Assembly (NCBI RefSeq): GCF_014696435.1 | Contig: NZ_JACJQG010000009.1 | Location: 1-64,000, forward strand | Direction of reading: 5' to 3' | DNA from: Calothrix anomala FACHB-343 | GTDB lineage: Bacteria; Cyanobacteriota; Cyanobacteriia; Cyanobacteriales; Nostocaceae | DNA: 64,000 nt | Part shown: piece by piece, positions 1 through 64,000 of the stretch | Position numbering within the stretch: the first letter of the stretch is position 1 | Layout: each line of letters begins with the position of its first letter | The notes under the pieces: model-generated | The model's database searches: none | What the model was told of the DNA's origin: nothing | What the model saw: the letters and a program-made list of their open reading frames with translations, nothing else | Translations under genes and position numbers: made by a program

Positions 1-28
1 TGCCCCCTGCCCCCTGCCCCCTGCCTCT
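1..28. repeat. Heptanucleotide tandem repeat (TGCCCCC-type)
   Basis: About four consecutive TGCCCCC units run into the 3' end of the receiver gene and continue beyond the left edge of the window. Short tandem repeats of this type are common between genes in heterocystous cyanobacteria. A related CTGCC-rich repeat lies inside the coding sequence at 3811-3910. Confidence 0.8.
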
Positions 29-403
29 TCACCATCCCAAAGCCGTGGAAATCTGCCCAGCTAATTCTAGCGGATTGAATGGTTTTGCGATCGCGGTTGC
101 CATGCCCATCTGTGCGTAGCGGCGACGATCTGCAGCTTGGATTTTGGCGGTTAATAAAATTACGGGGATGTTTTTTGTGGCGGGATTTGCTTGTAATTTT
201 TCAAAGGTGGCGATTCCATCCATATCGGGCATCATCACATCGAGTAAAATTACATCTGGTTGCCAAGCTTCGGCTTTGATGATGCCTTCTTTACCTGAAC
301 TGACTGTCATCACTTCCCAAGCGGCGACGGTTTCTAGGCAAATTTTGGCAACTTCTTGAATATATTCTTCGTTATCAACCACGAGAATTCGCTTCTGTGT
401 CAT
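29..403 (-). CDS. CheY-like single-domain response regulator
   Basis: A stand-alone receiver domain of about 124 residues with no output domain. It should take phosphate from a histidine kinase and act through protein contacts. The acidic pocket is the Asp of VVDNEEY, the phospho-acceptor is the Asp of VILLDVMMPDMDG, and the conserved Thr (LLTAK) and Lys (IAKPFNP) are present. The start is placed at the ATG at 401-403, which has AGAAGG 8-10 nt upstream; a GTG three codons earlier is possible. It overlaps the 3' end of the hybrid regulator by about 29 nt, so the two are probably translationally coupled and this protein is a likely partner of that kinase. The partnership is inferred from position. 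Confidence 0.9.
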   Translation of the reverse strand: MTQKRILVVDNEEYIQEVAKICLETVAAWEVMTVSSGKEGIIKAEAWQPDVILLDVMMPDMDGIATFEKLQANPATKNIPVILLTAKIQAADRRRYAQMGMATAIAKPFNPLELAGQISTALGW

Positions 404-3400
404 TGCTACCACCTTCTTGTTGATTCTTGGTCATTCTTTGAAGTAGCTCTATTACGCGGTGTTCAAATTCTTGGGTTGTCACTCTTCCTTTGGTTAAAAA
501 TTCTGTGTGTCCTAATTTGAGTCTATTACGTTCTGACTCATCTAAATCTTTGGCTGAGTAAACTACTACAGGGGTGCTACAGAGTTGATTGTGTTTTTTT
601 AACCAGTCTACTACAGCAAATCCATCGCTTTCTGGCAAAATTAAATCGAGAATTAATAAATCGGGATTTACTTGCTGGCTGAGGTGAATGGCTTCTCTGC
701 CGGTTTGGGCGAGGAAGGTTTCAATATCGTGTCGCTCAAATACGGTAATTAGGAGTTGCGCTAAATCGCGATCGTCTTCGACAATTAATATGCGCACTCG
801 TTTGGAAGATTTCGCTACTACTTGTCTGAGCGATTGCAATAAGTAATTTTCGGGGACTGGTTTACTTACCCAATCAGCAAAGTCTACATTAGATTGACTG
901 TTAACGCTGGGTTTGTAAACGCTACAAATCACAATCGGAATATCTTTGGTATCTTGGCGTTCTTTTAATACTGCCATTGTTTCCCATCCATTCATTCCCG
1001 GCATTAATAAATCTAGTAAAATCACATCTGGATGTTCGCTAGCGGCTAAAGCGATCGCTTCTTCGCCTGTAGTAACTGTTACCACTCGGTAACCGCCTGT
1101 TTCTAGTAATTTTTGCAGTTCTTTACTAATTAAGGGATCGTCATCGCACACTAAAACCAATGGTGCGTAATGATTTATCACCTCTGAATGTTGATGTGGG
1201 GGGAATGTTTCGCTTGTTTCGGGCGATCGCTCTATGGGAATGGCAAAGTAAAATGTACTACCTTGCTCTAAGGTACTTTCCACCCAAATCCGCCCGCCAT
1301 GCTGTTGGACGATGCTTTGGCAAATGGCTAAACCTAAGCCTGTACCGTCATGGTTGCGGGAATCGGAGGAGTCAACTTGTTGAAAGCGCTCAAAAATACT
1401 ATCTAGTTTATCTTCGGGAATGCCCCGTCCGGTATCTTTGACGGTGAAAATCACTTCATTTTCTTCTTGGGTGGCTACTAACCACACCGTTGAGCCTGGG
1501 GTGGAGAATTTAATGGCGTTACTGAGTAAGTTGGTGAGGGTTTGCACAATTCTGTCGGGATCGATCCACAACTCCAAAGATAAGCTGGAAATCGACAATT
1601 TTACCCCGGCTCTCTCGGCTAAGGGTTGCATAATATTCACTGCTGACTCAATCAAATCTGCAATATTGCAGACTTCACGCTCCATTTTCACCCTCCCAGA
1701 CTCGATGCGCTCAATATCTAAGATGTCGTTAATTAAGCGAACTAAACGATCCGTGCTGTCGGTAGCAATTTGTAGCAGGCGTTTTCCTTGCTCGGATGTG
1801 GGTGGGAGTAAACCACTGGTAAGCATTCCCAGGGAACCATGAATTGAAGTTAAGGGTGTACGCAGTTCGTGACTGACAACGGAGACGAATTCATCCTTCA
1901 TCCGTTCGATTTGCTTGCGCTCTGTAATATCCCGGAGTATCACCGTATAATATACTTCGTCTCCATGCGCTAATTTAGATATGGAAGCTTCCGCCGGAAA
2001 TTCCGTACCATCGCGCCGCCTGCCAAAGATTTCTCGCCGTTCTCCCATTCGCCGCGCTAAGTTGGGAGATGTACCAAAGTCAGCGACATGGTGACGATGA
2101 ACTTGAGCAAAGCGTAAGGGTAAGAGTAAATCTAGAGGTTGTCCGATTGCATCTTGGGCTGTGTAGCCAAAAATCTTTTCGGCTCCTTGGTTAAATAAGG
2201 TGATTTTTTGCTGGGAATCGATGGAAATAATCGCATCGTCAGCAATATCTAAAATCCGCGCAAATTTGGCTTGGGAGATGCGCAATTGTTCTTGAATTTT
2301 TTGGCGTTCGTCTAATTCTGACTGTAATTTGCGATTTAAGCTAATTAACTCGGCGGTACGTTCGGCGACGCGCAATTCTAATTCGCTGTTGGCTTTATGT
2401 AAGAATTCTTCGGTTTGTTTGCGTTTGGTAATATCCCGGACGATAAATTGGGAAGCGCCTTGATTTTGGTAACTACAAGGAGCGGCGGCGATTTCTAAAG
2501 CGATCGCATTTCCATCTAACTGCACAAATTGCGCTTCATGTAAAGGAATTTCCTGTTTATATTCCTTCAACAAATGGAAACTTTCCCCTATTGCTTCTTG
2601 GGAATAGGGGTGAACAAAATCCAGAATTGATTTACCAACTAATTCTGTCGGTGCTTTAGCGCCAAATAACTTGACTGCGGCACTATTGGCAAAGATAAAA
2701 TAACCGTCCCGTTCAATAAAAATCGCTTCCGGGCACAATTCTACTAGCTGTTGATAGCTGCGCTGACTTTGTTGCAAAGCAATTTGTGCTAATTGGCGAT
2801 CGCGTTGGTTGCGTAATGCCATAATCCCATAAGCTACGTCTGTGGCTAGTGCTTCGAGTAATTGCACTTCATCGCTATCAAAGGAATCTGGTTCAGCAGC
2901 GTAAATGAGCAATACCCCAAATACTTGATTATCTGTAATTAATGGTAATGCGATCGCAGAAGCATAACCTTGTTTTGTTGCCTGACACCGCCACACTTCA
3001 AAATCGGGGTTTGTTAATATATTTTGAATAATCGTCGTCTGTCTAGTGCGAATCGCTGTACCTGCGGGGACTCTACCTTCGACTGTATCCGCCCAAGTTA
3101 AATTGAGCGATTGCAAATATCCAGCTTCATAACCAGCTTGGGCGACAGGGCGAATCGTTTTTTGAGCGTCATCTTCCGCAAAACCCACCCAAGCCAAACG
3201 ATAACCGCCCACCTCCACAATCATTTGGCAAATTCTCTGCAGCAGTTCCAATTCATCCTTGGCACGTACCAGCACTTGCGAGCAATTAGTCAAAGCCTGT
3301 AACGTGCGATTTACCCGACGAATTTCTGTCTCGGTTTTTCTATACTCTGTAATGTCGCGGGTAATTGCTAGATGTAACATTTCTCCCGCAACTTCGCATT

Positions 3401-5777
3401 TACCCTCAGTTTCGCAAGGTAAAGGTACACCGTGAGTTTCCATCCAGCGCCGATTACCTTTACAAGTAACTATCTCAAATTGCAGAGTCCCTTTATTGCC
3501 TTGACAAATACTGTGATGAAATGAGCGAAATGCTACTGCATATTCTGGAGCTAACAGCGAATACACTGATTGCCCAATCAACGCTTCACTGCTTTCCGCC
3601 TCCAGCATCAAAATTCCTGCCGGGTTGATTTCCAATAAAGTGCCATCAACCGCAATAATTTTGACACATTCTGGCTCGGCTTCAAAAATCGCTCGCCAAC
3701 GATTATCTGGTTTGGGATGAGATAAGGCAGAAGGAATTTCTTCTACCTTTGAGTGACTGCGGCTCTCTTCAACTGCGCTCAGGGTGCGCCCCTTACCTAA
3801 AACCTGCTTCCTACCTTCATGCAATTCTTCCCTTCTGCCATCTGCCTCCTGCCTTCTACCTTCATGCAATTCTTCCCTTCTGCCATCTGCCTCCTGCCTT
3901 CTGCCTTCATCAAAAATCTGGCTATTCGTTACCCGACGCAATAATTTAATCCGCTCTAAGCGATTGAGAATCCGCGTTACCAATTCTGGCCCTACAATTG
4001 GCTTACTGACAAAATCATCAGCCCCAACACTAAATACTTGGTTGACGATTTCCGCATCGCTGTGAACTGTGAGGAATAATATCGGTAACTCGCTCCATCG
4101 GGAATCGTTGCGCACGACTTTGCAGATTTCAATGCCATTGGTGTGGGGCATTTGTACATCCAGAATCAGCAAATCGGGGGATACTGTTTGCAACGTTGTC
4201 CAAAATTGTCGGGGATCTTCTAAACCGATAACTTTTAAACCCCAAGGACTAAGTAAAGTTTGCAACAATGCCAAAATTTTGGGATCGTCATCTACGGCTA
4301 AAATTTTTGCTTCTGTGAGGGGCGCTTGTTGTAATACTTGGGTAATTGCTTCTAACACTTGCGCCGCCAGCATGGGCTTTTGCAAAAAGGTGTGTCCGCC
4401 GTTGCGTGCTAGTTGCAAGCGGTTACTAAAATCGCTCTGCTCTGTCAAAACTAACACTGGTATGGGCGGTTGCTGGCGAGAAAGTTCTGCGAGTAAATTC
4501 AAACTTGCTTCTTGATTCGCAGACACGCTAGGGTCGAGTAGTACAACGCTGGGGCGATCGCGGTAAATTATATGTTGAGCATTTTCGATATTAGTGGTGT
4601 TGATAAATTTCACATTGCTGTTAGCAGATTCTGCTGTGAGATTAGCGACTAAAGACTGTTCTTTATCCACCACTAACACTAATGCCCTGTCATCAGCCGT
4701 TGTTGCAGGTGTGGGTTCTGTTTCCTGCTGTTTACTCTCAATTTCTTGGCGTAATTGCTGTACCCAAGTTTTTAATTTACTTGTATCTGCTTGAGTTAAG
4801 GTTTTATCAGATTTCAGCAGTTGTTCAATTTTCCGCGCTACCTTGGAACCTAAAGGTAAACCAAAGGTAGCCAAGGAACCTGCTAAGGTATGGGCTTCTT
4901 GGGTAGCTTGCTGACGTAATTCTGGACTTAAAGATTTGTAGTTAACAGCTGCTGCTTGCTCTAATACTCCCACCTGTTCCCTAACTCTTTCTTGGAAACG
5001 TTGCCAAATTTCGGCGACGGCGGCGATTGTTTGTTGCTGTGTTTTTTGGCTGGGTTGGGTGGCTTTGCTACGTTCTAATTCGCTTTTATGGGGTTCCTCA
5101 ACCGCTTGGGGTTTGAGACGATAGCCAATTCCATAAACTGTTTCCACAAAATCGCTCGGCGCTCCCGCATTGCGTAATTTCATCCGCAAGCCTTTAATGT
5201 GGGTGCGTACAGCTTCTTCCCCTGGTGTATCTTCATAAGACCAGAGATGTTCTAAAATCATGCCACAACTAAATACGCGGCGGCTATTGCGCAAGAATAA
5301 TTCTAAGAGGGCGTATTCTTTGGGAGTTAATGACAGCAACTCGCCATTATAACTAACTTCACAACTACTAGGATCGAGGTGTAAATTCCCCCATTCCAAT
5401 ACTGGTTGAGTTGTTTTTCCGCCACGACGCAATAAAGCACGAACCCGTGCTACTAATTCTTCTTGATCGAATGGTTTAACTACATAGTCATCTGCACCCG
5501 CATCTAGCCCAATTGCTTTTTCGTGACTGCTATCGCACCCTGTCAATAATAAGACTGGCATTTGTAAGCCACGGGAGCGGATATGACGGCAAAGACTGAT
5601 ACCATCTAGCTTCGGCAGTAGGACATCTAATAAAATTAAATCGTAATCGTAGGTTTCGATTAAATCTTTACCAGCAATACCATCACTCGCTAGTTCGACT
5701 GCATAGTTTTGGGTAGTGAGAATTTCCCTGAGTACTGCTGCGAGTAACTCGTCATCCTCGACAACTAAAATTTTCAT
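375..5777 (-). CDS. Giant hybrid sensor histidine kinase with OmpR-type DNA-binding domain
   Basis: About 1,800 residues combining a kinase, a phosphorelay and a transcription factor. Domain order: receiver (1-120, acceptor in LILLDVLLPKLDG), OmpR/PhoB winged helix (125-230, ending in VYGIGYRLKP), Hpt-like segment (255-345, AHTLAGS), two receivers (370-490 and 495-620; the first has VVLLDPS), a low-complexity insert (about 625-680), PAS (690-810), GAF (815-985), PAS (1000-1115), coiled coil, PAS (1165-1285), HisKA (SHELRTPLTS), HATPase (DTGRGIP, GTGLGLAI) and two C-terminal receivers (1540-1660, 1670-1790). There is no membrane segment, so a cytoplasmic signal is expected, perhaps through GAF or PAS. 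The ATG at 5775-5777 (MKILVVEDDE) is preferred to a TTG three codons upstream. Domain boundaries are estimates. The signal and target genes are unknown. Confidence 0.93.
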   Translation of the reverse strand: MKILVVEDDELLAAVLREILTTQNYAVELASDGIAGKDLIETYDYDLILLDVLLPKLDGISLCRHIRSRGLQMPVLLLTGCDSSHEKAIGLDAGADDYVVKPFDQEELVARVRALLRRGGKTTQPVLEWGNLHLDPSSCEVSYNGELLSLTPKEYALLELFLRNSRRVFSCGMILEHLWSYEDTPGEEAVRTHIKGLRMKLRNAGAPSDFVETVYGIGYRLKPQAVEEPHKSELERSKATQPSQKTQQQTIAAVAEIWQRFQERVREQVGVLEQAAAVNYKSLSPELRQQATQEAHTLAGSLATFGLPLGSKVARKIEQLLKSDKTLTQADTSKLKTWVQQLRQEIESKQQETEPTPATTADDRALVLVVDKEQSLVANLTAESANSNVKFINTTNIENAQHIIYRDRPSVVLLDPSVSANQEASLNLLAELSRQQPPIPVLVLTEQSDFSNRLQLARNGGHTFLQKPMLAAQVLEAITQVLQQAPLTEAKILAVDDDPKILALLQTLLSPWGLKVIGLEDPRQFWTTLQTVSPDLLILDVQMPHTNGIEICKVVRNDSRWSELPILFLTVHSDAEIVNQVFSVGADDFVSKPIVGPELVTRILNRLERIKLLRRVTNSQIFDEGRRQEADGRREELHEGRRQEADGRREELHEGRKQVLGKGRTLSAVEESRSHSKVEEIPSALSHPKPDNRWRAIFEAEPECVKIIAVDGTLLEINPAGILMLEAESSEALIGQSVYSLLAPEYAVAFRSFHHSICQGNKGTLQFEIVTCKGNRRWMETHGVPLPCETEGKCEVAGEMLHLAITRDITEYRKTETEIRRVNRTLQALTNCSQVLVRAKDELELLQRICQMIVEVGGYRLAWVGFAEDDAQKTIRPVAQAGYEAGYLQSLNLTWADTVEGRVPAGTAIRTRQTTIIQNILTNPDFEVWRCQATKQGYASAIALPLITDNQVFGVLLIYAAEPDSFDSDEVQLLEALATDVAYGIMALRNQRDRQLAQIALQQSQRSYQQLVELCPEAIFIERDGYFIFANSAAVKLFGAKAPTELVGKSILDFVHPYSQEAIGESFHLLKEYKQEIPLHEAQFVQLDGNAIALEIAAAPCSYQNQGASQFIVRDITKRKQTEEFLHKANSELELRVAERTAELISLNRKLQSELDERQKIQEQLRISQAKFARILDIADDAIISIDSQQKITLFNQGAEKIFGYTAQDAIGQPLDLLLPLRFAQVHRHHVADFGTSPNLARRMGERREIFGRRRDGTEFPAEASISKLAHGDEVYYTVILRDITERKQIERMKDEFVSVVSHELRTPLTSIHGSLGMLTSGLLPPTSEQGKRLLQIATDSTDRLVRLINDILDIERIESGRVKMEREVCNIADLIESAVNIMQPLAERAGVKLSISSLSLELWIDPDRIVQTLTNLLSNAIKFSTPGSTVWLVATQEENEVIFTVKDTGRGIPEDKLDSIFERFQQVDSSDSRNHDGTGLGLAICQSIVQQHGGRIWVESTLEQGSTFYFAIPIERSPETSETFPPHQHSEVINHYAPLVLVCDDDPLISKELQKLLETGGYRVVTVTTGEEAIALAASEHPDVILLDLLMPGMNGWETMAVLKERQDTKDIPIVICSVYKPSVNSQSNVDFADWVSKPVPENYLLQSLRQVVAKSSKRVRILIVEDDRDLAQLLITVFERHDIETFLAQTGREAIHLSQQVNPDLLILDLILPESDGFAVVDWLKKHNQLCSTPVVVYSAKDLDESERNRLKLGHTEFLTKGRVTTQEFEHRVIELLQRMTKNQQEGGSNDTEANSRG
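3811..3910. repeat. 45-bp in-frame tandem repeat inside the hybrid kinase gene
   Basis: Two exact 45-bp units (3811-3855 and 3856-3900) are followed by the start of a third. They are built from CTGCCTT, CTGCCAT and CTGCCTC heptamers like those in intergenic repeats. 45 bp is 15 codons, so the frame is kept. The encoded protein is a charged, Arg/Glu-rich stretch (EGRRQEADGRREELH repeated) between the third receiver and the first PAS domain. Confidence 0.9.
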
Positions 5778-6029
5778 ATCAAACAATCGCTTAATATTCA
5801 GTGAAGTTTATAGATAACGAGCAGTAAAACCTTAAATTAAAATCAAAATTGCTGGTAATAATTTTTGACTTAAATGCATGTTAAATTATAAATCTTTAAA
5901 TTTTGACTTAAATTTAACAAATATCAATATTGTTACAAGTCTGGGGAATAGAGGACTAGTAACAGGTTAATTTTAGACTATTTATTTGTGAAGCTGCATA
6001 CAACACACCTTTCTTGAACGCAAAGGGAC

Positions 6030-6058
6030 GCTAAAGTTAGCGCATAGGCGCTTCGCCT
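6030..6058. repeat. Paired small hairpins, REP-like
   Basis: Two adjacent perfect inverted repeats, GCTAAAGTTAGC and AGGCGCTTCGCCT, sit in the spacer between the hybrid kinase start and the acyltransferase end. The rest of 5778-6121 is AT-rich with no convincing gene. It should contain the kinase promoter, which I cannot place. Confidence 0.5.
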
Positions 6059-6121
6059 TCCCGCAGGGTAGATAGGCAGAGTTTTTTGAGTTCTCTAAAA
6101 TAATTAAGGAAATCTTTAGAT

Positions 6122-6251
6122 TACAGCAATTTTCAGGTAAATAGACCACGCTGTAGGGGCACGGCACCAGTAAAATTATTGTATGTACCACAAGATTTTC
6201 GATGCCGTGCCCCTACCACAGATGTGGTTCAAATAGGTGAAAACTCCTGTA
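6122..6251. mobile_element. 130-bp MITE, family 1, copy A
   Basis: The element is bounded by TA at both ends. The outer arms (TACAGCAATTTTCA and its near-complement at the right) and the inner arms (GTAGGGGCACGGCA against TGCCGTGCCCCTAC) let it fold into one long hairpin. There is no coding capacity. Other copies are at 23534-23663, 26151-26280, 35371-35500 and 29078-29188 (inverted, truncated). Length and TA flanks are constant in the four full copies, which fits an IS630/Tc1-type non-autonomous element. Confidence 0.88.
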
Positions 6252-6259
6252 AAACAGAA

Positions 6260-7306
6260 TCAAGATGACTGATGATTTAGCAACTGATTGATTTGAATTT
6301 GTAATTTCTCCCGGAGTTTTTGCGCTTGTTGATATACGTTTGTGCGCTTTGTATGGGAATTAGCAAATTTATCTGTGGTTGCTAACGGTTCTAATGGTTG
6401 AATAAAGTAACGCAAGCGAGTTTTCATTGCCCATACACCCATTGAAGGAAAAAGAATTAATAGCAGCATCAATGGGGATAAAGGTAAAAATGGTAATTTA
6501 AATAAACGTTGCAATTTTTGCCAATTTATTGTTAAAGGATGTAAATATTCGTTACCAACACACAAGACTGGGAGAATGGGTACTTGATAGCGATCGCTCA
6601 ATTGCATAAAGCTAACATCAAATTTCTGCAATTGATAGCGTCTGCGCCAACCTTTTAATGGCCCCCGTAACCCTTCTGGTGCATACAGCAGGATTTTTCG
6701 TTGCTGTATGGCTGTTTCAAAAGCTTTAAATTCAGCGCGAACCCCTCCTAATACATTAGACCAACCAGCCGGTAACCACCAAACCATCCAAGGATGCTCA
6801 AATAAAGATATTCCGGCTAGGGGTTGTACTGTCCATCCTCGCTCTTGACTTAATAATTCTGCTAAGGTTAAAAAATCCCAGGGAAAACTCATTCCTGCAT
6901 GGTTCATCGCCACAATTAACGGCCCTGTTTGCGGTAAGTGTTCTAGTTGTTTTAACTCCCCTTGAAAATAATATTTCACAATGGGAGCAAGCACTTCTTT
7001 ACTAAAGGCTTTTTGATATTCAGGATTGAATTCATCAATGTTTTGTTTGGGCGCGCGACAACCTAAACGCAGCCAACGGATTAACAGCGCTAGATAAAAT
7101 CCCCCAGGTAATAAAAATAAGATATATTCCAGCCAGTTCCAGCCTTCTGGGTCTTGATGGTAATGTTGCCAATGACGGTTAAATAATATTAGCCAGCCTG
7201 GAGGATACCAGAGGCAAAACCAATCAAACCAGCTAAATTTATAGCCATTATCTGTGGCGATTTCTAGCGGTAAATTCAGTAAATTCTCAGAGCTTTGATT
7301 GGTCAC
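6260..7306 (-). CDS. PlsC-like lysophospholipid acyltransferase family protein
   Basis: 348 residues related to 1-acyl-glycerol-3-phosphate acyltransferases, which move fatty acyl groups onto lipid acceptors at the membrane. Hydrophobic segments lie near residues 75-90 and 270-290. The acyltransferase core has NHAGMSFPWD (the His box, with the Asp further away than in the classical HxxxxD motif) and APEGLRGP (the glycerol-phosphate-binding EGxR box). The start is GTG at 7304-7306; no in-frame ATG precedes the conserved region. It stands alone between repeat-rich spacers. The fold assignment is good, but the substrate is not determined and could be a sterol, carotenoid or glycolipid acceptor. 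Confidence 0.8.
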   Translation of the reverse strand: MTNQSSENLLNLPLEIATDNGYKFSWFDWFCLWYPPGWLILFNRHWQHYHQDPEGWNWLEYILFLLPGGFYLALLIRWLRLGCRAPKQNIDEFNPEYQKAFSKEVLAPIVKYYFQGELKQLEHLPQTGPLIVAMNHAGMSFPWDFLTLAELLSQERGWTVQPLAGISLFEHPWMVWWLPAGWSNVLGGVRAEFKAFETAIQQRKILLYAPEGLRGPLKGWRRRYQLQKFDVSFMQLSDRYQVPILPVLCVGNEYLHPLTINWQKLQRLFKLPFLPLSPLMLLLILFPSMGVWAMKTRLRYFIQPLEPLATTDKFANSHTKRTNVYQQAQKLREKLQIQINQLLNHQSS

Positions 7307-7403
7307 AATAACTGGATATTTTATATATTACTTTACTTATTTATCTATTATATAACACCAATTTTTTTGACCATAATATCAGCACTAAGTTAGAGATTTA
7401 TAT

Positions 7404-7431
7404 GTTGGGCATGGGGCATGGGGCATTGGGG
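7404..7431. repeat. GGGCATG/GGGCATT heptamer repeat
   Basis: Four tandem heptamers (GGGCATG and GGGCATT) just upstream of MITE family 2 copy 1. The same family occurs at 28558-28591, 32928-32968 and, on the opposite strand, at 19661-19712, 41094-41128 and 51203-51246. Confidence 0.8.
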
Positions 7432-7466
7432 GAGCCTGTTGATACTAAAGCGGGGCTACAGCCGAA

Positions 7467-7627
7467 GGGAGCATCCCAAATGTGCAAAAACGCCCTCACC
7501 CTATAAGGGTGGGGCTAGAAATACGAAGCCTGCCTTCGCAGGCTATCAAACTTTTAGCCTGCGAAGGCAGGCTTTGTTGTTATAGCAATACCCTTATAGG
7601 GTATTGCGTCAAAATTGGGATGCTCCC
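7467..7627. mobile_element. 161-bp MITE, family 2, copy 1 (perfect 8-bp target duplication)
   Basis: Terminal inverted repeats GGGAGCATCCCAA and TTGGGATGCTCCC enclose a central 16-bp inverted repeat (GCCTGCCTTCGCAGGC) and a second palindrome near the right end (ATACCCTTATAGGGTAT). The element is flanked on both sides by CAGCCGAA (7459-7466 and 7628-7635), a target-site duplication that proves insertion. No coding capacity. Other 161-bp copies are at 13005-13165 and 35847-36007. Confidence 0.93.
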
Positions 7628-7772
7628 CAGCCGAATTTCCCTTGATGATAAAGTGTAGAGATAAAATTAGCATTGGCGCGTGGGCATGAGCTAGCGAGTG
7701 AATTAATTATATAGATGTGCAAATTTATCTAAATTAGCTTGTTTATTAATTGTGATGCTTGCACAAGATTTC

Positions 7773-7930
7773 TATACTTGATTTACAATCTGTATACTTG
7801 ATTCGCGAATTAGAAAACTTGATTTACAATCTGTATACTTGATTTACGATTCGTATACTTGATTCGCGAATTAGAAAACTTGATTTACGATTCATTTACT
7901 TGATTTACAAGTCGCAAAACTTAATTTGCA
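7773..7930. repeat. Array of 20-21-bp degenerate repeats
   Basis: Eight consecutive units of 20 or 21 bp share the core ACTTGATT. Units start at 7773, 7793, 7814, 7834, 7854, 7875, 7895 and 7915. Units 1-3 and 4-6 form a 61-bp higher-order duplication. There is no open frame through the array. It lies in the 950-bp spacer between the divergent acyltransferase and TPR genes, about 330 bp upstream of the latter. A related array in the opposite orientation is at 28705-28935. Confidence 0.85.
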
Positions 7931-8256
7931 GTGGGATTTTCAATAAAAATGAAACTACTCTAGAATAGCGATCGCATTTGGGTTTTTAGCTAATTGTAAA
8001 GTTTTTACCCAAGTATTAATACTGAATTTTTGCGTTTTTATTAAACAGTTATTTTTCTCAATACCACGATAAATCATCAGTTATAGTCTACGTAAATATA
8101 CTTAATTTGTATAAGTTTGTCTATTTAGCGCTAGTTGCAAGCTACAAGCGAGGGAAATTTTTGCATAACCTCCAGCAACTCAGAGATATATAGGGGTGAA
8201 GCAAGTAAATTAACTTTAGAACTAGTTAAAAACTTAGTACTTTAGGAGAAATAGCA

Positions 8257-8763
8257 ATGAAAGGGTTAAAATTTGCCGTCGCTATAATTGCCTTAGCAAC
8301 ATTAACTCATGCTCCCAAAGCTGAAGCCACAAGCTTATTCAACAATCCCCAAACAGCAGCAGCAAAACTCATAGCACAAGTACCAGCAGAAAATAACGCT
8401 GAAGCTTCCCTCAAACGGGGAATTGAACGTTTAGACAAAGAAGACTATCAAGGTGCTGCAACTGAATTTAGCAATGTTTTGAAAATTGAACCGAACAATA
8501 TTTATGCTTATGTTGGTAGAGGTGCGGCGAGGATGTATCTCAACGAATACCAATTAGCAAAATCTGACTTTGACAGTGCTTTAAAGATTACGCCTGATAT
8601 TTCTTTAGCTTACTATTTTCGCGGTTTTACCAATTTGGCATTAAAAGATAAAGCCGCCGCACTCGCTGATTTACGCCAAGCATCTACTTTATTTAAACAA
8701 GAAAATAAATTAGATTTGGCGCAAAAAGCTGATAACGCCATTAAAGAAATTGAAGCTAGTTAA
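8257..8763 (+). CDS. Exported TPR-repeat protein
   Basis: 168 residues. An N-terminal signal peptide (MKGLKFAVAIIALATLTHAPKAEA) is followed by about three tetratricopeptide repeats, from near residue 48 (AEASLKRGIERLDKEDYQGA) to the C-terminus. TPR arrays are protein-binding scaffolds, so this is probably a periplasmic adaptor. The start has a strong Shine-Dalgarno sequence (TTAGGAGAA) 7-8 nt before the ATG. The TPR-CHAT gene follows after a 76-nt spacer filled by a heptamer repeat, and a functional link between the two is plausible. No specific partner can be named. Confidence 0.82.
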   Translation: MKGLKFAVAIIALATLTHAPKAEATSLFNNPQTAAAKLIAQVPAENNAEASLKRGIERLDKEDYQGAATEFSNVLKIEPNNIYAYVGRGAARMYLNEYQLAKSDFDSALKITPDISLAYYFRGFTNLALKDKAAALADLRQASTLFKQENKLDLAQKADNAIKEIEAS

Positions 8764-8801
8764 ATGTTAACTGTTGACTGTTGACTGTTGACTGTTGACT
8801 G
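8764..8801. repeat. TTGACTG heptamer repeat
   Basis: Five near-perfect TTGACTG units begin directly after the stop codon of the TPR gene. The unit also occurs at 27330-27385 and, as TTGACAG, at 27194-27255. Confidence 0.85.
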
Positions 8802-8839
8802 CATTTATTTAGGTTGTGGAGTATGCTGGAGAATTGGTG

Positions 8840-11581
8840 ATGAACTACCGTTGGCAATATCATATTCTTGCTTTTGTAGTCCCCTTGCTAATTCTCCAGT
8901 CTGAAGCTGTTTGCTTTGTTCCTCTTCCTCTGATGGCGCAAACAAAAACCCCACAAGAACGCAATAGCGAAGCTATCAAGCTTTTTTATTTAGGGCTTGA
9001 GCAGTACAACCAAGGTAAATATCAAGAAGCATTAGAAACCTTACAACAAGCATTAATAATTGTTAGAGACATTCAAGCGCGTCAGGGTGAAAGCTTAATT
9101 CTTTATCAAATAGGACAAGTATATGAAAAATTGCGAGCTTACACCAAAGCAATCGAATTTTATCAGCAAGCATTAGCAATTGGTAAAGAAATTTATAATC
9201 AGGATTTAGTAGGAAAAATTCACAATCAAATAGGCGAAGTTTATCGCCAGATGCAAAACTATAATCAAGCTTTGCAAGCTTATCAGCAAGCTTTAAACTT
9301 TTACAAACAAATTAATAATCCTATCGGGCAAGGTTTAACTCTCAACTATATTGGTCAAATTTACAACGAATTAAAAGAAGATCAGAAAGCTTTAGATGCC
9401 TATCAACAAGCTTTAGCTATTCTGATAAAACTCAATGATAAATTAGGGTTAGTAGCTACTTACAAAAATCTGGGATTTACCTATGAAAACTTAGGGGAAT
9501 ATAGTAAAGCTTTAGATGCTTATCAACAAGCTTTAGCCTTAATTCCGCAAACTGAGTATCCCGTAGGCGCAGGAGCAATATTGGATAGTATTGCTAGTGT
9601 TTATACGATTATTGGAAAGTATACTAAAGCATTAGATATTTATCAGCAAGCTTTAGAAACTGCTAAAAAAGCAAATAATCAAGGGGGAGAAAGTTTAACT
9701 CTGCATAATATTGGTGGAGTTTACTACAGATTAGGACAATACCCACAAGCGTTAAAATTTTATCAACAAGCTTTAGCTCTTAGTAGACAAATTAGCGAAA
9801 AGGTAGCAGAAAGTAGTATTCTCAATAGTATTGGACTAGTTTATCAGCAAGAAGAAAAATATCAAGAAGCATTGCCTTTTTATCAAGCAGCTTTAAAAAT
9901 TGTCCGCACAGATAATAATTTATCTACAGAAAAAGCAGCAGCAATTTTGAACAATATTGGCTTGGCTTACAGAGGTTTGGGGGAATATAATCAAGCTTTA
10001 GATGTTTATCAGCAATCTTTAGCAATTATTAACCGTGGTGGCTCGGAGATTGGTAAAGGAACAACTCTCAATAATATTGGAGTAGTTTACTTTCATTTAA
10101 AAGAATATGGTAAAGCATTAGAATTTTCTCAGCAAGCTTTGGCGATTCGTCAACGGATTGGCGATCGCGCTGGAGTAGGAGATACCCTAAATAATATTGG
10201 CGCAGTGTATCAAAGTTTAAAAGATTACGATAAAGCCGAGAAAACTTTACTCGCGGCTCTGGAAATTTGGGAATCTTTACGTCAAGGTTTAACTGATGCT
10301 CAGAAAATTTCTATTTTTGAAAATCAAGCTAAAAGCTATCGGTTGTTGCAAGAAGTATTAATTGCCCAGAATAAAATTAATTCTGCCTTAGAAGTGAGCG
10401 ATCGCGCTAGAGCTAGAGCCTTTATTGAGTTACTAGCCGCTAAACAATCACAGACAGCAAACCCGCAGTTAGATATCAAACCTCTGACAATCGAGCAAAT
10501 TCAAAATATCGCTAAAGTTGAGAATGCAACTATAGTTCAATATTCAATCATCGATGATAAATTACTTTATATTTGGCTAATCAAACCTACAGGTGAAATT
10601 ACCTTTAAGCCAGTTGATTTATCAAAAGCTACTGATACTCCTCTCTCACAACTTGTGACTATTAGCCGTAAAGCTATGGGAGTATTAGATCGTGGGATTT
10701 TTCAACCCCAATCTAGCCTACAACCTAATCCAACTCAGCAGCTACAAAAACTCTACCAAATATTAATTAAACCAATTGTCCAAGATTTACCAACAGATGC
10801 TAACGCCCGTGTTATCTTTGTTCCTCAAGAATCGCTATTTGTAGTACCTTTTGCCGCACTACAAGATGAACAAGGCAAGTATTTAATCGATAAACATACT
10901 ATTTTAACTGCACCAGCTATTCAAGTTTTAGAATTAACTCGCAAGCAAAAACAAAACCTTAACCAATCTCTGAAAGATGTGCTGGTGGTTGGGAATCCGA
11001 TGATGCCAAAAATTCCCATTACAGAGGAAAAATTAGCACCGCTTCCTGGTGCAGAAAAAGAAGCAAAACAAATTGCTGAATTATTGAAAACCCAAGCGAT
11101 TATTGGGAATAAAGCCACAGAAACAACCATTGTGAGCAAGATGAAGCAAGCCAGGATAATTCACTTTGCTACTCACGGCTTACTCGATGATTTTAAAGGA
11201 TTGGGCGTACCTGGAGCGATCGCTCTCACAGCCAGCAATCAAGATGACGGCTTTCTCACCAGTAGCGAAATCCTTGATATGAAACTCAGCGCCGAACTCG
11301 TAGTTCTCAGCGCTTGTAACACTGGCGGCGGAAACATTACAGGCGATGGTGTCATTGGTTTATCCCGTTCTTTAATTACTGCTGGCGTACCCAGTGTCAT
11401 TGTTTCTCTGTGGGCTGTAAATGATGATTCCACCGCCTTTTTAATGAGCGAATTTTATCGCCAACTCCAAAAGAATCCTGATAAAGCTGTGGCGTTACGT
11501 CAAGCAATACTGACTACCAAAAAACAATATTCCCATCCTTTCGACTGGGCTGCATTTACCCTAATTGGTGAAGCAGATTAA
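8840..11581 (+). CDS. TPR-CHAT domain protein (caspase-like peptidase family), exported
   Basis: About 913 residues. A signal peptide (MNYRWQYHILAFVVPLLILQSEA) precedes eleven or twelve TPR units, many ending in YQQALA, up to about residue 480. A C-terminal CHAT domain follows. The predicted catalytic dyad is visible as the His of HFATHGLLDD (about residue 778) and the Cys of LSACNTGGGN (about 824), followed by the family's GLSRSLITAGVPSVIVSLW segment. CHAT domains belong to the caspase/separase clan; in bacteria the TPR part is thought to present substrates. The ATG at 8840 with GGAG 8 nt upstream is preferred to a GTG at 8816. It lies downstream of a small exported TPR gene. Substrate and role are unknown. 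Confidence 0.88.
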   Translation: MNYRWQYHILAFVVPLLILQSEAVCFVPLPLMAQTKTPQERNSEAIKLFYLGLEQYNQGKYQEALETLQQALIIVRDIQARQGESLILYQIGQVYEKLRAYTKAIEFYQQALAIGKEIYNQDLVGKIHNQIGEVYRQMQNYNQALQAYQQALNFYKQINNPIGQGLTLNYIGQIYNELKEDQKALDAYQQALAILIKLNDKLGLVATYKNLGFTYENLGEYSKALDAYQQALALIPQTEYPVGAGAILDSIASVYTIIGKYTKALDIYQQALETAKKANNQGGESLTLHNIGGVYYRLGQYPQALKFYQQALALSRQISEKVAESSILNSIGLVYQQEEKYQEALPFYQAALKIVRTDNNLSTEKAAAILNNIGLAYRGLGEYNQALDVYQQSLAIINRGGSEIGKGTTLNNIGVVYFHLKEYGKALEFSQQALAIRQRIGDRAGVGDTLNNIGAVYQSLKDYDKAEKTLLAALEIWESLRQGLTDAQKISIFENQAKSYRLLQEVLIAQNKINSALEVSDRARARAFIELLAAKQSQTANPQLDIKPLTIEQIQNIAKVENATIVQYSIIDDKLLYIWLIKPTGEITFKPVDLSKATDTPLSQLVTISRKAMGVLDRGIFQPQSSLQPNPTQQLQKLYQILIKPIVQDLPTDANARVIFVPQESLFVVPFAALQDEQGKYLIDKHTILTAPAIQVLELTRKQKQNLNQSLKDVLVVGNPMMPKIPITEEKLAPLPGAEKEAKQIAELLKTQAIIGNKATETTIVSKMKQARIIHFATHGLLDDFKGLGVPGAIALTASNQDDGFLTSSEILDMKLSAELVVLSACNTGGGNITGDGVIGLSRSLITAGVPSVIVSLWAVNDDSTAFLMSEFYRQLQKNPDKAVALRQAILTTKKQYSHPFDWAAFTLIGEAD

Positions 11582-11660
11582 AGCTACACATCAATATATT
11601 CTAGAGGGCATGACATTGCCGTAGCCCTACTAACAAATTTACACTAGCCGGAGCCTTAAG

Positions 11661-12968
11661 ATGTTGTCAATTATTGCACCATTAGCAATTATTGCGATCG
11701 CCATAATCTTTATGTTTAAGCGCATTGATGTGCGGTTAAGTTTAGGATTATGTGCAGCAGGTTTGTTTATCATTGCAGGTAAATTACCGCAACTTTTCGT
11801 CACAATTAGTCAACAAATGACAAATGAAAAGACGGTAGTTCCCATCTGTACAGCGATGGGGTTTGCCTATGTTTTAAAATTAACAGAATGCGATCGCCAC
11901 TTGACGCACTTATTACTAGCACCTTTGCGTCAGGGAAAATGGTTGTTAATTCCTGGGGGAATTATTGCGGCTTACATTGTGAATATGGCACTCATTAGTC
12001 AGTCAAGCACAGCCGCAATTGTGGGAACCGTATTATTACCTTTACTACAAGCAGCAGGAATCGCCCCAGTTATCGGCGGTTCGCTGTTATTGCTGGGTTC
12101 TTCGATGGGTGGCGAGTTATTCAACCCAGGCGCAGTAGAAATCATCAAACTAGCGGATTTGACAAAACAATCAATCCCAATAATTGTAGGGCGGGTGTTA
12201 CCTGTGAATCTTTTGGCAAGTATCACCGCCTTAATTGTATTTTGCATCTTGGTTTTCATCTTTTCTAAAAAAACAGCAGGCGAAATATCACCCACAACTT
12301 CCAGCGATGCCAATATGGAAGAATTAGATAAACCCTTTCGGGTGAATCTCATTAAAGCATTTATTCCCTTACTACCATTAACACTGTTGTTTATCGTTCC
12401 TGCGTTTGTAAAGCTTCCCCAGGAATTTGATAATAGCGTGTCTATCGCCGCCGCAATGTTAATTGCAGTTACAGCCGCCGGCTTAACTACTCCCAAAGAA
12501 TCGCCAAATCTAGCAGCAGCGTTTTTTGAAGGTGCAGGTTTTGCTTACGCCAACATCATTTCTATCTTTGTTGTCGCTACAATTTTTACAGAAGGAATCA
12601 AAGTTAATGGATTAATTGAACATCTCACCAATGCATTAGCAAATCGTCCAGTTGTCGTAGAAATTGCCAGCTTAATTTTACCTTTTACCTTAGCAGGAAT
12701 TACTGGTTCTGGCAGCGCCTCTGCCCTAGCTGTGATGAATATACTCGTACCAGTAGCCATAACAATGAATTTAGATGCCATTCATATTGGCGCACTCACA
12801 TCAGTAGCAGCACAATTAGGGCGCACCTTAAGCCCTGTAGCCGCAGTTGTAATTATCAGTGCTACCATATCTCGACAAGCACCACTAAATTTAGTCAAAT
12901 TAGTAGCAATCCCGCTTATTTGCGCCTTGGGAGTAACCCTAATAGCAACACTATGCAACTTGATGTGA
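11661..12968 (+). CDS. DcuC-family C4-dicarboxylate carrier
   Basis: 435 residues with 11-12 predicted membrane segments throughout. It resembles the anaerobic C4-dicarboxylate transporter C family, which exchanges or exports succinate, fumarate and related acids across the inner membrane. Family-like features are the SQSSTAAIVGTVLLPLL and GSSMGGELFNPGAVEI loops in the first half and the TGSGSASALAVMNILVP loop in the second, fitting the two-repeat ion-transporter fold. It stands alone; 80 nt separate it from the CHAT gene, including a short palindrome that resembles the one at 28963-29005. Family assignment is fairly sure; the real substrate in an oxygenic phototroph is not. Confidence 0.85.
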   Translation: MLSIIAPLAIIAIAIIFMFKRIDVRLSLGLCAAGLFIIAGKLPQLFVTISQQMTNEKTVVPICTAMGFAYVLKLTECDRHLTHLLLAPLRQGKWLLIPGGIIAAYIVNMALISQSSTAAIVGTVLLPLLQAAGIAPVIGGSLLLLGSSMGGELFNPGAVEIIKLADLTKQSIPIIVGRVLPVNLLASITALIVFCILVFIFSKKTAGEISPTTSSDANMEELDKPFRVNLIKAFIPLLPLTLLFIVPAFVKLPQEFDNSVSIAAAMLIAVTAAGLTTPKESPNLAAAFFEGAGFAYANIISIFVVATIFTEGIKVNGLIEHLTNALANRPVVVEIASLILPFTLAGITGSGSASALAVMNILVPVAITMNLDAIHIGALTSVAAQLGRTLSPVAAVVIISATISRQAPLNLVKLVAIPLICALGVTLIATLCNLM

Positions 12969-13004
12969 GAAGAAATACCAATTCTGGCTCAAATTACACT
13001 ACAT

Positions 13005-13165
13005 GGGAGCATCCCAAATGTGCAAAAACGCCCTCACCCTATAAGGGTGGGGCTAGAAATACGAAGCCTGCCTTCGCAGGCTATCAAACTTTTAGCCTGC
13101 GAAGGCAGGCTTTGTTGGTATAGCAATACCCTAGAAGGGTATTGCGTCAAAATTGGGATGCTCCC
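13005..13165. mobile_element. 161-bp MITE, family 2, copy 2
   Basis: Same length and termini as copies 1 and 3 (GGGAGCATCCCAA ends, central 16-bp inverted repeat). The inner right palindrome reads ATACCCTAGAAGGGTAT, as in copy 3. The flanks (CACTACAT and GAGATAAC) do not match, so the target duplication has decayed or one flank has been rearranged. It fills most of the spacer between the DcuC and ChaB genes. Confidence 0.9.
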
Positions 13166-13274
13166 GAGATAACTAGTTTCTCTAGGGCGAGAAATAGCCA
13201 AAAAGCGATCGCCCCTTATATCGTGTGAGGCGATCGCTAAATATTGCCATATGAGATTATAACTACAATCACAA

Positions 13275-13487
13275 CTATTCTGACTTACGATGCCATTGCC
13301 CGTTATCGCCTTTTTCATAATCCCGTTTTACAGCACTCCAGGCAACACGAAATGCGGCTTCTTCTTCATTGTATTCTTTTAAAGCATTGTTAAATGCAGC
13401 CTTAAAAATCTCTTGGGCGTGTTTGGGTAAATGTTCTTTAACAGAATCGGGTAAATCATCAAGTTGTTGGTAAGGCATATATTTCAT
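13275..13487 (-). CDS. chaB: ChaB family protein
   Basis: 70 residues matching the small ChaB family: LDDLPDSVKEHLPKHAQEI near the N-terminus, then ALKEYNEEEAAFRVAWSAVKRDYEK. In enterobacteria chaB lies beside a cation antiporter gene, but its biochemical role is not established, and no transporter gene adjoins it here. The ATG at 13485-13487 is used; a second ATG three codons in is possible. It is 31 nt downstream of the FMN-binding stress protein gene on the same strand, so co-transcription is likely. Confidence 0.88.
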   Translation of the reverse strand: MKYMPYQQLDDLPDSVKEHLPKHAQEIFKAAFNNALKEYNEEEAAFRVAWSAVKRDYEKGDNGQWHRKSE

Positions 13488-13518
13488 CAGGGTAAATTTG
13501 CCAAATCAACCCAAAAAT

Positions 13519-13962
13519 CTATAAAGTAATTGTTTCCTGTTGAAACTGAGATTCACTATCCCAATAATCAGATCTAGTGATGTTGATTTTTAGCAAAGCA
13601 ATATCAGGTTCATCTAATCCTTGGGGAAACCAAGCTTGGAGTTCTGGTTTCCAAAAATGTTGCATTTGCTGACGATCTTTGATTAATTCAGCAATACCTG
13701 AGATGGAAATATATCGCTGCGCGTCATCAGATTTGAAACTAATATTGACTTGTTGACTATTTTTAATTTCAAATACCTTGTGGGTACTAGCGTTAGTAAA
13801 AAACCAAATTGTACCATCAGCCTGAATATCGCTAGTTCTTTCCATCGGGCGACTGTGTAAACTACCATCTTCATCAATGGTGGTTAACATACCACAGTCA
13901 ATATCTTGAATAAGTCTAGCCAACTGATAAATATTTGGATTTTGTTCAGTAGTAGTTGTCAT
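13519..13962 (-). CDS. Pyridoxamine-phosphate-oxidase-fold flavin-binding protein (general stress protein 26 type)
   Basis: 147 residues of the split-barrel FMN-binding fold. Typical segments are CGMLTTIDEDGSLHSRPM (start of the barrel and cofactor-binding strand), IWFFTNASTHKVFEI and QRYISISGIAELI. Such proteins usually bind FMN or a related cofactor and are often induced by stress; the substrate is unknown. It starts with ATG at 13960-13962 and precedes chaB by 31 nt on the same strand, suggesting a two-gene unit. True vitamin B6 oxidase activity is unlikely, because the protein is short and lacks the C-terminal dimerisation part of PdxH. Confidence 0.88.
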   Translation of the reverse strand: MTTTTEQNPNIYQLARLIQDIDCGMLTTIDEDGSLHSRPMERTSDIQADGTIWFFTNASTHKVFEIKNSQQVNISFKSDDAQRYISISGIAELIKDRQQMQHFWKPELQAWFPQGLDEPDIALLKINITRSDYWDSESQFQQETITL

Positions 13963-14239
13963 GTACAGTACTCTGTTTTGTTTACAACTAATTAGCGCCG
14001 TTAATAATTTTCTATTTCCATATCAACATTTTCCCTAGTTAATTACTTGCGCCTAAAGGTATAATTTTGCTATATTTAAATTACGGTTGCTGCCGGAAGA
14101 GAAAATTATTCAATTAGAAAATATACTTGTTTTCCTCTGACCAGAGATGGTTTTTCAGCCAATTGGAAGATGAAATTATCCAAAAATCATGCCGGAATGG
14201 TAGTATCACATCTATACAGAAATTCTCTGAACCAAGCTT

Positions 14240-14635
14240 ATGCAAGTTAAAGAACCACAATCAGAATATGTAGAAGCTACTTTACCGCAAAATATAGCCA
14301 CAGTTGAAATTGCCGCACCAGGGCAGATTACAACAGTAGCAAATACCGAGCAATCTGATAATAAAGAATCGGAAATTGGCAGAACAATTTCTGAATTGAT
14401 AGCAAGAGCTTCACAAAATATAGGCAATTTCGTCAATGAATATCCACTGCCAGTTTTTAGCTTTGCTGTGCTGGTTATAGGCGTTATTGTCTTGAGGATA
14501 TTATTAGCAATTACAGAAGCATTAAATGGTATTCCATTAGTTGCTTCATTTTTTGAATTAATTGGCTTTGGTTATGTAACCTGGCTAGTATCTCGCTATG
14601 CAATCAAAGCAATAAATCGGCAAAAATTAACATAA
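14240..14635 (+). CDS. Stand-alone CAAD-domain (CURT1-like) membrane protein
   Basis: 131 residues. A polar N-terminus of about 60 residues is followed by an amphipathic helix (TISELIARASQNIGNFVNEY) and two membrane helices (PVFSFAVLVIGVIVLRILLAI and IPLVASFFELIGFGYVTWLVSRY), ending in a basic tail. This is the architecture of the CAAD module, first seen appended to cyanobacterial aminoacyl-tRNA synthetases and related to plant CURT1 thylakoid-curvature proteins. A role in shaping or anchoring at thylakoids is inferred from the family. It is monocistronic, and a palindromic repeat follows 28 nt after the stop. Confidence 0.87.
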   Translation: MQVKEPQSEYVEATLPQNIATVEIAAPGQITTVANTEQSDNKESEIGRTISELIARASQNIGNFVNEYPLPVFSFAVLVIGVIVLRILLAITEALNGIPLVASFFELIGFGYVTWLVSRYAIKAINRQKLT

Positions 14636-14663
14636 TAAAAAAAAGTCTGCGGAAAATGACGGA

Positions 14664-14788
14664 GAAAGCTACTAGTACAACAAGGCAAAAGTCAAAAGTC
14701 AAAAGTCAAAAGGTTAATATATCAAGGCTTGTGACTGTTTGAAATGGTAGCTTGATTTAGGTTGTATTGTGCTAGATAAATAGCTTTC
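14664..14788. repeat. Palindromic intergenic element carrying AAAGTCA repeats (empty-site copy)
   Basis: GAAAGCTA at the left end and TAGCTTTC at the right enclose about four AAAAGTC units and a conserved right half (ATCAAGGCTTGTGACT...). The same right half occurs at 19451-19505, where a 142-bp element interrupts it. The uninterrupted sequence here (AATAT at 14716-14720) is the corresponding empty site. The spacer 14636-14901 holds nothing else I can identify. Confidence 0.75.
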
Positions 14789-14901
14789 AATATGAATAAA
14801 TGTAAGGTGGGCAACGCTCATCTTACAATATCTAAAATATTTTCCAAATAAAATAGAATAACTATTTATAATATTTACAGCTAAATTTAAATTGATATTT
14901 C

Positions 14902-15093
14902 ATGGATGATTCAATATTTATAATATTTCTGGCTTTTGGTTTTCTGTGGCTGCTGATGGGAGTTGGGGGGTGGATTGCATTTCTTAAATCGGAGGGAGAG
15001 GAAATTAAAGTTGGTAAATGGGGTTTGATAGTAGCTATCCCGATTTTAATTCCCATAATTATTGCCCTAATTATTGGGGCAGTTTATCGCTAA
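14902..15093 (+). CDS. Small hydrophobic protein, two membrane segments
   Basis: 63 residues: a first membrane helix (IFIIFLAFGFLWLLMGVGGWIAF), a short charged loop (LKSEGEEIKVGKW) and a second helix (GLIVAIPILIPIIIALIIGAVY). The charge pattern and lack of overlap with any other gene support a real small membrane protein. I see no clear Shine-Dalgarno sequence before the ATG. I do not recognise the family. Confidence 0.55.
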   Translation: MDDSIFIIFLAFGFLWLLMGVGGWIAFLKSEGEEIKVGKWGLIVAIPILIPIIIALIIGAVYR

Positions 15094-15158
15094 TGAGAGC
15101 GATGAAATCTTACCCAAGCTGTCATTAACAATATGATTAATTGAGAATTTTGCATGAT

Positions 15159-15578
15159 TTACTGTGGTTGTCTTTGCGCGTAAAGTCGATCGCAGTAAAT
15201 AGCCCAAGCAACGCCAAATAAACCACTTAAAGAACCTGCGATCGCAGCTACTACACCCCAGCCTAATGGCCCCATCCAGTTAGAAATCTCTTTGAGGAGT
15301 GCTGTATTGACTTTACTGACTACATAAGCCGTACCAGCACCCGCAACAGTAACAAATCCTAACTCGGTCAAAATTTCCACCAGTTGTTTGCTAGATAAAT
15401 CTTCTGCAAAATAAATTTTCCAAATGTTGGTATACATCAGAATATCAGAAGCAGTTAACAGAATTTGTTTAGGAATTTCTCCGCCAAAGGTGGGCGCAGC
15501 AGAAGCTGTAGCACTACCCACAGAATAAGTAGCGATCGCTAAAGCAGCATCTAATCTTTTTTGTCCGAGATTAGTCAC
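15159..15578 (-). CDS. Conserved hypothetical small membrane-associated protein
   Basis: 139 residues. The N-terminal region contains small-residue-rich helices (LAIATYSVGSATASAAP). The C-terminal half has two likely membrane or membrane-inserting segments (GFVTVAGAGTAYVVSKV and WGVVAAIAGSLSGLFGVAWAIY). The start is GTG with GGAG 8 nt upstream, so a non-ATG start is well supported. The gene is monocistronic. The pattern recalls small Gly/Ala-rich proteins related to the DUF697 or EcsC type, but I cannot assign a family and propose no function. Confidence 0.6.
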   Translation of the reverse strand: MTNLGQKRLDAALAIATYSVGSATASAAPTFGGEIPKQILLTASDILMYTNIWKIYFAEDLSSKQLVEILTELGFVTVAGAGTAYVVSKVNTALLKEISNWMGPLGWGVVAAIAGSLSGLFGVAWAIYCDRLYAQRQPQ

Positions 15579-15644
15579 AGTCTGATCTCCAATTATTATT
15601 TATATCTATTGTGACAATTTAATTGTGCGGCTTGTAATTTTTCC

Positions 15645-15800
15645 CTAAATCATCAACCTTCTAGGGTGAGCATAACGGCTCAACTTCTGCATCTTTCTAA
15701 TATTCCCATCAGTTGCATCCAATGCCGCAGTAATCGCTGAATGTATCACCCTGAACTAACATCGGTTTCTTCACCCCGCCTTCTTAAAAGCCGCCTTCAC
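15645..15800 (-). pseudogene. Relic of a tyrosine recombinase (phage-type integrase) C-terminus
   Basis: On the minus strand an uninterrupted frame encodes HSAITAALDATDG followed directly by NIRKMQKLSR and YAHPRRLMI, then a TAG stop. This is the C-terminal catalytic region of tyrosine recombinases: H-x-x-R-like box, conserved KLSRHA segment, and LMIYDDNR, where the nucleophile Tyr lies. The stop replaces the Tyr codon. Upstream, GVKKPMLVQG and VKAAFKKAG, also typical of these integrases, appear in shifted frames. Two frameshifts and loss of the Tyr make the gene dead, and the N-terminal two thirds is absent. It marks an old integrative element or XerC/D-like recombinase. Confidence 0.8.
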
Positions 15801-15931
15801 TAGTTTCTAGATTGGATTTATCAGCTAACGAAATGCTGCAGTTTTTGATTGGGGTAGTTCACAAACACCAATGGATATGGCACACTATGTTTGTAGAATT
15901 AGAGTAATTTTTCCTACTTATTATCAAAGAA

Positions 15932-16609
15932 ATGCCACTTCTACCCCGTTCGCACAGCTTGTGGTTACTTCCTATAGCGGTGACTTTGAGCAGCTTTACA
16001 TTTAATACTACAAAAGCTATAGCTAAAACTACTTACCCATTTAGTGCTAACTACGATATATTTTCTACATCTATACCTATTACACAGAACGTCTCAGCTG
16101 CATCTCTCTCAGGAGAAAGTACTGACGCCCCGTATAAACTAAACACAATTAATGGTTTAACTTACGTTGAAGTTGACTTTGCTACAGGTTTTTTTCGTTT
16201 CAACACAGATCCAACTATTTTTGGCTTACAAGACTTACCAGTTGGGTCTATAGTATTCGGAAGTGGGATTAACAAGTTATTTGGAACAGATATTGCTGTT
16301 GGACAAATTGACTTTACAACCAATACAGCAAAAGCTTCTGGTACTTTCACTATTACTGGTGGTGAGGGCATATTTGCAGGAGCCACCGGCACACTGAGCT
16401 TTGTTGAGTTTGATACACTCAGTTTTGATCCTGCTATTCCAACCAAAGCTAGAGCTTCAGTCAATGGCTTCATTCAAACAGTTCCAGAACCTAAAACTAA
16501 CAAAGCAATAATTGCTATGGGTGCGATTGGAGTTGGTGTCTTGCTCCGACATCGTCGTTGTTATAGAGAGCGAAAAATTCTCAGGGATATGACGGAGACA
16601 ATGCGGTAA
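15932..16609 (+). CDS. PEP-CTERM sorted exported protein
   Basis: 225 residues. A signal peptide (SLWLLPIAVTLSSFTFNTTKAIA) is followed by a beta-rich middle domain (residues about 30-180) with GGEGIFAGATGTLSFVEFD, a pattern common in secreted cyanobacterial proteins. The C-terminus has VPEP, a hydrophobic stretch (AIIAMGAIGVGVLL) and the basic cluster RHRR, which is the PEP-CTERM sorting tripartite signal read by exosortases. The tail runs about 16 residues past the usual end (to TETMR), which is atypical. A cyanoexosortase gene lies 11 kb downstream at 27451-28302. The function of the mature protein is unknown; attachment to the surface or matrix is the family expectation. Confidence 0.85.
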   Translation: MPLLPRSHSLWLLPIAVTLSSFTFNTTKAIAKTTYPFSANYDIFSTSIPITQNVSAASLSGESTDAPYKLNTINGLTYVEVDFATGFFRFNTDPTIFGLQDLPVGSIVFGSGINKLFGTDIAVGQIDFTTNTAKASGTFTITGGEGIFAGATGTLSFVEFDTLSFDPAIPTKARASVNGFIQTVPEPKTNKAIIAMGAIGVGVLLRHRRCYRERKILRDMTETMR

Positions 16610-16635
16610 AATTGCTCAATGTTGGATTCTACTGA

Positions 16636-16833
16636 AAGAGCCATATTTCATTAAAAGCGACGCAGTTTGAAACCGCAGGTGCAGAAATTACCGCTGCAGA
16701 GATTCGCCAACTATTGCCAATTGTGGTGAATAATCTACAAGACTTTACCATGCAATCTACCGATTGCAAAGGTATTTTAGTAGCAAAAGCAGGTAAAGCA
16801 CTGTATACCCTCTGTAGAGGTAACACCACTTAA
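16636..16833 (+). pseudogene. Possible relic coding segment
   Basis: A 65-codon open stretch begins after a TGA and lacks a usable start codon. It reads like protein (ETAGAEITAAEIRQLLPIVV, then NNLQDFTMQSTDCKGILVAK) and ends in TAA. Further protein-like fragments follow in other frames up to 16994 (for example [11 protein letters not shown] and [19 protein letters not shown]). I do not recognise the family. The interpretation as a decayed gene rests only on composition. Confidence 0.35.
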
Positions 16834-16997
16834 CCGCTTTGTGACTTTGGGTAAAACGCCTTGGTTGTAAGCTGTCAGCACCGTTTATGACCCTTGCATT
16901 TATGGCGCTGCTAGTAATTCCAAAGTTGAAAGTGAGCGATCAAGGATTGTTTAATAGTCAAGATTTTCAATTAGTACCATTGTGGATTGACTAATAC

Positions 16998-17858
16998 TTA
17001 TAACAAACCCAAATCCTGTAAACTGCGGCGTGTAATCTCAATTCTTAACGGTGCTGATTCTGGTTTTTGCAGGTTAATATTAGTAGCAAAAAAATAGACA
17101 TTATTATTTTGTTCTAGATAACCAACAAACCAGCCAATTTCCGGTTTACTACTGGTTAACCATCCCGTCTTTCCTCGTAACGTGTATTTTGGAGTTTGTT
17201 CGCGGATCATGATATCTTTTACCAGTTCCATTTTTCGCTGAGAAAATGGTAAATTACCTTGATATAAGCGTTGCAAAAAATTAATTTGCTCTTTGGGTGT
17301 AATTTTTAATGGCCCTTGTAGCCAAAAGCGATCGATATCTGCATCTGTACCAATTTGACGGTTACCATACCCCACTTTATTAATGAATTCCTGCATCCGT
17401 TCATATCCCGCTTTACGCGCTAAAACTTGATAAAACCAGACTGTAGAATTCTTAAAAGCTTGACGCAAATTTGTATCTTGATTCCAAGTTTCTATCTCTC
17501 GGTGAATTCCATCCCAAGTGAGAACAGCCACATCATTAGCAATAACTCCCGTTTCTAACGCCACCAAGGAGTTAAAAATTTTGAATGTCGAAGCGGGAAC
17601 CATTGCTGTAGCGTTGCGTTGCGGGTTATGTTCGTAGGTGCGATTGTTTTTTAAGTCGTAAATTACAATTGAACCTTCCACCCCTAATTGTTGAAAATGT
17701 CGCCCTAAATTTGGTGTTGCTGCAACTATTTTATTATCGTTAGCAATGGTAGAAGAATTAGCAACACCAGAAATTGCTGGGTAACTAATTGCGATCGCTA
17801 AAACAAGACTGGCAATAGCTGTGAAAATGAAAAATGGCACGCGCCATATAGAAAACAA
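16998..17858 (-). CDS. Class D beta-lactamase (OXA-type), membrane-anchored or exported
   Basis: 286 residues. It has a hydrophobic N-terminus (FFIFTAIASLVLAIAISYPA), then the serine beta-lactamase/penicillin-binding fold. All class D motifs are present: STFK (90-93, nucleophile Ser and carboxylatable Lys), STV (138-140), YGN (164-166), the Trp-containing loop (FWLQGPLKI near 178) and KTG (230-232). It should hydrolyse penicillins in the periplasm. The start is TTG with AAGGAG 8 nt upstream; no ATG fits in frame. It lies 27 nt downstream of a uridine-phosphorylase-like gene. No integron, IS or cassette structure flanks it, so it looks like an intrinsic chromosomal gene. A penicillin-binding regulatory role instead of resistance cannot be excluded. 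Confidence 0.9.
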   Translation of the reverse strand: MFSIWRVPFFIFTAIASLVLAIAISYPAISGVANSSTIANDNKIVAATPNLGRHFQQLGVEGSIVIYDLKNNRTYEHNPQRNATAMVPASTFKIFNSLVALETGVIANDVAVLTWDGIHREIETWNQDTNLRQAFKNSTVWFYQVLARKAGYERMQEFINKVGYGNRQIGTDADIDRFWLQGPLKITPKEQINFLQRLYQGNLPFSQRKMELVKDIMIREQTPKYTLRGKTGWLTSSKPEIGWFVGYLEQNNNVYFFATNINLQKPESAPLRIEITRRSLQDLGLL

Positions 17859-17885
17859 TATTTTTCTCCTTGTAAAATAATTATG

Positions 17886-18653
17886 TTAGCCACTGACTGC
17901 ACGTACAGCAGTAGCGATCGCATTTTCTATAGCAATATCCTTCTGTGAATAGATGATATTTTCCGAAACAGTACGCTGGGCAACTACAGCACATACAGCC
18001 GCAGCCGCAAATTGATACACTCCCGCCATTTTAAACAGAGTGCCACATTCCATTTCATAGTTCAAGATATTCAATTGGCGATATTCGGCGGTAATTCCTT
18101 GGAGCGATCGCATTAAATAAGGATTAGCTGAATCTGTGCGTTCCTGTCCTTCGTAAAAGGTATCTACCGAAGCCGTAATTCCTAAATGATGCTCAACGCC
18201 TAACTCTTGCGCAGCTTTCACCAACGCCACCGTCAGAAACGGATCGGCTACGGCTGGATATTCCACAGGCGCAATATCATTAGCTGCACCTTGGCGACAT
18301 AACGCCGCACTACTAATGACAATACTACCCACCGATACATGGCTTTGAATCGAACCGCAAGTACCAATACGAATAATTTGCCGGATACCTAACTGTATCA
18401 ACTCATTGACAACAATACTTAAAGAAGGCGCACCCATCCCACTAGTAGCAGATAAAATAGGGCGATTATTAGCTAAATAGCCCAGATAGCTATTTAGTCC
18501 CCGATTTTCTGACAATAAGCGCACATCGCGGAAATGAGTTTGTGCAATCAAACGCGCCCGTTCCGGATCGCCAGATAATAAAGCTATTGTCGGTGGAGAA
18601 TTACCCAAGTCTTCTTGTCCAAAACCAAGATGATAGAACTGTTTACCAGTCAT
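17886..18653 (-). CDS. udp: Nucleoside phosphorylase, uridine-phosphorylase-like
   Basis: 255 residues of the NP-I family, which splits nucleosides with phosphate into base and ribose-1-phosphate. Visible motifs are SGDPERARLIAQ (phosphate-binding loop), ATSGMGAPSLSIVVNEL, IRIGTCGSIQ (phosphate and ribose contacts) and NYEMECGTLF (the ribose-binding Glu-Met-Glu type segment). Uridine phosphorylase is favoured over purine phosphorylases by overall similarity; base preference is inferred. It begins with ATG at 18651-18653 and is followed after 27 nt by the beta-lactamase gene, presumably one transcript without an obvious metabolic link. Confidence 0.87.
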   Translation of the reverse strand: MTGKQFYHLGFGQEDLGNSPPTIALLSGDPERARLIAQTHFRDVRLLSENRGLNSYLGYLANNRPILSATSGMGAPSLSIVVNELIQLGIRQIIRIGTCGSIQSHVSVGSIVISSAALCRQGAANDIAPVEYPAVADPFLTVALVKAAQELGVEHHLGITASVDTFYEGQERTDSANPYLMRSLQGITAEYRQLNILNYEMECGTLFKMAGVYQFAAAAVCAVVAQRTVSENIIYSQKDIAIENAIATAVRAVSG

Positions 18654-18889
18654 AGATTGTCAAAATATTCGCTAGAAATTAATGGTTTATTGTCAGGATT
18701 TCAGCCCTCAAATTAGAAATAAAAAGAAAATCAGAAATATAAATCATTTTATTCCTGAATCTGATGACTAACCAAATTTAGGGTACAAACAGTTATCGAA
18801 AGTTATATTTTTTTGTCAAAATCAAATTCTTTTGTTTATTAGTTCTAAGATGGAATTTTATAACCTCAGCGAAAATATTTTCTACCCCG

Positions 18890-18930
18890 TGAAGCAAGAA
18901 TCACCGCACTTATAGGGCGGTGAGTGTCAA
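18890..18930 (+). mobile_element. Solo right end of an IS200/IS605-type element
   Basis: GTGAAGCAAGAATCACCGC, a short loop, then GCGGTGAGTGTCAA forms the hairpin (18901-18907 with 18917-18923) and TCAA terminus typical of the right end of cyanobacterial TnpB elements. The intact element at 44.5-45.8 kb ends in the same way (GAAGAATCT..., CTTATAGGGCGG, AGTGTCAA at 45820). No transposase reading frame precedes it, so it is a deletion remnant or a solo end. The spacer 18654-18889 holds nothing else I can identify. Confidence 0.75.
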
Positions 18931-19010
18931 TAGGCTCATAGGCTAGGCAAAACGACAGGAGTCGAATTACTCAATTCAAATCTAATGTTTCAAACAGGAG
19001 ATAGACTGTC

Positions 19011-19244
19011 ATGCCGCAACAAAATGCTGCTCAACTTTTTAAAGCTGTAAAACAGGATCAAGCATTAAAGCAAAGACTAAAAGCCACATCCAATCCCGAA
19101 GCCTTTATCCAAATTGCTCAAGAACGTGGCTATAATTTCACAGTTGCAGAATTAGAAGCAGAAATTGCCAAATTATCTGAAGAAGATTTAGCAGCTATTA
19201 TCAATCCCGGATGGGGCCCTAGACAGCACATTCATCCTAGATAA
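19011..19244 (+). CDS. Nif11-type leader peptide family protein (possible RiPP precursor)
   Basis: 77 residues. The Nif11 domain covers residues 1-63: QNAAQLFKAVKQDQALKQRL, then NPEAFIQIAQERGYNFTVAELE, AEIAKLSEEDLAAI. It ends in a short tail NPGWGPRQHIHPR. In many bacteria Nif11 domains act as leaders of ribosomally made, modified peptides, while short-tailed forms like this are frequent in nitrogen-fixing cyanobacteria with unknown role. There is no double-Gly cleavage site and no Cys, Ser or Thr in the tail to modify, which argues against a classical lanthipeptide or cyclised product. AGGAGA lies 10 nt upstream of the ATG. No modification or transporter gene is nearby. Confidence 0.85.
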   Translation: MPQQNAAQLFKAVKQDQALKQRLKATSNPEAFIQIAQERGYNFTVAELEAEIAKLSEEDLAAIINPGWGPRQHIHPR

Positions 19245-19308
19245 TTTTGCATCTGGTACCGCTATGCGGAAGTCAACAGTCAAAAGTCAAAAGTCAAAAC
19301 GTTAATAT

Positions 19309-19450
19309 TAGGACTTACGCACCGAACACAAAAACCCTCACAAGGGTGGTCAAAAGTCAAAAGTCAATGGTCAAAATTCAGGTTTTTGGACTATGGACTA
19401 TTGACCATTGACAAAAAGCATGAAAAATATCTGACACTGCGTAAGTCCTA
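19309..19450. mobile_element. 142-bp palindromic mobile element with AATAT target duplication
   Basis: Perfect 13-bp terminal inverted repeats, TAGGACTTACGCA and TGCGTAAGTCCTA, enclose heptamer-repeat DNA. Both sides carry AATAT (19304-19308 and 19451-19455). The flanking sequence resembles 14698-14770, where only one AATAT is present, so the empty site is known. No coding capacity. It is likely a MITE. Confidence 0.87.
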
Positions 19451-19557
19451 AATATATCAAGGCTTGTGACTATTTGAAATAGTAGCTTTATTTACGCCGT
19501 GCTGTACTAATTAGTTACAAGATTGATTACTTTTTGTCTAAACTCATCCAATAAAAA

Positions 19558-19583
19558 ACAAGCCCACAAAGGTGGGCTTTGTA
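19558..19583. terminator. Bidirectional intrinsic terminator-like hairpin
   Basis: AGCCCAC (19561-19567), loop AAAG and GTGGGCT (19572-19578), flanked by ACA on the left and TTTGT on the right. It lies between the convergent Nif11 gene and the 19721-20104 gene, so it could end both transcripts. Confidence 0.6.
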
Positions 19584-19660
19584 ACAATAGCCCCAGGCTT
19601 CTAGCCTGCGGGCGTTATTTTTGGCTATGAGAGAGACTTTTTCTCATGGAAAAATACTCA

Positions 19661-19712
19661 ATGCCCAATGCCCCATGCCCCATGCCCAATGCCCAATGCC
19701 CCATGCCCCATG
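19661..19712. repeat. CCCAATG/CCCATGC heptamer repeat
   Basis: About seven units of CCCAATGC or CCCATGC type end just before the stop codon of the minus-strand membrane protein gene. The same family recurs at 21707-21732, 41094-41128 and 51203-51246. Confidence 0.85.
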
Positions 19713-19720
19713 CCCATATC

Positions 19721-20104
19721 CTATTCCGAACTCCCATCTCTTCTACCGAGTTCGTAAATACCGGAACCGATGCAAGCAAGTATACCAGTACTTATGCCCC
19801 AACTCGGGCCTAAACTGATTTCTAGCCCCCAGTGGACTAAAGCACCGACTATCAAAAAAGGCACAATACTAAACAAAGAAGCGTAAAAAGCGTTTTGGGA
19901 TTCTCTAGCTTTGCGCGTTTTTTCAAATTCTGTTTTACTAGTGTAGAGCGATCGCTCGGCAAAGTTAAACCAACGGTTAAGTTGCTCAATTACCCATTCA
20001 CTCACCGAGGAAAAAGCTAAATATAACGCCAAAGACCACAAACTCGCTCCCGCGATCGCAATTGTGTCCAATTCAAACTGGAAGGGCCAAATATCTGTCA
20101 GCAT
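19721..20104 (-). CDS. Conserved hypothetical membrane protein
   Basis: 127 residues. Predicted helices are AIAGASLWSLALYLAFSSV near the N-terminus, then FYASLFSIVPFLIVGALVHW and GISTGILACIGSGIYEL. Between them is a charged cytoplasm-like segment (ERSLYTSKTEFEKTRKARES). The start is ATG at 20102-20104. It is monocistronic, with the repeat cluster immediately downstream. The family is not recognised and no function is proposed. Confidence 0.65.
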   Translation of the reverse strand: MLTDIWPFQFELDTIAIAGASLWSLALYLAFSSVSEWVIEQLNRWFNFAERSLYTSKTEFEKTRKARESQNAFYASLFSIVPFLIVGALVHWGLEISLGPSWGISTGILACIGSGIYELGRRDGSSE

Positions 20105-20451
20105 AGTTTGTCGGAGTCTTGTAAAGGCACAATTTTAGCTGTAAAGCTTTGATGAACGTCAAATTAGTCTTTTAAGTACATTAACTTAACAGCCTTTTGC
20201 CGGATTAGCAACTATCTTGAGCGTATATTATTTCAGTCACCACTGCTTTTTTGACTCATAATGTATGAATTAGCATCATGGTTATGTCCGTAAAAACCAG
20301 TAGAAACATTAGATATTAAAAATTACTTAATCCGTAATTACTAGCTAAACACTATGCTAATTAAAGACTATACTTGTGTACTGAAATGCAATAAAAATAC
20401 TGATAAGCTCTAATTTTGCAATTTTTGATTTGAATCTCTAATCATACAGAC

Positions 20452-20531
20452 TTGACAGTTAAAAAAGCATGATATTGTAGGCTAGATAACTTGACATAGA
20501 AATATGTACTAGCCATATATTGTCATGTCAA
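20452..20531 (+). promoter_or_regulatory. Candidate promoter and dyad upstream of the M23 peptidase gene
   Basis: Two TTGACA boxes (20452-20457 and 20491-20496) are followed by AT-rich -10-like sequences (TATTGT after 15 nt; CATATA or TATATT after 17-19 nt). The second lies in an imperfect dyad, TTGACAT to ATGTCAA at 20525-20531. The rest of the 538-bp spacer 20105-20642 shows no gene or known repeat. Box matches alone are weak evidence. Confidence 0.3.
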
Positions 20532-20642
20532 CCATATTGAGATATCAAGAATTAAATAGCTTTCATCGCAGCTTTTAGAACCCAATTAAATTGAATTTTC
20601 ACAGCAATTTATTAAAAATTTTATTGGATTGAGGCAGAAAAA

Positions 20643-21344
20643 ATGAATCAGCAGCGACAAAAAGTATTAGTATCGGGAGCTACTTTATTAATATTAGGAT
20701 TGAGTATTGCCAGCGTCGTTACTCTATTACCTAAACCAGAGAGCGCCAGAGCTAGAGAAGTTAAGTCAACCAAAGTCAATAAAAGTAATGCTTGGCTAGC
20801 CGCTTCTTTTCCTGTAGAGAATTTTCAAGCTTACACTTCTGCTTTTGGTTATCGCCGTTCAGCGACTGGTGGTGATAACTGGGAATTTCATGGCGGCTTA
20901 GATATAGCTGCGCCCCAAGGTAGTTATATCCGCAATTGGTGGGCTGGTAAAGTCATTAAAGTAGGCGATCGCAATGCCTGTGGTACTCATATCGTCATCA
21001 AATCCGGAGCCTGGGAGCATACCTACTGTCACATGGAAGGACATGTTGAAAGCGTCTCTGGGCGGCGTTATTTAGTCGATCGCACAGGTGGAATTCAAAT
21101 CGCTGAAGGTCAACAAATACCTACTGGTATCAGAATTGGCAGAGTCGGCATGACCGGACGCACCACCGGGCCTCACCTGCACTGGGGACTCAAGTATGAT
21201 AGCAACTATGTAGATCCAGCAATGGTTCTGCGGGAAATGTTTTCTCAGCAACAAATCGCCAGAAAAACCGGCTCTACAGTTGATGCTCAACAATCACAAG
21301 TCATCATTGAAGAATCAAAATATACTCGCGATTCCGGTTATTAA
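20643..21344 (+). CDS. M23-family (LytM-type) zinc metallopeptidase
   Basis: 233 residues. An N-terminal membrane anchor or signal (VLVSGATLLILGLSIASVVTLL) precedes a LytM domain at about 60-205. The zinc ligands and catalytic residues are visible: HGGLD (His83, Asp87), and HLH at 178-180. These enzymes cut peptide cross-links of peptidoglycan in the periplasm, in cell division, filament septum remodelling or turnover. There is no LysM or SH3 binding domain. The start is ATG at 20643 after GAGGCAGAAAAA. It is monocistronic, and the palindromic element at 21350-21588 starts 6 nt after its stop codon and may end the transcript. Confidence 0.88.
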   Translation: MNQQRQKVLVSGATLLILGLSIASVVTLLPKPESARAREVKSTKVNKSNAWLAASFPVENFQAYTSAFGYRRSATGGDNWEFHGGLDIAAPQGSYIRNWWAGKVIKVGDRNACGTHIVIKSGAWEHTYCHMEGHVESVSGRRYLVDRTGGIQIAEGQQIPTGIRIGRVGMTGRTTGPHLHWGLKYDSNYVDPAMVLREMFSQQQIARKTGSTVDAQQSQVIIEESKYTRDSGY

Positions 21345-21349
21345 TGCCA

Positions 21350-21588
21350 AATTGTAGGGGCGGAGTAACCCCCACCTGTGTCAACTTAAGCTCAAACGCT
21401 TACCCCACAAGCCTTTTACCCCTCCCCTTAATCCCCTCCCCGTAAACGGGGAGGGGACGTTTTGGCTTTAGACAAAACTGGGGTGGGGTAACGCGGATAT
21501 TGATGGTAGGCGATTTGATGCAAAATCGAGTCCTGATGAGGGTTTCGCGTTAAGTTGACACCAATGGGTAACCCTGCCCCTACAAGTT
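21350..21588. mobile_element. Large palindromic element (uninterrupted copy)
   Basis: Ends TTGTAGGGGCGG (left) and CCCTGCCCCTACAA (right) continue inward with TAACCCCC, TGTGTCAACTTAA against TTAAGTTGACACCAATGG, and enclose a G/C palindrome (CCCTCCCCG, then CGGGGAGGGG near 21436-21455). No coding capacity. Interrupted relatives are at 23519-23842 and 25887-26310. Below it, 21589-21824 carries short tandem repeats (AATCTAAA type at 21664-21700 and CCCAATG type at 21707-21732). Confidence 0.75.
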
Positions 21589-21824
21589 GTGGGTTTGGTA
21601 AGTTAATGATTGGAATATTTTTTTATTTGGAAGTACCTTAGAGTTAGTCCACGAGCATCTTTTGGATTCTAATCTAAAATCTAAAATCCAAAATCTAAAA
21701 TTATTGCCAATGCCCAATGCCCCATGCCCAATACTTAATTTCCTACTTGATAAAAGTTTATACCTTCCGGAAAACATACTTCTTGGACTGAAGGTTGCCT
21801 CAAGATGCGTTATACACTTGAGAT

Positions 21825-22412
21825 ATGGTCATAAAACGATCGCATTGGCAGTTAGGATTGTTACTCCTATTTATGGTGCTGGGAACACCCTCAATTCCAG
21901 CAACACAAGCACAAACAAATAACCAAGAAGAAACATTAATAGAGGCTGTTACCGTAGATCAAGTTGATGTGTTGAAACAGTACTTAGATAACGGCGGCGA
22001 TCCCGATAGATATTTTGCGCTGGCGGTAAGTAATGGTTCCATGCAGAGTGTAGAATTAATGCTGCAACGGGGAGCAAATGTGAATATTGCCGATCCAAAT
22101 GGTATAACTCCGTTAATGGTTGCAGCTAGGTATACCTATCGTGCGGGAATAGAAATGACAAAATTTTTACTAGATAAAGGTGCTTTAGTGAATGCAAAAA
22201 CTCAAAAAGATAGCACTGCACTAATGTTTGCTTGTTCGCCAGTAGCTCAACACTACGAAGATGATTATGTCAAAGTTGTGAAAATGCTACTTGCCAAGGG
22301 CGCACAGATAAATGTTAAAAACAAGCTGGGTGCAACACCGCTAAGTATCGCAACTCAAGGTAATTGGCAGAAGATCGTTGCTGTTCTTAAGAAGGCTGGG
22401 GCGAAAGTATAA
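21825..22412 (+). CDS. Exported ankyrin-repeat protein
   Basis: 195 residues. A signal peptide (WQLGLLLLFMVLGTPSIPATQAQ) is followed by four to five ankyrin repeats: LIEAVTVDQVDVLKQYLDNG, SMQSVELMLQRGANVNIAD, GITPLMVAARYTYRAGIEM, KDSTALMFACSPVAQHYED and GATPLSIATQGNWQKIVAVL. Ankyrin repeats bind proteins; export implies a periplasmic partner. The start is ATG at 21825, with no strong Shine-Dalgarno sequence. It is monocistronic and no partner can be named. Confidence 0.83.
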   Translation: MVIKRSHWQLGLLLLFMVLGTPSIPATQAQTNNQEETLIEAVTVDQVDVLKQYLDNGGDPDRYFALAVSNGSMQSVELMLQRGANVNIADPNGITPLMVAARYTYRAGIEMTKFLLDKGALVNAKTQKDSTALMFACSPVAQHYEDDYVKVVKMLLAKGAQINVKNKLGATPLSIATQGNWQKIVAVLKKAGAKV

Positions 22413-22513
22413 ATAGTCATTTGCCATTTGTCATTTGTCATTGGTTAGTTTAGTTATTCTCTGCGTTTCTTTGTTTCTTTGTCTGTTTTTATCTGACTAC
22501 TCATTAATTTTGG

Positions 22514-22649
22514 TAACTATAATTAATTAAGGATAAATGTAGGTTGGGTTGAGGAAAGAAACCCAACATTTTCAGCGATTTGTTGGGTTTTTACACGGTA
22601 AACTCAACCTACGCGGGTTAAGGTTTTTGACGCTAAATGAACGGTATTG
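22514..22649. mobile_element. 136-bp MITE, family 4, diverged copy
   Basis: The interior matches the copy at 47285-47420 (AAGGATAAATGTAGGTTGGG, then paired GTTGGGTT and AACCCAAC arms) and the length is exactly the same. The right terminus (TAAATGAACGGTATTG) is recognisable; the left terminus has decayed and no target duplication remains. The rest of the spacer 22413-22657 holds CATTTGT-type short repeats. Confidence 0.75.
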
Positions 22650-22657
22650 AACTACAG

Positions 22658-23173
22658 TTAGTTTACTAGACTAATAGATTTAGCAATAATTACGGGTTTT
22701 TTCAGATAACTTGTATAGTCTGCGTCTGGTAAATCTAAATTAAAATCTCGTTCGACATCAGGAATTACTAATCTCCGAACTTCACCTTTAATTTCTATTC
22801 TTTTATTGGTATTGGTAGGTAACTCAAAAATTACATTTGAGGCATTCACAACTAATAGAGATTCTTGGCTACTTCCTGGGCGATCGTTGATGAGAAAGGA
22901 ATTAGAGTTTATTGTCTTAACTGGCTTGCTTCTGATGGTGATGGTTTCTCCAATAAATTCGCCAGTATTTGTAGTTACTTTTGATGTGCTACTCAGATTA
23001 GGAAATCGATTGCTACCCTGTCCATCGGTGTAGTCCCATTTTACAAAAGCAGCTATCATTACTAAAGTAGCTAACAATATTGCATCTTGTAGCCTTAATG
23101 TCCGAGGAGGACTTGTTACTCTAGAATCAGTATTAGTATTTTGCTGAGATTGACTGCGATCAAATATAGTCAT
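22658..23173 (-). CDS. Hypothetical membrane-anchored protein, possibly OB-like fold
   Basis: 171 residues. A polar N-terminus (about 25 residues) is followed by one membrane segment (LQDAILLATLVMIAAFVKW). A predicted beta-rich domain then contains GEFIGETITIRSKPV, NSFLINDRPG, ESLLVVNASNVIFELP and RIEIKGEVRRLV, spaced like a small OB-type barrel. This suggests a periplasmic or lumenal ligand-binding domain. The start is ATG at 23171-23173. It is monocistronic. The family is not recognised with confidence and the OB assignment is an inference from pattern. Confidence 0.6.
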   Translation of the reverse strand: MTIFDRSQSQQNTNTDSRVTSPPRTLRLQDAILLATLVMIAAFVKWDYTDGQGSNRFPNLSSTSKVTTNTGEFIGETITIRSKPVKTINSNSFLINDRPGSSQESLLVVNASNVIFELPTNTNKRIEIKGEVRRLVIPDVERDFNLDLPDADYTSYLKKPVIIAKSISLVN

Positions 23174-23518
23174 AATAGTAGGCTTTTAAAAATGATTATT
23201 TGTGTAAAATGTTTTTTTTTGAGCAACTTAGATAATCACTAAGGAAGATATTAATAATCTCCCTTAGCGAATAGATATCACTACCTGCACCTATTCCTAC
23301 AGCTACTGCGGTTATATTCTGTCAGCTAATGAATGGCTGAGTTACAGAACATTTGGCATTAGCTTGTTTACTAAAATCTAGAATTTGATATTAATAAAAA
23401 ATCTCTATAAGTTTCTTCCTGCTTAAGTGATAAAATTGTTTTAAAATAACAATGGTTAGCACTACTTTAGATATAGGTAAAGTACAAATAATCGTTGATT
23501 GCAGGGTCATGACAATAC

Positions 23519-23842
23519 CCATTGGTGTCAACTTACAGCAATTTTCAGGTAAATCGACCACACTGTAGGGGCACGGCATCCATAATCTTCTCGTATGTAC
23601 AATAATCTTACTGTTGCCGTGCCCCTACTACGATTGTGGTTCAAATGTATGAAAACTGCTGTAACTTCAAAAGCTTACCCCACAAGTCTTTTACTCCTCC
23701 CCTAACCCCTCCCCTTGCCAAGGGGAGGGGAAGTTTTGGCTTTAGACAAAACTGGGGTGGGGTAACGCAGAGCTTGATGGTAGACGATGGAATCCGCTCA
23801 TCACTTATTGGCAACGGTTTCACGTTAAGTTGACACCAATGG
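23519..23842. mobile_element. Large palindromic element interrupted by MITE family 1
   Basis: The ends CCATTGGTGTCAACTTA and TTAAGTTGACACCAATGG, and the interior (GCTTACCCCACAAG, CTTTAGACAAAACTGGGG), match the uninterrupted copy at 21350-21588. The 130-bp MITE at 23534-23663 sits in it at a TA. The rest of the spacer (23174-23518 and 23843-24016) contains no gene I can support. Confidence 0.78.
23534..23663. mobile_element. 130-bp MITE, family 1, copy B (nested)
   Basis: Bounded by TA (23534-23535 and 23662-23663) with the CAGCAATTTTCA / TGAAAACTGCTG terminal arms. The uninterrupted paralogue reads CAACTTAAGCTC where this copy reads CAACTTA, the element, then TAACTTC. A TA target duplication is therefore directly visible. 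Confidence 0.9.
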
Positions 23843-24016
23843 ACAGTGCCATACCCCTATCGACTTACCTTATTTACCTGAAATACACTGTAGATAGAAT
23901 GGTAGAGATAGGCGCGATCGCCATTTATTGCTATACAAAACTTAAGATATAAATCTTTATAAAATGCATAAATTAAATGTTAATCCAAGCTTTGAATTTA
24001 TTCATAAAAATTAACT

Positions 24017-25060
24017 ATGACTGAGGTTAAAAATTTTCAGGTTGAGTCTACTATCTCGACAAAAAAGAAAGGTAAATCACTACCGCCAAAGCTAATTATT
24101 CAGCTTGGTAGGTTTGTGTGGACAACTATGTGGCAAACTATGATGTCGAAAATTGCTCCGCGCAACAAGTCGGGAGAATATCTTCGTCCTAGCAGTCAAT
24201 TTAGAAATTCTATTAGCGCACAGACAAATAGTCTCTATCCAGCAGCCACAGGACGGTATCATCTCTATGTAGGGTTGAGTTGTCCTTGGGCGCATCGTAC
24301 CTTAATTTTACGGACTTTGAAGGGATTAGAAGATGCAATATCTGTAACTGTAGTTGTTCCTTCAGCGATCGCAGGTGGTTGGATATTTGATGAACCAGAA
24401 TTAGATTGTGCTAGTCTGGCGCAATTATATCAACTAGCACAACCGGGTTATAGCGGTAGGGCTACAGTTCCCGTTTTATGGGACAAACAAACAAATACTA
24501 TTGTTAATAACGAAAGTTCAGAAATTATCGTTATGCTGAACTCAGAATTTAATGAGTTCGCTGGTAATCCGACACTGAATTTGTATCCAGAAGCATTAAA
24601 AGAAAAGATTGATAGCTGGAATGAGAAGGTTTATCACAGTGTAAATAACGGTGTTTATCGTTGCGGTTTTGCTCAAACCCAACAAGCTTACAATCTAGCT
24701 ATAGATGAATTATTCACGACATTAGATGAAATTGAAGCCGTACTAGACACCAATAGATATTTGTGTGGAAATAATCTCACCCTTGCAGATGTGCGGCTAT
24801 TTACAACATTATTCCGCTTTGATGTCGCTTATTATGGAATTTTTAAATGTAACCGCCGACGAATTCAAGATTATCCCAACTTAGGAGCTTACTTAAGAGA
24901 TATATATCAACTTCCTGGTGTGGCTGACACCTGTAATTTAGAAAGCGTGAAGCAAGATTATTATGGTAATTTATTTCCGTTAAATCCTGGCGGAATTATT
25001 CCTTCCGGGCCAGATATGTCATATTTGTTAACACCACACGATCGCGATCGCATCGGTTGA
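24017..25060 (+). CDS. Glutathionyl-hydroquinone reductase-like (Xi-class) glutathione S-transferase
   Basis: 347 residues. After an N-terminal extension comes a thioredoxin-like domain with the CPWA motif (catalytic Cys89 in GLSCPWAHRTLI), then ATVPVLWDKQTNTIVNNESSEI (the cis-Pro and glutathione-binding ESS region). An all-helical C-terminal domain follows (CGNNLTLADVRLFTTLFRFD) and the family tail YGNLFPLNPGGIIP. Members reduce glutathionyl-hydroquinones and are cytoplasmic. The N-terminus (FVWTTMWQTMMSK) is longer than in the E. coli protein, as in plant and cyanobacterial forms. It is monocistronic. The family call is strong; the in vivo substrate is not known. Confidence 0.9.
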   Translation: MTEVKNFQVESTISTKKKGKSLPPKLIIQLGRFVWTTMWQTMMSKIAPRNKSGEYLRPSSQFRNSISAQTNSLYPAATGRYHLYVGLSCPWAHRTLILRTLKGLEDAISVTVVVPSAIAGGWIFDEPELDCASLAQLYQLAQPGYSGRATVPVLWDKQTNTIVNNESSEIIVMLNSEFNEFAGNPTLNLYPEALKEKIDSWNEKVYHSVNNGVYRCGFAQTQQAYNLAIDELFTTLDEIEAVLDTNRYLCGNNLTLADVRLFTTLFRFDVAYYGIFKCNRRRIQDYPNLGAYLRDIYQLPGVADTCNLESVKQDYYGNLFPLNPGGIIPSGPDMSYLLTPHDRDRIG

Positions 25061-25089
25061 ACAAGAAAATGAGATCGCCTTAATATTTG

Positions 25090-25132
25090 TAGTGCGGGCA
25101 TCTTGCCCGCGCGAGCAAGATGCTCGCACTAC
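25090..25132. terminator. Strong palindrome between convergent genes
   Basis: TAGTGCGGGCATCTTGC (25090-25106) pairs with GCAAGATGCTCGCACTA (25115-25131) with one mismatch. It lies between the GST gene and the convergent HdeD gene and is followed by TTATTTTTA. It probably acts as a two-way terminator; it also looks like a mobile REP-type palindrome. Confidence 0.65.
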
Positions 25133-25150
25133 TTATTTTTACTTGATGCC

Positions 25151-25732
25151 TTAAGCCGTACCAGCAGCTTGATCCGGTTTATTAAAGCCAGAGCCACCAT
25201 TCCATGACAGCATTACCCGTGAGACGCCAGTGAAGAGAATGCTGACGCCGAGTAAAGTTCCAATCAACCAAGGTGCATTAAAAGGCCATTGAAACCAAAT
25301 CATTGCACCCAAAATTAAAGTGATAATACCATCACCTAATACCCATGTCCAGTTTTGTTGGGGACGCAATCTAAATGCGAGAATTAACTCAAACACACCT
25401 TCAGTTAATAAGAAGCTACCCAGCAATAAAGTTAGTGTCAAAATACCTGTAGATGGGTAAATCAACAGCATTACACCAGTTGCAATGTAGAGTACGCCTA
25501 ATAAAACTTTCCAAACTAAACCGCCTTCGTTACGGGTGTTATATGCATAGAAGAGTTTAGCGAATCCAGCAGAGGCGAGAATCACTGCTACCCAGGCTTC
25601 TGCGAAAATTGTCGAGATAGCCGGAAGTGCGATCGCAATAATTCCCAAGACAATCAAGAGAACACCAGTTAACAGAGATTTATTATCACTCTTGTTAATT
25701 TCATTAGAAACATTAGAAACATTGCCTGTCAT
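25151..25732 (-). CDS. HdeD family membrane protein
   Basis: 193 residues with six membrane segments, starting with LLTGVLLIVLGIIAIALPA and AWVAVILASAGFAKLFYAY, and a repeated helix-pair pattern typical of HdeD/DUF308. HdeD contributes to acid resistance in E. coli at high cell density; in cyanobacteria the role is not defined. The short polar N-terminus (SNVSNEINKSDNKS) is cytoplasmic. The start is ATG at 25730-25732. It is monocistronic, converging on the GST gene. Confidence 0.88.
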   Translation of the reverse strand: MTGNVSNVSNEINKSDNKSLLTGVLLIVLGIIAIALPAISTIFAEAWVAVILASAGFAKLFYAYNTRNEGGLVWKVLLGVLYIATGVMLLIYPSTGILTLTLLLGSFLLTEGVFELILAFRLRPQQNWTWVLGDGIITLILGAMIWFQWPFNAPWLIGTLLGVSILFTGVSRVMLSWNGGSGFNKPDQAAGTA

Positions 25733-25886
25733 AGCAATTTTATCCTTAAATACCTATTTATTGAACTCTCAATTTAGGCTAAGGAATTTTGCCTATGAAG
25801 ACATCACCCTAAGGTAGACTAATCGGTTTAGCAACAGTTGATAAGTAGTAATCCTGAAGAAGTACAAAATAAATTATCCCAAATTT

Positions 25887-26310
25887 TAGGGGCGGGGTTA
25901 CCCCCATTGGTGTCAACTTAACGCTAAATCCGGTTACCGCAAGGAACTGAAGTTCCTTGCTCATAGCCAAAGTCATCTCAAGATGACTAAATATCCTCAA
26001 AATCTTGATGTCTACTTTAGTAGGGGCGGGTTCACAAATATGCTCCAATAATTTACGACTATCTCGCTTAACCCGCCCCTACTTGGACTTTGTCCCTTGG
26101 AATTCATTCCAAGGCGTGTGAGAAAGCTAAGAGTGAGGCTATTTTTAGCTTACAGCTATTTTCAGGTAAATAGACCACGCTGTAGGGGCACGGCACCAGT
26201 AAAATTATTGTATGTACCAAAAGATTGTCAATGCCGTGCCCCTACCAAAGATGTGGTTTAAATAGGTGAAAACTGCTGTAAATTGACACCAATGGGTAAC
26301 CCCGCCCCTA
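25887..26310. mobile_element. Nested palindromic element complex
   Basis: The outer arms TAGGGGCGGGGTTACCC and GGGTAACCCCGCCCCTA with GGTGTCAACTTAA / TTGACACC make this a third copy of the large palindromic element. Its interior differs. It holds a separate hairpin element (26019-26083, AGTAGGGGCGGGTT to AACCCGCCCCTACT), a small palindrome (CCTTGGAATTCATTCCAAGG at 26095-26114) and MITE family 1 copy C (26151-26280). An open frame on the minus strand here is only repeat DNA. Confidence 0.72.
26151..26280. mobile_element. 130-bp MITE, family 1, copy C (nested)
   Basis: Bounded by TA and identical in length to the other full copies, with inner arms GTAGGGGCACGGCA and TGCCGTGCCCCTAC. It is inserted close to the right arm of the larger palindromic element. 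Confidence 0.9.
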
Positions 26311-26373
26311 CGAGTCACTAACAATTAACACGCCAAGCACAATAAAATTGAGATAAATCCTTGGTTAAAGCCT

Positions 26374-27153
26374 ATGACTTTCCTATCGGCATTAACTATA
26401 CCCGATCATAACCAGCTACCAGATTCCGATGGTTCGTTTGTGAAAAATCTTCAGGAGCATCCCCAAAGTATATTACTGACAGATTCAATTAAACCGATTT
26501 TAGAAAAACTTCATCCTGACGGACAATATTGTATTGGGCAAGATTCTGGTATTTATTGGCGATTAACCGATCCCCCAGAAAAAGGTGCAGAAGCACCGGA
26601 TTGGTTTTATGTCCCCAATGTAACGCCAACTCTCGACGGTAAAATGCGGCGTTCCTACGTACTGTGGAAAGAATATATTGCACCGTTGATTGTGCTGGAA
26701 TTTGTCTCAGGTGATGGTACAGAAGAACGAGACAAAACTCCGCCATCTCAAGGGGAAGGGGGAAATGTTGGTAAGTTTTGGGTTTACGAACAAGCAATTC
26801 GCGTTCCTTATTATGGAATTTATGAAGTAGCAAAAGCCCAGGTTGAAGTTTATCACCTCGTAGATAATGCTTATCAACTCATGACAGCCAACGATCGCGG
26901 ACATTACCCAATTTCACCTTTAGGGGTAGAGTTAGGAATATGGCAGGGATTGTATCAAAATGCTGAATTACCTTGGTTGCGTTGGTGGGATGCAGAAGGA
27001 AATTTATTGTTAACAGGTGAGGAACGCGCCATAATTGAACAGCAAAAAGCTGAACTTGAGCGCCAGAAACGCGAGAGACTGGTGGAAAAGTTACGTAATC
27101 TTTCCCCAGAACAACTCAATGCTTTAGGTATCGATCCAGAAATGTTGGATTAG
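26374..27153 (+). CDS. Uma2 family (DUF820) predicted PD-(D/E)XK nuclease-fold protein
   Basis: 259 residues of a family strongly expanded in cyanobacteria. Fold residues visible are GAEAPDWFYVP (the Asp), LIVLEFVSGD (the Glu) and the YYGIYEV strand. A C-terminal coiled coil (ERAIIEQQKAELERQKRERL) ends in the usual LSPEQLNALGIDPEML tail. A nuclease fold is predicted for the family, but activity and function remain largely uncharacterised. The start is ATG at 26374. It is monocistronic, flanked on both sides by repeat DNA. Confidence 0.85.
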   Translation: MTFLSALTIPDHNQLPDSDGSFVKNLQEHPQSILLTDSIKPILEKLHPDGQYCIGQDSGIYWRLTDPPEKGAEAPDWFYVPNVTPTLDGKMRRSYVLWKEYIAPLIVLEFVSGDGTEERDKTPPSQGEGGNVGKFWVYEQAIRVPYYGIYEVAKAQVEVYHLVDNAYQLMTANDRGHYPISPLGVELGIWQGLYQNAELPWLRWWDAEGNLLLTGEERAIIEQQKAELERQKRERLVEKLRNLSPEQLNALGIDPEMLD

Positions 27154-27193
27154 GTAGGCTATTCTGCTTTGAAGTTGCATAATCTATTGTAAA

Positions 27194-27255
27194 GGCTGTT
27201 GACAGTTGACAGTTGACAGTTGACAGTTGACAGTTGACAGTTGACAGTCAACAGC
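27194..27255. repeat. TTGACAG heptamer repeat with inverted ends
   Basis: Seven tandem TTGACAG units are bounded by GGCTGTTGAC at the left and GTCAACAGCC at the right, so the array also forms an imperfect hairpin. A second array with TTGACTG units and an inverted end lies at 27330-27385. Together they fill the 297-bp spacer before the exosortase gene. Confidence 0.85.
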
Positions 27256-27329
27256 CCTGATTAGTAGTTATGCAATTGAGACGCGCATTAGCTTAAGGGA
27301 ACTCCAAAAAATAAATTATTCCGTTAAAC

Positions 27330-27385
27330 TTTGACTGTTGACTGTTGACGGTTGACTGTTAACTGTGAACCGTCAACAGTGAACA
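27330..27385. repeat. TTGACTG heptamer repeat
   Basis: About five TTGACTG-type units followed by inverted GTCAACAGTG sequence. It is the sister array of 27194-27255, close to the end of the exosortase gene. Confidence 0.8.
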
Positions 27386-27450
27386 ATAGCAATAGAATAT
27401 TTTTTTACTTGGAAGTCCCTAATATCAATTCTCTTTGAGGTTGCACAACT

Positions 27451-28302
27451 TCACGATTTTTCCATTTTCTGTATTTGTCGCTCTTCTTGGCGCAAAATAA
27501 ACATATAGAATGCACCAAAAATCAAGATACCAAATACACCAAAAGAATAGGAAGCATTACCACCATGCCAACTATGAAAAGCCGCTTCATTTGTACCTAC
27601 CATTACGGCTAATATGGCAATTCTAATGGCATTGAGAAAAAAGCCTAAAAACATCGCAAATAGCGACACAAATAACCGCTTGTTTTTAGCTATGGGGAAC
27701 ATCACCAAGGCAATGATTGATATCCCTAAGAGATAATTTATCGTATCTATACCAGAACAACTAGGAACTACTTTGACGCTACCAGTAGGAAGATGAATAT
27801 ATACCCCATTCAGGGTGACATCAAAACCTAAATACCATAAAATTAGACTAGCAAATTTAGCACTATAAGGGGAAATATCTAAAAATAACTCAGCTAAAAC
27901 GCTAGGTATTTCCAGGAAAAATAAAATAATCAATGCTTCCCAATATTGCTTTACACCCTTAAAGCCAGAGGCTAATAAACCTACACCAATAGCTGAAGCT
28001 AAGGGTAAAAGACGAATAATATATCCTAAATTATGAGTTGTACTTTGCCATAGTACCCAACTAATTATCAGCCAACCAACAACACTGGAGAAAACATCAC
28101 TTTCAAAGTTGAATGTATGGCGTTTATCCCATAAAATCGAACCGATCGCAAAGAAAAATAACAGACTCATGCCTAAATGTCCGACATCATGAGCTTTCCA
28201 AACTAAGGTAAGACAAATGGCGGCTAGCCCAGCAGCAATGCTTGCAAGCCAGAATGGTTCTGTTTTCAGGATTTGAGATGGTTTGAGATGAGTAATATTC
28301 AT
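27451..28302 (-). CDS. Cyanoexosortase (exosortase/archaeosortase family)
   Basis: 283 residues with about eight membrane helices. The exosortase catalytic triad is visible: Cys182 in VVPSCSGIDT, Arg227 in FFLNAIRIAIL and His243 in AAFHSWHGG. These transpeptidase-like membrane enzymes cut PEP-CTERM proteins and pass them to the cell surface or matrix. It most resembles the cyanoexosortase A type. A PEP-CTERM substrate lies 11 kb away (15932-16609). The small system-associated protein that often accompanies such genes is not next to it: the 297 bp downstream is only short repeats, and upstream there is 1 kb of repeat DNA. The start is ATG at 28300-28302. Confidence 0.88.
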   Translation of the reverse strand: MNITHLKPSQILKTEPFWLASIAAGLAAICLTLVWKAHDVGHLGMSLLFFFAIGSILWDKRHTFNFESDVFSSVVGWLIISWVLWQSTTHNLGYIIRLLPLASAIGVGLLASGFKGVKQYWEALIILFFLEIPSVLAELFLDISPYSAKFASLILWYLGFDVTLNGVYIHLPTGSVKVVPSCSGIDTINYLLGISIIALVMFPIAKNKRLFVSLFAMFLGFFLNAIRIAILAVMVGTNEAAFHSWHGGNASYSFGVFGILIFGAFYMFILRQEERQIQKMEKS

Positions 28303-28557
28303 TGTTAGAGTGAGTTTGCGAATATAGCTAGAAATACAAAAATATTCGCCCTAAGTTTGTAGCTTATGGGCGTTGTGAATGGTTGATGCTCCCGGAATAA
28401 CTAACTGTAAATCTATGACTATTATTGAGTTTTGGTTATTTTAAATGTGATTTATATGTCTTAATGTAATCAAGATTTAAGTATAAGAACGGATATTAAA
28501 TAAATTCTTTATAAAGAAGAGGTAGAAATATATGAATTTTTGGTGAAAGGATTTGGT

Positions 28558-28591
28558 ATTGGGTATGGGGCATGGGGCATTGGGCATGGGG
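28558..28591. repeat. GGGCATG/GGGCATT heptamer repeat
   Basis: Four to five GGGCATG, GGGTATG or GGGCATT units in the 1-kb spacer between the exosortase and RecB-like genes. Confidence 0.8.
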
Positions 28592-28704
28592 TAAAGGCTT
28601 GAAGTTAAGTTTTTTTGCTCAAATGCGCCAACTTTATCATTTACATATATTGAGGACTCATTTTTATATTTTTAGTAAAGAGAAATAGCGATCGCTTTCT
28701 CATT

Positions 28705-28935
28705 TATCGAAATCAAGTACTCATTTTCCTGTTTTAAGTAAGCAAAAAGCCATTTCACCTTCTCGTTAAGCCTTTTCGTCTACTCATTATTGTGTTTTCC
28801 GCAAGTGAAATACTATTTCACCTACTCAAAAAGCCTTATCGCTTACTCGTTTCGGTAAATCGCGTACTCGTTTTGGTGTTTTCCGCAGGTAAAAAGCCAT
28901 ATCGCTTACCCATTTTGGTGTTTTCCGCAGGTAAA
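28705..28935. repeat. Eleven consecutive degenerate 21-bp repeats
   Basis: From 28705 the sequence divides exactly into eleven 21-bp units (231 bp) without indels. Many end in TACTCATT or TACTCGTT, alternating with units containing TTTTCCGCAGGTAAA; one unit is repeated exactly (28873-28893 and 28915-28935). No frame is open through the array on the plus strand. On the minus strand it contains TACTTGATTT, the core of the array at 7773-7930, so the two arrays are related and inverted. The units are too degenerate and lack constant spacers, so it is not a CRISPR array. Confidence 0.85.
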
Positions 28936-29077
28936 AAGGTTTGGAAAAAAGAATTGGACAGATGGTAGGGGCATGGCATTGCCATGCCCTCTAGAATATA
29001 TTGATATGCCGAAAATATTATTTAAATTGGTATGACACCTAAGTTTTTCACAGATTTGTTTAGGTTCTCATCCCATT

Positions 29078-29188
29078 TACAGCAGTTTTCACCTATTTGA
29101 ACCACATCTGTCTTAGTAGGGAACATCGAAAATCTTTTGGTACATACAATAATTTTACTGGTGCCGTGCCCCTACAGCGTGGTCTATT
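29078..29188. mobile_element. MITE family 1, copy D (inverted, truncated)
   Basis: Inverted relative to the other copies (TACAGCAGTTTTCACC at its left). It is intact to TAGGGGCACGGC and TAGACCAC on the complementary strand, but the last 19 or so bases, including one terminus, are replaced by unrelated sequence before the 52-bp repeats. Confidence 0.8.
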
Positions 29189-29212
29189 TACTAATACATA
29201 TAGATTTCGCTT

Positions 29213-29348
29213 CAGGGCACGGCAGTGCCGATGCCCCTACAATTAATTGGTGTGATTCTGGTTTCAGGGCACGGCAGTGCCGATGCCCCTACAATTAATG
29301 GGTGTGATTCTGGTTTCAGGGTATGGCAGTGCCAATGCCCTACAATTA
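29213..29348. repeat. 52-bp tandem direct repeat reaching into a stop codon
   Basis: Units start at 29213, 29265 and 29317; two are complete and the third partial. Each contains a palindrome (GGCACGGCAGTGCC) and the sequence CCCCTACAATTAA. In the last unit, TTA of CAATTAA at 29346-29348 is the stop codon of the minus-strand RecB-like gene, so the repeat supplies the gene's end. Confidence 0.85.
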
Positions 29349-31523
29349 AACTGTAACCGCAGCCTGAGAATTAACGGTGATACAAGCATGAACTAAGGGT
29401 AACAAGGGGCCGATTTGTTCTTGTCCATTCACAGCTAAATCGCTATGACATAAGTAAACTTTCTCGGATACGCGGGAAAGTAAATCGGTTAAAATTCTTT
29501 GTAATCTTTGTTCTTCGGCTAATTTCTCATCTTCTGCTGTCCAAGGCGTTCCTAATCTTGATTGTAAAAATAAGGGCGCACCATATAATGTGGCTGCACC
29601 ACCTTTCGCCCAGAGTGGGGAACTCGCATCTAACCAAAAATGCCAACGATGAAATCTCCGGCTAGAACGGTATTGGAAGATGGTAGCTAATGTGACAGCT
29701 TTTCTGGCGGAGCCGATGGGGCGTAAAGGATAGGGGTTGGCGGTAATTGTACCCCGGCGCAGTAGTTGGATAAATTCGGCAATGGTGGATTCAACAGGGC
29801 TGAGTGCGGGTAATTTACTCTGGCTTTGGTGCAGTCTGGTGTTAATTTCCCAGTAATGTTGGGCGGTTTCTAATAATTCCCGTAAGGCTGCTAGTTGATC
29901 GTAGGGGGGGTTATTGTCTTTACAGAGAAAGTCTTGAATTGCTAGGTATAGTAGGGAAATTGGGCTAGGAATTAATCGCTGTTCTTGTTGCGATCGCTGT
30001 TTTTCAATCCATTGTAATATCTCGTTGTAGGCGGTAGTCGCTGCATAGCCAATGCGATCCCAGCGTTCAAAGGTGGTGACTGGTAGCAAATTTGGGCGTT
30101 CTGGGTGGGGTTCAAAGCAGTAATCGGCGATTAAGCCAGCGCGTACCGGATCGATGTCTGTGCTGAGTTCGCTGGAATCTATTGGTTTTTGTCTGCGACT
30201 TAATACCACTAGCATCTCGGCTACGGCATCTCGGTCTACTAAGCGTCCTAAACCGGGATAAACTAAAGCCAGCATGGTGAGTAATGCCCTAATTGCAGGC
30301 GAACTAATTAAAGGGCGTTGATCGTTGAGGGCTTCTACGGGGATATTTTGTTTGTTGAGGATTTCAATTAAAGTATAACGGGCGATCGCATCTAAACCAG
30401 GTGCAATTACAGCTACTTCTTCCGGTTCTACTTCCCCGGATTTAATCGCATTCACGATGATCTCCGCAGTTTGCCGCAATAAATGGGCGCGGGATGTGGT
30501 TTGAATTGACTGTACTGTTTCTGGTAAGCTCAACATTACCATCGGTTGCGTGGCTAATTCTACCATTGAGCTAGCCAAGTTCATGGCTAAGGATTCTCGC
30601 GGCGGGCTGATTAAAGATTCCACCTGACAACGCTCGGCTAATTCTGCTAAATATTCGGGATCTGCGCCTAATCCCAAGCGTACTGCACCTTCAGGATTGT
30701 AGCTAAACGCGCCGACAGCCCCTTGATTTAGTAAGAACTCAAATAAATTGCGGGCGATCGCGGGATAATCATCAACATCATCGGCTAATACTGCTTGGTA
30801 GCGCTTGGCTAAATGCTGTTGATATTGTGGATTGGGTAAGAGATGGTGATTGTAGAGTTCGCTAATAATCCCATAGGTGAGCAATCCTCTGTGTAAGCAC
30901 CAATCGCGCCAATCTAGCAGCAAAGAGGCGAGAAATTCCGGTTCTAAATTAATTGGGTTATCTGCCAATCCCCTTGCTAAAATTTCGGATATGCGATCGC
31001 ATTTTTCACCGCTATATGCTGCTAATTGCAATAAGTCGAGAATCCGCCGCACTAGTCGGTACTCACTCATTCCTGCCAATTTTAAAATTTCTGCGTCTAA
31101 ATGCGATCGCCATAATTTAGTTGCTAGTTCCTGTTCGGTTTCTGGGCGTAACCTCACCGGAAATTGGGCGTTTAGCTGTAACGACTGTATCAGCAACGGC
31201 CAAAATAAAATCACTTCATCCTGAAAGAATCCTAAAGGTGTCTTCGCCCTTACCGGAAATTTACCCGATGTCGCAGTAACAATTCTATCTCCTAATTCTC
31301 TGCGGTTATCATCGTTAGCAGCTAACAGCAAAACTCCCGGTTCAGTTTGTCGAAGTTCCCAGCTTTTCTGTACAGAGTTGCCTTTTTTTTTATTTTTGTG
31401 GTTAGTATAAAATGAGTCAATAGCCTGATGATGATTTTGTAACCAGCTGCATAACTGCCCAACTAAACGAGCAGTTTTACCACTACGGCTACCACCAACA
31501 ATCCAAAGCGAATCTAAAGCCAC
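29346..31523 (-). CDS. RecB/AddB-like superfamily I P-loop protein
   Basis: 725 residues. A Walker A motif lies near the N-terminus (GGSRSGKT, residues 10-17). Later segments resemble inactive or simplified helicase subunits: ILFWPLLIQSLQLNA, VLADDVDDYPAIARNLFEFLL (Walker B-like DDVDD), EVAVIAPGLDAIARYTLIEIL and QRPLISSPAIRALLTMLAL (motif IV-VI-like). This fits a large cyanobacterial protein related to UvrD/RecB helicases and probably to the AddB subunit, acting on broken DNA. A C-terminal nuclease motif is not evident. The start is GTG with AGGAG upstream and no alternative ATG. It diverges from pcxA. The exact role is inferred. Confidence 0.7.
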   Translation of the reverse strand: MALDSLWIVGGSRSGKTARLVGQLCSWLQNHHQAIDSFYTNHKNKKKGNSVQKSWELRQTEPGVLLLAANDDNRRELGDRIVTATSGKFPVRAKTPLGFFQDEVILFWPLLIQSLQLNAQFPVRLRPETEQELATKLWRSHLDAEILKLAGMSEYRLVRRILDLLQLAAYSGEKCDRISEILARGLADNPINLEPEFLASLLLDWRDWCLHRGLLTYGIISELYNHHLLPNPQYQQHLAKRYQAVLADDVDDYPAIARNLFEFLLNQGAVGAFSYNPEGAVRLGLGADPEYLAELAERCQVESLISPPRESLAMNLASSMVELATQPMVMLSLPETVQSIQTTSRAHLLRQTAEIIVNAIKSGEVEPEEVAVIAPGLDAIARYTLIEILNKQNIPVEALNDQRPLISSPAIRALLTMLALVYPGLGRLVDRDAVAEMLVVLSRRQKPIDSSELSTDIDPVRAGLIADYCFEPHPERPNLLPVTTFERWDRIGYAATTAYNEILQWIEKQRSQQEQRLIPSPISLLYLAIQDFLCKDNNPPYDQLAALRELLETAQHYWEINTRLHQSQSKLPALSPVESTIAEFIQLLRRGTITANPYPLRPIGSARKAVTLATIFQYRSSRRFHRWHFWLDASSPLWAKGGAATLYGAPLFLQSRLGTPWTAEDEKLAEEQRLQRILTDLLSRVSEKVYLCHSDLAVNGQEQIGPLLPLVHACITVNSQAAVTV

Positions 31524-31610
31524 AAACCCTCTCCTTGTAGATTTGTTAGTATACTTCGTGCGTTAATTTAAGGTTAAGAATCACCAAATCATGCTGGATG
31601 ATTGCCAACG

Positions 31611-32921
31611 ATGAAAAACTCTGTTTTTGGTCAAAAAATTTACTCGTTTTTATTAGGGCTTTACCGATGGTACTTACGCACCCCAGAACGTTCCCTAGAT
31701 GAGGCTTACAACGCAGCCTTAAAAATTAAAGCCTTAGAAGATAAACATTTTAATGGTAATAAAATAGAGCCATTATCAACCATGTACAGTAATAATGTCA
31801 TGGATTATTTTCAAGCCGATCTGAAGCAGCAATTAAAAATTGCCAGAATGCGACTGACAGAGTTTAAAAGTAGCCGTTGGTTTTTAAACGAAGCTAATCA
31901 AAAAGCTGCTCAGGAAGCAGGTGTAGAATATCCAGAACTGTCATTAATTTTAGAAAAGCTCAGATTCATTGACCACATTACCTCCAAATATACCTTCAAT
32001 GAAACCGAAGCAAGCTCTGTAGTTGTTGTCGATAAACCTCCCCAGAGTAAAACTGATTTAACAATTAATCAACCAGTAACGCCAAAGATAGCGAATAATG
32101 GTGCTAAGAAACCCCAGGGAAAAGCGAATACAACAGGTATATTACCCAGGTCAATTTTAAGTACCATCACTCGATTACAAGTTGAATTAGATCCCAATTC
32201 CGAACAAGATGTAGTTCAAAATTTTCGCCAAGCTCAACGCCGAACAATTATATCTATCAGGTTTCTTTTATTATTAGTAATTGTACCACTTTTAACTCAC
32301 CAATTAGCAAAAGCTTTGGTGGTGGGGCCGCTAGTAGAAAAATTTAGAGATGCGGAAACAGTGCAAATTTTTCTAAATGCGGAAATGGAAGAAGAAGCAT
32401 TAGTAGAGTTAGAAAGATTTGAAGAAAGAATTAAATTTCAAAGTTTGATTAGCAACGCACCACCCCTATCATCTGAGGAAGTAGAAACTCAGATGCATGA
32501 GAAAGCCGGCGAACTGGCTAAGGAATTCAAAGAAGAAAGCGCTAATGCGATAAAAAATGTATTTTCCGATATGTTTTCTGTAGGTGCTTTTATTTGGCTG
32601 TTGTTAGTCAGTAAACCTTCTATCGCCATTATCAAAGAATTTTTCGATAATGTAGTTTATGGTTTGAGTGATAGCGCCAAGGCATTTATTATCATTTTGT
32701 TTACCGATATATTTGTCGGGTTTCACTCCCCCCATGGTTGGGAAGTAATTTTAGAAGGTTTATCGCGTCATTGGGGATTACCAGCAAATCGTGATTTTAT
32801 CTTCTTATTTATTGCCACATTTCCAGTGATTTTAGATACGATTTTCAAATACTGGATTTTCCGCTACTTGAACCGAATTTCACCTTCGGCGGTGGCAACA
32901 TATCATAATATGAATGAGTAA
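31611..32921 (+). CDS. pcxA: Proton extrusion protein PcxA (CemA/CotA family)
   Basis: About 436 residues. The soluble N-terminal half begins YSFLLGLYRWYLRTPERSLD, characteristic of cyanobacterial PcxA. A membrane half follows with helices at FLLLLVIVPLLTHQLAKAL, FSVGAFIWLLLVSKPSIAII, AFIIILFTDIFVGFHS and DFIFLFIATFPVILDTIF. The HSPHGWE motif is conserved in chloroplast CemA. It is needed for light-dependent proton release and supports inorganic carbon uptake; it resides in the inner envelope or cytoplasmic membrane. The ATG at 31611 is preferred; a TTG three codons earlier is possible. It is monocistronic, divergent from the RecB-like gene. Confidence 0.93.
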   Translation: MKNSVFGQKIYSFLLGLYRWYLRTPERSLDEAYNAALKIKALEDKHFNGNKIEPLSTMYSNNVMDYFQADLKQQLKIARMRLTEFKSSRWFLNEANQKAAQEAGVEYPELSLILEKLRFIDHITSKYTFNETEASSVVVVDKPPQSKTDLTINQPVTPKIANNGAKKPQGKANTTGILPRSILSTITRLQVELDPNSEQDVVQNFRQAQRRTIISIRFLLLLVIVPLLTHQLAKALVVGPLVEKFRDAETVQIFLNAEMEEEALVELERFEERIKFQSLISNAPPLSSEEVETQMHEKAGELAKEFKEESANAIKNVFSDMFSVGAFIWLLLVSKPSIAIIKEFFDNVVYGLSDSAKAFIIILFTDIFVGFHSPHGWEVILEGLSRHWGLPANRDFIFLFIATFPVILDTIFKYWIFRYLNRISPSAVATYHNMNE

Positions 32922-32927
32922 TTGGGC

Positions 32928-33032
32928 ATTGGGCATGGGGCATGGGGCATTGGGCATGGGGCATTGGGACAAGGGGGACAAGGGAGACAAGGGGGAAAAA
33001 TAACAAATGACTATTGACTATTGACTATTGAC
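32928..33032. repeat. Two short tandem repeat blocks
   Basis: GGGCATG/GGGCATT heptamers (32928-32968) are followed by GACAAGGG units (to about 32995) and four TTGACTA units (33006-33032). They fill the whole spacer between pcxA and mltA. Confidence 0.85.
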
Positions 33033-33071
33033 AACTCTTGCCAGTATTTTTGTTACGCCGACTTACTTTAA

Positions 33072-34337
33072 ATGAAATTTAAATTTATTTATCTGACTAG
33101 TTTACCCGTTATAATTTTAATCTTATTAGTCAGAATTCCCTCGTTGGGGCATCTACCATTAAGTGCGCCAGAATGTCAACTTAAAAAGTGGCATTTACCA
33201 GGATTATTTAATAACAAAAATAACCAAAAAACGCCAGTATTAATAGCGCGATCGCCTGTTACTTGTTGTGTAGAGGATCGCTCTTGTATTGATGAGGCGA
33301 TATATCAAGGCGAAAATGGTAAAATTGGGGATAAAAAGGCGCTGTTAACTTCTATCGATCGCAGTTTACGCTACCTGCAAACTGCTAGAGCAGATGCGGC
33401 TTATGAGAATTATCAAATACCGGGAATTACCCGCGATCGCGTTTACAAAAGTTTGCTGCGCTTTCGTCAATTGTTACTCACAGCAAAATCTCCAACCGAA
33501 CTACATCAGGCGATCGCCAAAGAATTTGTCTATTATCAGTCAATTGGTAGAGATAGTAAAGGTTCTGTTTTATACACCGCATATTACGAACCACTGTACA
33601 CTGCAAGTCGCGTACCCACAGCAGAATACCGCTATCCGGTTTACAAAGCACCTCCCGATTTAGCTTCCTGGAGTTTACCCCACCCAACGCGCTTAGAACT
33701 CGAAGGTGCAGATGGTTTACAAGGTTCTAAGGGGAAATTGCGGGGATTAGAGTTATTTTGGTTTCGCGATCGCCTCGAACCATACATGGTACAAATTCAA
33801 GGTTCAGCCAAACTGCAATTAACTGATGGTACAAAAACCAGCATCGGTTACGCAGGTAATATCGCCTATAACTACAAAAGCATAGGTAGAGAACTGGCGA
33901 ATGATGGGAAATTACCCTTAGAAGGGATGACTATGCCCATAATTCTCGATTATTTTCATAAGTATCCCCAAGAATTAAACGTATATATTCCTCGCGATCC
34001 CAGCTTTGTCTTTTTTCAAGAAACAAAAGGCGCGCCAGCACAAGGTTCAATCGGACAACCAATCACCGCAGAACGTTCAATTGCTACAGATAAATCTTTA
34101 ATGCCCCCCGGTGCTTTAGCATTAATTAGGGCTGATTTTCCCTTTGCTGATGAGAAAGGTAAATTAGAGCATCGAGTCGTCAGTCGTTACGTACTCGATC
34201 AAGATACAGGCGGTGCAATTAAAGGTGCTGGAAGGGTGGATTACTTTTTAGGTACAGGTAAATTAGCAGGCGATCGCGCTGGTGTCACAGTCGGTAATGG
34301 ACAATTATTTTATTTACTACTGAAACCGCCAAATTAA
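33072..34337 (+). CDS. mltA: Membrane-bound lytic murein transglycosylase A
   Basis: 421 residues. An N-terminal membrane anchor (FIYLTSLPVIILILLVRI), rather than a lipobox Cys, is followed by the MltA barrel: GSVLYTAYYEPLYTASRVP near 155 and LELFWFRDRLEPYMVQIQGSA with GYAGNIAYNYKSIGREL near 240-275. The C-terminal 3D domain has its Asp residues in ERSIATDKSLM and LDQDTGGAIKGAGRVDYFLG, the latter holding the predicted catalytic Asp. It cleaves the glycan strands of peptidoglycan to anhydro-muropeptides. It is monocistronic; the start is ATG at 33072. Confidence 0.92.
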   Translation: MKFKFIYLTSLPVIILILLVRIPSLGHLPLSAPECQLKKWHLPGLFNNKNNQKTPVLIARSPVTCCVEDRSCIDEAIYQGENGKIGDKKALLTSIDRSLRYLQTARADAAYENYQIPGITRDRVYKSLLRFRQLLLTAKSPTELHQAIAKEFVYYQSIGRDSKGSVLYTAYYEPLYTASRVPTAEYRYPVYKAPPDLASWSLPHPTRLELEGADGLQGSKGKLRGLELFWFRDRLEPYMVQIQGSAKLQLTDGTKTSIGYAGNIAYNYKSIGRELANDGKLPLEGMTMPIILDYFHKYPQELNVYIPRDPSFVFFQETKGAPAQGSIGQPITAERSIATDKSLMPPGALALIRADFPFADEKGKLEHRVVSRYVLDQDTGGAIKGAGRVDYFLGTGKLAGDRAGVTVGNGQLFYLLLKPPN

Positions 34338-34370
34338 CAATTCAAAATTCAAAATTCAAAATTCTCTCTT

Positions 34371-34490
34371 GGAAAGTTCTGATCGGAGGAAACCTCCGCT
34401 CAGACTTTCCGCAAAATTAAAGACATTTTCAGACGGGGATTTAAACCCTGACCGAAAATGATACTAGGTAGAGACATAGGGGTCTTAAAC
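34371..34490 (+). ncRNA. Candidate structured RNA with strong stem-loops
   Basis: The first hairpin is nearly perfect over 17 pairs (GGAAAGT, CTGA and CGGAGG pair with CCTCCG, TCAG and ACTTTCC; 34371-34410, loop AAA). The second hairpin (34424-34460) has CATTTTCAG against its complement and an inner GGG/CCC stem around ATTTAAA. A third short GGG/CCC stem with TCTTAAA follows at about 34479-34491. No U-run follows the first two stems, so they are not simple terminators. No open frame covers them. The orientation is unproven. The rest of the 443-bp spacer holds AATTCAAA repeats (34338-34362) and AT-rich sequence before the PIN gene. Confidence 0.5.
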
Positions 34491-34780
34491 CCTTTATATT
34501 TACGATAAATTTTTACTTGCATTTTAGCTGATTATATTGTATGTATTAGCCACAAAAATTTGCATACTAAGTATTTAAAAAAAATCACATAATCATCACA
34601 ATAAGTATTTCTTGCTAATTTATTTATTCCCTAAACTTTGGAACCAAATAAATAATTTCGCGTCATACCAATTTAAACGCATTTGCAAAATCGCTCGCCA
34701 AAAAAGAGATGTATTTAACTAAATGCGTTGATTTTGCTTATGGTATTCATTATTTGATTATTCTATATTAGGGGTTAAAA

Positions 34781-35236
34781 GTGCTAAAAATTTTGGTGGA
34801 TGCAGATTTAATTTTAGAAGCTTTAATGAATCGCCATGATTGTGTTGAAGATGTTGGTAAATTATTAGATATAATTCATCCTTTAATTCACGTATATATC
34901 ACGGATGTTGGCTGGCAGAAAATCTATAACTATATTAGTTGTTTACAAAATCCAAAAGTGGCTAAATTAGTCGTGAATTGTTTGCAACAAAAAATCGAAA
35001 TTTGCCCAATTGATAATCGCATTTTACAACAAGCTAGATCGTCAACTCTCAAAGATTTTGAATCTGCTGTTGAATTAGCCTGTGTTAGTCATCGTCACCT
35101 ACATGCAATAGTCACCCATAAACGCGAAAACTTTGCCGATGCTCCCAATAAGTTTTACATTTGGTCAACAGCAGATTTATGGGTGAGAGCCAATTTAGAA
35201 CTTAAATATACATCTACGGAAAAGTTGATTCAGTAA
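34781..35236 (+). CDS. PIN-domain protein (VapC-like)
   Basis: 151 residues of the PIN ribonuclease fold. Acidic active-site residues are visible: Asp7 and Asp9 (LVDADLILEAL, with Glu13), Asp92, Glu94 and Glu98 in LKDFESAVELACV, followed by the typical AIVTHKRENF segment. PIN proteins of this size usually cut RNA and are often toxins, but no antitoxin gene precedes or follows it, so an orphan toxin or a housekeeping RNase are both possible. The start is GTG (34781) with GGGG 6-9 nt upstream. A good terminator follows at 35288-35311. Confidence 0.85.
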   Translation: MLKILVDADLILEALMNRHDCVEDVGKLLDIIHPLIHVYITDVGWQKIYNYISCLQNPKVAKLVVNCLQQKIEICPIDNRILQQARSSTLKDFESAVELACVSHRHLHAIVTHKRENFADAPNKFYIWSTADLWVRANLELKYTSTEKLIQ

Positions 35237-35287
35237 TCAAAATTGCCAATTTGTTAATCCTCATTGTTGCTATAAGTTTATATAATT

Positions 35288-35311
35288 AGCCTGCATGAGC
35301 AGGCTTTTTTA
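35288..35311 (+). terminator. Intrinsic terminator of the PIN gene
   Basis: AGCCTGC (35288-35294), loop ATGA, GCAGGCT (35299-35305) and a run of six T residues. Confidence 0.88.
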
Positions 35312-35370
35312 TTGAGCAATAGGCTTCTAAATTGCGGGCTGTAATACTAAATAATTCAAAATTATTAATT

Positions 35371-35500
35371 TACAGCTATTTTCAGCTAAATAGACCACGC
35401 TGTAGGGGCACGGCATCAGTAAAATTATTGTATGTACCAAAGGATTGTCGGTGCCGTGCCCCTACGATAGATGTGGTTCAAATAGGTGAAAACTGCTGTA
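35371..35500. mobile_element. 130-bp MITE, family 1, copy E
   Basis: Bounded by TA, same termini and inner arms as the other full copies. A 144-codon frame on the minus strand running into it is not a credible gene. Between this copy and the next element (35501-35846) I see nothing I can name. Confidence 0.9.
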
Positions 35501-35846
35501 AAATTAAGAATTCTAGATATCGCCATGCTTTGAGCATGTCTATCTGTAGCATTGTTTTTTAAACTATAATTTCTGAGCTTACAAAGCATCGGTATACCCT
35601 GATTAAGGTAGCATTGACAAAACATAGTGGAAACTAACCGACTCACACAATAAAGCGAATTCATTATTGAAATCAATCGCCTCAAGTAAGTGTTGCGGCA
35701 AACGCTCTCACTGATGGATCGCGTCAGGAAAACAGGCTGACAATATCGCTCTCTCCCCCGAAAAATAATTATCTTTATTTCCCCGGTTCCGATGATATGA
35801 TACTTTTTAACTCCCTTGAACTCTTGCTTATAAATGTATTTTGGTG

Positions 35847-36007
35847 GGCAGCATCCCAATTTTGACGCAATACCCTAGAAGGGTATTGCTATACCAACAA
35901 AGCCTGCCTTCGCAGGCTATCAAACTTTTAGCCTGCGAAGGCAGGCTTCGTATTTCTAGCCCCACCCTTATAGGGTGAGGGCGTTTTTGCACATTTGGGA
36001 TGCTCCC
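35847..36007. mobile_element. 161-bp MITE, family 2, copy 3 (inverted, perfect 8-bp target duplication)
   Basis: Exactly 161 bp, inverted relative to copies 1 and 2, flanked on both sides by TTTTGGTG (35839-35846 and 36008-36015). The left end reads GGCAGCATCCC, one mismatch from the consensus. It lies 85 bp upstream of the PhoD-like gene and may influence its expression. Confidence 0.93.
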
Positions 36008-36092
36008 TTTTGGTGATTAAAGATTTTTTGCCTTAATTTGCCTTAAATAGTTTTGGCAACACAACTTTGTAATTAACCAGGAGAACATTATC

Positions 36093-38606
36093 ATGGCTTC
36101 TCAAAATGTCGTTAAATTTGGTGACACCTTTTATCTGAAACACGAGAGTAGCGGACAATACCTTGCTAATGTTGATCGTGGACGACACAATTGGCCGCAG
36201 TTGAGCAATACAAAAAAAGTAGAACTTCAACTAGTTGGCGGTAAGGGAGATGTTGATACTAACAGTTACATTAAAATCAGAACGACAGAGCAGGTAACAT
36301 TCAATAATGATATTTTGGGAGCTTTTGCAGATAGCCGTGATTGTTACTATTATAAAGATGAATATGATAACGCTAAACAGGGCTGGCGAATTACCAAAGC
36401 TTCTGGTGATGCAGGTAAAATTTATTATGGCGATCGCGTTCGCATTACCAATATCTTCTATAGTAATCAAAGACTAGCTCTCGATAACAAGCATCCCGGT
36501 TATATAACTACCGTAGAAAATGCTGGTGATTGTTGGATATTAGAGCCGGTTTTCGTGCAATCTGTTGTCGAGCCGCCTTCTTCTACTAATGTTCAACCTA
36601 TTAGCTCTAAGTCTCTGAGTGTATTTAGTTGGTCGGTTGCTTCCGGCGATCCAACTACAACTGGTGTCATTCTCTGGACTCGTGTAAATCCAAAAGAATA
36701 TGACAAAAATATTCCTCTTGAATATGAAGTTGCTAAGGATGAGTCTTTTCAAAAAATTATCTGTAAAAACAATATTTCTGCCTCAGATTTTGATGAGAAA
36801 ACAGACTATACAGTTCATATAAATCTTCACGATCTGCTTGAACCTGATAATTATTATTTCTATCGTTTTATATACAAGGGCATAACTAGTCCAATTGGTC
36901 GTTGCAGAACATTACCGCCTCCTGATAAAAAACTGAACAAACTTACTTTGGCAGTTTTAACCTGCAACGATTACAGCACAGGCTACTTTAATGCTTTCTA
37001 TAAATTAGCCGAAGAAAAAGTAGATTTTGTCATTCATTTAGGTGACTTTATTTACGAGTATCCACAATATCCACCTGGTTATGGCGATATTGTTCGTAAA
37101 GACCTGACTCTAGAAAATCAGCAATATCCATATAAAGATCCAGCCAATTGTGACAGAGCAACCTCACTGCAACATTTCCGGCATATTTATCAGACATACC
37201 GTCAAGATCCCGCGCTCCAAAAAGCAATGGAACAACATACTTGGATCGTGGCTCTCGACGATCACGAAATTGCCGACAATTGCTATTGGGATTACGAAAA
37301 TAACACGATGGGTATAAGTGCGGGGGAGTCACAGCCACTCCATCCTATTTATGAGAATCTTGGGAAAGACACCCCGGCGGCAAGGTCAGCTATGCTTGAA
37401 CTGTATAAAAATGCAACTCAAGCTTGGCGAGAATATGTTCCAGCTCTATTCCCAAAAGTAGATGATTCTAAATCCGACGAGTACCGTTACAAGCTTTATA
37501 GAAAATTCCATTTTGGTTCATTAATAGATTTCTTCTTAACTGACAGCCGTAGCTTTAGGAATAAACCGAGTATAGAACCTAATTCTAAAGCAAGTATGTT
37601 GGGTAAAAAGCAAAAAAAATGGTTGTTCGATAATATCAAGGATTCAACAGCTTCTTGGAGAGTATGGGGTAATCAGACCTTCCTAGCTACAGCATTGGCA
37701 AATGAGTTAATCGGAGAAATTGACGATTGGCATGGGTTTAAGGCGGAACGCTATGAAATATTAAAGTTTATCAAAGATAAAGAAACTTTAAAAAATGGAA
37801 CAGATCGCAACAGTCGGTTTGTGGTTTTTACAGGAGATATGCACACATCTCTCGTCGCCTATTTAAAAACTGAAACTGAATCATTGCAGAGTACTTTGGT
37901 ATCTGGAATTCTGAATACACTTCAGCCTGGGGTTTCGGATTTAAAATCAGGCACCTCAAACCTAGCGTCAGGAGCTTCTAATTTACTATCAGGAGATTTA
38001 AAAGGAGCGGTGACAGACGCGGGTGAAGGAGTGTTCAATTTAGGTAAAGGCGCATTAAATTTGGGACTAGGAGGGTTGAAAGCAGGAGCAGAGGTACTTT
38101 CAGAGATAGGATCGGGAATTATAAATCCCAAAGAAACAGCACAGAATGTTGTCGGGACAGTAACAAATAGTTTTAATTATGACTACAGCAAATTAGTTGG
38201 TGTAGAATTCATGACTCCCTCAGTAACTTCACCAGGAATCTCAGAAGGTATTCTTAAACAATTGGAAAGCAGTCTACCTGTTGATATTCTGGGAATTTTG
38301 GAAAAATTATCTCTTTCCACAGACAACAGCGTGCATCAGCAACATAGTTGGCAGCATAAGTTTGTTACAGGCAGTTTAATTAAGAGTTTAAGCCCACACA
38401 TTGAACATTATGATTCACGAGTCAATGGATATGCAATTGCTGAATTTACTCCTGAACAATTAACTTGGAAAGTCTACAGGGTTGACAGGACAGACCACGA
38501 TAAAATTCAAGGACGTAATGTATCTACAAACCGTGCAAAAAAAGAGCTTGTTCAATCAGTGAAGTACGATCCAAATGGGATTAAACTAACAGATTCTCTT
38601 GGATAA
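36093..38606 (+). CDS. PhoD-like alkaline phosphatase/phosphodiesterase with added domains
   Basis: 837 residues. The N-terminal 150 residues (FYLKHESSGQYLANV, KIYYGDRVRITNI, RLALDNKHPGYITTV) look like a beta-trefoil of the MIR/fascin/lectin type and have no Tat signal peptide, which PhoD enzymes normally carry. The PhoD N-domain (FSWSVASGDPTTTGVILWTRV) and metallophosphatase follow: VIHLGDFIYEYP near 325, VALDDHEIADN near 387 and FTGDMHTSL near 582, giving the metal-binding Asp and His residues. An unusual insert of about 100 residues (600-700), rich in SNLxSG-like heptads and Gly, breaks the catalytic domain before VGVEFMTPSVTSPG. AGGAG lies 9 nt before the ATG. It should release phosphate from phosphodiesters; location is uncertain without an export signal. 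Confidence 0.87.
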   Translation: MASQNVVKFGDTFYLKHESSGQYLANVDRGRHNWPQLSNTKKVELQLVGGKGDVDTNSYIKIRTTEQVTFNNDILGAFADSRDCYYYKDEYDNAKQGWRITKASGDAGKIYYGDRVRITNIFYSNQRLALDNKHPGYITTVENAGDCWILEPVFVQSVVEPPSSTNVQPISSKSLSVFSWSVASGDPTTTGVILWTRVNPKEYDKNIPLEYEVAKDESFQKIICKNNISASDFDEKTDYTVHINLHDLLEPDNYYFYRFIYKGITSPIGRCRTLPPPDKKLNKLTLAVLTCNDYSTGYFNAFYKLAEEKVDFVIHLGDFIYEYPQYPPGYGDIVRKDLTLENQQYPYKDPANCDRATSLQHFRHIYQTYRQDPALQKAMEQHTWIVALDDHEIADNCYWDYENNTMGISAGESQPLHPIYENLGKDTPAARSAMLELYKNATQAWREYVPALFPKVDDSKSDEYRYKLYRKFHFGSLIDFFLTDSRSFRNKPSIEPNSKASMLGKKQKKWLFDNIKDSTASWRVWGNQTFLATALANELIGEIDDWHGFKAERYEILKFIKDKETLKNGTDRNSRFVVFTGDMHTSLVAYLKTETESLQSTLVSGILNTLQPGVSDLKSGTSNLASGASNLLSGDLKGAVTDAGEGVFNLGKGALNLGLGGLKAGAEVLSEIGSGIINPKETAQNVVGTVTNSFNYDYSKLVGVEFMTPSVTSPGISEGILKQLESSLPVDILGILEKLSLSTDNSVHQQHSWQHKFVTGSLIKSLSPHIEHYDSRVNGYAIAEFTPEQLTWKVYRVDRTDHDKIQGRNVSTNRAKKELVQSVKYDPNGIKLTDSLG

Positions 38607-38614
38607 AATCGAGA

Positions 38615-39334
38615 TTACCTCAAAATCTCCTCCCACTCTAATTGAGATAGGGGTTCGACAATTAACTCGATATCAAAACAATGACTAGCAGCAGCCATTA
38701 AAGCTGTCATAATTACCTCCTCAGTTAAACTGGGAGGTAATTGCACTTGTGTCCAAGATTCTGCATCAAATATTTGGCTAAACAGTTCCGCATCTTGGTG
38801 TAAGCGAATAGAACCATGTTGTAAAATTGCTCCACCACGCCGCAGTTGAGCGCTACCAATGAGTTTTGCACCGTTAGGTAAGATTAAATCTGCACCTGTA
38901 GCGGTACCAAAACAGTTAGGGTTGTGAATATAACCGCGTCCAGCCGTACCATATTGCAATTCTACGCCGAGCGATCGCCAACCATGAATCAAAAACTGAC
39001 AAATTTTTTGGTATGCTTGCAGGCGATCGCCATTTAATCCCGATGTGACGACAGCATAAGTTAAATCACCTTGGTGTAAAACTGCTCTCCCACCAGTAGG
39101 GCGACGGATTATATCTAGTTTTTCACCTTGGCAAATGATATTATCCCAAAATTGGGGATATTCGCGTTGATGATAGCCCAAAGAAATAGCAGCTGGCGAC
39201 CAAGTGTAAAATCGCAGAGTTGGAGGGTGTTTTCCTGACTGGTGCTGTGCTAACAACCAAGAATCAATAGCCATTTGCACGTTACCAGCAGCTTTGAGCA
39301 AAGGAATTAGTCGCCAAACCTGCTTGCTATACAT
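38615..39334 (-). CDS. Lipoate-protein ligase A / octanoyltransferase family protein
   Basis: 239 residues of the biotin/lipoate ligase fold. Conserved elements are AISLGYHQR, DIIRRPTGGRAVLHQGDLTY (residues 75-93, the lipoyl-binding loop) and KLIGSAQLRRGGAILQHGSI (the conserved Lys). Cys141 in NPNCFGTATG sits where LipM-type octanoyltransferases have their nucleophile, so it may transfer octanoyl groups instead of using free lipoate. It attaches the cofactor to dehydrogenase or glycine-cleavage proteins in the cytoplasm. It starts 9 nt after the ybjN-like gene and is probably co-transcribed with it; it converges closely on the PhoD gene (8-nt gap). Confidence 0.85.
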   Translation of the reverse strand: MYSKQVWRLIPLLKAAGNVQMAIDSWLLAQHQSGKHPPTLRFYTWSPAAISLGYHQREYPQFWDNIICQGEKLDIIRRPTGGRAVLHQGDLTYAVVTSGLNGDRLQAYQKICQFLIHGWRSLGVELQYGTAGRGYIHNPNCFGTATGADLILPNGAKLIGSAQLRRGGAILQHGSIRLHQDAELFSQIFDAESWTQVQLPPSLTEEVIMTALMAAASHCFDIELIVEPLSQLEWEEILR

Positions 39335-39343
39335 CAGAATTCT

Positions 39344-39820
39344 TTAAAGGGCAGCAAATTTAGATTGTAAAGCTTCGTCGTTATCATCCGCGAGCGTGGC
39401 GACAATCGTAATTAATCGCGAGACTTCTCCAGGAGAAATTTCTGCTAAGGTACGAGTAGAAATTACCACTACTTGGCTTTCAATAATCCCAAAACGCGCT
39501 TCTAGAGTGCTTGTACAGTTTAATTCTAATAAATACCGTAATAATTGCGGTTCATCTTTCACAGGTAACTTCAGCACCGCCGACCAGACAGTTATGGTAT
39601 CTTCATCACTAGTACCACTGAGTTGGACAAATACTTCCACACTGCCGTATTTAAACTTCCACAGATAATTACCATCTGGGTTACGGCTAACCATTGCGCT
39701 GTCATCTTGTTCCAAGCTATCGATGACATTTTCAATTACTTCTACGTGGTTAATCGTCGCCGTTTCCACAATCAAATCATTAACTTCGTTGCTGGTTAAG
39801 GTTTCTTGGTAGCTTGTCAT
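39344..39820 (-). CDS. YbjN domain-containing protein
   Basis: 158 residues of the YbjN family, related to type III secretion chaperone-like folds. Visible parts are GNYLWKFKYGSVEVFVQLSG, TITVWSAVLKLPVKDEPQLLRYLLELN and ARFGIIESQVVVISTRTLAEISPGEV. Family members are implicated in stress responses or as chaperone-like sensors; the function in cyanobacteria is unknown. The start is ATG at 39818-39820. It overlaps no other gene and is 9 nt upstream of the lipoate ligase-type gene, pointing to a two-gene operon. Confidence 0.9.
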   Translation of the reverse strand: MTSYQETLTSNEVNDLIVETATINHVEVIENVIDSLEQDDSAMVSRNPDGNYLWKFKYGSVEVFVQLSGTSDEDTITVWSAVLKLPVKDEPQLLRYLLELNCTSTLEARFGIIESQVVVISTRTLAEISPGEVSRLITIVATLADDNDEALQSKFAAL

Positions 39821-39963
39821 ACAGATTTTTTCCTGAAAATGGTTACTGTGTTATTTCCACCTACTTTATAGCGCCAAAAGCAGCTATTTAGAGCTTCCGA
39901 AAGTGATAGTCTGGTTTTCAGCCAGATCAAATTTGACTAGAGACACCTAGAAAAAGCGAGTCT

Positions 39964-41016
39964 ATGTCCTCCATTTCCCAAACTGTGCAAAATCGCGACA
40001 TTCGTCAGTTAGGTATTAATCCCAATCACTGGTATGTAGTTGCTCGCAGTAGTGAAGTAACAAATAAACCTATAGGTGTGGTACTTTGGCAACAGGCGAT
40101 CGCACTTTATCGAGATAATCAGGGCACAGTCCACGCTTTAGAAGACCGTTGCCCCCATCGCCAAGTTAAACTCAGTCATGGGCAGGTTGTTGGTAGTGAC
40201 TTAGAATGTGCCTATCATGGATGGCGCTTTGACTCATCCGGTGAATGTGCAGCAGTTCCCTACCTCGCAGAGAATCAAAAACTACCCAGTTGTAAAATTC
40301 GTTCCTACCCAGTCAAAGAACAAGACGGTTTTATTTGGCTATTTCTGGGAGATAAAACACCAACAGTAGAACCCCTGGGTTTACCAGAGTGGGATCATCT
40401 TAATTATATTGCCACCGTTTCAATTATTAATTGTCAAGCTCATTATTCTTATTTAATTGAAAACCTGATGGATATGTATCACGGACATTTACATCAGGAT
40501 TTACAAGCCTGGGCAGAAGCAGCTTTACAAGACATCGATGAAGATAATCATCGCGTAGACGCCCATTATACAGCCCAGAGTTATTATAAAATCAATAAAA
40601 TTTGGTCTATCTCCCAATTATTTTTTCCCGCTTTACGCCGCTTACATCCCGAACCCTTAGATGTGAGTTATATTTATCCTCACTGGGCGTCAAAACTAGG
40701 GCAAGATTTTAAAATTTACTGCTTACTTTGTCCCATCAACGAAACCCAAACCAAAGCTTATTTAGTACATTTCACATCATTGAATGCTTTTTGGCGGTTA
40801 CACAAATTACCAATTTGGTTTCGCCGTTTTGTTAAAGATAGCTTATTTGGTGCAGCCCAAAAACTACTTGATGGTTTAGTAGTTCAAGATGTCAAAATGA
40901 TTGAAGAAGAACAACAAGCATATTTACAACATCCCGATAGACGCAACTATGAGTTAAACCGAGCTTTAGTCAGCGTGCAAAAATTGATGCGCAGCCAGTT
41001 TGAGACTTCCAACTAA
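39964..41016 (+). CDS. Rieske-type mononuclear iron oxygenase
   Basis: 350 residues. The Rieske cluster ligands are CPH (Cys63, His65) and CAYH (Cys82, His85). The catalytic iron site is in ENLMDMYHGHLHQD near residues 170-183 (the Asp and two His). This combination matches the pheophorbide a oxygenase/Tic55/choline monooxygenase-like branch. Such enzymes hydroxylate or demethylate aromatic, tetrapyrrole or other substrates using electrons from ferredoxin. There is no transit or signal peptide. The substrate cannot be told from sequence; chlorophyll-related compounds are only a possibility. The start is ATG at 39964. It is monocistronic. Confidence 0.87.
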   Translation: MSSISQTVQNRDIRQLGINPNHWYVVARSSEVTNKPIGVVLWQQAIALYRDNQGTVHALEDRCPHRQVKLSHGQVVGSDLECAYHGWRFDSSGECAAVPYLAENQKLPSCKIRSYPVKEQDGFIWLFLGDKTPTVEPLGLPEWDHLNYIATVSIINCQAHYSYLIENLMDMYHGHLHQDLQAWAEAALQDIDEDNHRVDAHYTAQSYYKINKIWSISQLFFPALRRLHPEPLDVSYIYPHWASKLGQDFKIYCLLCPINETQTKAYLVHFTSLNAFWRLHKLPIWFRRFVKDSLFGAAQKLLDGLVVQDVKMIEEEQQAYLQHPDRRNYELNRALVSVQKLMRSQFETSN

Positions 41017-41038
41017 AAAAATATTCCATAGCTTTGTC

Positions 41039-41128
41039 AGCAGAGGAAGCAGAGGGAGCAGAGGAAGCAGAGGAAGCAGGGGAGAACTCAATAGCCCAAT
41101 GCCCAATGCCCAATGCCCCATGCCCACT
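41039..41128. repeat. Two short tandem repeat blocks (GAGGAAGCA and CCCAATG types)
   Basis: Five GAGGAAGCA-like 9-mers (41043-41082) are followed by about four CCCAATG/CCCATGC units (41094-41128) in the spacer between the Rieske and kinase genes. Confidence 0.85.
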
Positions 41129-41200
41129 TTAAGATTAATGATTATTTTCCGATAAAAACCTGGCTGGTACTGTTTAATTAGAGGCAAAATAGTTACTAGT

Positions 41201-43207
41201 ATGCCCCCAAACACCAGTATGAGCTATTGCCTCAATCCCGATTGCCAAAACCCGACTTTTAACCCAGAGGATACAAAATTTTGCCTAATTTGCGGTACTA
41301 GTCTCCTGTTGGATAATCGCTATCGAGCGACTAAATTACTTGGTGCTGGCGGAATGGGGCGAAATTTCTTAGCGGTGGATGAACGTACCCCATCGAAAAA
41401 GCGCTGTGTAATTAAGCAGTTCTTTCCAGCAGTACAGATTGTTAATAACCCCACTGCATACCAAAAAGCGGTGGAATTGTTTAACCGGGAAGCTGCAACC
41501 TTAGATACACTGGGGGATAAATCTAGTAAAATTCCGCGACTGTTAGCAAACATCGAACAAGACAAACGTTTGTATTTTGTCCAGGAATTTATTGACGGAC
41601 AGAATTTGCTTCAGGAGTTACAACAACAGGGAACTTATACTGAAGAGCAAATTTGGCAACTATTGACAGAATTGCTACCTACTTTAAAGTTTATCCACGA
41701 GCATGATGTCATACACCGAGATATTAAACCAGAGAATATCATGCGTCGGCGCGATCGCGAACTGATATTGATTGACTTTGGTATCTCTAAAGAACTTAGC
41801 GGTACAGTCATGTCTATCGGTACCACAGTTGGAACTGTAGGATATGCGCCACCAGAACAAATGACCTATGGCGAATCTTATTCAGCAAGTGATATTTATG
41901 CTTTAGGTGCAACTTGTATTCATCTGCTCACTGGTACTTTTCCCAATTTACTTTACAATCCTCAACAGCAACGCTGGACATGGCGAGATGTGATGGCTGC
42001 GCAAGGAAAAACTGTCAGTCATCAACTAGGGCAGATTTTAGATAAAATGCTGCAACAAGATATTCGCCAACGCTATCCAACAGCAGACGCAGTTTTAGCG
42101 GATTTACAAGTAAATCCCACCATCACAGTTACAACTCCAATCAATATAGAACCCCCACTTCCATCAGCAAAAAACAATTACAAGTTGCTAACAGGAATTG
42201 GGATTTTGATAACTCTCGTGCTGGGTGTTATCGGTTATAAGTTATTGCAACTTTCCAGCCAGCCACAATTAACAAATACTCCCCCATTAGAAACTTCAAA
42301 TTCTTCTTCTCCTGCTACTAGCTCACTCACTACAGCAACTCAATACTATGAGCGCGGTAACGAACTACGTAAAGAAGGCAATAATGAAGGAGCCTTAGAA
42401 CAATATAACAAAGCAATTGAGCTTGACCCTAAATATCTTGCTGCTTACAACAATCGCGGTAACGTCCGCGATGATTTAGGTGATAAACCAGGGGCTATAG
42501 AAGACTACAATAAATCCCTTGAACTTAACCCTAAATATGCACTTGCATACTACAATCGAGCCAGAGTTCGCAATGACTTAGGCGAAAAGCAAAATGCTTT
42601 ACAAGATTATAATCAATCAATCGAGCTTGACCCAAAATATGGTTTTGCATATTACGGTCGGGGTTTAGTTTACAATAACTTAGGCGATAAAAAAAGTGCG
42701 CTTAAAGATTATGATAAAGCCATTGAACTCAACCCCAAATATTCTGCTGCTTACTATGCTAGGGGTAATGTACGCGATGATTTAGGTGATAAAAAAGGCG
42801 CAATTTTAGATTATAATCAAGCAATTGAGCTTAATCCTGAATATACTTTCGCTTATTATACCAGGGCGAATGTGCGTAATGACGTAGGCGATAAAAAAAG
42901 CGCTCTCCTAGACTACGATAAAGCTCTGGAACTTAACCCTAAATATGTAGATGCATATAACAATCGCGGGATAGTCCGTGAAGACTTAGGAGATAAGTCA
43001 GGCGCTTTCCAGGACTATAACAAAGCGATTGAGCTTGATAATAAATATGCTAATGCTTACTACAATCGAGCTAATCTTTATAAAAAGTCAGACGACAAAC
43101 AAAATGCGATTAAAGATTACAACTTAGCAGCTAGCCTCTATCAAGCACAGGGCAATACCAAATATTATCAATACTCTCTCGATCACATCAAAAAATTATC
43201 ACAGTAA
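41201..43207 (+). CDS. Membrane-bound Ser/Thr protein kinase with zinc ribbon and TPR repeats
   Basis: 668 residues. An N-terminal four-Cys zinc-ribbon-like region (CLNPDC... CLIC) leads into a kinase domain at about 40-305. It has GAGGMGRNF (P-loop), CVIKQF (catalytic Lys), HRDIKPEN (catalytic loop) and DFGIS (Mg-binding). A single membrane helix (YKLLTGIGILITLVLGVIGYKLL, about 330) leads to roughly eight tandem TPR units of about 34 residues to the C-terminus (AIELDPKYLAAYNNRGNVRD type). The kinase is probably cytoplasmic and the TPR region on the other side of the membrane. The ATG at 41219 (MSYCLNPDC) is an equally good start and more like relatives. It is monocistronic. Confidence 0.9.
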   Translation: MPPNTSMSYCLNPDCQNPTFNPEDTKFCLICGTSLLLDNRYRATKLLGAGGMGRNFLAVDERTPSKKRCVIKQFFPAVQIVNNPTAYQKAVELFNREAATLDTLGDKSSKIPRLLANIEQDKRLYFVQEFIDGQNLLQELQQQGTYTEEQIWQLLTELLPTLKFIHEHDVIHRDIKPENIMRRRDRELILIDFGISKELSGTVMSIGTTVGTVGYAPPEQMTYGESYSASDIYALGATCIHLLTGTFPNLLYNPQQQRWTWRDVMAAQGKTVSHQLGQILDKMLQQDIRQRYPTADAVLADLQVNPTITVTTPINIEPPLPSAKNNYKLLTGIGILITLVLGVIGYKLLQLSSQPQLTNTPPLETSNSSSPATSSLTTATQYYERGNELRKEGNNEGALEQYNKAIELDPKYLAAYNNRGNVRDDLGDKPGAIEDYNKSLELNPKYALAYYNRARVRNDLGEKQNALQDYNQSIELDPKYGFAYYGRGLVYNNLGDKKSALKDYDKAIELNPKYSAAYYARGNVRDDLGDKKGAILDYNQAIELNPEYTFAYYTRANVRNDVGDKKSALLDYDKALELNPKYVDAYNNRGIVREDLGDKSGAFQDYNKAIELDNKYANAYYNRANLYKKSDDKQNAIKDYNLAASLYQAQGNTKYYQYSLDHIKKLSQ

Positions 43208-43281
43208 CTTAAGTAAGTCGGTAATTACAGCAACCCATATTACTCAATATCAATCAACTTTAAACCCTTACCAATGACTAA

Positions 43282-43431
43282 TAGACTTCTTGCATAAATA
43301 TTTTGGCTTTGTTGAGTATGAGTGTGAAAAGCTCACGCATTCGACGTTCGCGCAGCGTCTCGTAGAGAAGTCGTTCCCGAAGGGTAGGCGCAAAGAAGAA
43401 GGAAAGAACAAAGACTTTTGCACGAAGTCTA
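43282..43431. mobile_element. 150-bp palindromic element, probable MITE
   Basis: Imperfect terminal inverted repeats, TAGACTTCTTGCATAA on the left and the complement of TAGACTTCGTGCAAAA on the right, surround a common cyanobacterial repeat motif (GCGCAGCGTCTCGTAGAGAA and CCCGAAGGGTAGGCGC). No coding capacity. It lies within TGACTAA heptamer DNA. Confidence 0.75.
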
Positions 43432-43439
43432 ATAAAAAA

Positions 43440-43480
43440 TGACTAATGACTAATGACTAATGACTAATGACTAATGACTA
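43440..43480. repeat. TGACTAA heptamer repeat
   Basis: Six near-perfect TGACTAA units next to the 150-bp element. Confidence 0.9.
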
Positions 43481-43491
43481 TTAAATTATTA

Positions 43492-43523
43492 ATAGCACCT
43501 ACCTCTATTTAGGTAGGTGCTAT
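43492..43523. terminator. Perfect palindrome between convergent genes
   Basis: ATAGCACCTACCT (43492-43504) is perfectly complementary to AGGTAGGTGCTAT (43511-43523), loop CTATTT. It lies between the kinase gene and the convergent GlsB gene and probably terminates one or both transcripts. Confidence 0.75.
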
Positions 43524-43626
43524 ATCTTGCATATAATTCCAGGGATAAATAATATCTAAATATCTAGCTAACTAGATTCCCTGGGGGTTACTAATAATCA
43601 ATTCACAATCTAAGGTTATATGGTTG

Positions 43627-43899
43627 CTATGCAGCGCTGCTGCGGTTCAACAAGTTCCACAAGAAAACGGCGATAATTGCGCCAAGAACTGCAACTATGA
43701 TACCAGGAATGCTGAGACTTGAAGCGGCTAATGCCAACCTTCCCGTAGTAAAGAATACAGCCAAACTACCACCAATAAATGCACCGATGATTCCCAGTAT
43801 GATAGTTCCGAGGACTCCACCACCTTGATGACCGGGATAAATAGCTTTTGCGATCGCACCAGCAATCAGTCCTAAAAGTAGCCAAGCAATAATGTTCAT
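43627..43899 (-). CDS. GlsB/YeaQ/YmgE family stress-response membrane protein
   Basis: 90 residues from the ATG at 43897-43899 (a TTG eleven codons upstream is less likely). Two to three Gly-rich membrane segments (IIAWLLLGLIAGAIAKAIYP, VLGTIILGIIGAFIGGSL and IIVAVLGAIIAVFLWNLL) match the transglycosylase-associated protein family. In other bacteria such proteins are induced by stress; they have no known enzyme activity. It is monocistronic, with a palindromic terminator downstream. Confidence 0.88.
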   Translation of the reverse strand: MNIIAWLLLGLIAGAIAKAIYPGHQGGGVLGTIILGIIGAFIGGSLAVFFTTGRLALAASSLSIPGIIVAVLGAIIAVFLWNLLNRSSAA

Positions 43900-44542
43900 T
43901 GTTTTGATTGAATAACGTTTGTTTACCAACAATCAAACATTAACAATTTTCCTACTAGTAACTAATCTGCCATTAGCCTTATTTATCGATATATCTAAAG
44001 AATCAGAAAATCCTTGCTGGATCTTGTCTATATCTCGGCTATATCTTTCGACATAAGCCTTAAATTCACTAGAGAAAAATTTTAAGAAAAAGCTCCTAGT
44101 AGGTCTAAGACTAGGGGCTTATAAAATTATTGCTTGGTAATAGTAGTATATGTATTTATGGTTACGCCTCTCCTCTACTTTAAGAATTAAGCTCTTGTAT
44201 TTCTAAAGTATTGTTAACCTGCTTTACCAATCTAAATTCAATAAATATATCTTGACAGATAAAATCTCATGTTAATGTTCTTAAGCATTACCTATACATT
44301 TAACTATAAATTCAGTTTCTACCTCTGGAGAGAGGTTTATTGATTTTATAGTCATAACAATTTATCTTTAATACTTCATATTATTGAGCTTTTAATCTGT
44401 GCCTAGTTAAAACCGAATTGCTGGTGAAATTTAAATTTAAAATCCCAGTATAGGAAATTAAATCACTCAACCCTAGTGATGCTGATTTTAAAACCAAAAT
44501 TAAACAACTGAAAAAAGCAGTACAACACCATATATAAGAGGG

Positions 44543-44576
44543 GACGGCTTTAATTTATGTTATACTAGTTGCCGTC
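44543..44576. promoter_or_regulatory. Left-end hairpin of the TnpB element, with -10-like box
   Basis: GACGGC (44543-44548) pairs with GCCGTC (44571-44576), a subterminal hairpin typical of IS200/IS605 left ends. TATACT within the loop could be the tnpB -10 box. Upstream, 44454-44537 is an open stretch of 27 codons (KSLNPSDADF... QHHI) that may be a gene remnant. The rest of 43900-44450 contains an imperfect hairpin near 44089-44120 and nothing else I can name. Confidence 0.55.
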
Positions 44577-44593
44577 AAATTTTTCCACGTAAA

Positions 44594-45805
44594 ATGATTG
44601 TTTTCGAGTTTAAGGCAAAAGGGAAAACAACTCAATATGCAGCGATAGATGAGGCGATAAAAACTGCTCAATTTGTGCGCAACAAGTGTATCCGTTTTTG
44701 GATGGATAACCCAGGTGTAGGACAAAAAGACCTATATCGCTACAACACGGCATTAAGGGCTGAATACTCTTTTGTCAAAGACTTAAACTCTCATGCAACT
44801 CAGGTAGGGGTAGAAAGAGCATATAGCTCTATAGCTAGGTTCTACAACAACTGCAAAAAAGGTATTCCGGGAAAGAAAGGTTATCCTAAATTTCAGAAAA
44901 ATAACCGTTCGGTGGAATACAAAACATCTGGATGGAAGCTGTCTCAAACGAGAAAACAAATCACCTTTACTGATAAAAAAGGTATCGGCAACCTGAAACT
45001 AAAAGGAACGTGGGATTTAAACTTCTATCAATTAGAGCAGATAAAACGGGTGAGGTTAGTACGTCGAGCCGACGGTTATTATGTTCAATTTTTGGTGAGT
45101 GTAGACAACAAGGTCGAAATACCTCCAACAGGTAAAACAATTGGTTTGGATGTAGGACTTAAGGAATTCTACACAGACAGCAATGGACATAGTGAACCTA
45201 ACCCACGATTTTATCGCACAGGCGAGAAACGACTAAAATTTAAACAACGTCTTGTTCAGAGAAAGAAAAAAGGCTCTATCAACCGTAACAAAGCTATTCA
45301 TAAATTAGGGCGAGTACACCTCAAAATAAGTAGGCAACGTCAAGAACACGCTAAGAGAATAGCGCGTTGCGTCATCCAATCTCACGATTTGGTCGCTTAC
45401 GAAGATTTGAGGATTAAGAATTTAGTGAAAAATAATTGTCTCGCCAAATCGATTAATGATGCTGGTTGGTATCAATTCAGAAAATGGTTAGAGTATTTTG
45501 GGGTGAAGTTTGGCAGGATAACTGTTGCGGTTAATCCTGCCTACACATCCCAACAATGCTCTAACTGTGGTGCAATAGTTAAGAAATCTCTATCAACAAG
45601 AACCCATGTTTGTGAATGTGGCTTTGTATTGGATAGAGATTGGAATGCTGCTATCAATATTCTGAAATTAGCCTTGAGTACGGTAGGGCATACCGGAACT
45701 TGGGTCATAGACCCGAACGCTTCAGGAGATTCGACCTCTACTCATGCTGGAGAAGTCTTGTATGAGCAAGCTGGGTCTATGATTGAAGAATCTTTGCCCT
45801 TATAG
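44594..45805 (+). CDS. tnpB: TnpB, RNA-guided nuclease of an IS200/IS605-type element
   Basis: 403 residues and apparently intact. RuvC catalytic residues are all present: Asp186 (TIGLDVGL), Glu270 (LVAYEDLRI) and Asp349 (LDRDWNAAINIL). The zinc finger is CSNC (322-325) with CEC (340-342). TnpB uses an RNA transcribed from the element's 3' end to cut target DNA and help keep the element in place. No tnpA transposase accompanies it, so transposition would need a TnpA in trans. The start is ATG at 44594. The right end (TCAA at 45817-45820) follows the stop by 12 nt. A solo right end of the same kind is at 18890-18930. Confidence 0.92.
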   Translation: MIVFEFKAKGKTTQYAAIDEAIKTAQFVRNKCIRFWMDNPGVGQKDLYRYNTALRAEYSFVKDLNSHATQVGVERAYSSIARFYNNCKKGIPGKKGYPKFQKNNRSVEYKTSGWKLSQTRKQITFTDKKGIGNLKLKGTWDLNFYQLEQIKRVRLVRRADGYYVQFLVSVDNKVEIPPTGKTIGLDVGLKEFYTDSNGHSEPNPRFYRTGEKRLKFKQRLVQRKKKGSINRNKAIHKLGRVHLKISRQRQEHAKRIARCVIQSHDLVAYEDLRIKNLVKNNCLAKSINDAGWYQFRKWLEYFGVKFGRITVAVNPAYTSQQCSNCGAIVKKSLSTRTHVCECGFVLDRDWNAAINILKLALSTVGHTGTWVIDPNASGDSTSTHAGEVLYEQAGSMIEESLPL

Positions 45806-45836
45806 GGCGGAGAGTGTCAACATCAGAGACTAGAAT
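45700..45836 (+). ncRNA. Predicted TnpB guide RNA (reRNA/omega-RNA), 3' part
   Basis: By analogy to characterised TnpB systems, the guide RNA scaffold spans the 3' end of tnpB and the right end, and the guide is the flanking DNA immediately beyond TCAA. Here the terminal hairpin is GCCCTTATAGGGC (45797-45809) and the guide would begin with CATCAGAGACTAGAAT at 45821. The 5' limit is a guess. Confidence 0.45.
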
Positions 45837-45927
45837 TTTTATTAAAGGTAAATTAATGGCTCAACAATTTGCTAAACTCCAATTTTTGGAGAGCAAATAG
45901 CGCATTGGGAATGGGGGGATTGGCAAA

Positions 45928-47160
45928 GTGGCTCAAAAGGAACGTGTAAGTAACATTGAACAAATTGATCCTCATGACTTTTCTTGGTTCTATTGGTTTA
46001 CCTTGCCAATCTACCCATTTGGTAATCGTCGGACAATCGGTAAAGAAGTTGTTAAGGATACAGTCTGGACTTTTGACCAAATACAGGGCATCTTCTATGT
46101 AGTTGTACCCATTCGCATGACTGTGGTAAAGCTAGAAGCTGGGGGACTTCTGGTATATGCTCCTGTTGCACCTACCGCCGAATGTATCCGGTTAGTAAAT
46201 GAGTTGGTTGCAGAACATGGAGAAGTTAAGTATATTATTCTGCCAACTATCTCTGGATTAGAACATAAGGTTTTTGTCGGCCCTTTTGCCAGATGCTTTC
46301 CGCAAGCACAGGTGTTTGTTGCTCCCAGTCAGTGGAGTTTTCCTGTAAATTTACCGTTGAGTTGGCTGGGGTTACCTGCAAAAAGAACCCAAATACTACC
46401 AGCAGATAGCCAAAAAACACCCTTTGCTGATGAGTTTGATTATGCTATTCTCGGCCCGATTCATTTAGGCCCAGGAAAATTTGCGGAGGTGGCATTCTTC
46501 CACAAGCGATCGCACACTTTATTACTTACAGATACTATACTATCTGTACCCGAAGAACCGCCTGCGATCGTCCAATTAGATCCCTATCCTTTACTCTTCC
46601 ATGCTAAAGACAGCGCGGGGGATATTGTTGTCGATAATCAAGCTAACCGTCGTAAAGGTTGGCAACGGATATCGTTATTTGCTTTATACTTTCAACCAAG
46701 CGTGCTGCATGTCATTAGCTTTGCTCAAACATTGCGCGATGCCATAAAAGCCCCAGAACGTTCTCAAAAAGCTTATTTTGGCTTATATCCCTTTAAATGG
46801 CAGCCAGATTGGCAACGCTCATTTGCTGCTTTACGCGGTGATGGTAGGTTATTTGTAGCGCCTATATTACAGACTCTCATTCTCAACCGCGCACCCAAAG
46901 AAACGATTAATTGGGCGAATAAAGTCGCTAGTTGGGATTTTCACTGGATTATTCCCTGTCACTTTGATTCACCCATCAAAGCTAAACCATATCAGTTCCG
47001 TCAAGCATTTTCTTTCTTAGAACAGCAACCAGCTGTCAGTGCAGGCTTATTTAACAGTAATAGTTACCCCTTACCTCAAGAAGATTTTAAAATACTTCAG
47101 GAGATTGACATCAGTCTCAACAAGTTGAAAATCGTTCCTCCACCCCAAGATAAGGTGTAG
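45928..47160 (+). CDS. DUF4336 domain-containing protein (metallo-beta-lactamase-like)
   Basis: 410 residues matching the DUF4336 family found in cyanobacteria and plants. Visible parts are GGLLVYAPVAPTAECIRLVNEL, KYIILPTISGLEHKVFVGPFA, AEVAFFHKRSHTLLLTDTI and DFHWIIPCHFDSPIKA. The strand-His pattern (LEHK, FHKRSH, PCHFD) resembles a degenerate metallo-beta-lactamase fold. No function is established. The start is GTG at 45928 with GGGGGG 8-13 nt upstream; no in-frame ATG precedes the conserved region. It starts 107 nt beyond the TnpB right end. Confidence 0.82.
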   Translation: MAQKERVSNIEQIDPHDFSWFYWFTLPIYPFGNRRTIGKEVVKDTVWTFDQIQGIFYVVVPIRMTVVKLEAGGLLVYAPVAPTAECIRLVNELVAEHGEVKYIILPTISGLEHKVFVGPFARCFPQAQVFVAPSQWSFPVNLPLSWLGLPAKRTQILPADSQKTPFADEFDYAILGPIHLGPGKFAEVAFFHKRSHTLLLTDTILSVPEEPPAIVQLDPYPLLFHAKDSAGDIVVDNQANRRKGWQRISLFALYFQPSVLHVISFAQTLRDAIKAPERSQKAYFGLYPFKWQPDWQRSFAALRGDGRLFVAPILQTLILNRAPKETINWANKVASWDFHWIIPCHFDSPIKAKPYQFRQAFSFLEQQPAVSAGLFNSNSYPLPQEDFKILQEIDISLNKLKIVPPPQDKV

Positions 47161-47284
47161 AGACAACTCCCCGGGTTTTGCTGATATTTATCTGACTTCT
47201 CCGCAAAAATTATGAGCCATAAATTATTTTTGCGTCGGAGTGAGTAATTTTCTGGGGAATTTTGTCAGCATCCTCACTCTATGC

Positions 47285-47420
47285 CAATACGGTTCAGTTA
47301 AGGATAAATGTAGGTTGGGTTGAACGAAGTGAAACCCAACAAAGCGCCGAAAATGTTGGGTTTCGTCCCTCAACCCAACCTACACCAAATCAGTTTTTTG
47401 AGGCTAACTGAACCGTATTG
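47285..47420. mobile_element. 136-bp MITE, family 4, intact copy (10-bp target duplication)
   Basis: Perfect 16-bp terminal inverted repeats, CAATACGGTTCAGTTA and its complement, enclose a GTAGGTTGGGTTGA palindrome. Both flanks read CACTCTATGC (47275-47284 and 47421-47430), a perfect 10-bp target duplication. No coding capacity. A 136-bp diverged copy lies at 22514-22649. The surrounding spacer (47161-48141, 980 bp) also holds an imperfect hairpin at 47200-47241 that may end the DUF4336 transcript; the rest is AT-rich and shows no gene. Confidence 0.94.
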
Positions 47421-48077
47421 CACTCTATGCTCTAAATTCCATCAGGAAGCCATATTGCTGCTTGAGTATGTTCGCCAAACGTCTCTAGAATATTCCTGAC
47501 AGGAAATTACCTCAAGTCGAGGATTTATTAAATCATCAACTATTGATTATATAGTCATGTTTATCTGACATGTTTACTGATCGTTCATGAAGGCAAGCAC
47601 AATTATAATTTTCCATATATTGAATAAATTGGCATAAATTTGATTTTTGATAAATTAAATAAATGACTCATTTTTTGAGTAGCCGAACTGATGCAAAATG
47701 CCTATAATAGCTAGCATTTTCCACCAATAGCTCAGGCTGTAAGAAGATTTCCCAATTTCCCCGTCAGCCAGTATTTCAAAAAATTAATAATTATTTAATT
47801 TTATGAGAGTAAAGCAGCTTCTGGATTATGGATTCATTGATATGTAGTGAGTATATAAGGAGTGCAATTTACAGATAATTATCCTGATGTAACACAGTTA
47901 AACCATATATATATATTCGTAAATTTTCTAATATTAATAGTCTTGCATGTGAGTTATTAATAAAATCTATCTATAGACTGATGAAAATCGGAACATTAAT
48001 ATTAGCAAGTAGGTCAAAGTTTTCCTGTTGAGACTGTATTGAAGTTGCAGAATATGCACAATAGCGCTTTGTGCCTT

Positions 48078-48099
48078 GAAGTCCTATAAATAGGATTTC
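48078..48099. promoter_or_regulatory. 22-bp near-perfect palindrome upstream of the GH65 gene
   Basis: GAAGTCCTATAAATAGGATTTC is a near-perfect inverted repeat centred 53 bp before the start codon. It is a candidate operator, or a small hairpin in the leader. No regulator is known. Confidence 0.4.
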
Positions 48100-48141
48100 A
48101 TTCTAACTCAAACTAGCCGCAAAATATAGGTATGTATACTC

Positions 48142-51084
48142 ATGGTCAATTTATCCGTTCGCAATTCTCACAACAATCAAGCACTGAATGAAGCTACAGA
48201 CTGGAACGTTATTGAAACAGAATTCAATCCCGCGCAGCTACACCATAAAGAAACCGTTTTTACCCTGAGTAATGGTTACTTAGGAACGCGGGGTAGTTTT
48301 GAAGAAGGTTATCCTCAAGATTCCGCCGCCACACTCATACATGGTTTATATGACAAGGTAGCGATCGCCTATACTGAACTAGTGAATTGTCCGAGCTGGT
48401 TGCCATTAACGATAAAAGTGGCAGGCGATCGCTTTACAATGGACAGTGGCGAAATTATCTACTACGAACGGCGGCTCGACTTACGTTTAGGCATACTCAG
48501 CCGCGATGTCCGTTGGCGTTCTCCCCAAGGACATACATTAGACTTTCATTTTGAGCGCTTCGCTAGTTTAGCCGATAGACATGTATTAGCAATTCGCGCT
48601 CAAGTTACATCCTTAGACTTTGAAGGCGAAGTTTCCTTTGAAACCAGTTTCGATTCCACACCCCAAACCCAAGGCGTACCCCATTGGAAAACCCTAAATC
48701 AAGGTGGTGTAGATCGGATTATTTGGCTGTACAACCAAACTATCCATTCGGAAATTCAGTTAGGGATGGCAGCTAAATTGGTAGTGGAGGGTGAAAATGC
48801 GCCACCGATTAATTTAGCAAATGCTGATACTGCTCCCACTCTCAGCACCACTTTCCAAGTCGTACCCGGAAAAAGTGTAAGTGTAGAAAAAATTATTACC
48901 CTATTTACCTCACGGGAAATTGAAACTCCCATCGCCGCAGCGCTGCAAAGATTAGCCGACGAACCGCGTTACTCAACCTTGCTAGCGGCTCACATTGCTG
49001 CTTGGGAACAGGTATGGCAAGACAGTGACATTATTATAGAAGGCGATCGCCAAGCGCAGTTAAGCGTCCGTTACAACTTATTTCAATTATTAGCTGTAGC
49101 ACCGCGTCAAGATGATCGCGTAAGTATTCCGCCCAAAACCCTCTCCGGTTTTGCTTATCGCGGACATATATTTTGGGATACAGAAATTTTTATACTTCCC
49201 TTCCTCACCTTAACTCAACCAGCTTTGGCGCGGAACTTGCTCACCTATCGCTACCACACCTTACCAGGAGCCAGACGCAAAGCCCAAGAAGCCGGCTATC
49301 AAGGAGCCATGTTTGCTTGGGAAAGCGCCGATACTGGTGATGAAGTTACACCCCGTTGGGTTCCCCATGCTAGCGGTAACGGCGAACTCGTGAGAATTTG
49401 GTGCGGTGATATCGAAGTTCATATCAACACCGATGTTGCTTATGCTGCTTGGCATTATTGGCAAACTACAGGCGATGACGATTGGATGCGGGATTATGGC
49501 GCAGAAATTATTTTAGATACCGCAGTTTTCTGGCAAAGTCGCGCGATTTGGAATGCAGAGCGGCAAAGCTACGATATTTTAGATGTAATTGGCCCCGATG
49601 AAAACCACGATCGCGTCAATAATAATGCCTTTACCAATGTCATGGTACAGTGGCACTTACAATCAGCTTTGGCGCTTTGGGACTGGCTCAAGCAAGCCTA
49701 TCCAGAAAAATCTAGTCAATTAGCCCAACAATTGCAATTAACCATAGAGCGTCTGCATCAATGGACAGAAATTCAAGAACTTCTATATGTAAATCAAGAC
49801 GAATTTACTGGTTTAATTGAACAGTTTGAAGGCTTTTACCAGCTAGAAGATGTAAATTTGGCAGATTACGAACCCCGCACTCAATCTTTACAAGGTTTAT
49901 TGGGAATCGAGGCGACAAATCAAAAGCAGATTCTCAAACAGCCAGATGTATTAATGCTGCTGTATTTACTCAGAGAGCGTTACAACTACAAAACCTTAGC
50001 GATTAACTGGGATTATTACAGCAAACGCACCGACCACAGCTATGGTTCATCTCTCGGCCCCGCTATCCATGCTATATTAGCCTGCGATTTAAACCAACCC
50101 ACCCACGCTTATACACATTTTCTCCGTTCAGCCTTGGTAGACTTAGAAGATGTAAGGCGTAATGCAGCCGAAGGAATTCACGCCGCCAGTGCTGGAGGTG
50201 TATGGCAAGCAGTGGTATTTGGGTTTGGCGGCATTCGCATGACAAAATTAGGCCCTGTCGCCTGTCCTAATTTGCCTCCAACTTGGAAACGGTTGAAATT
50301 CCGGCTGCAATGGCGCAACGAGTGGTATGACTTCGACTTGCGACAAAATACAGACATGGAAATTGACAATCCACCAGCAGAAGTCAATCTGCAACCCGCA
50401 CACCCCCAAATTAAAGGTGTCATCTTTGACTTAGATGGAGTGTTAACCGATACATCTGAGTTGCACTATTTAGGGTGGAAGCGAGTAGCCGACGAAGAAG
50501 GCATTCCTTTTAATCGAGAAGCCAACGACGCTATCAGAGGATTACCCAGACGAGAAACCCTCATGCAAATTTTAGGCGATCGCACCGCTACAGAAGCGCA
50601 AATTCAAGACATGATGGAGCGCAAAAACGGCTATTTCTTGGAATTAATCGAGACAATTACCGCAGATGATTTACTCCCAGGAGTCGCCAATCTCCTGCAA
50701 GAACTGCGAGATGCAGGAATTAAAATCGCTTTAGGTTCATCTAGCAAAAATGCTCAGACAGTAATTCAACGTCTAGGCGTCCAAGATAAATTTGACGCCA
50801 TAGCCGATGGTTACAGCGTCACCCAACCCAAACCTGCACCAGATTTATTCTTATTTGCAGCCCAACAAATTGGCATTTCTCCATCACAATGTATTGTCAT
50901 CGAAGATGCGATCGCAGGAGTAGAAGCCGCCAAAGCAGCAGGTATGTGGTCTGTAGGACTAGGGCCAATTGAGCGATTAGGTAAAGCTAATGTTGTATTA
51001 CCCAGTTTAGACAGAGTAACTTGGTCAAACCTACACCAGCGCATAGCCAACAGCCAAGAACTAGCTGTCTTAAGTAGAAGCTAA
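48142..51084 (+). CDS. GH65 disaccharide phosphorylase fused to beta-phosphoglucomutase
   Basis: 980 residues in two enzymes. Residues 1 to about 735 are a glycoside hydrolase family 65 phosphorylase (FTLSNGYLGTRGSFEEGYP, GFAYRGHIFWDTEIFILP, and GPDENHDRVNNNAFTN near 485 with the general-acid Glu). These split maltose, trehalose, kojibiose or nigerose with phosphate into glucose and beta-glucose-1-phosphate. Residues 755-975 are a HAD phosphomutase (VIFDLDGVLTDT, GSSSKNA, PKPAPDLFL, VIEDAIAGVEAAK), which converts that product to glucose-6-phosphate. The fusion thus channels a disaccharide into metabolism in one protein. The specific disaccharide is not evident. It is monocistronic, with a terminator downstream. 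Confidence 0.93.
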   Translation: MVNLSVRNSHNNQALNEATDWNVIETEFNPAQLHHKETVFTLSNGYLGTRGSFEEGYPQDSAATLIHGLYDKVAIAYTELVNCPSWLPLTIKVAGDRFTMDSGEIIYYERRLDLRLGILSRDVRWRSPQGHTLDFHFERFASLADRHVLAIRAQVTSLDFEGEVSFETSFDSTPQTQGVPHWKTLNQGGVDRIIWLYNQTIHSEIQLGMAAKLVVEGENAPPINLANADTAPTLSTTFQVVPGKSVSVEKIITLFTSREIETPIAAALQRLADEPRYSTLLAAHIAAWEQVWQDSDIIIEGDRQAQLSVRYNLFQLLAVAPRQDDRVSIPPKTLSGFAYRGHIFWDTEIFILPFLTLTQPALARNLLTYRYHTLPGARRKAQEAGYQGAMFAWESADTGDEVTPRWVPHASGNGELVRIWCGDIEVHINTDVAYAAWHYWQTTGDDDWMRDYGAEIILDTAVFWQSRAIWNAERQSYDILDVIGPDENHDRVNNNAFTNVMVQWHLQSALALWDWLKQAYPEKSSQLAQQLQLTIERLHQWTEIQELLYVNQDEFTGLIEQFEGFYQLEDVNLADYEPRTQSLQGLLGIEATNQKQILKQPDVLMLLYLLRERYNYKTLAINWDYYSKRTDHSYGSSLGPAIHAILACDLNQPTHAYTHFLRSALVDLEDVRRNAAEGIHAASAGGVWQAVVFGFGGIRMTKLGPVACPNLPPTWKRLKFRLQWRNEWYDFDLRQNTDMEIDNPPAEVNLQPAHPQIKGVIFDLDGVLTDTSELHYLGWKRVADEEGIPFNREANDAIRGLPRRETLMQILGDRTATEAQIQDMMERKNGYFLELIETITADDLLPGVANLLQELRDAGIKIALGSSSKNAQTVIQRLGVQDKFDAIADGYSVTQPKPAPDLFLFAAQQIGISPSQCIVIEDAIAGVEAAKAAGMWSVGLGPIERLGKANVVLPSLDRVTWSNLHQRIANSQELAVLSRS

Positions 51085-51112
51085 GATTTAAAGATTCGCT
51101 TTTCTCCAATTT

Positions 51113-51143
51113 TCCCATCCTGTATGTCAGGGTGGGATTTTTT
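51113..51143 (+). terminator. Intrinsic terminator of the GH65 gene
   Basis: TCCCATCCTG and CAGGGTGGGA form a stem with one mismatch and a TATGT loop, followed by TTTTTTTATTTTT. Confidence 0.88.
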
Positions 51144-51162
51144 TATTTTTGGAAATGCAGGA

Positions 51163-51246
51163 AGACAAGGGAAGGGAAGGGGGACAAGGAAGACAAGGAA
51201 GACAAATGCCCAATGCCCAATGCCCCATGCCCCATGCCCAATGCCC
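51163..51246. repeat. GACAAGGAA and CCCAATG short tandem repeats
   Basis: GGAAGACAAGG-type units (51163-51204) are followed by six CCCAATG/CCCATGC heptamers (51203-51246). This is the spacer upstream of the RHH-type gene. Confidence 0.85.
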
Positions 51247-51356
51247 AATTATTAACAAATGTAACAATATTGCCATCAAAACGTTTTACCGTCTTGACAA
51301 GCCAGAAGAGAGCCGATAACGTAATATACATACCCGGGTAAGGCCGTTAAAGAAAT

Positions 51357-51710
51357 ATGCAAACGCAAACTAAGCAAAAAGTTACTTTGTATCTATCGCC
51401 TGAATTGCACAGGAGGCTGAAAATTCGTTCAGCAGTTGATTCTGAACCCATGTCAGATCTGGCAGAACGCGCATTATTTTTCTACCTTTCTAATTCAGAA
51501 TTAGTAGAAGAAATAGAAGCTTCTGTATATGGCAGAACTCATAGAGTATATTCCTGCCCCGAATGTGCAAGTTCATTGGTATTAAGAGAAGGAGAACTAA
51601 TTACCTTAAATAATCAACCAGGGGTAATTGGTCAAGATGATATTTCCATTGATGAAATGGATAAAGAAAAAACCCATCTTTTGGGTGAGGAAGAACTAGT
51701 TCCTTGTTAG
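51357..51710 (+). CDS. Ribbon-helix-helix-like protein with partial zinc ribbon
   Basis: 117 residues. The N-terminal half looks like a ribbon-helix-helix DNA-binding fold (QKVTLYLSPELHRRLKIRSA, then SDLAERALFFYLSNSELV). A CPEC motif near residue 68 is not paired with a second one. The tail is acidic (IDEMDKEKTHLLGEEELV). It could be a small transcriptional regulator. The start is ATG at 51357. It precedes ycf46 by 92 nt on the same strand, so they may be co-transcribed. Family not named with confidence. Confidence 0.65.
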   Translation: MQTQTKQKVTLYLSPELHRRLKIRSAVDSEPMSDLAERALFFYLSNSELVEEIEASVYGRTHRVYSCPECASSLVLREGELITLNNQPGVIGQDDISIDEMDKEKTHLLGEEELVPC

Positions 51711-51802
51711 TTATGAATTATGAAGAATTAAATTCATAATTCTATTTTCATCACCAGCAAAACGATGTCTGTACTGTACTAAGGTCTCAAGTAGGTCGAT
51801 GT

Positions 51803-53326
51803 ATGAAAGAAGAGCTCAATATTCTAATTCAAGCTCAATACCCTTTAATCTACCTTGTGACCTCCGAGGAAGAGCGGGCTGAGCAGGCAATTTCCACCAT
51901 CGCCCAGTTACTAAAGCCCCAACGCCGAGTATTTGTTTGGACAGTAACTCACGGCATCGTGGAGTATGGTCAACCTCGGAATGTCACCCAACATAACACT
52001 GTTTCACCAGAAGCAGCAATTGAGTGGATTATCCGTCATAAAGAACCTGGTTTATTTATACTTAAAGATTTACATCCATTTATAGATGCACCTGCGACAA
52101 CTAGATCGTTACGTGATGCGATCGCTAATTTTAAACTTTCGTCGCATGGTTCGCCAAAAAACATTATATTAATGTCGCCGGTTCAACAAGTACCTATCGA
52201 ACTGGAAAAAGAAGTTGTAGTTCTAGACTTCCAACTACCTGATATGGCTGAGTTAAATAAAGTATTAACTCACCATTTAGATCAAAATCGTGGGCGGAGG
52301 TTGACAACCGAAGCCAGAGAAAAACTTCTCAGAGCCGCCTTGGGTTTAACCAAAGATGAAGCTGAAAAAGTCTATCGCAAGGCACAGGTAACTACAGGGC
52401 GTTTGACGGAAGATGAAGTAGATATAGTTTTATCTGAGAAAAAGCAGCTAATCAGACGCAATGGTATCTTAGAATACATTGAAGAAGATGAAACTATTGA
52501 TGCTGTAGGTGGCTTAGAAGAATTGAAAAAGTGGCTCAAGCAACGCTCTAATGCTTTTACAGAAAAAGCGAGAGAGTATGGGCTACCCCAACCAAAAGGG
52601 ATGTTAATTCTGGGAGTTCCAGGTTGTGGTAAATCCCTCATAGCGAAAACTACCTCTCGTCTTTGGGGGTTACCAATTTTACGCTTAGATATGGGTAGAG
52701 TTTATGACGGCTCAATGGTGGGTCGAAGTGAAGCCAATCTGCGTAATGCCTTGAAAACAGCAGAATCGATTTCTCCGACAATATTATTCATCGATGAATT
52801 AGATAAATCTTTTGCTGGTAGTGCTGGTTCTGGTGATTCAGATGGCGGTACCTCCAGCCGGATTTTCGGCTCTTTCCTCACCTGGATGCAAGAAAAGAAA
52901 TCTCCTGTATTCGTAATGGCAACAGCTAACAGAGTAGAGCGTTTGCCGGGAGAATTCTTAAGGAAAGGTCGTTTTGATGAAATCTTCTTTGTGGATCTGC
53001 CCACACCCGAAGAACGTCAGGATATATTTAACATTCACCTGACGAAGCGTCGTGAAGACATCTCACGATTCGATTTAGGACAACTAGCGAAAATGTCCGA
53101 TGGCTTCTCTGGGGCAGAAATTGAACAAGCGATCGTGGCGGCGATGTATGAAGCTTTCGCCCAAGAACGCGAGTTCACCCAACTAGATATTATTGCTGCA
53201 CTGAAGGCAACTTTACCGCTGTCTCGAACGATGCAAGAACAGGTCACAGCTTTAAGAGACTGGGCCAGACAGCGTGCCAGACCCGCAGCATCCTCCGTTG
53301 CTGAATATCAGCGAATGGAGTTCTAA
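51803..53326 (+). CDS. ycf46: Ycf46, AAA-family ATPase
   Basis: 507 residues. A family-specific N-terminal domain (1-230) starts LNILIQAQYPLIYLVTSEEE. The AAA module follows: Walker A GVPGCGKS (271-278), Walker B ILFIDELDK (327-335), second region of homology FLRKGRFDEIFFVDLP, and the C-terminal helical lid DGFSGAEIEQAIVAAMYEA. Ycf46 is conserved in cyanobacteria and red algal plastids and is implicated in inorganic carbon utilisation, with cytoplasmic ATPase activity; its target is not known. The start is ATG at 51803. It lies upstream of ycf35, with hairpins between them. Confidence 0.93.
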   Translation: MKEELNILIQAQYPLIYLVTSEEERAEQAISTIAQLLKPQRRVFVWTVTHGIVEYGQPRNVTQHNTVSPEAAIEWIIRHKEPGLFILKDLHPFIDAPATTRSLRDAIANFKLSSHGSPKNIILMSPVQQVPIELEKEVVVLDFQLPDMAELNKVLTHHLDQNRGRRLTTEAREKLLRAALGLTKDEAEKVYRKAQVTTGRLTEDEVDIVLSEKKQLIRRNGILEYIEEDETIDAVGGLEELKKWLKQRSNAFTEKAREYGLPQPKGMLILGVPGCGKSLIAKTTSRLWGLPILRLDMGRVYDGSMVGRSEANLRNALKTAESISPTILFIDELDKSFAGSAGSGDSDGGTSSRIFGSFLTWMQEKKSPVFVMATANRVERLPGEFLRKGRFDEIFFVDLPTPEERQDIFNIHLTKRREDISRFDLGQLAKMSDGFSGAEIEQAIVAAMYEAFAQEREFTQLDIIAALKATLPLSRTMQEQVTALRDWARQRARPAASSVAEYQRMEF

Positions 53327-53328
53327 AA

Positions 53329-53441
53329 GCTTTCCCTTGCTAATCCCAGGGGGAAAGGCTAGCAGTCCCTGCTAGCAGCGCTCGAAACAAGCCGCTTTAA
53401 ATTTAAGCGCGGCTTCCCCAAAAAACAAACCGTTGTCGTTC
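53329..53441. terminator. Hairpins between ycf46 and ycf35
   Basis: AGCTTTCCCT against AGGGGGAAAGGCT (53329-53361), GCTAGCAGTCCCTGCTAGC (53360-53378) and a CCGCTTTAAATTTAAGCGCGG stem region (about 53390-53411) form three stem-loops in this spacer. They may terminate or stabilise the ycf46 transcript. Confidence 0.5.
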
Positions 53442-53472
53442 TTTCTCAATCTTCTCTTTGGAGGAAACCCAA

Positions 53473-53823
53473 ATGTCTCACTTTAGCACTCTGCGCACCA
53501 AAATCACCGATGCAGAAATCCTCAAAGCATCCTTGCGTGACCTGGGCATCAGCGTGAAGACTGAAGCTGATGTCCGTGGTTATAATGGTCAGCGCGTACG
53601 TTCTGACATCGTTGCTGTGTTGGAAGGCGAATATGACCTGGGTTGGTCTCGCAACAGTGATGGTTCCTTTGACCTCATTGCTGACCTTTGGGGCGTAGCT
53701 AAAAAGCATAATCAAACTGAGTTGATCAACTCCATCAACCAAAAATATGCAGTTAACAAAACCTTAGCTGAAGTAAAACAGCGCGGTTTACAAAACGCCA
53801 ATGTGAAATTGGTATTGCAATAG
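53473..53823 (+). CDS. ycf35: Ycf35 (DUF1257) family protein
   Basis: 116 residues matching Ycf35/DUF1257: MSHFSTLRTKITDAEILKAS at the N-terminus, GQRVRSDIVAVLEGEYDLGW in the middle and AEVKQRGLQNANVKLVLQ at the end. The family is conserved in cyanobacteria and plastids, with unknown function. The ATG at 53473 with GGAGGA 8-12 nt upstream is clearly right; a TTG five codons earlier would be poor. A strong terminator follows. Its own promoter probably lies in the hairpin-rich spacer. Confidence 0.93.
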   Translation: MSHFSTLRTKITDAEILKASLRDLGISVKTEADVRGYNGQRVRSDIVAVLEGEYDLGWSRNSDGSFDLIADLWGVAKKHNQTELINSINQKYAVNKTLAEVKQRGLQNANVKLVLQ

Positions 53824-53852
53824 TAATTTCTCTGCGCGTTCCCAAAGCTGCA

Positions 53853-53891
53853 CGGGCTAACCAAGTAACTAGCGGTTAGCCCGCTTTTTTT
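53853..53891 (+). terminator. Strong intrinsic terminator of ycf35
   Basis: CGGGCTAACC (53853-53862) and GGTTAGCCCG (53874-53883) form a perfect 10-bp stem followed by CTTTTTTT. Confidence 0.95.
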
Positions 53892-53944
53892 GGGGTTAGT
53901 TAATTAATAGTCTTTTGTCAAACCGTCAACTTTCAGCACGAATT

Positions 53945-53975
53945 CCCCTGACTCATTAAGTACAGGGGATTTTTG
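53945..53975 (+). terminator. Terminator-like hairpin just before a membrane protein gene
   Basis: CCCCTG (53945-53950), loop of 12 nt, CAGGGG (53963-53968) and ATTTTTG. It lies 15 nt before the start codon of the next gene, so it may act as an attenuator. Confidence 0.5.
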
Positions 53976-53990
53976 TATGTTTTTTACAGT

Positions 53991-54389
53991 ATGCAGACAA
54001 AAATTTTCTGGTTTATTGTCGGAATATTGCTCTGGTCAAGCTTTGGTGCTTTAATTGCTGGTTGGGGAGCCATGATAGTCAGCTATACCTGGGTTATCTC
54101 AGTTGCTGCTTATGGGGCTGGAATTGGGGCTATGTCAGGATTTATTATTACCTCGCTGGGGCTATTAATTTCCGCCAGAGTGCGATCGCAAGATACGATA
54201 CTGTGGGTGCTACTTGGCTCTATTGTTGGTGCAACTATTGGATTCATCAGTACAATCGTCTTTGGTGGTTACCCTAAAAGAACTCAAGCTGATTTAAGTT
54301 TTCTGACTTTAGCTCCGACAGGTTTGCTAATAGGCGCAGTTGTCGGAATTATTGTGGCTGTAGGAATCTGGAAATCTCGTCATAGTTAA
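53991..54389 (+). CDS. Hypothetical small membrane protein, four segments
   Basis: 133 residues from the ATG at 53991 (MQTKIFWFIVGILLWSSFGA). Four membrane segments: near 5-25, VISVAAYGAGIGAMSGFIITSLGLLI, TILWVLLGSIVGATIGFISTIVF and LLIGAVVGIIVAVGIW. A TTG six codons upstream is less likely. Rich in Gly and Ala, similar to transporter-type helices, but with no family I can name. It lies just after a terminator-like hairpin and converges on the GNAT gene. Confidence 0.65.
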   Translation: MQTKIFWFIVGILLWSSFGALIAGWGAMIVSYTWVISVAAYGAGIGAMSGFIITSLGLLISARVRSQDTILWVLLGSIVGATIGFISTIVFGGYPKRTQADLSFLTLAPTGLLIGAVVGIIVAVGIWKSRHS

Positions 54390-54410
54390 TTAACTGTCCG
54401 CTTGTTTTGT

Positions 54411-55286
54411 TTAACAACGCGCCGAACGTGGTAGCATAAATTTTTCCTTTTCTGCAGCAAATTTACCGCGCACCATTAAAACAGTTTCTTCAATCACACC
54501 GGGAAATGCTTGCACATTTTCCGTATTGAGAAGTTCGGGACTAAAGTAAATTACTACCTCTTCAATGAATTGAGGTATTCTCACTAGGATTTCTGACAAC
54601 GGATGTATATTTGTGCTGACTATATCAAACAGATGCAATCGAGTATCTTCTATTTCCATACAGGCGATCGCATCTAAATCTGCTGCATAATATAAAGGAC
54701 GGCTTCCTTCATTCACAAAGAACACGGCTTTTTCCTGGACTACCCCGACTACATTAGAGACTGGTACTCGTGTTTCTAACAGTCTGTGCAGTAATCTTAA
54801 ATCTTTGTCAGTTGTCAAATCTAGTTGTCTCCAGCCATCTGTGCTACCTGTAGAATTACATTGAACTTTGAAGATATGTTCTGCGACGACACGAAAGCCA
54901 AAAGGTAGATAAAATTCTGGCTGCGATGTGGACAATACAAGAGTTTCATAAAGCTTGTCGCAATATTCCAGCACTTCATTCATGACAGCGCGGTAATAAC
55001 CTTTTCTGCGAAACTCTGGACGGGTAGCGACTGCATGAATTCCGCCCACAGTGACTCTTTTTCCCATGATGTAGAAGGGAATTTCGACTACTCCCACATG
55101 GCTAATCGCTATACCTTCATGAAAATAAATAAAAGGAGTGGAAGCAGCTTCCCAAGATGCACCTAGCTTTCGTCCACATTCAGCTAAACTACTGAGTCCG
55201 GGAAATGTGATTTCTAACAAGTCAAACAGCTTACCGCTAAGAGAAGGGTCTACTGCAAAGGATTGTTGAAAGCGATCGCAGTTCAT
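54411..55286 (-). CDS. GNAT-family N-acetyltransferase
   Basis: 291 residues. The acetyl-CoA-binding motif A is visible as GIHAVATRPEFRRKGYYRAVMNEVL near residues 82-106 (RRKGYY is the R/QxxGxG/A-like loop), followed by LSTSQPEFYLPFGFRVV. The long C-terminal half (about 150-291) is unusual for minimal GNAT proteins and resembles the Eis-type two-domain arrangement. The substrate, possibly an amine, a small molecule or a protein, is not evident. The start is ATG at 55284-55286. It is monocistronic and divergent from the tpsA gene. Confidence 0.87.
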   Translation of the reverse strand: MNCDRFQQSFAVDPSLSGKLFDLLEITFPGLSSLAECGRKLGASWEAASTPFIYFHEGIAISHVGVVEIPFYIMGKRVTVGGIHAVATRPEFRRKGYYRAVMNEVLEYCDKLYETLVLSTSQPEFYLPFGFRVVAEHIFKVQCNSTGSTDGWRQLDLTTDKDLRLLHRLLETRVPVSNVVGVVQEKAVFFVNEGSRPLYYAADLDAIACMEIEDTRLHLFDIVSTNIHPLSEILVRIPQFIEEVVIYFSPELLNTENVQAFPGVIEETVLMVRGKFAAEKEKFMLPRSARC

Positions 55287-55444
55287 AGTGCTAATTTTAC
55301 TACGGGAATAATAAAATCATAAACCTCGCCACTTCTATGAAGAGATGAGTAAAATATTGGATATTTTTATCCAAAAATATACTTAGTTAAAATCTGGTTT
55401 TGTGTATAAACTAAACCCGCGATTTCTACACGGGCAATAATCCC

Positions 55445-58400
55445 ATGATTTCATTTCTTCGCCAAAATTTAGGGAAATTAAAGCTGCTGATTCTCTTAGC
55501 CGCTAGCTTGGCTACTACTTCAATTAATTCTGTACAGGCGCAAATTGTCCCAGATAATACATTAGGTGCAGAAAGTATAAAACTGACACCAAATACCAAC
55601 ATTCAGGGATTACCGACAACCTTAATTGAAGGTGGTGCTACTAGAGGTGTTAACTTATTTCAGAGTTTCTTACAATTTAATGTTGGTGAAGGACAACGAG
55701 TATATTTTGCTAATCCCACAGGAATTGAAAATATCTTTACTCGCGTCACGGGAAGCGATATCTCTAGAATTTTCGGGACATTGGGCGTAGATGGGAGAGC
55801 AAATTTATATTTTCTCAATCCCAATGGCATAATATTTGGTGCTAACGCGCGTTTAGATGTTCCTGGTTCATTTTTGGCGACGACAGCTAATAGTTTTGTT
55901 TTTGATAATGGGTTGAAATTTAGCGCCAATCATCCTGAAGCAGCGCCGCTACTGACAGTTAATTTACGTCCTGGTTTGCAATTTGCGGCTAATTCATCGG
56001 GGATGATTAGCGATCGCGGAAATTTAAGCGTCGGGCAAGATTTGAGCCTAATTGCTGCTAATCTAGATTTACAAGGTAAGTTACAAGCTAGTCGAGATTT
56101 AACCCTAATTGCTCAAGATACAGTTAAAGTTAGAGATACAGCTAGCAATCCTGTAATTGTTTCCGCAGGCGAAAAGTTAACTCTCCAAAGTAATCAAAGT
56201 ATAGATATATTTGCTTTAAACCACCCTGAAAGTGGTTTATATTCTGGTGCAGATATGGTTTTACGCAGTCCTAACACTATAGCTGGAGATGCTCGCTATT
56301 GGGCTGGGGGGAATTTTCAGATTGAAAAATTAGATGGAACTTTGGGGAATCTGTTTAGCCCTGATGACCCAATTATACATGCTAGTGGCGATGTTAATTT
56401 TCATAGTTACCAAGGCGCTTCTTTGCATATTTTGGCGGGCGGTGCAGTGAATATTGATAGTATTAAAATCATCGGTGCAGATAAAAGTAATCCGGGAAAT
56501 TCAATTGTAGAAAATGTACCTTTATCAATCAGTCTTGCTAATGGGACAAATTCTGTAGCTATTAATGGTGCAAAAGAACCAACATTAGATATTCGCGCGG
56601 GAACTACTGCATTTGCAACTCCCCGCCTGACATCAAATCCGATTACTGGCGTAATTGGCATAGTTAATCCTACTGCCCTAAGTTCAAGTGCAAACATTAC
56701 TATTGGCAGTATTATCAATCTCAATTATGCACCCACTGGTGAAGCAATCAAAGGCAAAATTCTTTTAACAAATCAGTACGCACCTAATGGATTACCGGGT
56801 AATATTACAACAAATTTGATTCAAACATTTGGCGATGTCACCGTTGATTCGCGAGGTGACATTAATAGTAACAGTGTTATTGATATTTCTTTTGGATTGG
56901 ATAGCAACAATAATATTCAACTGATTGCTAATAAAAATATTAATGTTGTTGGCAGTTTACTGTCCGATTTAAGCGGTTTAGGTAATGGAAATGGCGGAAA
57001 TATTACTCTTGTTAGTAAAAGTTCTGGCATTGATACAAGATTTGCAGAGATAAGTTCCAAAACACCCAATGGATTAGCTGGGGATGTAATTATAGAATCT
57101 CCAGGAGATATTTATCTAGGTGATATAGAAGCCTCTAGTAATTTTGATACTGTTGACAGTAGTTATCCTGGCAAAATAGTGAGTAGTATCAATATCAAAT
57201 CTAGCAATGGTTCTGTATATCTAAATAACTCTCATTTAGATACTACCAATACTGGTAGCGGCTATGCAGGAAATATAAATCTTACTGCTTTACAAGAATT
57301 AAAAATTGAGAATAATACTAATATTTCTAGTCTTGGTAATAACGGTCAAATTTCTCTGGGTAAATCCAGTTATGCTAATTTATCTCCACAAATCTTGAAT
57401 ATTTTTGATTCCCACTTAAATAGTGATAATCCTGGCGAACAAGGTAGTGCTGGCAATATTAGAATTACATCTGTGAACGACATATCTATTGCTAATAGTA
57501 ATATCTATAGTAATGCTTCTATTGATGCCAGTAAAACTAATGCGGGTAATATTTATCTGGAATCTTTAGGTTCAATTTCTTTGACTAATAGTCAAATTGT
57601 TAGTGATGTTACGGACGGTACAGGTAATGCTGGAAATCTCAGGCTAGATTCTGGTGGAATATCATTGCTAGGAACTATGCTGAAAACAGATAATAACGGA
57701 CTAGGAAATGGGGGAAGTATAGAAATTAATGCCAGCAAACAGGATATTTTGCTAAAAAACAGTCAAATTAATAGCGAAAGTAATAACTTAGATAATAATA
57801 GTTCTGATACTTATCTTTTCCCTGGTTATATTCAGATTACGGCTAGTCAAGGTTCGGTAATTGTAGAAAAATCTAGATTAAATACAACAAATAATGTGGG
57901 TGGGTATGCTGGCGGTATATTTATTAATGCCTTAAATGAAATTATTTCCAATCAAAATTCTGGTAAAAATGGCAATGAACCCCTGGGAATTATCAGTAAT
58001 GGAAACTCCGGTAATATTTTGATTGGATATTCCCCTGATGGTCAATCTTTCAGCCCAAAAAAAGTAACTATTAACAGCAGTTTCTTAACTAGTAGCAACT
58101 TGGTAACAGGTAATAATACCGAAAATATTCTGACTAAAAATGCGGGTAATATAACAGTGCAATCTTTAGGAGAGATATCTTTAACTAGCAGTAATTTAGA
58201 AACTACAACTTATGGTTCTGGTGCGGGAGGAAGTATTAGCGTAACAGGTAATTCACTATCTTTGAGTAATAGGAGTTCTCTTTTAGCTAATACGCTAGGA
58301 ACTGGTAAAGCTGGAAGCGTAACTGTCAAGACAACGGGTGGAACAGTCTCACTTTCAGAAAGTAGTATGAATACTGGTAGTGACGATTTAATTGGGAAAG

Positions 58401-60322
58401 TTACACAAAATGAACCATATAAAGAAGGACAGGGTGGCGGCGGCGATATTACTATTAATACTGGGGCTTTATTTGTAACAAAAAACTCTATTTTAAATGC
58501 TAATACTTTTGGAGCAGAGAACAGTGGTAATCTCTATATTACAGCAGATAAAACTGTATCTTTTGCTGATAGTTCTATTGTTAATGCTAGTACATCGCTC
58601 CAAGGTAATGCTGGAGATATTAATATTAAAGCTCAGGAAATTTATTTTAGTAATGAATCTTTAATTCAAGCAGAAACTTTTGGCAGTGGTAAGGCTGGTA
58701 ATATTGATATTACTGCTGAATTAATATCTTTAAATCAGTCATCAAGATTTGATGCTCAAACCTTTGGTAGTGGTAAAGCTGGTAATGTAAATATCAAAAC
58801 TCAGTCACTTTCTTTAACAGAGGGATCGAGAATTAATGGTAATACTTCTAGTAGTGGTAATGGGGGAAATATTACTATTAATCCCCTGAATTTACAGCAA
58901 CAATATACTGCGGCTGTGACTTTATCTGGTGCATCATTGGTGAATGGATTTTCTAGTGGATTTTTTGTGAATACGGAAAGCGAATTAGCAGATGCTGGCA
59001 CTGGTGGCAATATTACTATTAATACTGGTAATTTAACTATTAAAAATGGTGCAGTTTTAAGCGCACCTTCTAAAAGTAGCGGTAGCGGTGGGAATATCGA
59101 GATTAATGTCAATAATCTGGAAATTACAGGTGGCGGACAAATTCTCACAAATGCTTATAGTAGCGGACAAGCTGGTGGTATTAAAATTAATGCTACTAAT
59201 AATGTGGCGATCGCAGGTCAGGATTTAAGCTACAATCAACGACTGGAAGCACTAACAGAGAATTTTGATGTAATTAAAAATACATACGGTTTTACATCCA
59301 CGACAAGCGATCGCGAAATTGTTGGTATATTTGGCCCTATCAATCAATATAGCGGTCTATTCGCCAACACAGAAGGCAATTCTACAGGTAATGGCGGTAC
59401 AATTAACATCGACCCGATTCAAGTCACCCTCAAAGACGAAGCGAAAATTACAGTCGATAGTCAGGGTACAGGTGTCGCAGGTAGTATTCGCATTACAGCC
59501 AATCGTCTGACATTGGATAACCTTGCAGGTATTAGTGCTGACACCGATAGCGGTCAAGGTGGTAGTATTACACTGAATGTGCAAGATTTACTGCTATTGC
59601 GGCGTCATAGTACAATCTCTACCACCGCAGGAAAACAAGGTGCGGGTGGTGATGGTGGTGCGATCGCAATTAACCTAAATACAAGTAATGGCTTTATTGT
59701 CTCGCCAGCTGCTGAAAATAATGATATCTCAGCTAATGCCTTTTCTGGTAGCGGTGGTGCTATTGAAATCAACGCCAAAGGCGTAATCGGTTTAGCAACC
59801 TTAACCAGGGTGGAATTAGAACAGAAATTAGGTACAACCAACCCTGAAAAACTTGACCCCCAATTGCTACAAACTAATGATATTACGGCAATTTCGCAAA
59901 CAGATCCCCAATTAAATGGTGTAGTCAGTATTAATTCTCCAGAGATTGACCCCAGTAACAGTATTATCTCACTCCCCACAAATGCAACAGACCCCTCACA
60001 GCAAATCGCCCAAAGTTGTGGAGTGGGAAATCAAAAACTAGCGAGTACATTTACTGATGCTGGGCGTGGTGGATTACCGCCTAAGCCTGATGAATTTCTC
60101 AGTAGTGATACGCTGTGGGAGGATGTTCGTCTGCGTGCTAATTCTCCGCAGCAACCAATGTCTACCCAAACAACAAACCCCACACATCATCAGGAAAAGC
60201 CAGTATTAAATATGCCTGCGACTGGTTGGGTATTCAACAACAAAGGCGAAGTTACCCTCATTTCTCAAACACCCCAATCTTCTACTGTTGGATTCAATTC
60301 CTCTAGCTGTACAGCTAAGTAG
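55445..60322 (+). CDS. Two-partner-secretion exoprotein (TpsA, filamentous hemagglutinin-like)
   Basis: 1,625 residues. After a signal peptide (LLILLAASLATTSINSVQAQ) comes the TPS domain (about 33-260) with the family motifs NPTGIENIFTRV, LYFLNPNGIIFG and LDVPGSFLATTANSF. The rest (260-1500) is a long beta-helix of repeated GNAGDI/GKAGNI-type coils rich in Asn, Ser and Gly, and the end (1500-1625) is disordered and Pro/Gln-rich. It should be exported across the outer membrane and stay on the surface or be released, where such proteins act in adhesion or contact with other cells. The cognate transporter gene follows 488 nt later, so the pair is probably co-expressed. Confidence 0.92.
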   Translation: MISFLRQNLGKLKLLILLAASLATTSINSVQAQIVPDNTLGAESIKLTPNTNIQGLPTTLIEGGATRGVNLFQSFLQFNVGEGQRVYFANPTGIENIFTRVTGSDISRIFGTLGVDGRANLYFLNPNGIIFGANARLDVPGSFLATTANSFVFDNGLKFSANHPEAAPLLTVNLRPGLQFAANSSGMISDRGNLSVGQDLSLIAANLDLQGKLQASRDLTLIAQDTVKVRDTASNPVIVSAGEKLTLQSNQSIDIFALNHPESGLYSGADMVLRSPNTIAGDARYWAGGNFQIEKLDGTLGNLFSPDDPIIHASGDVNFHSYQGASLHILAGGAVNIDSIKIIGADKSNPGNSIVENVPLSISLANGTNSVAINGAKEPTLDIRAGTTAFATPRLTSNPITGVIGIVNPTALSSSANITIGSIINLNYAPTGEAIKGKILLTNQYAPNGLPGNITTNLIQTFGDVTVDSRGDINSNSVIDISFGLDSNNNIQLIANKNINVVGSLLSDLSGLGNGNGGNITLVSKSSGIDTRFAEISSKTPNGLAGDVIIESPGDIYLGDIEASSNFDTVDSSYPGKIVSSINIKSSNGSVYLNNSHLDTTNTGSGYAGNINLTALQELKIENNTNISSLGNNGQISLGKSSYANLSPQILNIFDSHLNSDNPGEQGSAGNIRITSVNDISIANSNIYSNASIDASKTNAGNIYLESLGSISLTNSQIVSDVTDGTGNAGNLRLDSGGISLLGTMLKTDNNGLGNGGSIEINASKQDILLKNSQINSESNNLDNNSSDTYLFPGYIQITASQGSVIVEKSRLNTTNNVGGYAGGIFINALNEIISNQNSGKNGNEPLGIISNGNSGNILIGYSPDGQSFSPKKVTINSSFLTSSNLVTGNNTENILTKNAGNITVQSLGEISLTSSNLETTTYGSGAGGSISVTGNSLSLSNRSSLLANTLGTGKAGSVTVKTTGGTVSLSESSMNTGSDDLIGKVTQNEPYKEGQGGGGDITINTGALFVTKNSILNANTFGAENSGNLYITADKTVSFADSSIVNASTSLQGNAGDINIKAQEIYFSNESLIQAETFGSGKAGNIDITAELISLNQSSRFDAQTFGSGKAGNVNIKTQSLSLTEGSRINGNTSSSGNGGNITINPLNLQQQYTAAVTLSGASLVNGFSSGFFVNTESELADAGTGGNITINTGNLTIKNGAVLSAPSKSSGSGGNIEINVNNLEITGGGQILTNAYSSGQAGGIKINATNNVAIAGQDLSYNQRLEALTENFDVIKNTYGFTSTTSDREIVGIFGPINQYSGLFANTEGNSTGNGGTINIDPIQVTLKDEAKITVDSQGTGVAGSIRITANRLTLDNLAGISADTDSGQGGSITLNVQDLLLLRRHSTISTTAGKQGAGGDGGAIAINLNTSNGFIVSPAAENNDISANAFSGSGGAIEINAKGVIGLATLTRVELEQKLGTTNPEKLDPQLLQTNDITAISQTDPQLNGVVSINSPEIDPSNSIISLPTNATDPSQQIAQSCGVGNQKLASTFTDAGRGGLPPKPDEFLSSDTLWEDVRLRANSPQQPMSTQTTNPTHHQEKPVLNMPATGWVFNNKGEVTLISQTPQSSTVGFNSSSCTAK

Positions 60323-60519
60323 AAGTCAAAATTTACGCAAAATTTCCTCAGACTTCTCTCTGTGTACCCTGTGTTCTCTGTGGTTTTTGTAAACATTTAT
60401 GAATTGACCAAGTGCTACTTGTAGCCGTTTTAACTTTCATCGCATACAACTTTTGTATAGTCGCTTACTTATATCGCAATTAGGTTCATACCAATTCCAG
60501 AAAAAAATAAGACAGATGC

Positions 60520-60598
60520 GTAGGTTGGGTTGAACGAAGTGAAACCCAACATATACAAGGCTTTGGGGTGTTGGGTTTCGTTCCTCAACCCAACCTAC
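60520..60598. repeat. GTAGGTTGGGTTGA palindromic repeat
   Basis: GTAGGTTGGGTTGAACGAAG on the left and CTCAACCCAACCTAC on the right form a large hairpin. The core matches the interior of MITE family 4 (22514-22649 and 47285-47420), but the outer ends differ (ATACCA / TGGTAT), so it may be a chimeric or degraded copy. The rest of 60323-60810 shows no gene. Confidence 0.75.
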
Positions 60599-60810
60599 AT
60601 TCACATCATATTTTTTGTGAAATGGTATCAGTAAGGATTACAACCTTTCATCGAAATCAGTTTTTTAAGGAACCGCCAAGACGCCAAGGATAAAGAGAGA
60701 AGAATTAGAAGGAAGAAAAGGCAAAGCAATGCCTAACTGAATTGTATTTAGTTGAAATACGCATAATATCTGAAAAACCTGAATCTTCTCAATTGAGAAG
60801 CACTATATAT

Positions 60811-62613
60811 ATGTATGCATCACAAAAAAAACACATTAAAAATCACAGCAATTGGCTGATATTTATATTCTTACTCTTTAATTTTTTTATTCCTAAATCG
60901 TTGGCACAGACTCCTAGTAATCCACCGATACAAGATATTAATCGTCAAATTGAACAACCGACTACACCCACTCCTACATTACCCAAACTACCGAAGTTAG
61001 AGGAGTTATTCCCTACTTCACCTATTCCTAATCCGCCGATTGAGGAAAATGTTCCGCCAGATTTAGCGGGAAAAATTCAGGTAACTAAATTTGAGGTAGT
61101 GGGTAGTACTGTTTTTAGTCAAGCAGAATTAGATAAAATTCTCCAGGAATTTATCAATAAACCTATTACTTTTCCCCAACTATTAGAAGCAGCAGATAAA
61201 ATTACCGAACTTTATACTCAAGGTTGTCAACCAGAAAATAAAAATACAGATTTACCCTGTTATGTGAATTCAGGCGCATATATTCCAGCTAACCAAACTT
61301 TTAAAGTTGAGGGTGGTGTAGTTAAAATTCAAGTTTTGGAAGGGAGTTTAGAAACTATTGAAATTCGCGGTACAAATAGGCTAAATCCTGATTATGTGAG
61401 AAGTCGCCTTGCTTTAGCTACAGGTAAGCCTTTGAATTTAAAAAAGTTAATGCAAGCTTTGCAACTTTTACAATTAGATCCATTAATCAAAAATATCTCG
61501 GCAGAATTAGGTAATGGTGTCAATCCAGGTGCAAGTATTTTATCTGTGCAAGTTGCGGAAGCTAAAACATTTACAGTGCAAATTAGTTTAGATAATAAAC
61601 GCACTCCAGGTATTGGTAGTTTAGAACGACAAATTCAACTAAATCAAGCAAATTTGTTGGGTTTGGGTGATGGCTTAAGTGTGGGTTATACAAATACTGA
61701 TGGTAGTAATAGTGTAGATGTCAGCTATAGATTACCCGTTAATCCTCGCAATGGAACTGTGCAATTTAACTATAGTTATGCAGCGAGTAATGTAATTGAA
61801 AAACCTTTCAATGTTTTAGATATTGAAGGAACTTCTCAAGAATATGGGATTAGTTTTCGCCAACCATTAGTGGAAACGCCGACGACAGAATTTGCAGTTG
61901 GCGTAAGTGCGAGTCATCGAGATAGTGATGTTGGTTTTTTGCAAGCACAAATAGGCGAAAGACTTCCGTTTCCTTCTCCTGGTGCGAGTGCAGATGGAAC
62001 TACAAAAGTAACTATTTTGCGATTATTTCAAGAATGGACTCAGCGTAGTAGCCAACAAGTATTAGCAGCGCGATCGCAATTTAGTTTCGGGATAGACGCA
62101 TTAGGTGCGACAATCAATCAAGATGCGCCAGATGGTCAATTTTTTACCTGGCGAGGACAGGCGCAATGGGTAAGGTTATTAGCACCAGAAACTTTATTTT
62201 TATTGCGTACAGATTTACAAATAGCTGATAAGCCTCTCTTAGCTTCTGAACAAATTGGCTTAGGAGCACAAGCAACAGTTAGAGGTTATCGTCAAGACCA
62301 AATATTAGCAGATAATGGCTTTTTAGCAACGGCAGAATTCCGTTATCCAGTATTACGAGTTCCTCAAGTTAATGGTTTATTACAAATTACTCCATTTCTA
62401 GATTTTGGCACAGCTTGGAATATTTCTCAACCGGGGAGAAATAACCTTAATCCCGATACTCTAGCTTCTACAGGAATCGGACTTTTATGGCAACAAAATA
62501 ATTTAACAGCGCGTTTTGATTGGGGTATTCCTTTAGGTATTGATATTTCTAATAAAAATACTTGGCAGGAAAATGGACTCTATTTTTCTGTGGTTTATAC
62601 ACAGGCTTTTTAG
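60811..62613 (+). CDS. TpsB outer-membrane transporter (ShlB/FhaC/HecB family)
   Basis: About 600 residues. A signal peptide (IFIFLLFNFFIPKSLAQ) and a Pro-rich linker precede two POTRA domains. The first is KIQVTKFEVVGSTVFSQAEL to VEGGVVKIQVLEGSLETIEI; the second starts RGTNRLNPDYVRSRLALATG. The C-terminal beta-barrel (about 250-600) contains GYTNTDGSNSVDVSYRLP and the conserved GYRQDQILADNGFLATAEFR segment, and ends in Phe (FSVVYTQAF), as outer-membrane barrels do. It exports the upstream TpsA protein. The ATG at 60811 is preferred to a TTG 23 codons upstream, because it is followed directly by the signal peptide. Confidence 0.92.
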   Translation: MYASQKKHIKNHSNWLIFIFLLFNFFIPKSLAQTPSNPPIQDINRQIEQPTTPTPTLPKLPKLEELFPTSPIPNPPIEENVPPDLAGKIQVTKFEVVGSTVFSQAELDKILQEFINKPITFPQLLEAADKITELYTQGCQPENKNTDLPCYVNSGAYIPANQTFKVEGGVVKIQVLEGSLETIEIRGTNRLNPDYVRSRLALATGKPLNLKKLMQALQLLQLDPLIKNISAELGNGVNPGASILSVQVAEAKTFTVQISLDNKRTPGIGSLERQIQLNQANLLGLGDGLSVGYTNTDGSNSVDVSYRLPVNPRNGTVQFNYSYAASNVIEKPFNVLDIEGTSQEYGISFRQPLVETPTTEFAVGVSASHRDSDVGFLQAQIGERLPFPSPGASADGTTKVTILRLFQEWTQRSSQQVLAARSQFSFGIDALGATINQDAPDGQFFTWRGQAQWVRLLAPETLFLLRTDLQIADKPLLASEQIGLGAQATVRGYRQDQILADNGFLATAEFRYPVLRVPQVNGLLQITPFLDFGTAWNISQPGRNNLNPDTLASTGIGLLWQQNNLTARFDWGIPLGIDISNKNTWQENGLYFSVVYTQAF

Positions 62614-62618
62614 TCAAT

Positions 62619-62655
62619 AGTCAACATTCAACAGTCAACAGTCAACAGTCAACAA
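62619..62655. repeat. AGTCAAC heptamer repeat
   Basis: AGTCAATAGTCAACA followed by three AGTCAAC units. It sits in the 47-bp gap between tpsB and the next gene. Confidence 0.85.
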
Positions 62656-62660
62656 TATTT

Positions 62661-64000
62661 ATGTCTCTCATTTTACTTTTAAGTAGTTTATTTATCAATT
62701 CATCGCCTAATCTGACTCAACAAATTTCACCTCTAGTTGCAGTGATTAACAATCAAGTTTCAGAGGAACGAGTTAGCAAGGGTAAAGATGTATTAGATAA
62801 AGCTGTAATATCATACCAACAAGAACAATATGCACCAGCTTTGAAGATGTTTCAACAGGCTGATGTAGCATTTCAATTATCGGGAGATAAACTTAACCAA
62901 GTATTAACATTAAATTACCTCTCTTTAACTTATCAACAGTTAGGACAGTTAGCTGATGCGCAACAGGCGACTGACGAAAGTTTACAACTATTAAAGAATA
63001 AATCTGATAGCAAAGATTATTTATCAATTCTTGCTCAAACGCTAAATACTCAAGGTCAATTACAATTAGCAAAGGGGGAAACCGAAAAAGCTTTAACTAG
63101 TTGGCAAGAAGCAAGTAATACTTATAGTAAAATTGGCGATGAAATCGGCAAGCTTGGCAGTAAAATTAACCAGGCGCAAGCATTACAAACATTAGGACTT
63201 TACCGTCGCGCTAATAATACCTTAGAAGAAATTAAACTAATTTTAGATAAACAAGCAGACTCTGTTTTAAAAGTAACTGGCTTGCTGAGTCTGGGCAATA
63301 CTTTACGTGTGGTAGGACATGCTGATAAATCTCGGAATATTTTAACAGAAAGTTGCCAAATTCAAGCAAAATTATTGAAATTAGAAACAGTTTGTAATTC
63401 TACATTATCAGCAAGTTTAAACAATACTAATACAGGAAAACCAAACCCCCAACAAGAAAAACTGGCAGAAATTTTATTAAGTTTAGGAAACACGGCGCAA
63501 GCACAGCAAGATATTGAAGCGGCTATTCGGTTTTATGAACGTTCTTTAACTATTTCTCAAAAGCAAACTACACAATTACAAGCAAATTTAAATCAATTAC
63601 GATTGTTAATTCAATCTGGTGAAGATAAGTTTTTGTTGACGCAAGGTTTACCCCAGAAAATTATCTCGCAAATTGCTAATTTATCAACCAAAATAGAAAG
63701 TTTACCCGCAAGTCGCAGTAATATTTATGCGCGGATTAATTTTGCCCAAATGCTGCTAAAGTTAGGCAAAACAGGATTATTAACTAAAGATGTAATTGCC
63801 CAAAATAATTGTAAATCTGCTGATTCTTTGTGTAATGCTGCTAAGATTGTGGCTACAGGTTTTCAGCAAGCGAAAACTTTAGCAGATGTGCGATCGCAAG
63901 CTTACGCTTTAGGTACATTAGGTAGTTTATACGAATACACTCAGCAATGGACGGAAGCGCGAACTTTGACGCAGCAAGCGCTAAAATTAGCAGAAGGGAT
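62661..64000 (+). CDS. TPR-repeat protein, likely CHAT-type, cut by the window edge
   Basis: The first 446 codons are open to the right edge with no stop. Start: ATG at 62661, 47 nt after tpsB. A short hydrophobic N-terminus (SLILLLSSLFINSS) is followed by many TPR-like helices (VISYQQEQYAPALKMFQQAD, TLNTQGQLQLAKGETEKAL, LGNTAQAQQDIEAAIRFYE, SLYEYTQQWTEARTLTQQAL). TPR arrays of this length and position commonly carry a C-terminal CHAT domain in cyanobacteria, as in the gene at 8840, but the part that would show it lies outside the window. It may act with the TpsA/TpsB pair. Confidence 0.78.
   Translation, partial: MSLILLLSSLFINSSPNLTQQISPLVAVINNQVSEERVSKGKDVLDKAVISYQQEQYAPALKMFQQADVAFQLSGDKLNQVLTLNYLSLTYQQLGQLADAQQATDESLQLLKNKSDSKDYLSILAQTLNTQGQLQLAKGETEKALTSWQEASNTYSKIGDEIGKLGSKINQAQALQTLGLYRRANNTLEEIKLILDKQADSVLKVTGLLSLGNTLRVVGHADKSRNILTESCQIQAKLLKLETVCNSTLSASLNNTNTGKPNPQQEKLAEILLSLGNTAQAQQDIEAAIRFYERSLTISQKQTTQLQANLNQLRLLIQSGEDKFLLTQGLPQKIISQIANLSTKIESLPASRSNIYARINFAQMLLKLGKTGLLTKDVIAQNNCKSADSLCNAAKIVATGFQQAKTLADVRSQAYALGTLGSLYEYTQQWTEARTLTQQALKLAEG

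Follow-up and report, generated by a model that had tools for sequence, protein, structure and literature searches.

The window analysed here, a 64,000-nucleotide stretch of Calothrix anomala FACHB-343 DNA, contains a run of 21-bp repeats described as diverged in sequence but not in phase. This locus raises the question of whether the spacing of such repeats is conserved beyond their sequence and, if so, what maintains it. The original prediction was of 11 phase-perfect units. Positions 28705-28935 indeed comprise 11 gapless 21-bp units that tile exactly from 28705, but the number was too low: the same lattice runs upstream of 28705 to a 5' limit at 28621, yielding 15 gapless units in total (28621-28935). 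Autocorrelation of 28705-28935, the check that had been proposed, bore out the period, with values of 0.44 at lag 21 (z 5.6), 0.50 at lag 42 (z 7.0) and 0.59 at lag 63 (z 9.5) relative to 2000 dinucleotide shuffles; lags 20 and 22 were at the background level of the same shuffles. The features of the locus, together with a second array in the window, are as follows.

28621..28935, plus strand: phase-locked array of 15 units of 21 bp with a higher-order repeat of 63 bp, delimited by tiling and lattice extension
28936..28940, plus strand: approximate break-off point of the window copy, which lacks units 16-19 and the tail present in complete copies, as does the orthologous site of the nearest relative, G001
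28548..29352, no strand: composite repeat block (heptamers, the array, other repeats); its counterpart in G005 is 23 bp
27451..28302, minus strand: flanking gene, cyanoexosortase A by family match (TIGR03763)
29346..31523, minus strand: flanking ORF of 725 aa, without NCBIfam or Pfam match at E 0.001
7773..7927, plus strand: second array, with a period of 61 (20+20+21) rather than 63; a different family

A 52-bp tandem repeat (2.7 copies, window 29211-29349) adjoins the array, and the 0.8-kb block around the two consists mostly of repeats.

The window array had been proposed to be related to, and inverted from, the array at 7.8 kb. The motif cited as shared, TACTTGATTT, is present on the minus strand of the window array and in the 7.8-kb array. 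The similarity of the two arrays was at chance level: the best ungapped score was 11, as compared with a mean of 9.5 and a maximum of 14 in 100 shuffles, and an exact match of 10 was reached in 9 of 100 shuffles. Moreover, the family profile, R1, did not match the 7.8-kb array at E up to 1. We therefore rejected kinship between the arrays, and with it the proposal that they form an inverted two-array system 21 kb apart. The 7.8-kb family occurs at two places that are identical over the 226-bp query by way of a segmental duplication, plus three diverged loci. The duplication, which carries the 7.8-kb array, is recent: window positions 7467-9460 matched G000:C68 at 1993 of 1994 bases (L021 versus L022, up to where the fetched locus stops).

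A lag scan of the window and 800 kb of G001 returned 49 arrays, of which 39 had a lag of 7 or 14; seven of the other 10 had a lag of 21, 42, 61 or 63. The possibility of several unrelated 21-bp families was dropped, as the arrays at L195 and L214 were read as heptad-coding frames and that at L182 as presumably TPR-type coding. By eye, the 21- and 42-bp arrays at L195:15450-15710 and L214:7665-7920 of G001 look like open heptad-peptide frames. At L180:4625-4835, also in G001, a near-perfect 21-bp array contains the palindrome ACATTAACAATGT in each unit; no likeness to the window-array family was seen.

A sequence search identified 26 distinct loci in the strain's own assembly at E below 1e-9, the window's included. 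Seventeen of these are close copies, the other 16 of which are 84-92% identical to the window copy. In complete copies, the array runs to about 19 units (~399 bp) and is accompanied by a short tail. All but one of the 26 loci overlap no ORF of at least 90 aa, the pattern of a dispersed intergenic repeat with many non-coding copies between genes. The window array is one copy, truncated at its 3' end, of a non-coding element that is dispersed between genes. The nearest relative, G001, contains 30 matches to the element, and at the site orthologous to the window's the array is still in phase. Further arrays are thus present in both genomes, and neither of the outcomes named as contrary to the original prediction, a lack of further arrays or a loss of phase in related strains, occurred.

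The element also occurs beyond these two genomes. Matches at E 1e-5 were found in at least 32 of 149 related genomes, including all nine listed genomes of the genus; this tally is a lower bound, with four candidates scored per genome, and some of the weaker matches are short. In an order-wide sample, at least 12 of 291 genomes, belonging to four families, matched the sequence profile under stricter filters, also a lower bound, with 12 candidates scored per genome. An exact 25-letter pattern was found in 49 stretches of a named genome collection, and the records are titled Nostocales or its genera, bar one MAG titled Oscillatoriales. Matches also occurred on a plasmid of three Tolypothrix/Microchaete strains, at four places per record. 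The one plasmid place inspected lies between annotated genes, with no replication gene among the seven features around it. Phages yielded no match to the element. A literature search, with most subscription journals outside its reach, found no description of the element.

To compare spacing with sequence, we aligned 19 orthologous pairs of loci from the strain's own genome and G001, a set that omits the 7 of 26 own loci without an assigned ortholog (L003, L006, L012, L016, L018, L162 and L163). Over the whole lattice, these pairs contained 339 substitutions in 6182 bp (5.5%) and three gaps, one of 21 bp and two of 2 bp. By contrast, intergenic DNA more than 120 bp from the arrays contained 389 substitutions in 6154 bp (6.3%) and 41 gaps (Fisher p 2.6e-8 for gaps versus substitutions). 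Excluding multiples of 21 in the lattice or of 7 in the flank left 2 versus 38 gaps (p 2.5e-8). Per substitution, gaps were about twelve times rarer in the lattice than in intergenic DNA, with nearly equal substitution rates. Protection from indels is a property of the lattice and not of the whole element, since DNA within 120 bp of the lattice, element tails included, had 14 gaps alongside 247 substitutions in 3318 bp. Coding DNA of the 19 pairs had 1163 substitutions in 24989 bp and four gaps. Both of the 2-bp lattice gaps were in the L008 pair, 6 bp apart, and probably offset each other, as all 16 spacings at the same place in G001 (L034) are 21. A generally raised rate of substitution in the arrays was also considered: the window pair differed at 8.5% versus 4.0% in its flank. 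This excess was gone in the 19-pair pool, and the idea was rejected.

Comparison of copies within the family gave a similar picture. Fourteen colinear copies differed by at least 149 substitutions and no off-phase indels, as compared with 12.1 expected (P 5e-6), in a set that omits L001, L003 and L005 (whole-unit difference or truncation) and L018-L020 (another subfamily) and was collected by similarity search, which could favour colinear copies. Together with the ortholog counts, these data bear out the original view of spacing as better conserved than sequence. Across 101 distinct loci from several genera (105 places minus four duplicates), dynamic programming with a scoring matrix built partly from own copies assigned 1354 of 1394 spacings to 21, 38 to 20, one to 19 and one to 22. 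When spacings of 15-27 were allowed cheaply, the counts were 1354 of 21, 42 of 20, one of 19 and two of 22. The 38 spacings of 20 bp were mostly in other lineages, and phase is thus not absolute; spacings of 22 bp were almost absent although those of 20 bp occur.

A further array is shared by four species (G002, G003, G006 and G008), in which it adjoins the gene equivalent to window 31602-32921 (PcxA family). Six pairwise comparisons over 320 bp of this array, whose end was chosen after the alignment was seen, gave 5 to 28 differences each and no gaps, as compared with one to five gaps in each neighbouring flank. In G003, one base is missing just past the compared stretch, such that the last unit is 20 bp. 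The gene that follows in the window (MltA family, 33072-34337) lies beyond the gap in G002 and was not found in the fetched stretches of G003, G006 and G008. In G004:C88, the gap equivalent to window 32921-33072 (L168) contains a different array, with a period of 42 (2 x 21), where G002, G003, G006 and G008 carry the 21-bp family; it is possibly a remodelled relative.

Within the unit, conservation was concentrated at A/T spots. Random units from different loci were 50% identical, yet in 50 loci A or T occupied positions 20, 21, 1, 8 and 9 in 98-99% of units; for position 15, the figure was 95%. Differences between orthologs (12 pairs) were depleted at these spots, with 18 of 233 at positions 20, 21, 1 and 2 versus 44 if evenly distributed and 14 of 233 at positions 7-9 versus 33, positions 2 and 7 having been joined to the spots after the counts were seen. 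When only private differences were considered, the protection was weak (9 of 47 versus 15.7 expected, p 0.04; 12 of the 19 ortholog pairs). In the middle part of the arrays of the 19 ortholog pairs, A-T exchanges made up 19% of substitutions versus 10% in the flanks (p 0.0016).

The conserved spacing had been ascribed to selection on helical phasing, for which the evidence is divided. In a wedge model, each of the 20 family arrays tested was predicted to be more curved than the average of its shuffles (mean-distance z -1.4 to -7.2); the 7.8-kb array was not. On the other hand, in the majority of 50 loci the strongest compositional period within the unit was 7 bp, with 10.5 bp second; simple bending towards one face is therefore not the whole story. 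By arithmetic, the two A/T spots fall on different faces of the helix. Palindromic units with compensating arms were dropped as an explanation, although not disproved: among 755 distinct units, positions were associated without a clear antidiagonal series, a result confounded by the mixture of unit types.

With respect to gene orientation, the arrays favour convergent gene ends. Among 69 arrays with both neighbours called, 24 lie in convergent gaps, 30 in same-direction gaps and 15 in divergent gaps. In the background, 800 kb of G001, convergent gaps number 17 of 144 intervals and make up 10% of the intergenic length, giving a p of 3e-8 that ignores relatedness among loci partly related by descent and leaves out 5 of 74 loci without a flanking ORF. 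In same-direction gaps, there was no strand preference (17 versus 13). On the main contig of G001, the distribution of 30 matches was compatible with uniformity (KS p 0.36); this genome has two dnaN matches.

We favour the interpretation, at a probability of roughly 0.4, that the dispersed non-coding element is a multi-site platform for a putative architectural protein and favours convergent gene ends. Each 21-bp unit would be one site for this putative DNA-binding protein, which may read the A/T spots via the minor groove, in which A.T is hard to tell from T.A; from such a reader, A/T spots in which A and T interchange would be expected. The fixed spacing is close to two helical turns, as in iteron-like arrays, and would place successive molecules on the same face of the DNA, where cooperative binding could generate a rigid or bent nucleoprotein platform. 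One indel would put all later sites out of register, while most substitutions would have little effect. Situated preferentially between convergent genes, the platforms may shape or insulate the chromosome there. We consider a protein platform to be the most economical functional reading, with a conversion-driven satellite and a mobile element as live rivals. Counting against it, 279 of the 291 genomes of the order had no match under the strict filters. A more far-reaching version, in which Nostocales carry chromosome-wide platforms of ~15-19 sites each, bound by a putative protein that polymerises by way of the A/T spots, with spacing as the code, to insulate or organise convergent junctions, is doubtful.

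To our knowledge, selection on spacing apart from sequence has seldom been shown for non-coding bacterial repeats, and the orthologous arrays of two close strains provide a clean measurement of the conservation of one versus the other. If a protein is behind the spacing, the element would reveal a chromosome-structuring or insulating system in multicellular cyanobacteria whose target code consists of spacing and A/T spots. Should conversion alone be responsible, the arrays illustrate how selection can be mimicked by a satellite in bacteria.

A somewhat improbable alternative to a protein platform is that the element is a non-autonomous mobile element, in which a transposase or recombinase acting in trans would recognise the array at many sites and mobilisation would require the unit spacing. 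Consistent with mobility, dispersed copies share edges. No array match was found between the window's flanking genes in G002-G008, nor at the L012 site in G001, where other sequence is present; on this basis, the element comes and goes. Such variation in presence between strains is as expected of a MITE. The plasmid matches of the three Tolypothrix/Microchaete strains (one place inspected) point in the same direction, and the bias towards convergent gaps is also what tolerated insertions would give. On inspection of the element edges by eye in the alignments, no target duplication or clear terminal inverted repeat was seen. A clean empty site was likewise not obtained, given the other sequence at the L012 site of G001 and the composite 0.8-kb block by which the window site differs. 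By contrast with the mobile reading, resident orthologous copies are protected from indels after insertion, whereas selection for mobility should let residents decay.

Less likely still is a satellite-like repeat that lacks a host function, in which exchange between copies of uniform length homogenises them and purges indels, thereby mimicking selected spacing. Exchange does seem to occur. In 12 of the 19 ortholog pairs, other copies contained both alleles of 164 of 211 differences at the corresponding place in the lattice (78%, versus 42% expected). In the same 12 pairs, adjacent differences numbered 32 versus 14.8 expected, and for 19 of 46 difference clusters one strain's haplotype was present in another copy of the same genome. 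Since alleles are shared with other copies and differences cluster, gene conversion contributes to the evolution of the arrays, and it could remove new indels. Nevertheless, exchange should affect substitutions and indels equally, and conversion does not easily explain how the 14 colinear copies accumulated their substitutions with no off-phase indel. The near absence of 22-bp spacings alongside 20-bp ones also argues against the satellite.

We regard as very unlikely an RNA with a structural or regulatory role, for instance in a 3' UTR, that would depend on fixed spacing to fold. On either strand, the L008 copy, which is complete and includes the tail, outperformed its shuffles in folding (z -4.1 and -3.3), unlike the window copy (z 0.5 and -0.9). 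For a set of 17 copies, consensus folds were weak (-14 and -27 kcal/mol over 449 columns), few of their pairs had changed on both sides (5 of 43 and 6 of 52), and Rfam contained no match to the element. The element thus showed little covariation and belongs to no family in Rfam, and the lack of strand preference in same-direction gaps also argues against an RNA, which we rejected.

Coding of heptapeptide repeats, active or as a remnant, is close to refuted and was discarded: the unit is a multiple of 3 (21 bp, or 7 codons), indels are only slightly commoner than in coding DNA, two G001 arrays were read as heptad-coding frames and one frame is open for up to 84 codons in some copies, but all six frames contain at least two stops in each of 20 copies, 20-bp units occur, and no three-base pattern was detected in variability among copies (0.129, 0.120, 0.116) or in ortholog differences (69, 79, 85).

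The element shares features with several known systems. In plasmid iterons, direct repeats about two helical turns apart are bound by protein in register. The element has the same fixed spacing, with binding that is putative, but differs from iterons in that its units vary in sequence and its 26 loci are spread over a large genome. The STRR heptamer (7 bp) and LTRR (37 bp) are repeats of heterocystous cyanobacteria that, like the element, occur in tandem between genes. The A/T content of the element has a 7-bp rhythm, but its unit is 21 bp rather than 7 or 37 and is not a 7-bp head-to-tail repeat, base identity at lag 7 having a z of 0.7. SDRs, very small mobile repeated elements dispersed in Nostocales genomes, are reportedly short single insertions (Elhai and colleagues), whereas the element is a ~400-bp phased array. 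NsiR1 is an sRNA whose arrays are, like the element, tandem direct repeats between genes in Nostocales, while the element has no Rfam match; the tandem NsiR1 arrays of heterocystous cyanobacteria are the topic of PMC9045159. In having many diverging, non-coding intergenic copies, the element resembles REP/BIME, REPIN and other dispersed bacterial repeats (PMC3116915, PMC3733652). According to the abstract of PMC3733652, REPs are palindromes of 20-40 bp; the element consists of about 19 gapless 21-bp units.

Two minor variations among copies were also observed. In the element tails, GCGATCGC is split in some copies by an insert of ~20 bp that looks like a small dispersed repeat (L003, L010 and L013 versus L009 and L012). 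In unit 9 of L010, the core TTTTCCGCAAG.AAAA is inverted in place with its length unchanged, as by a template switch at a hairpin.
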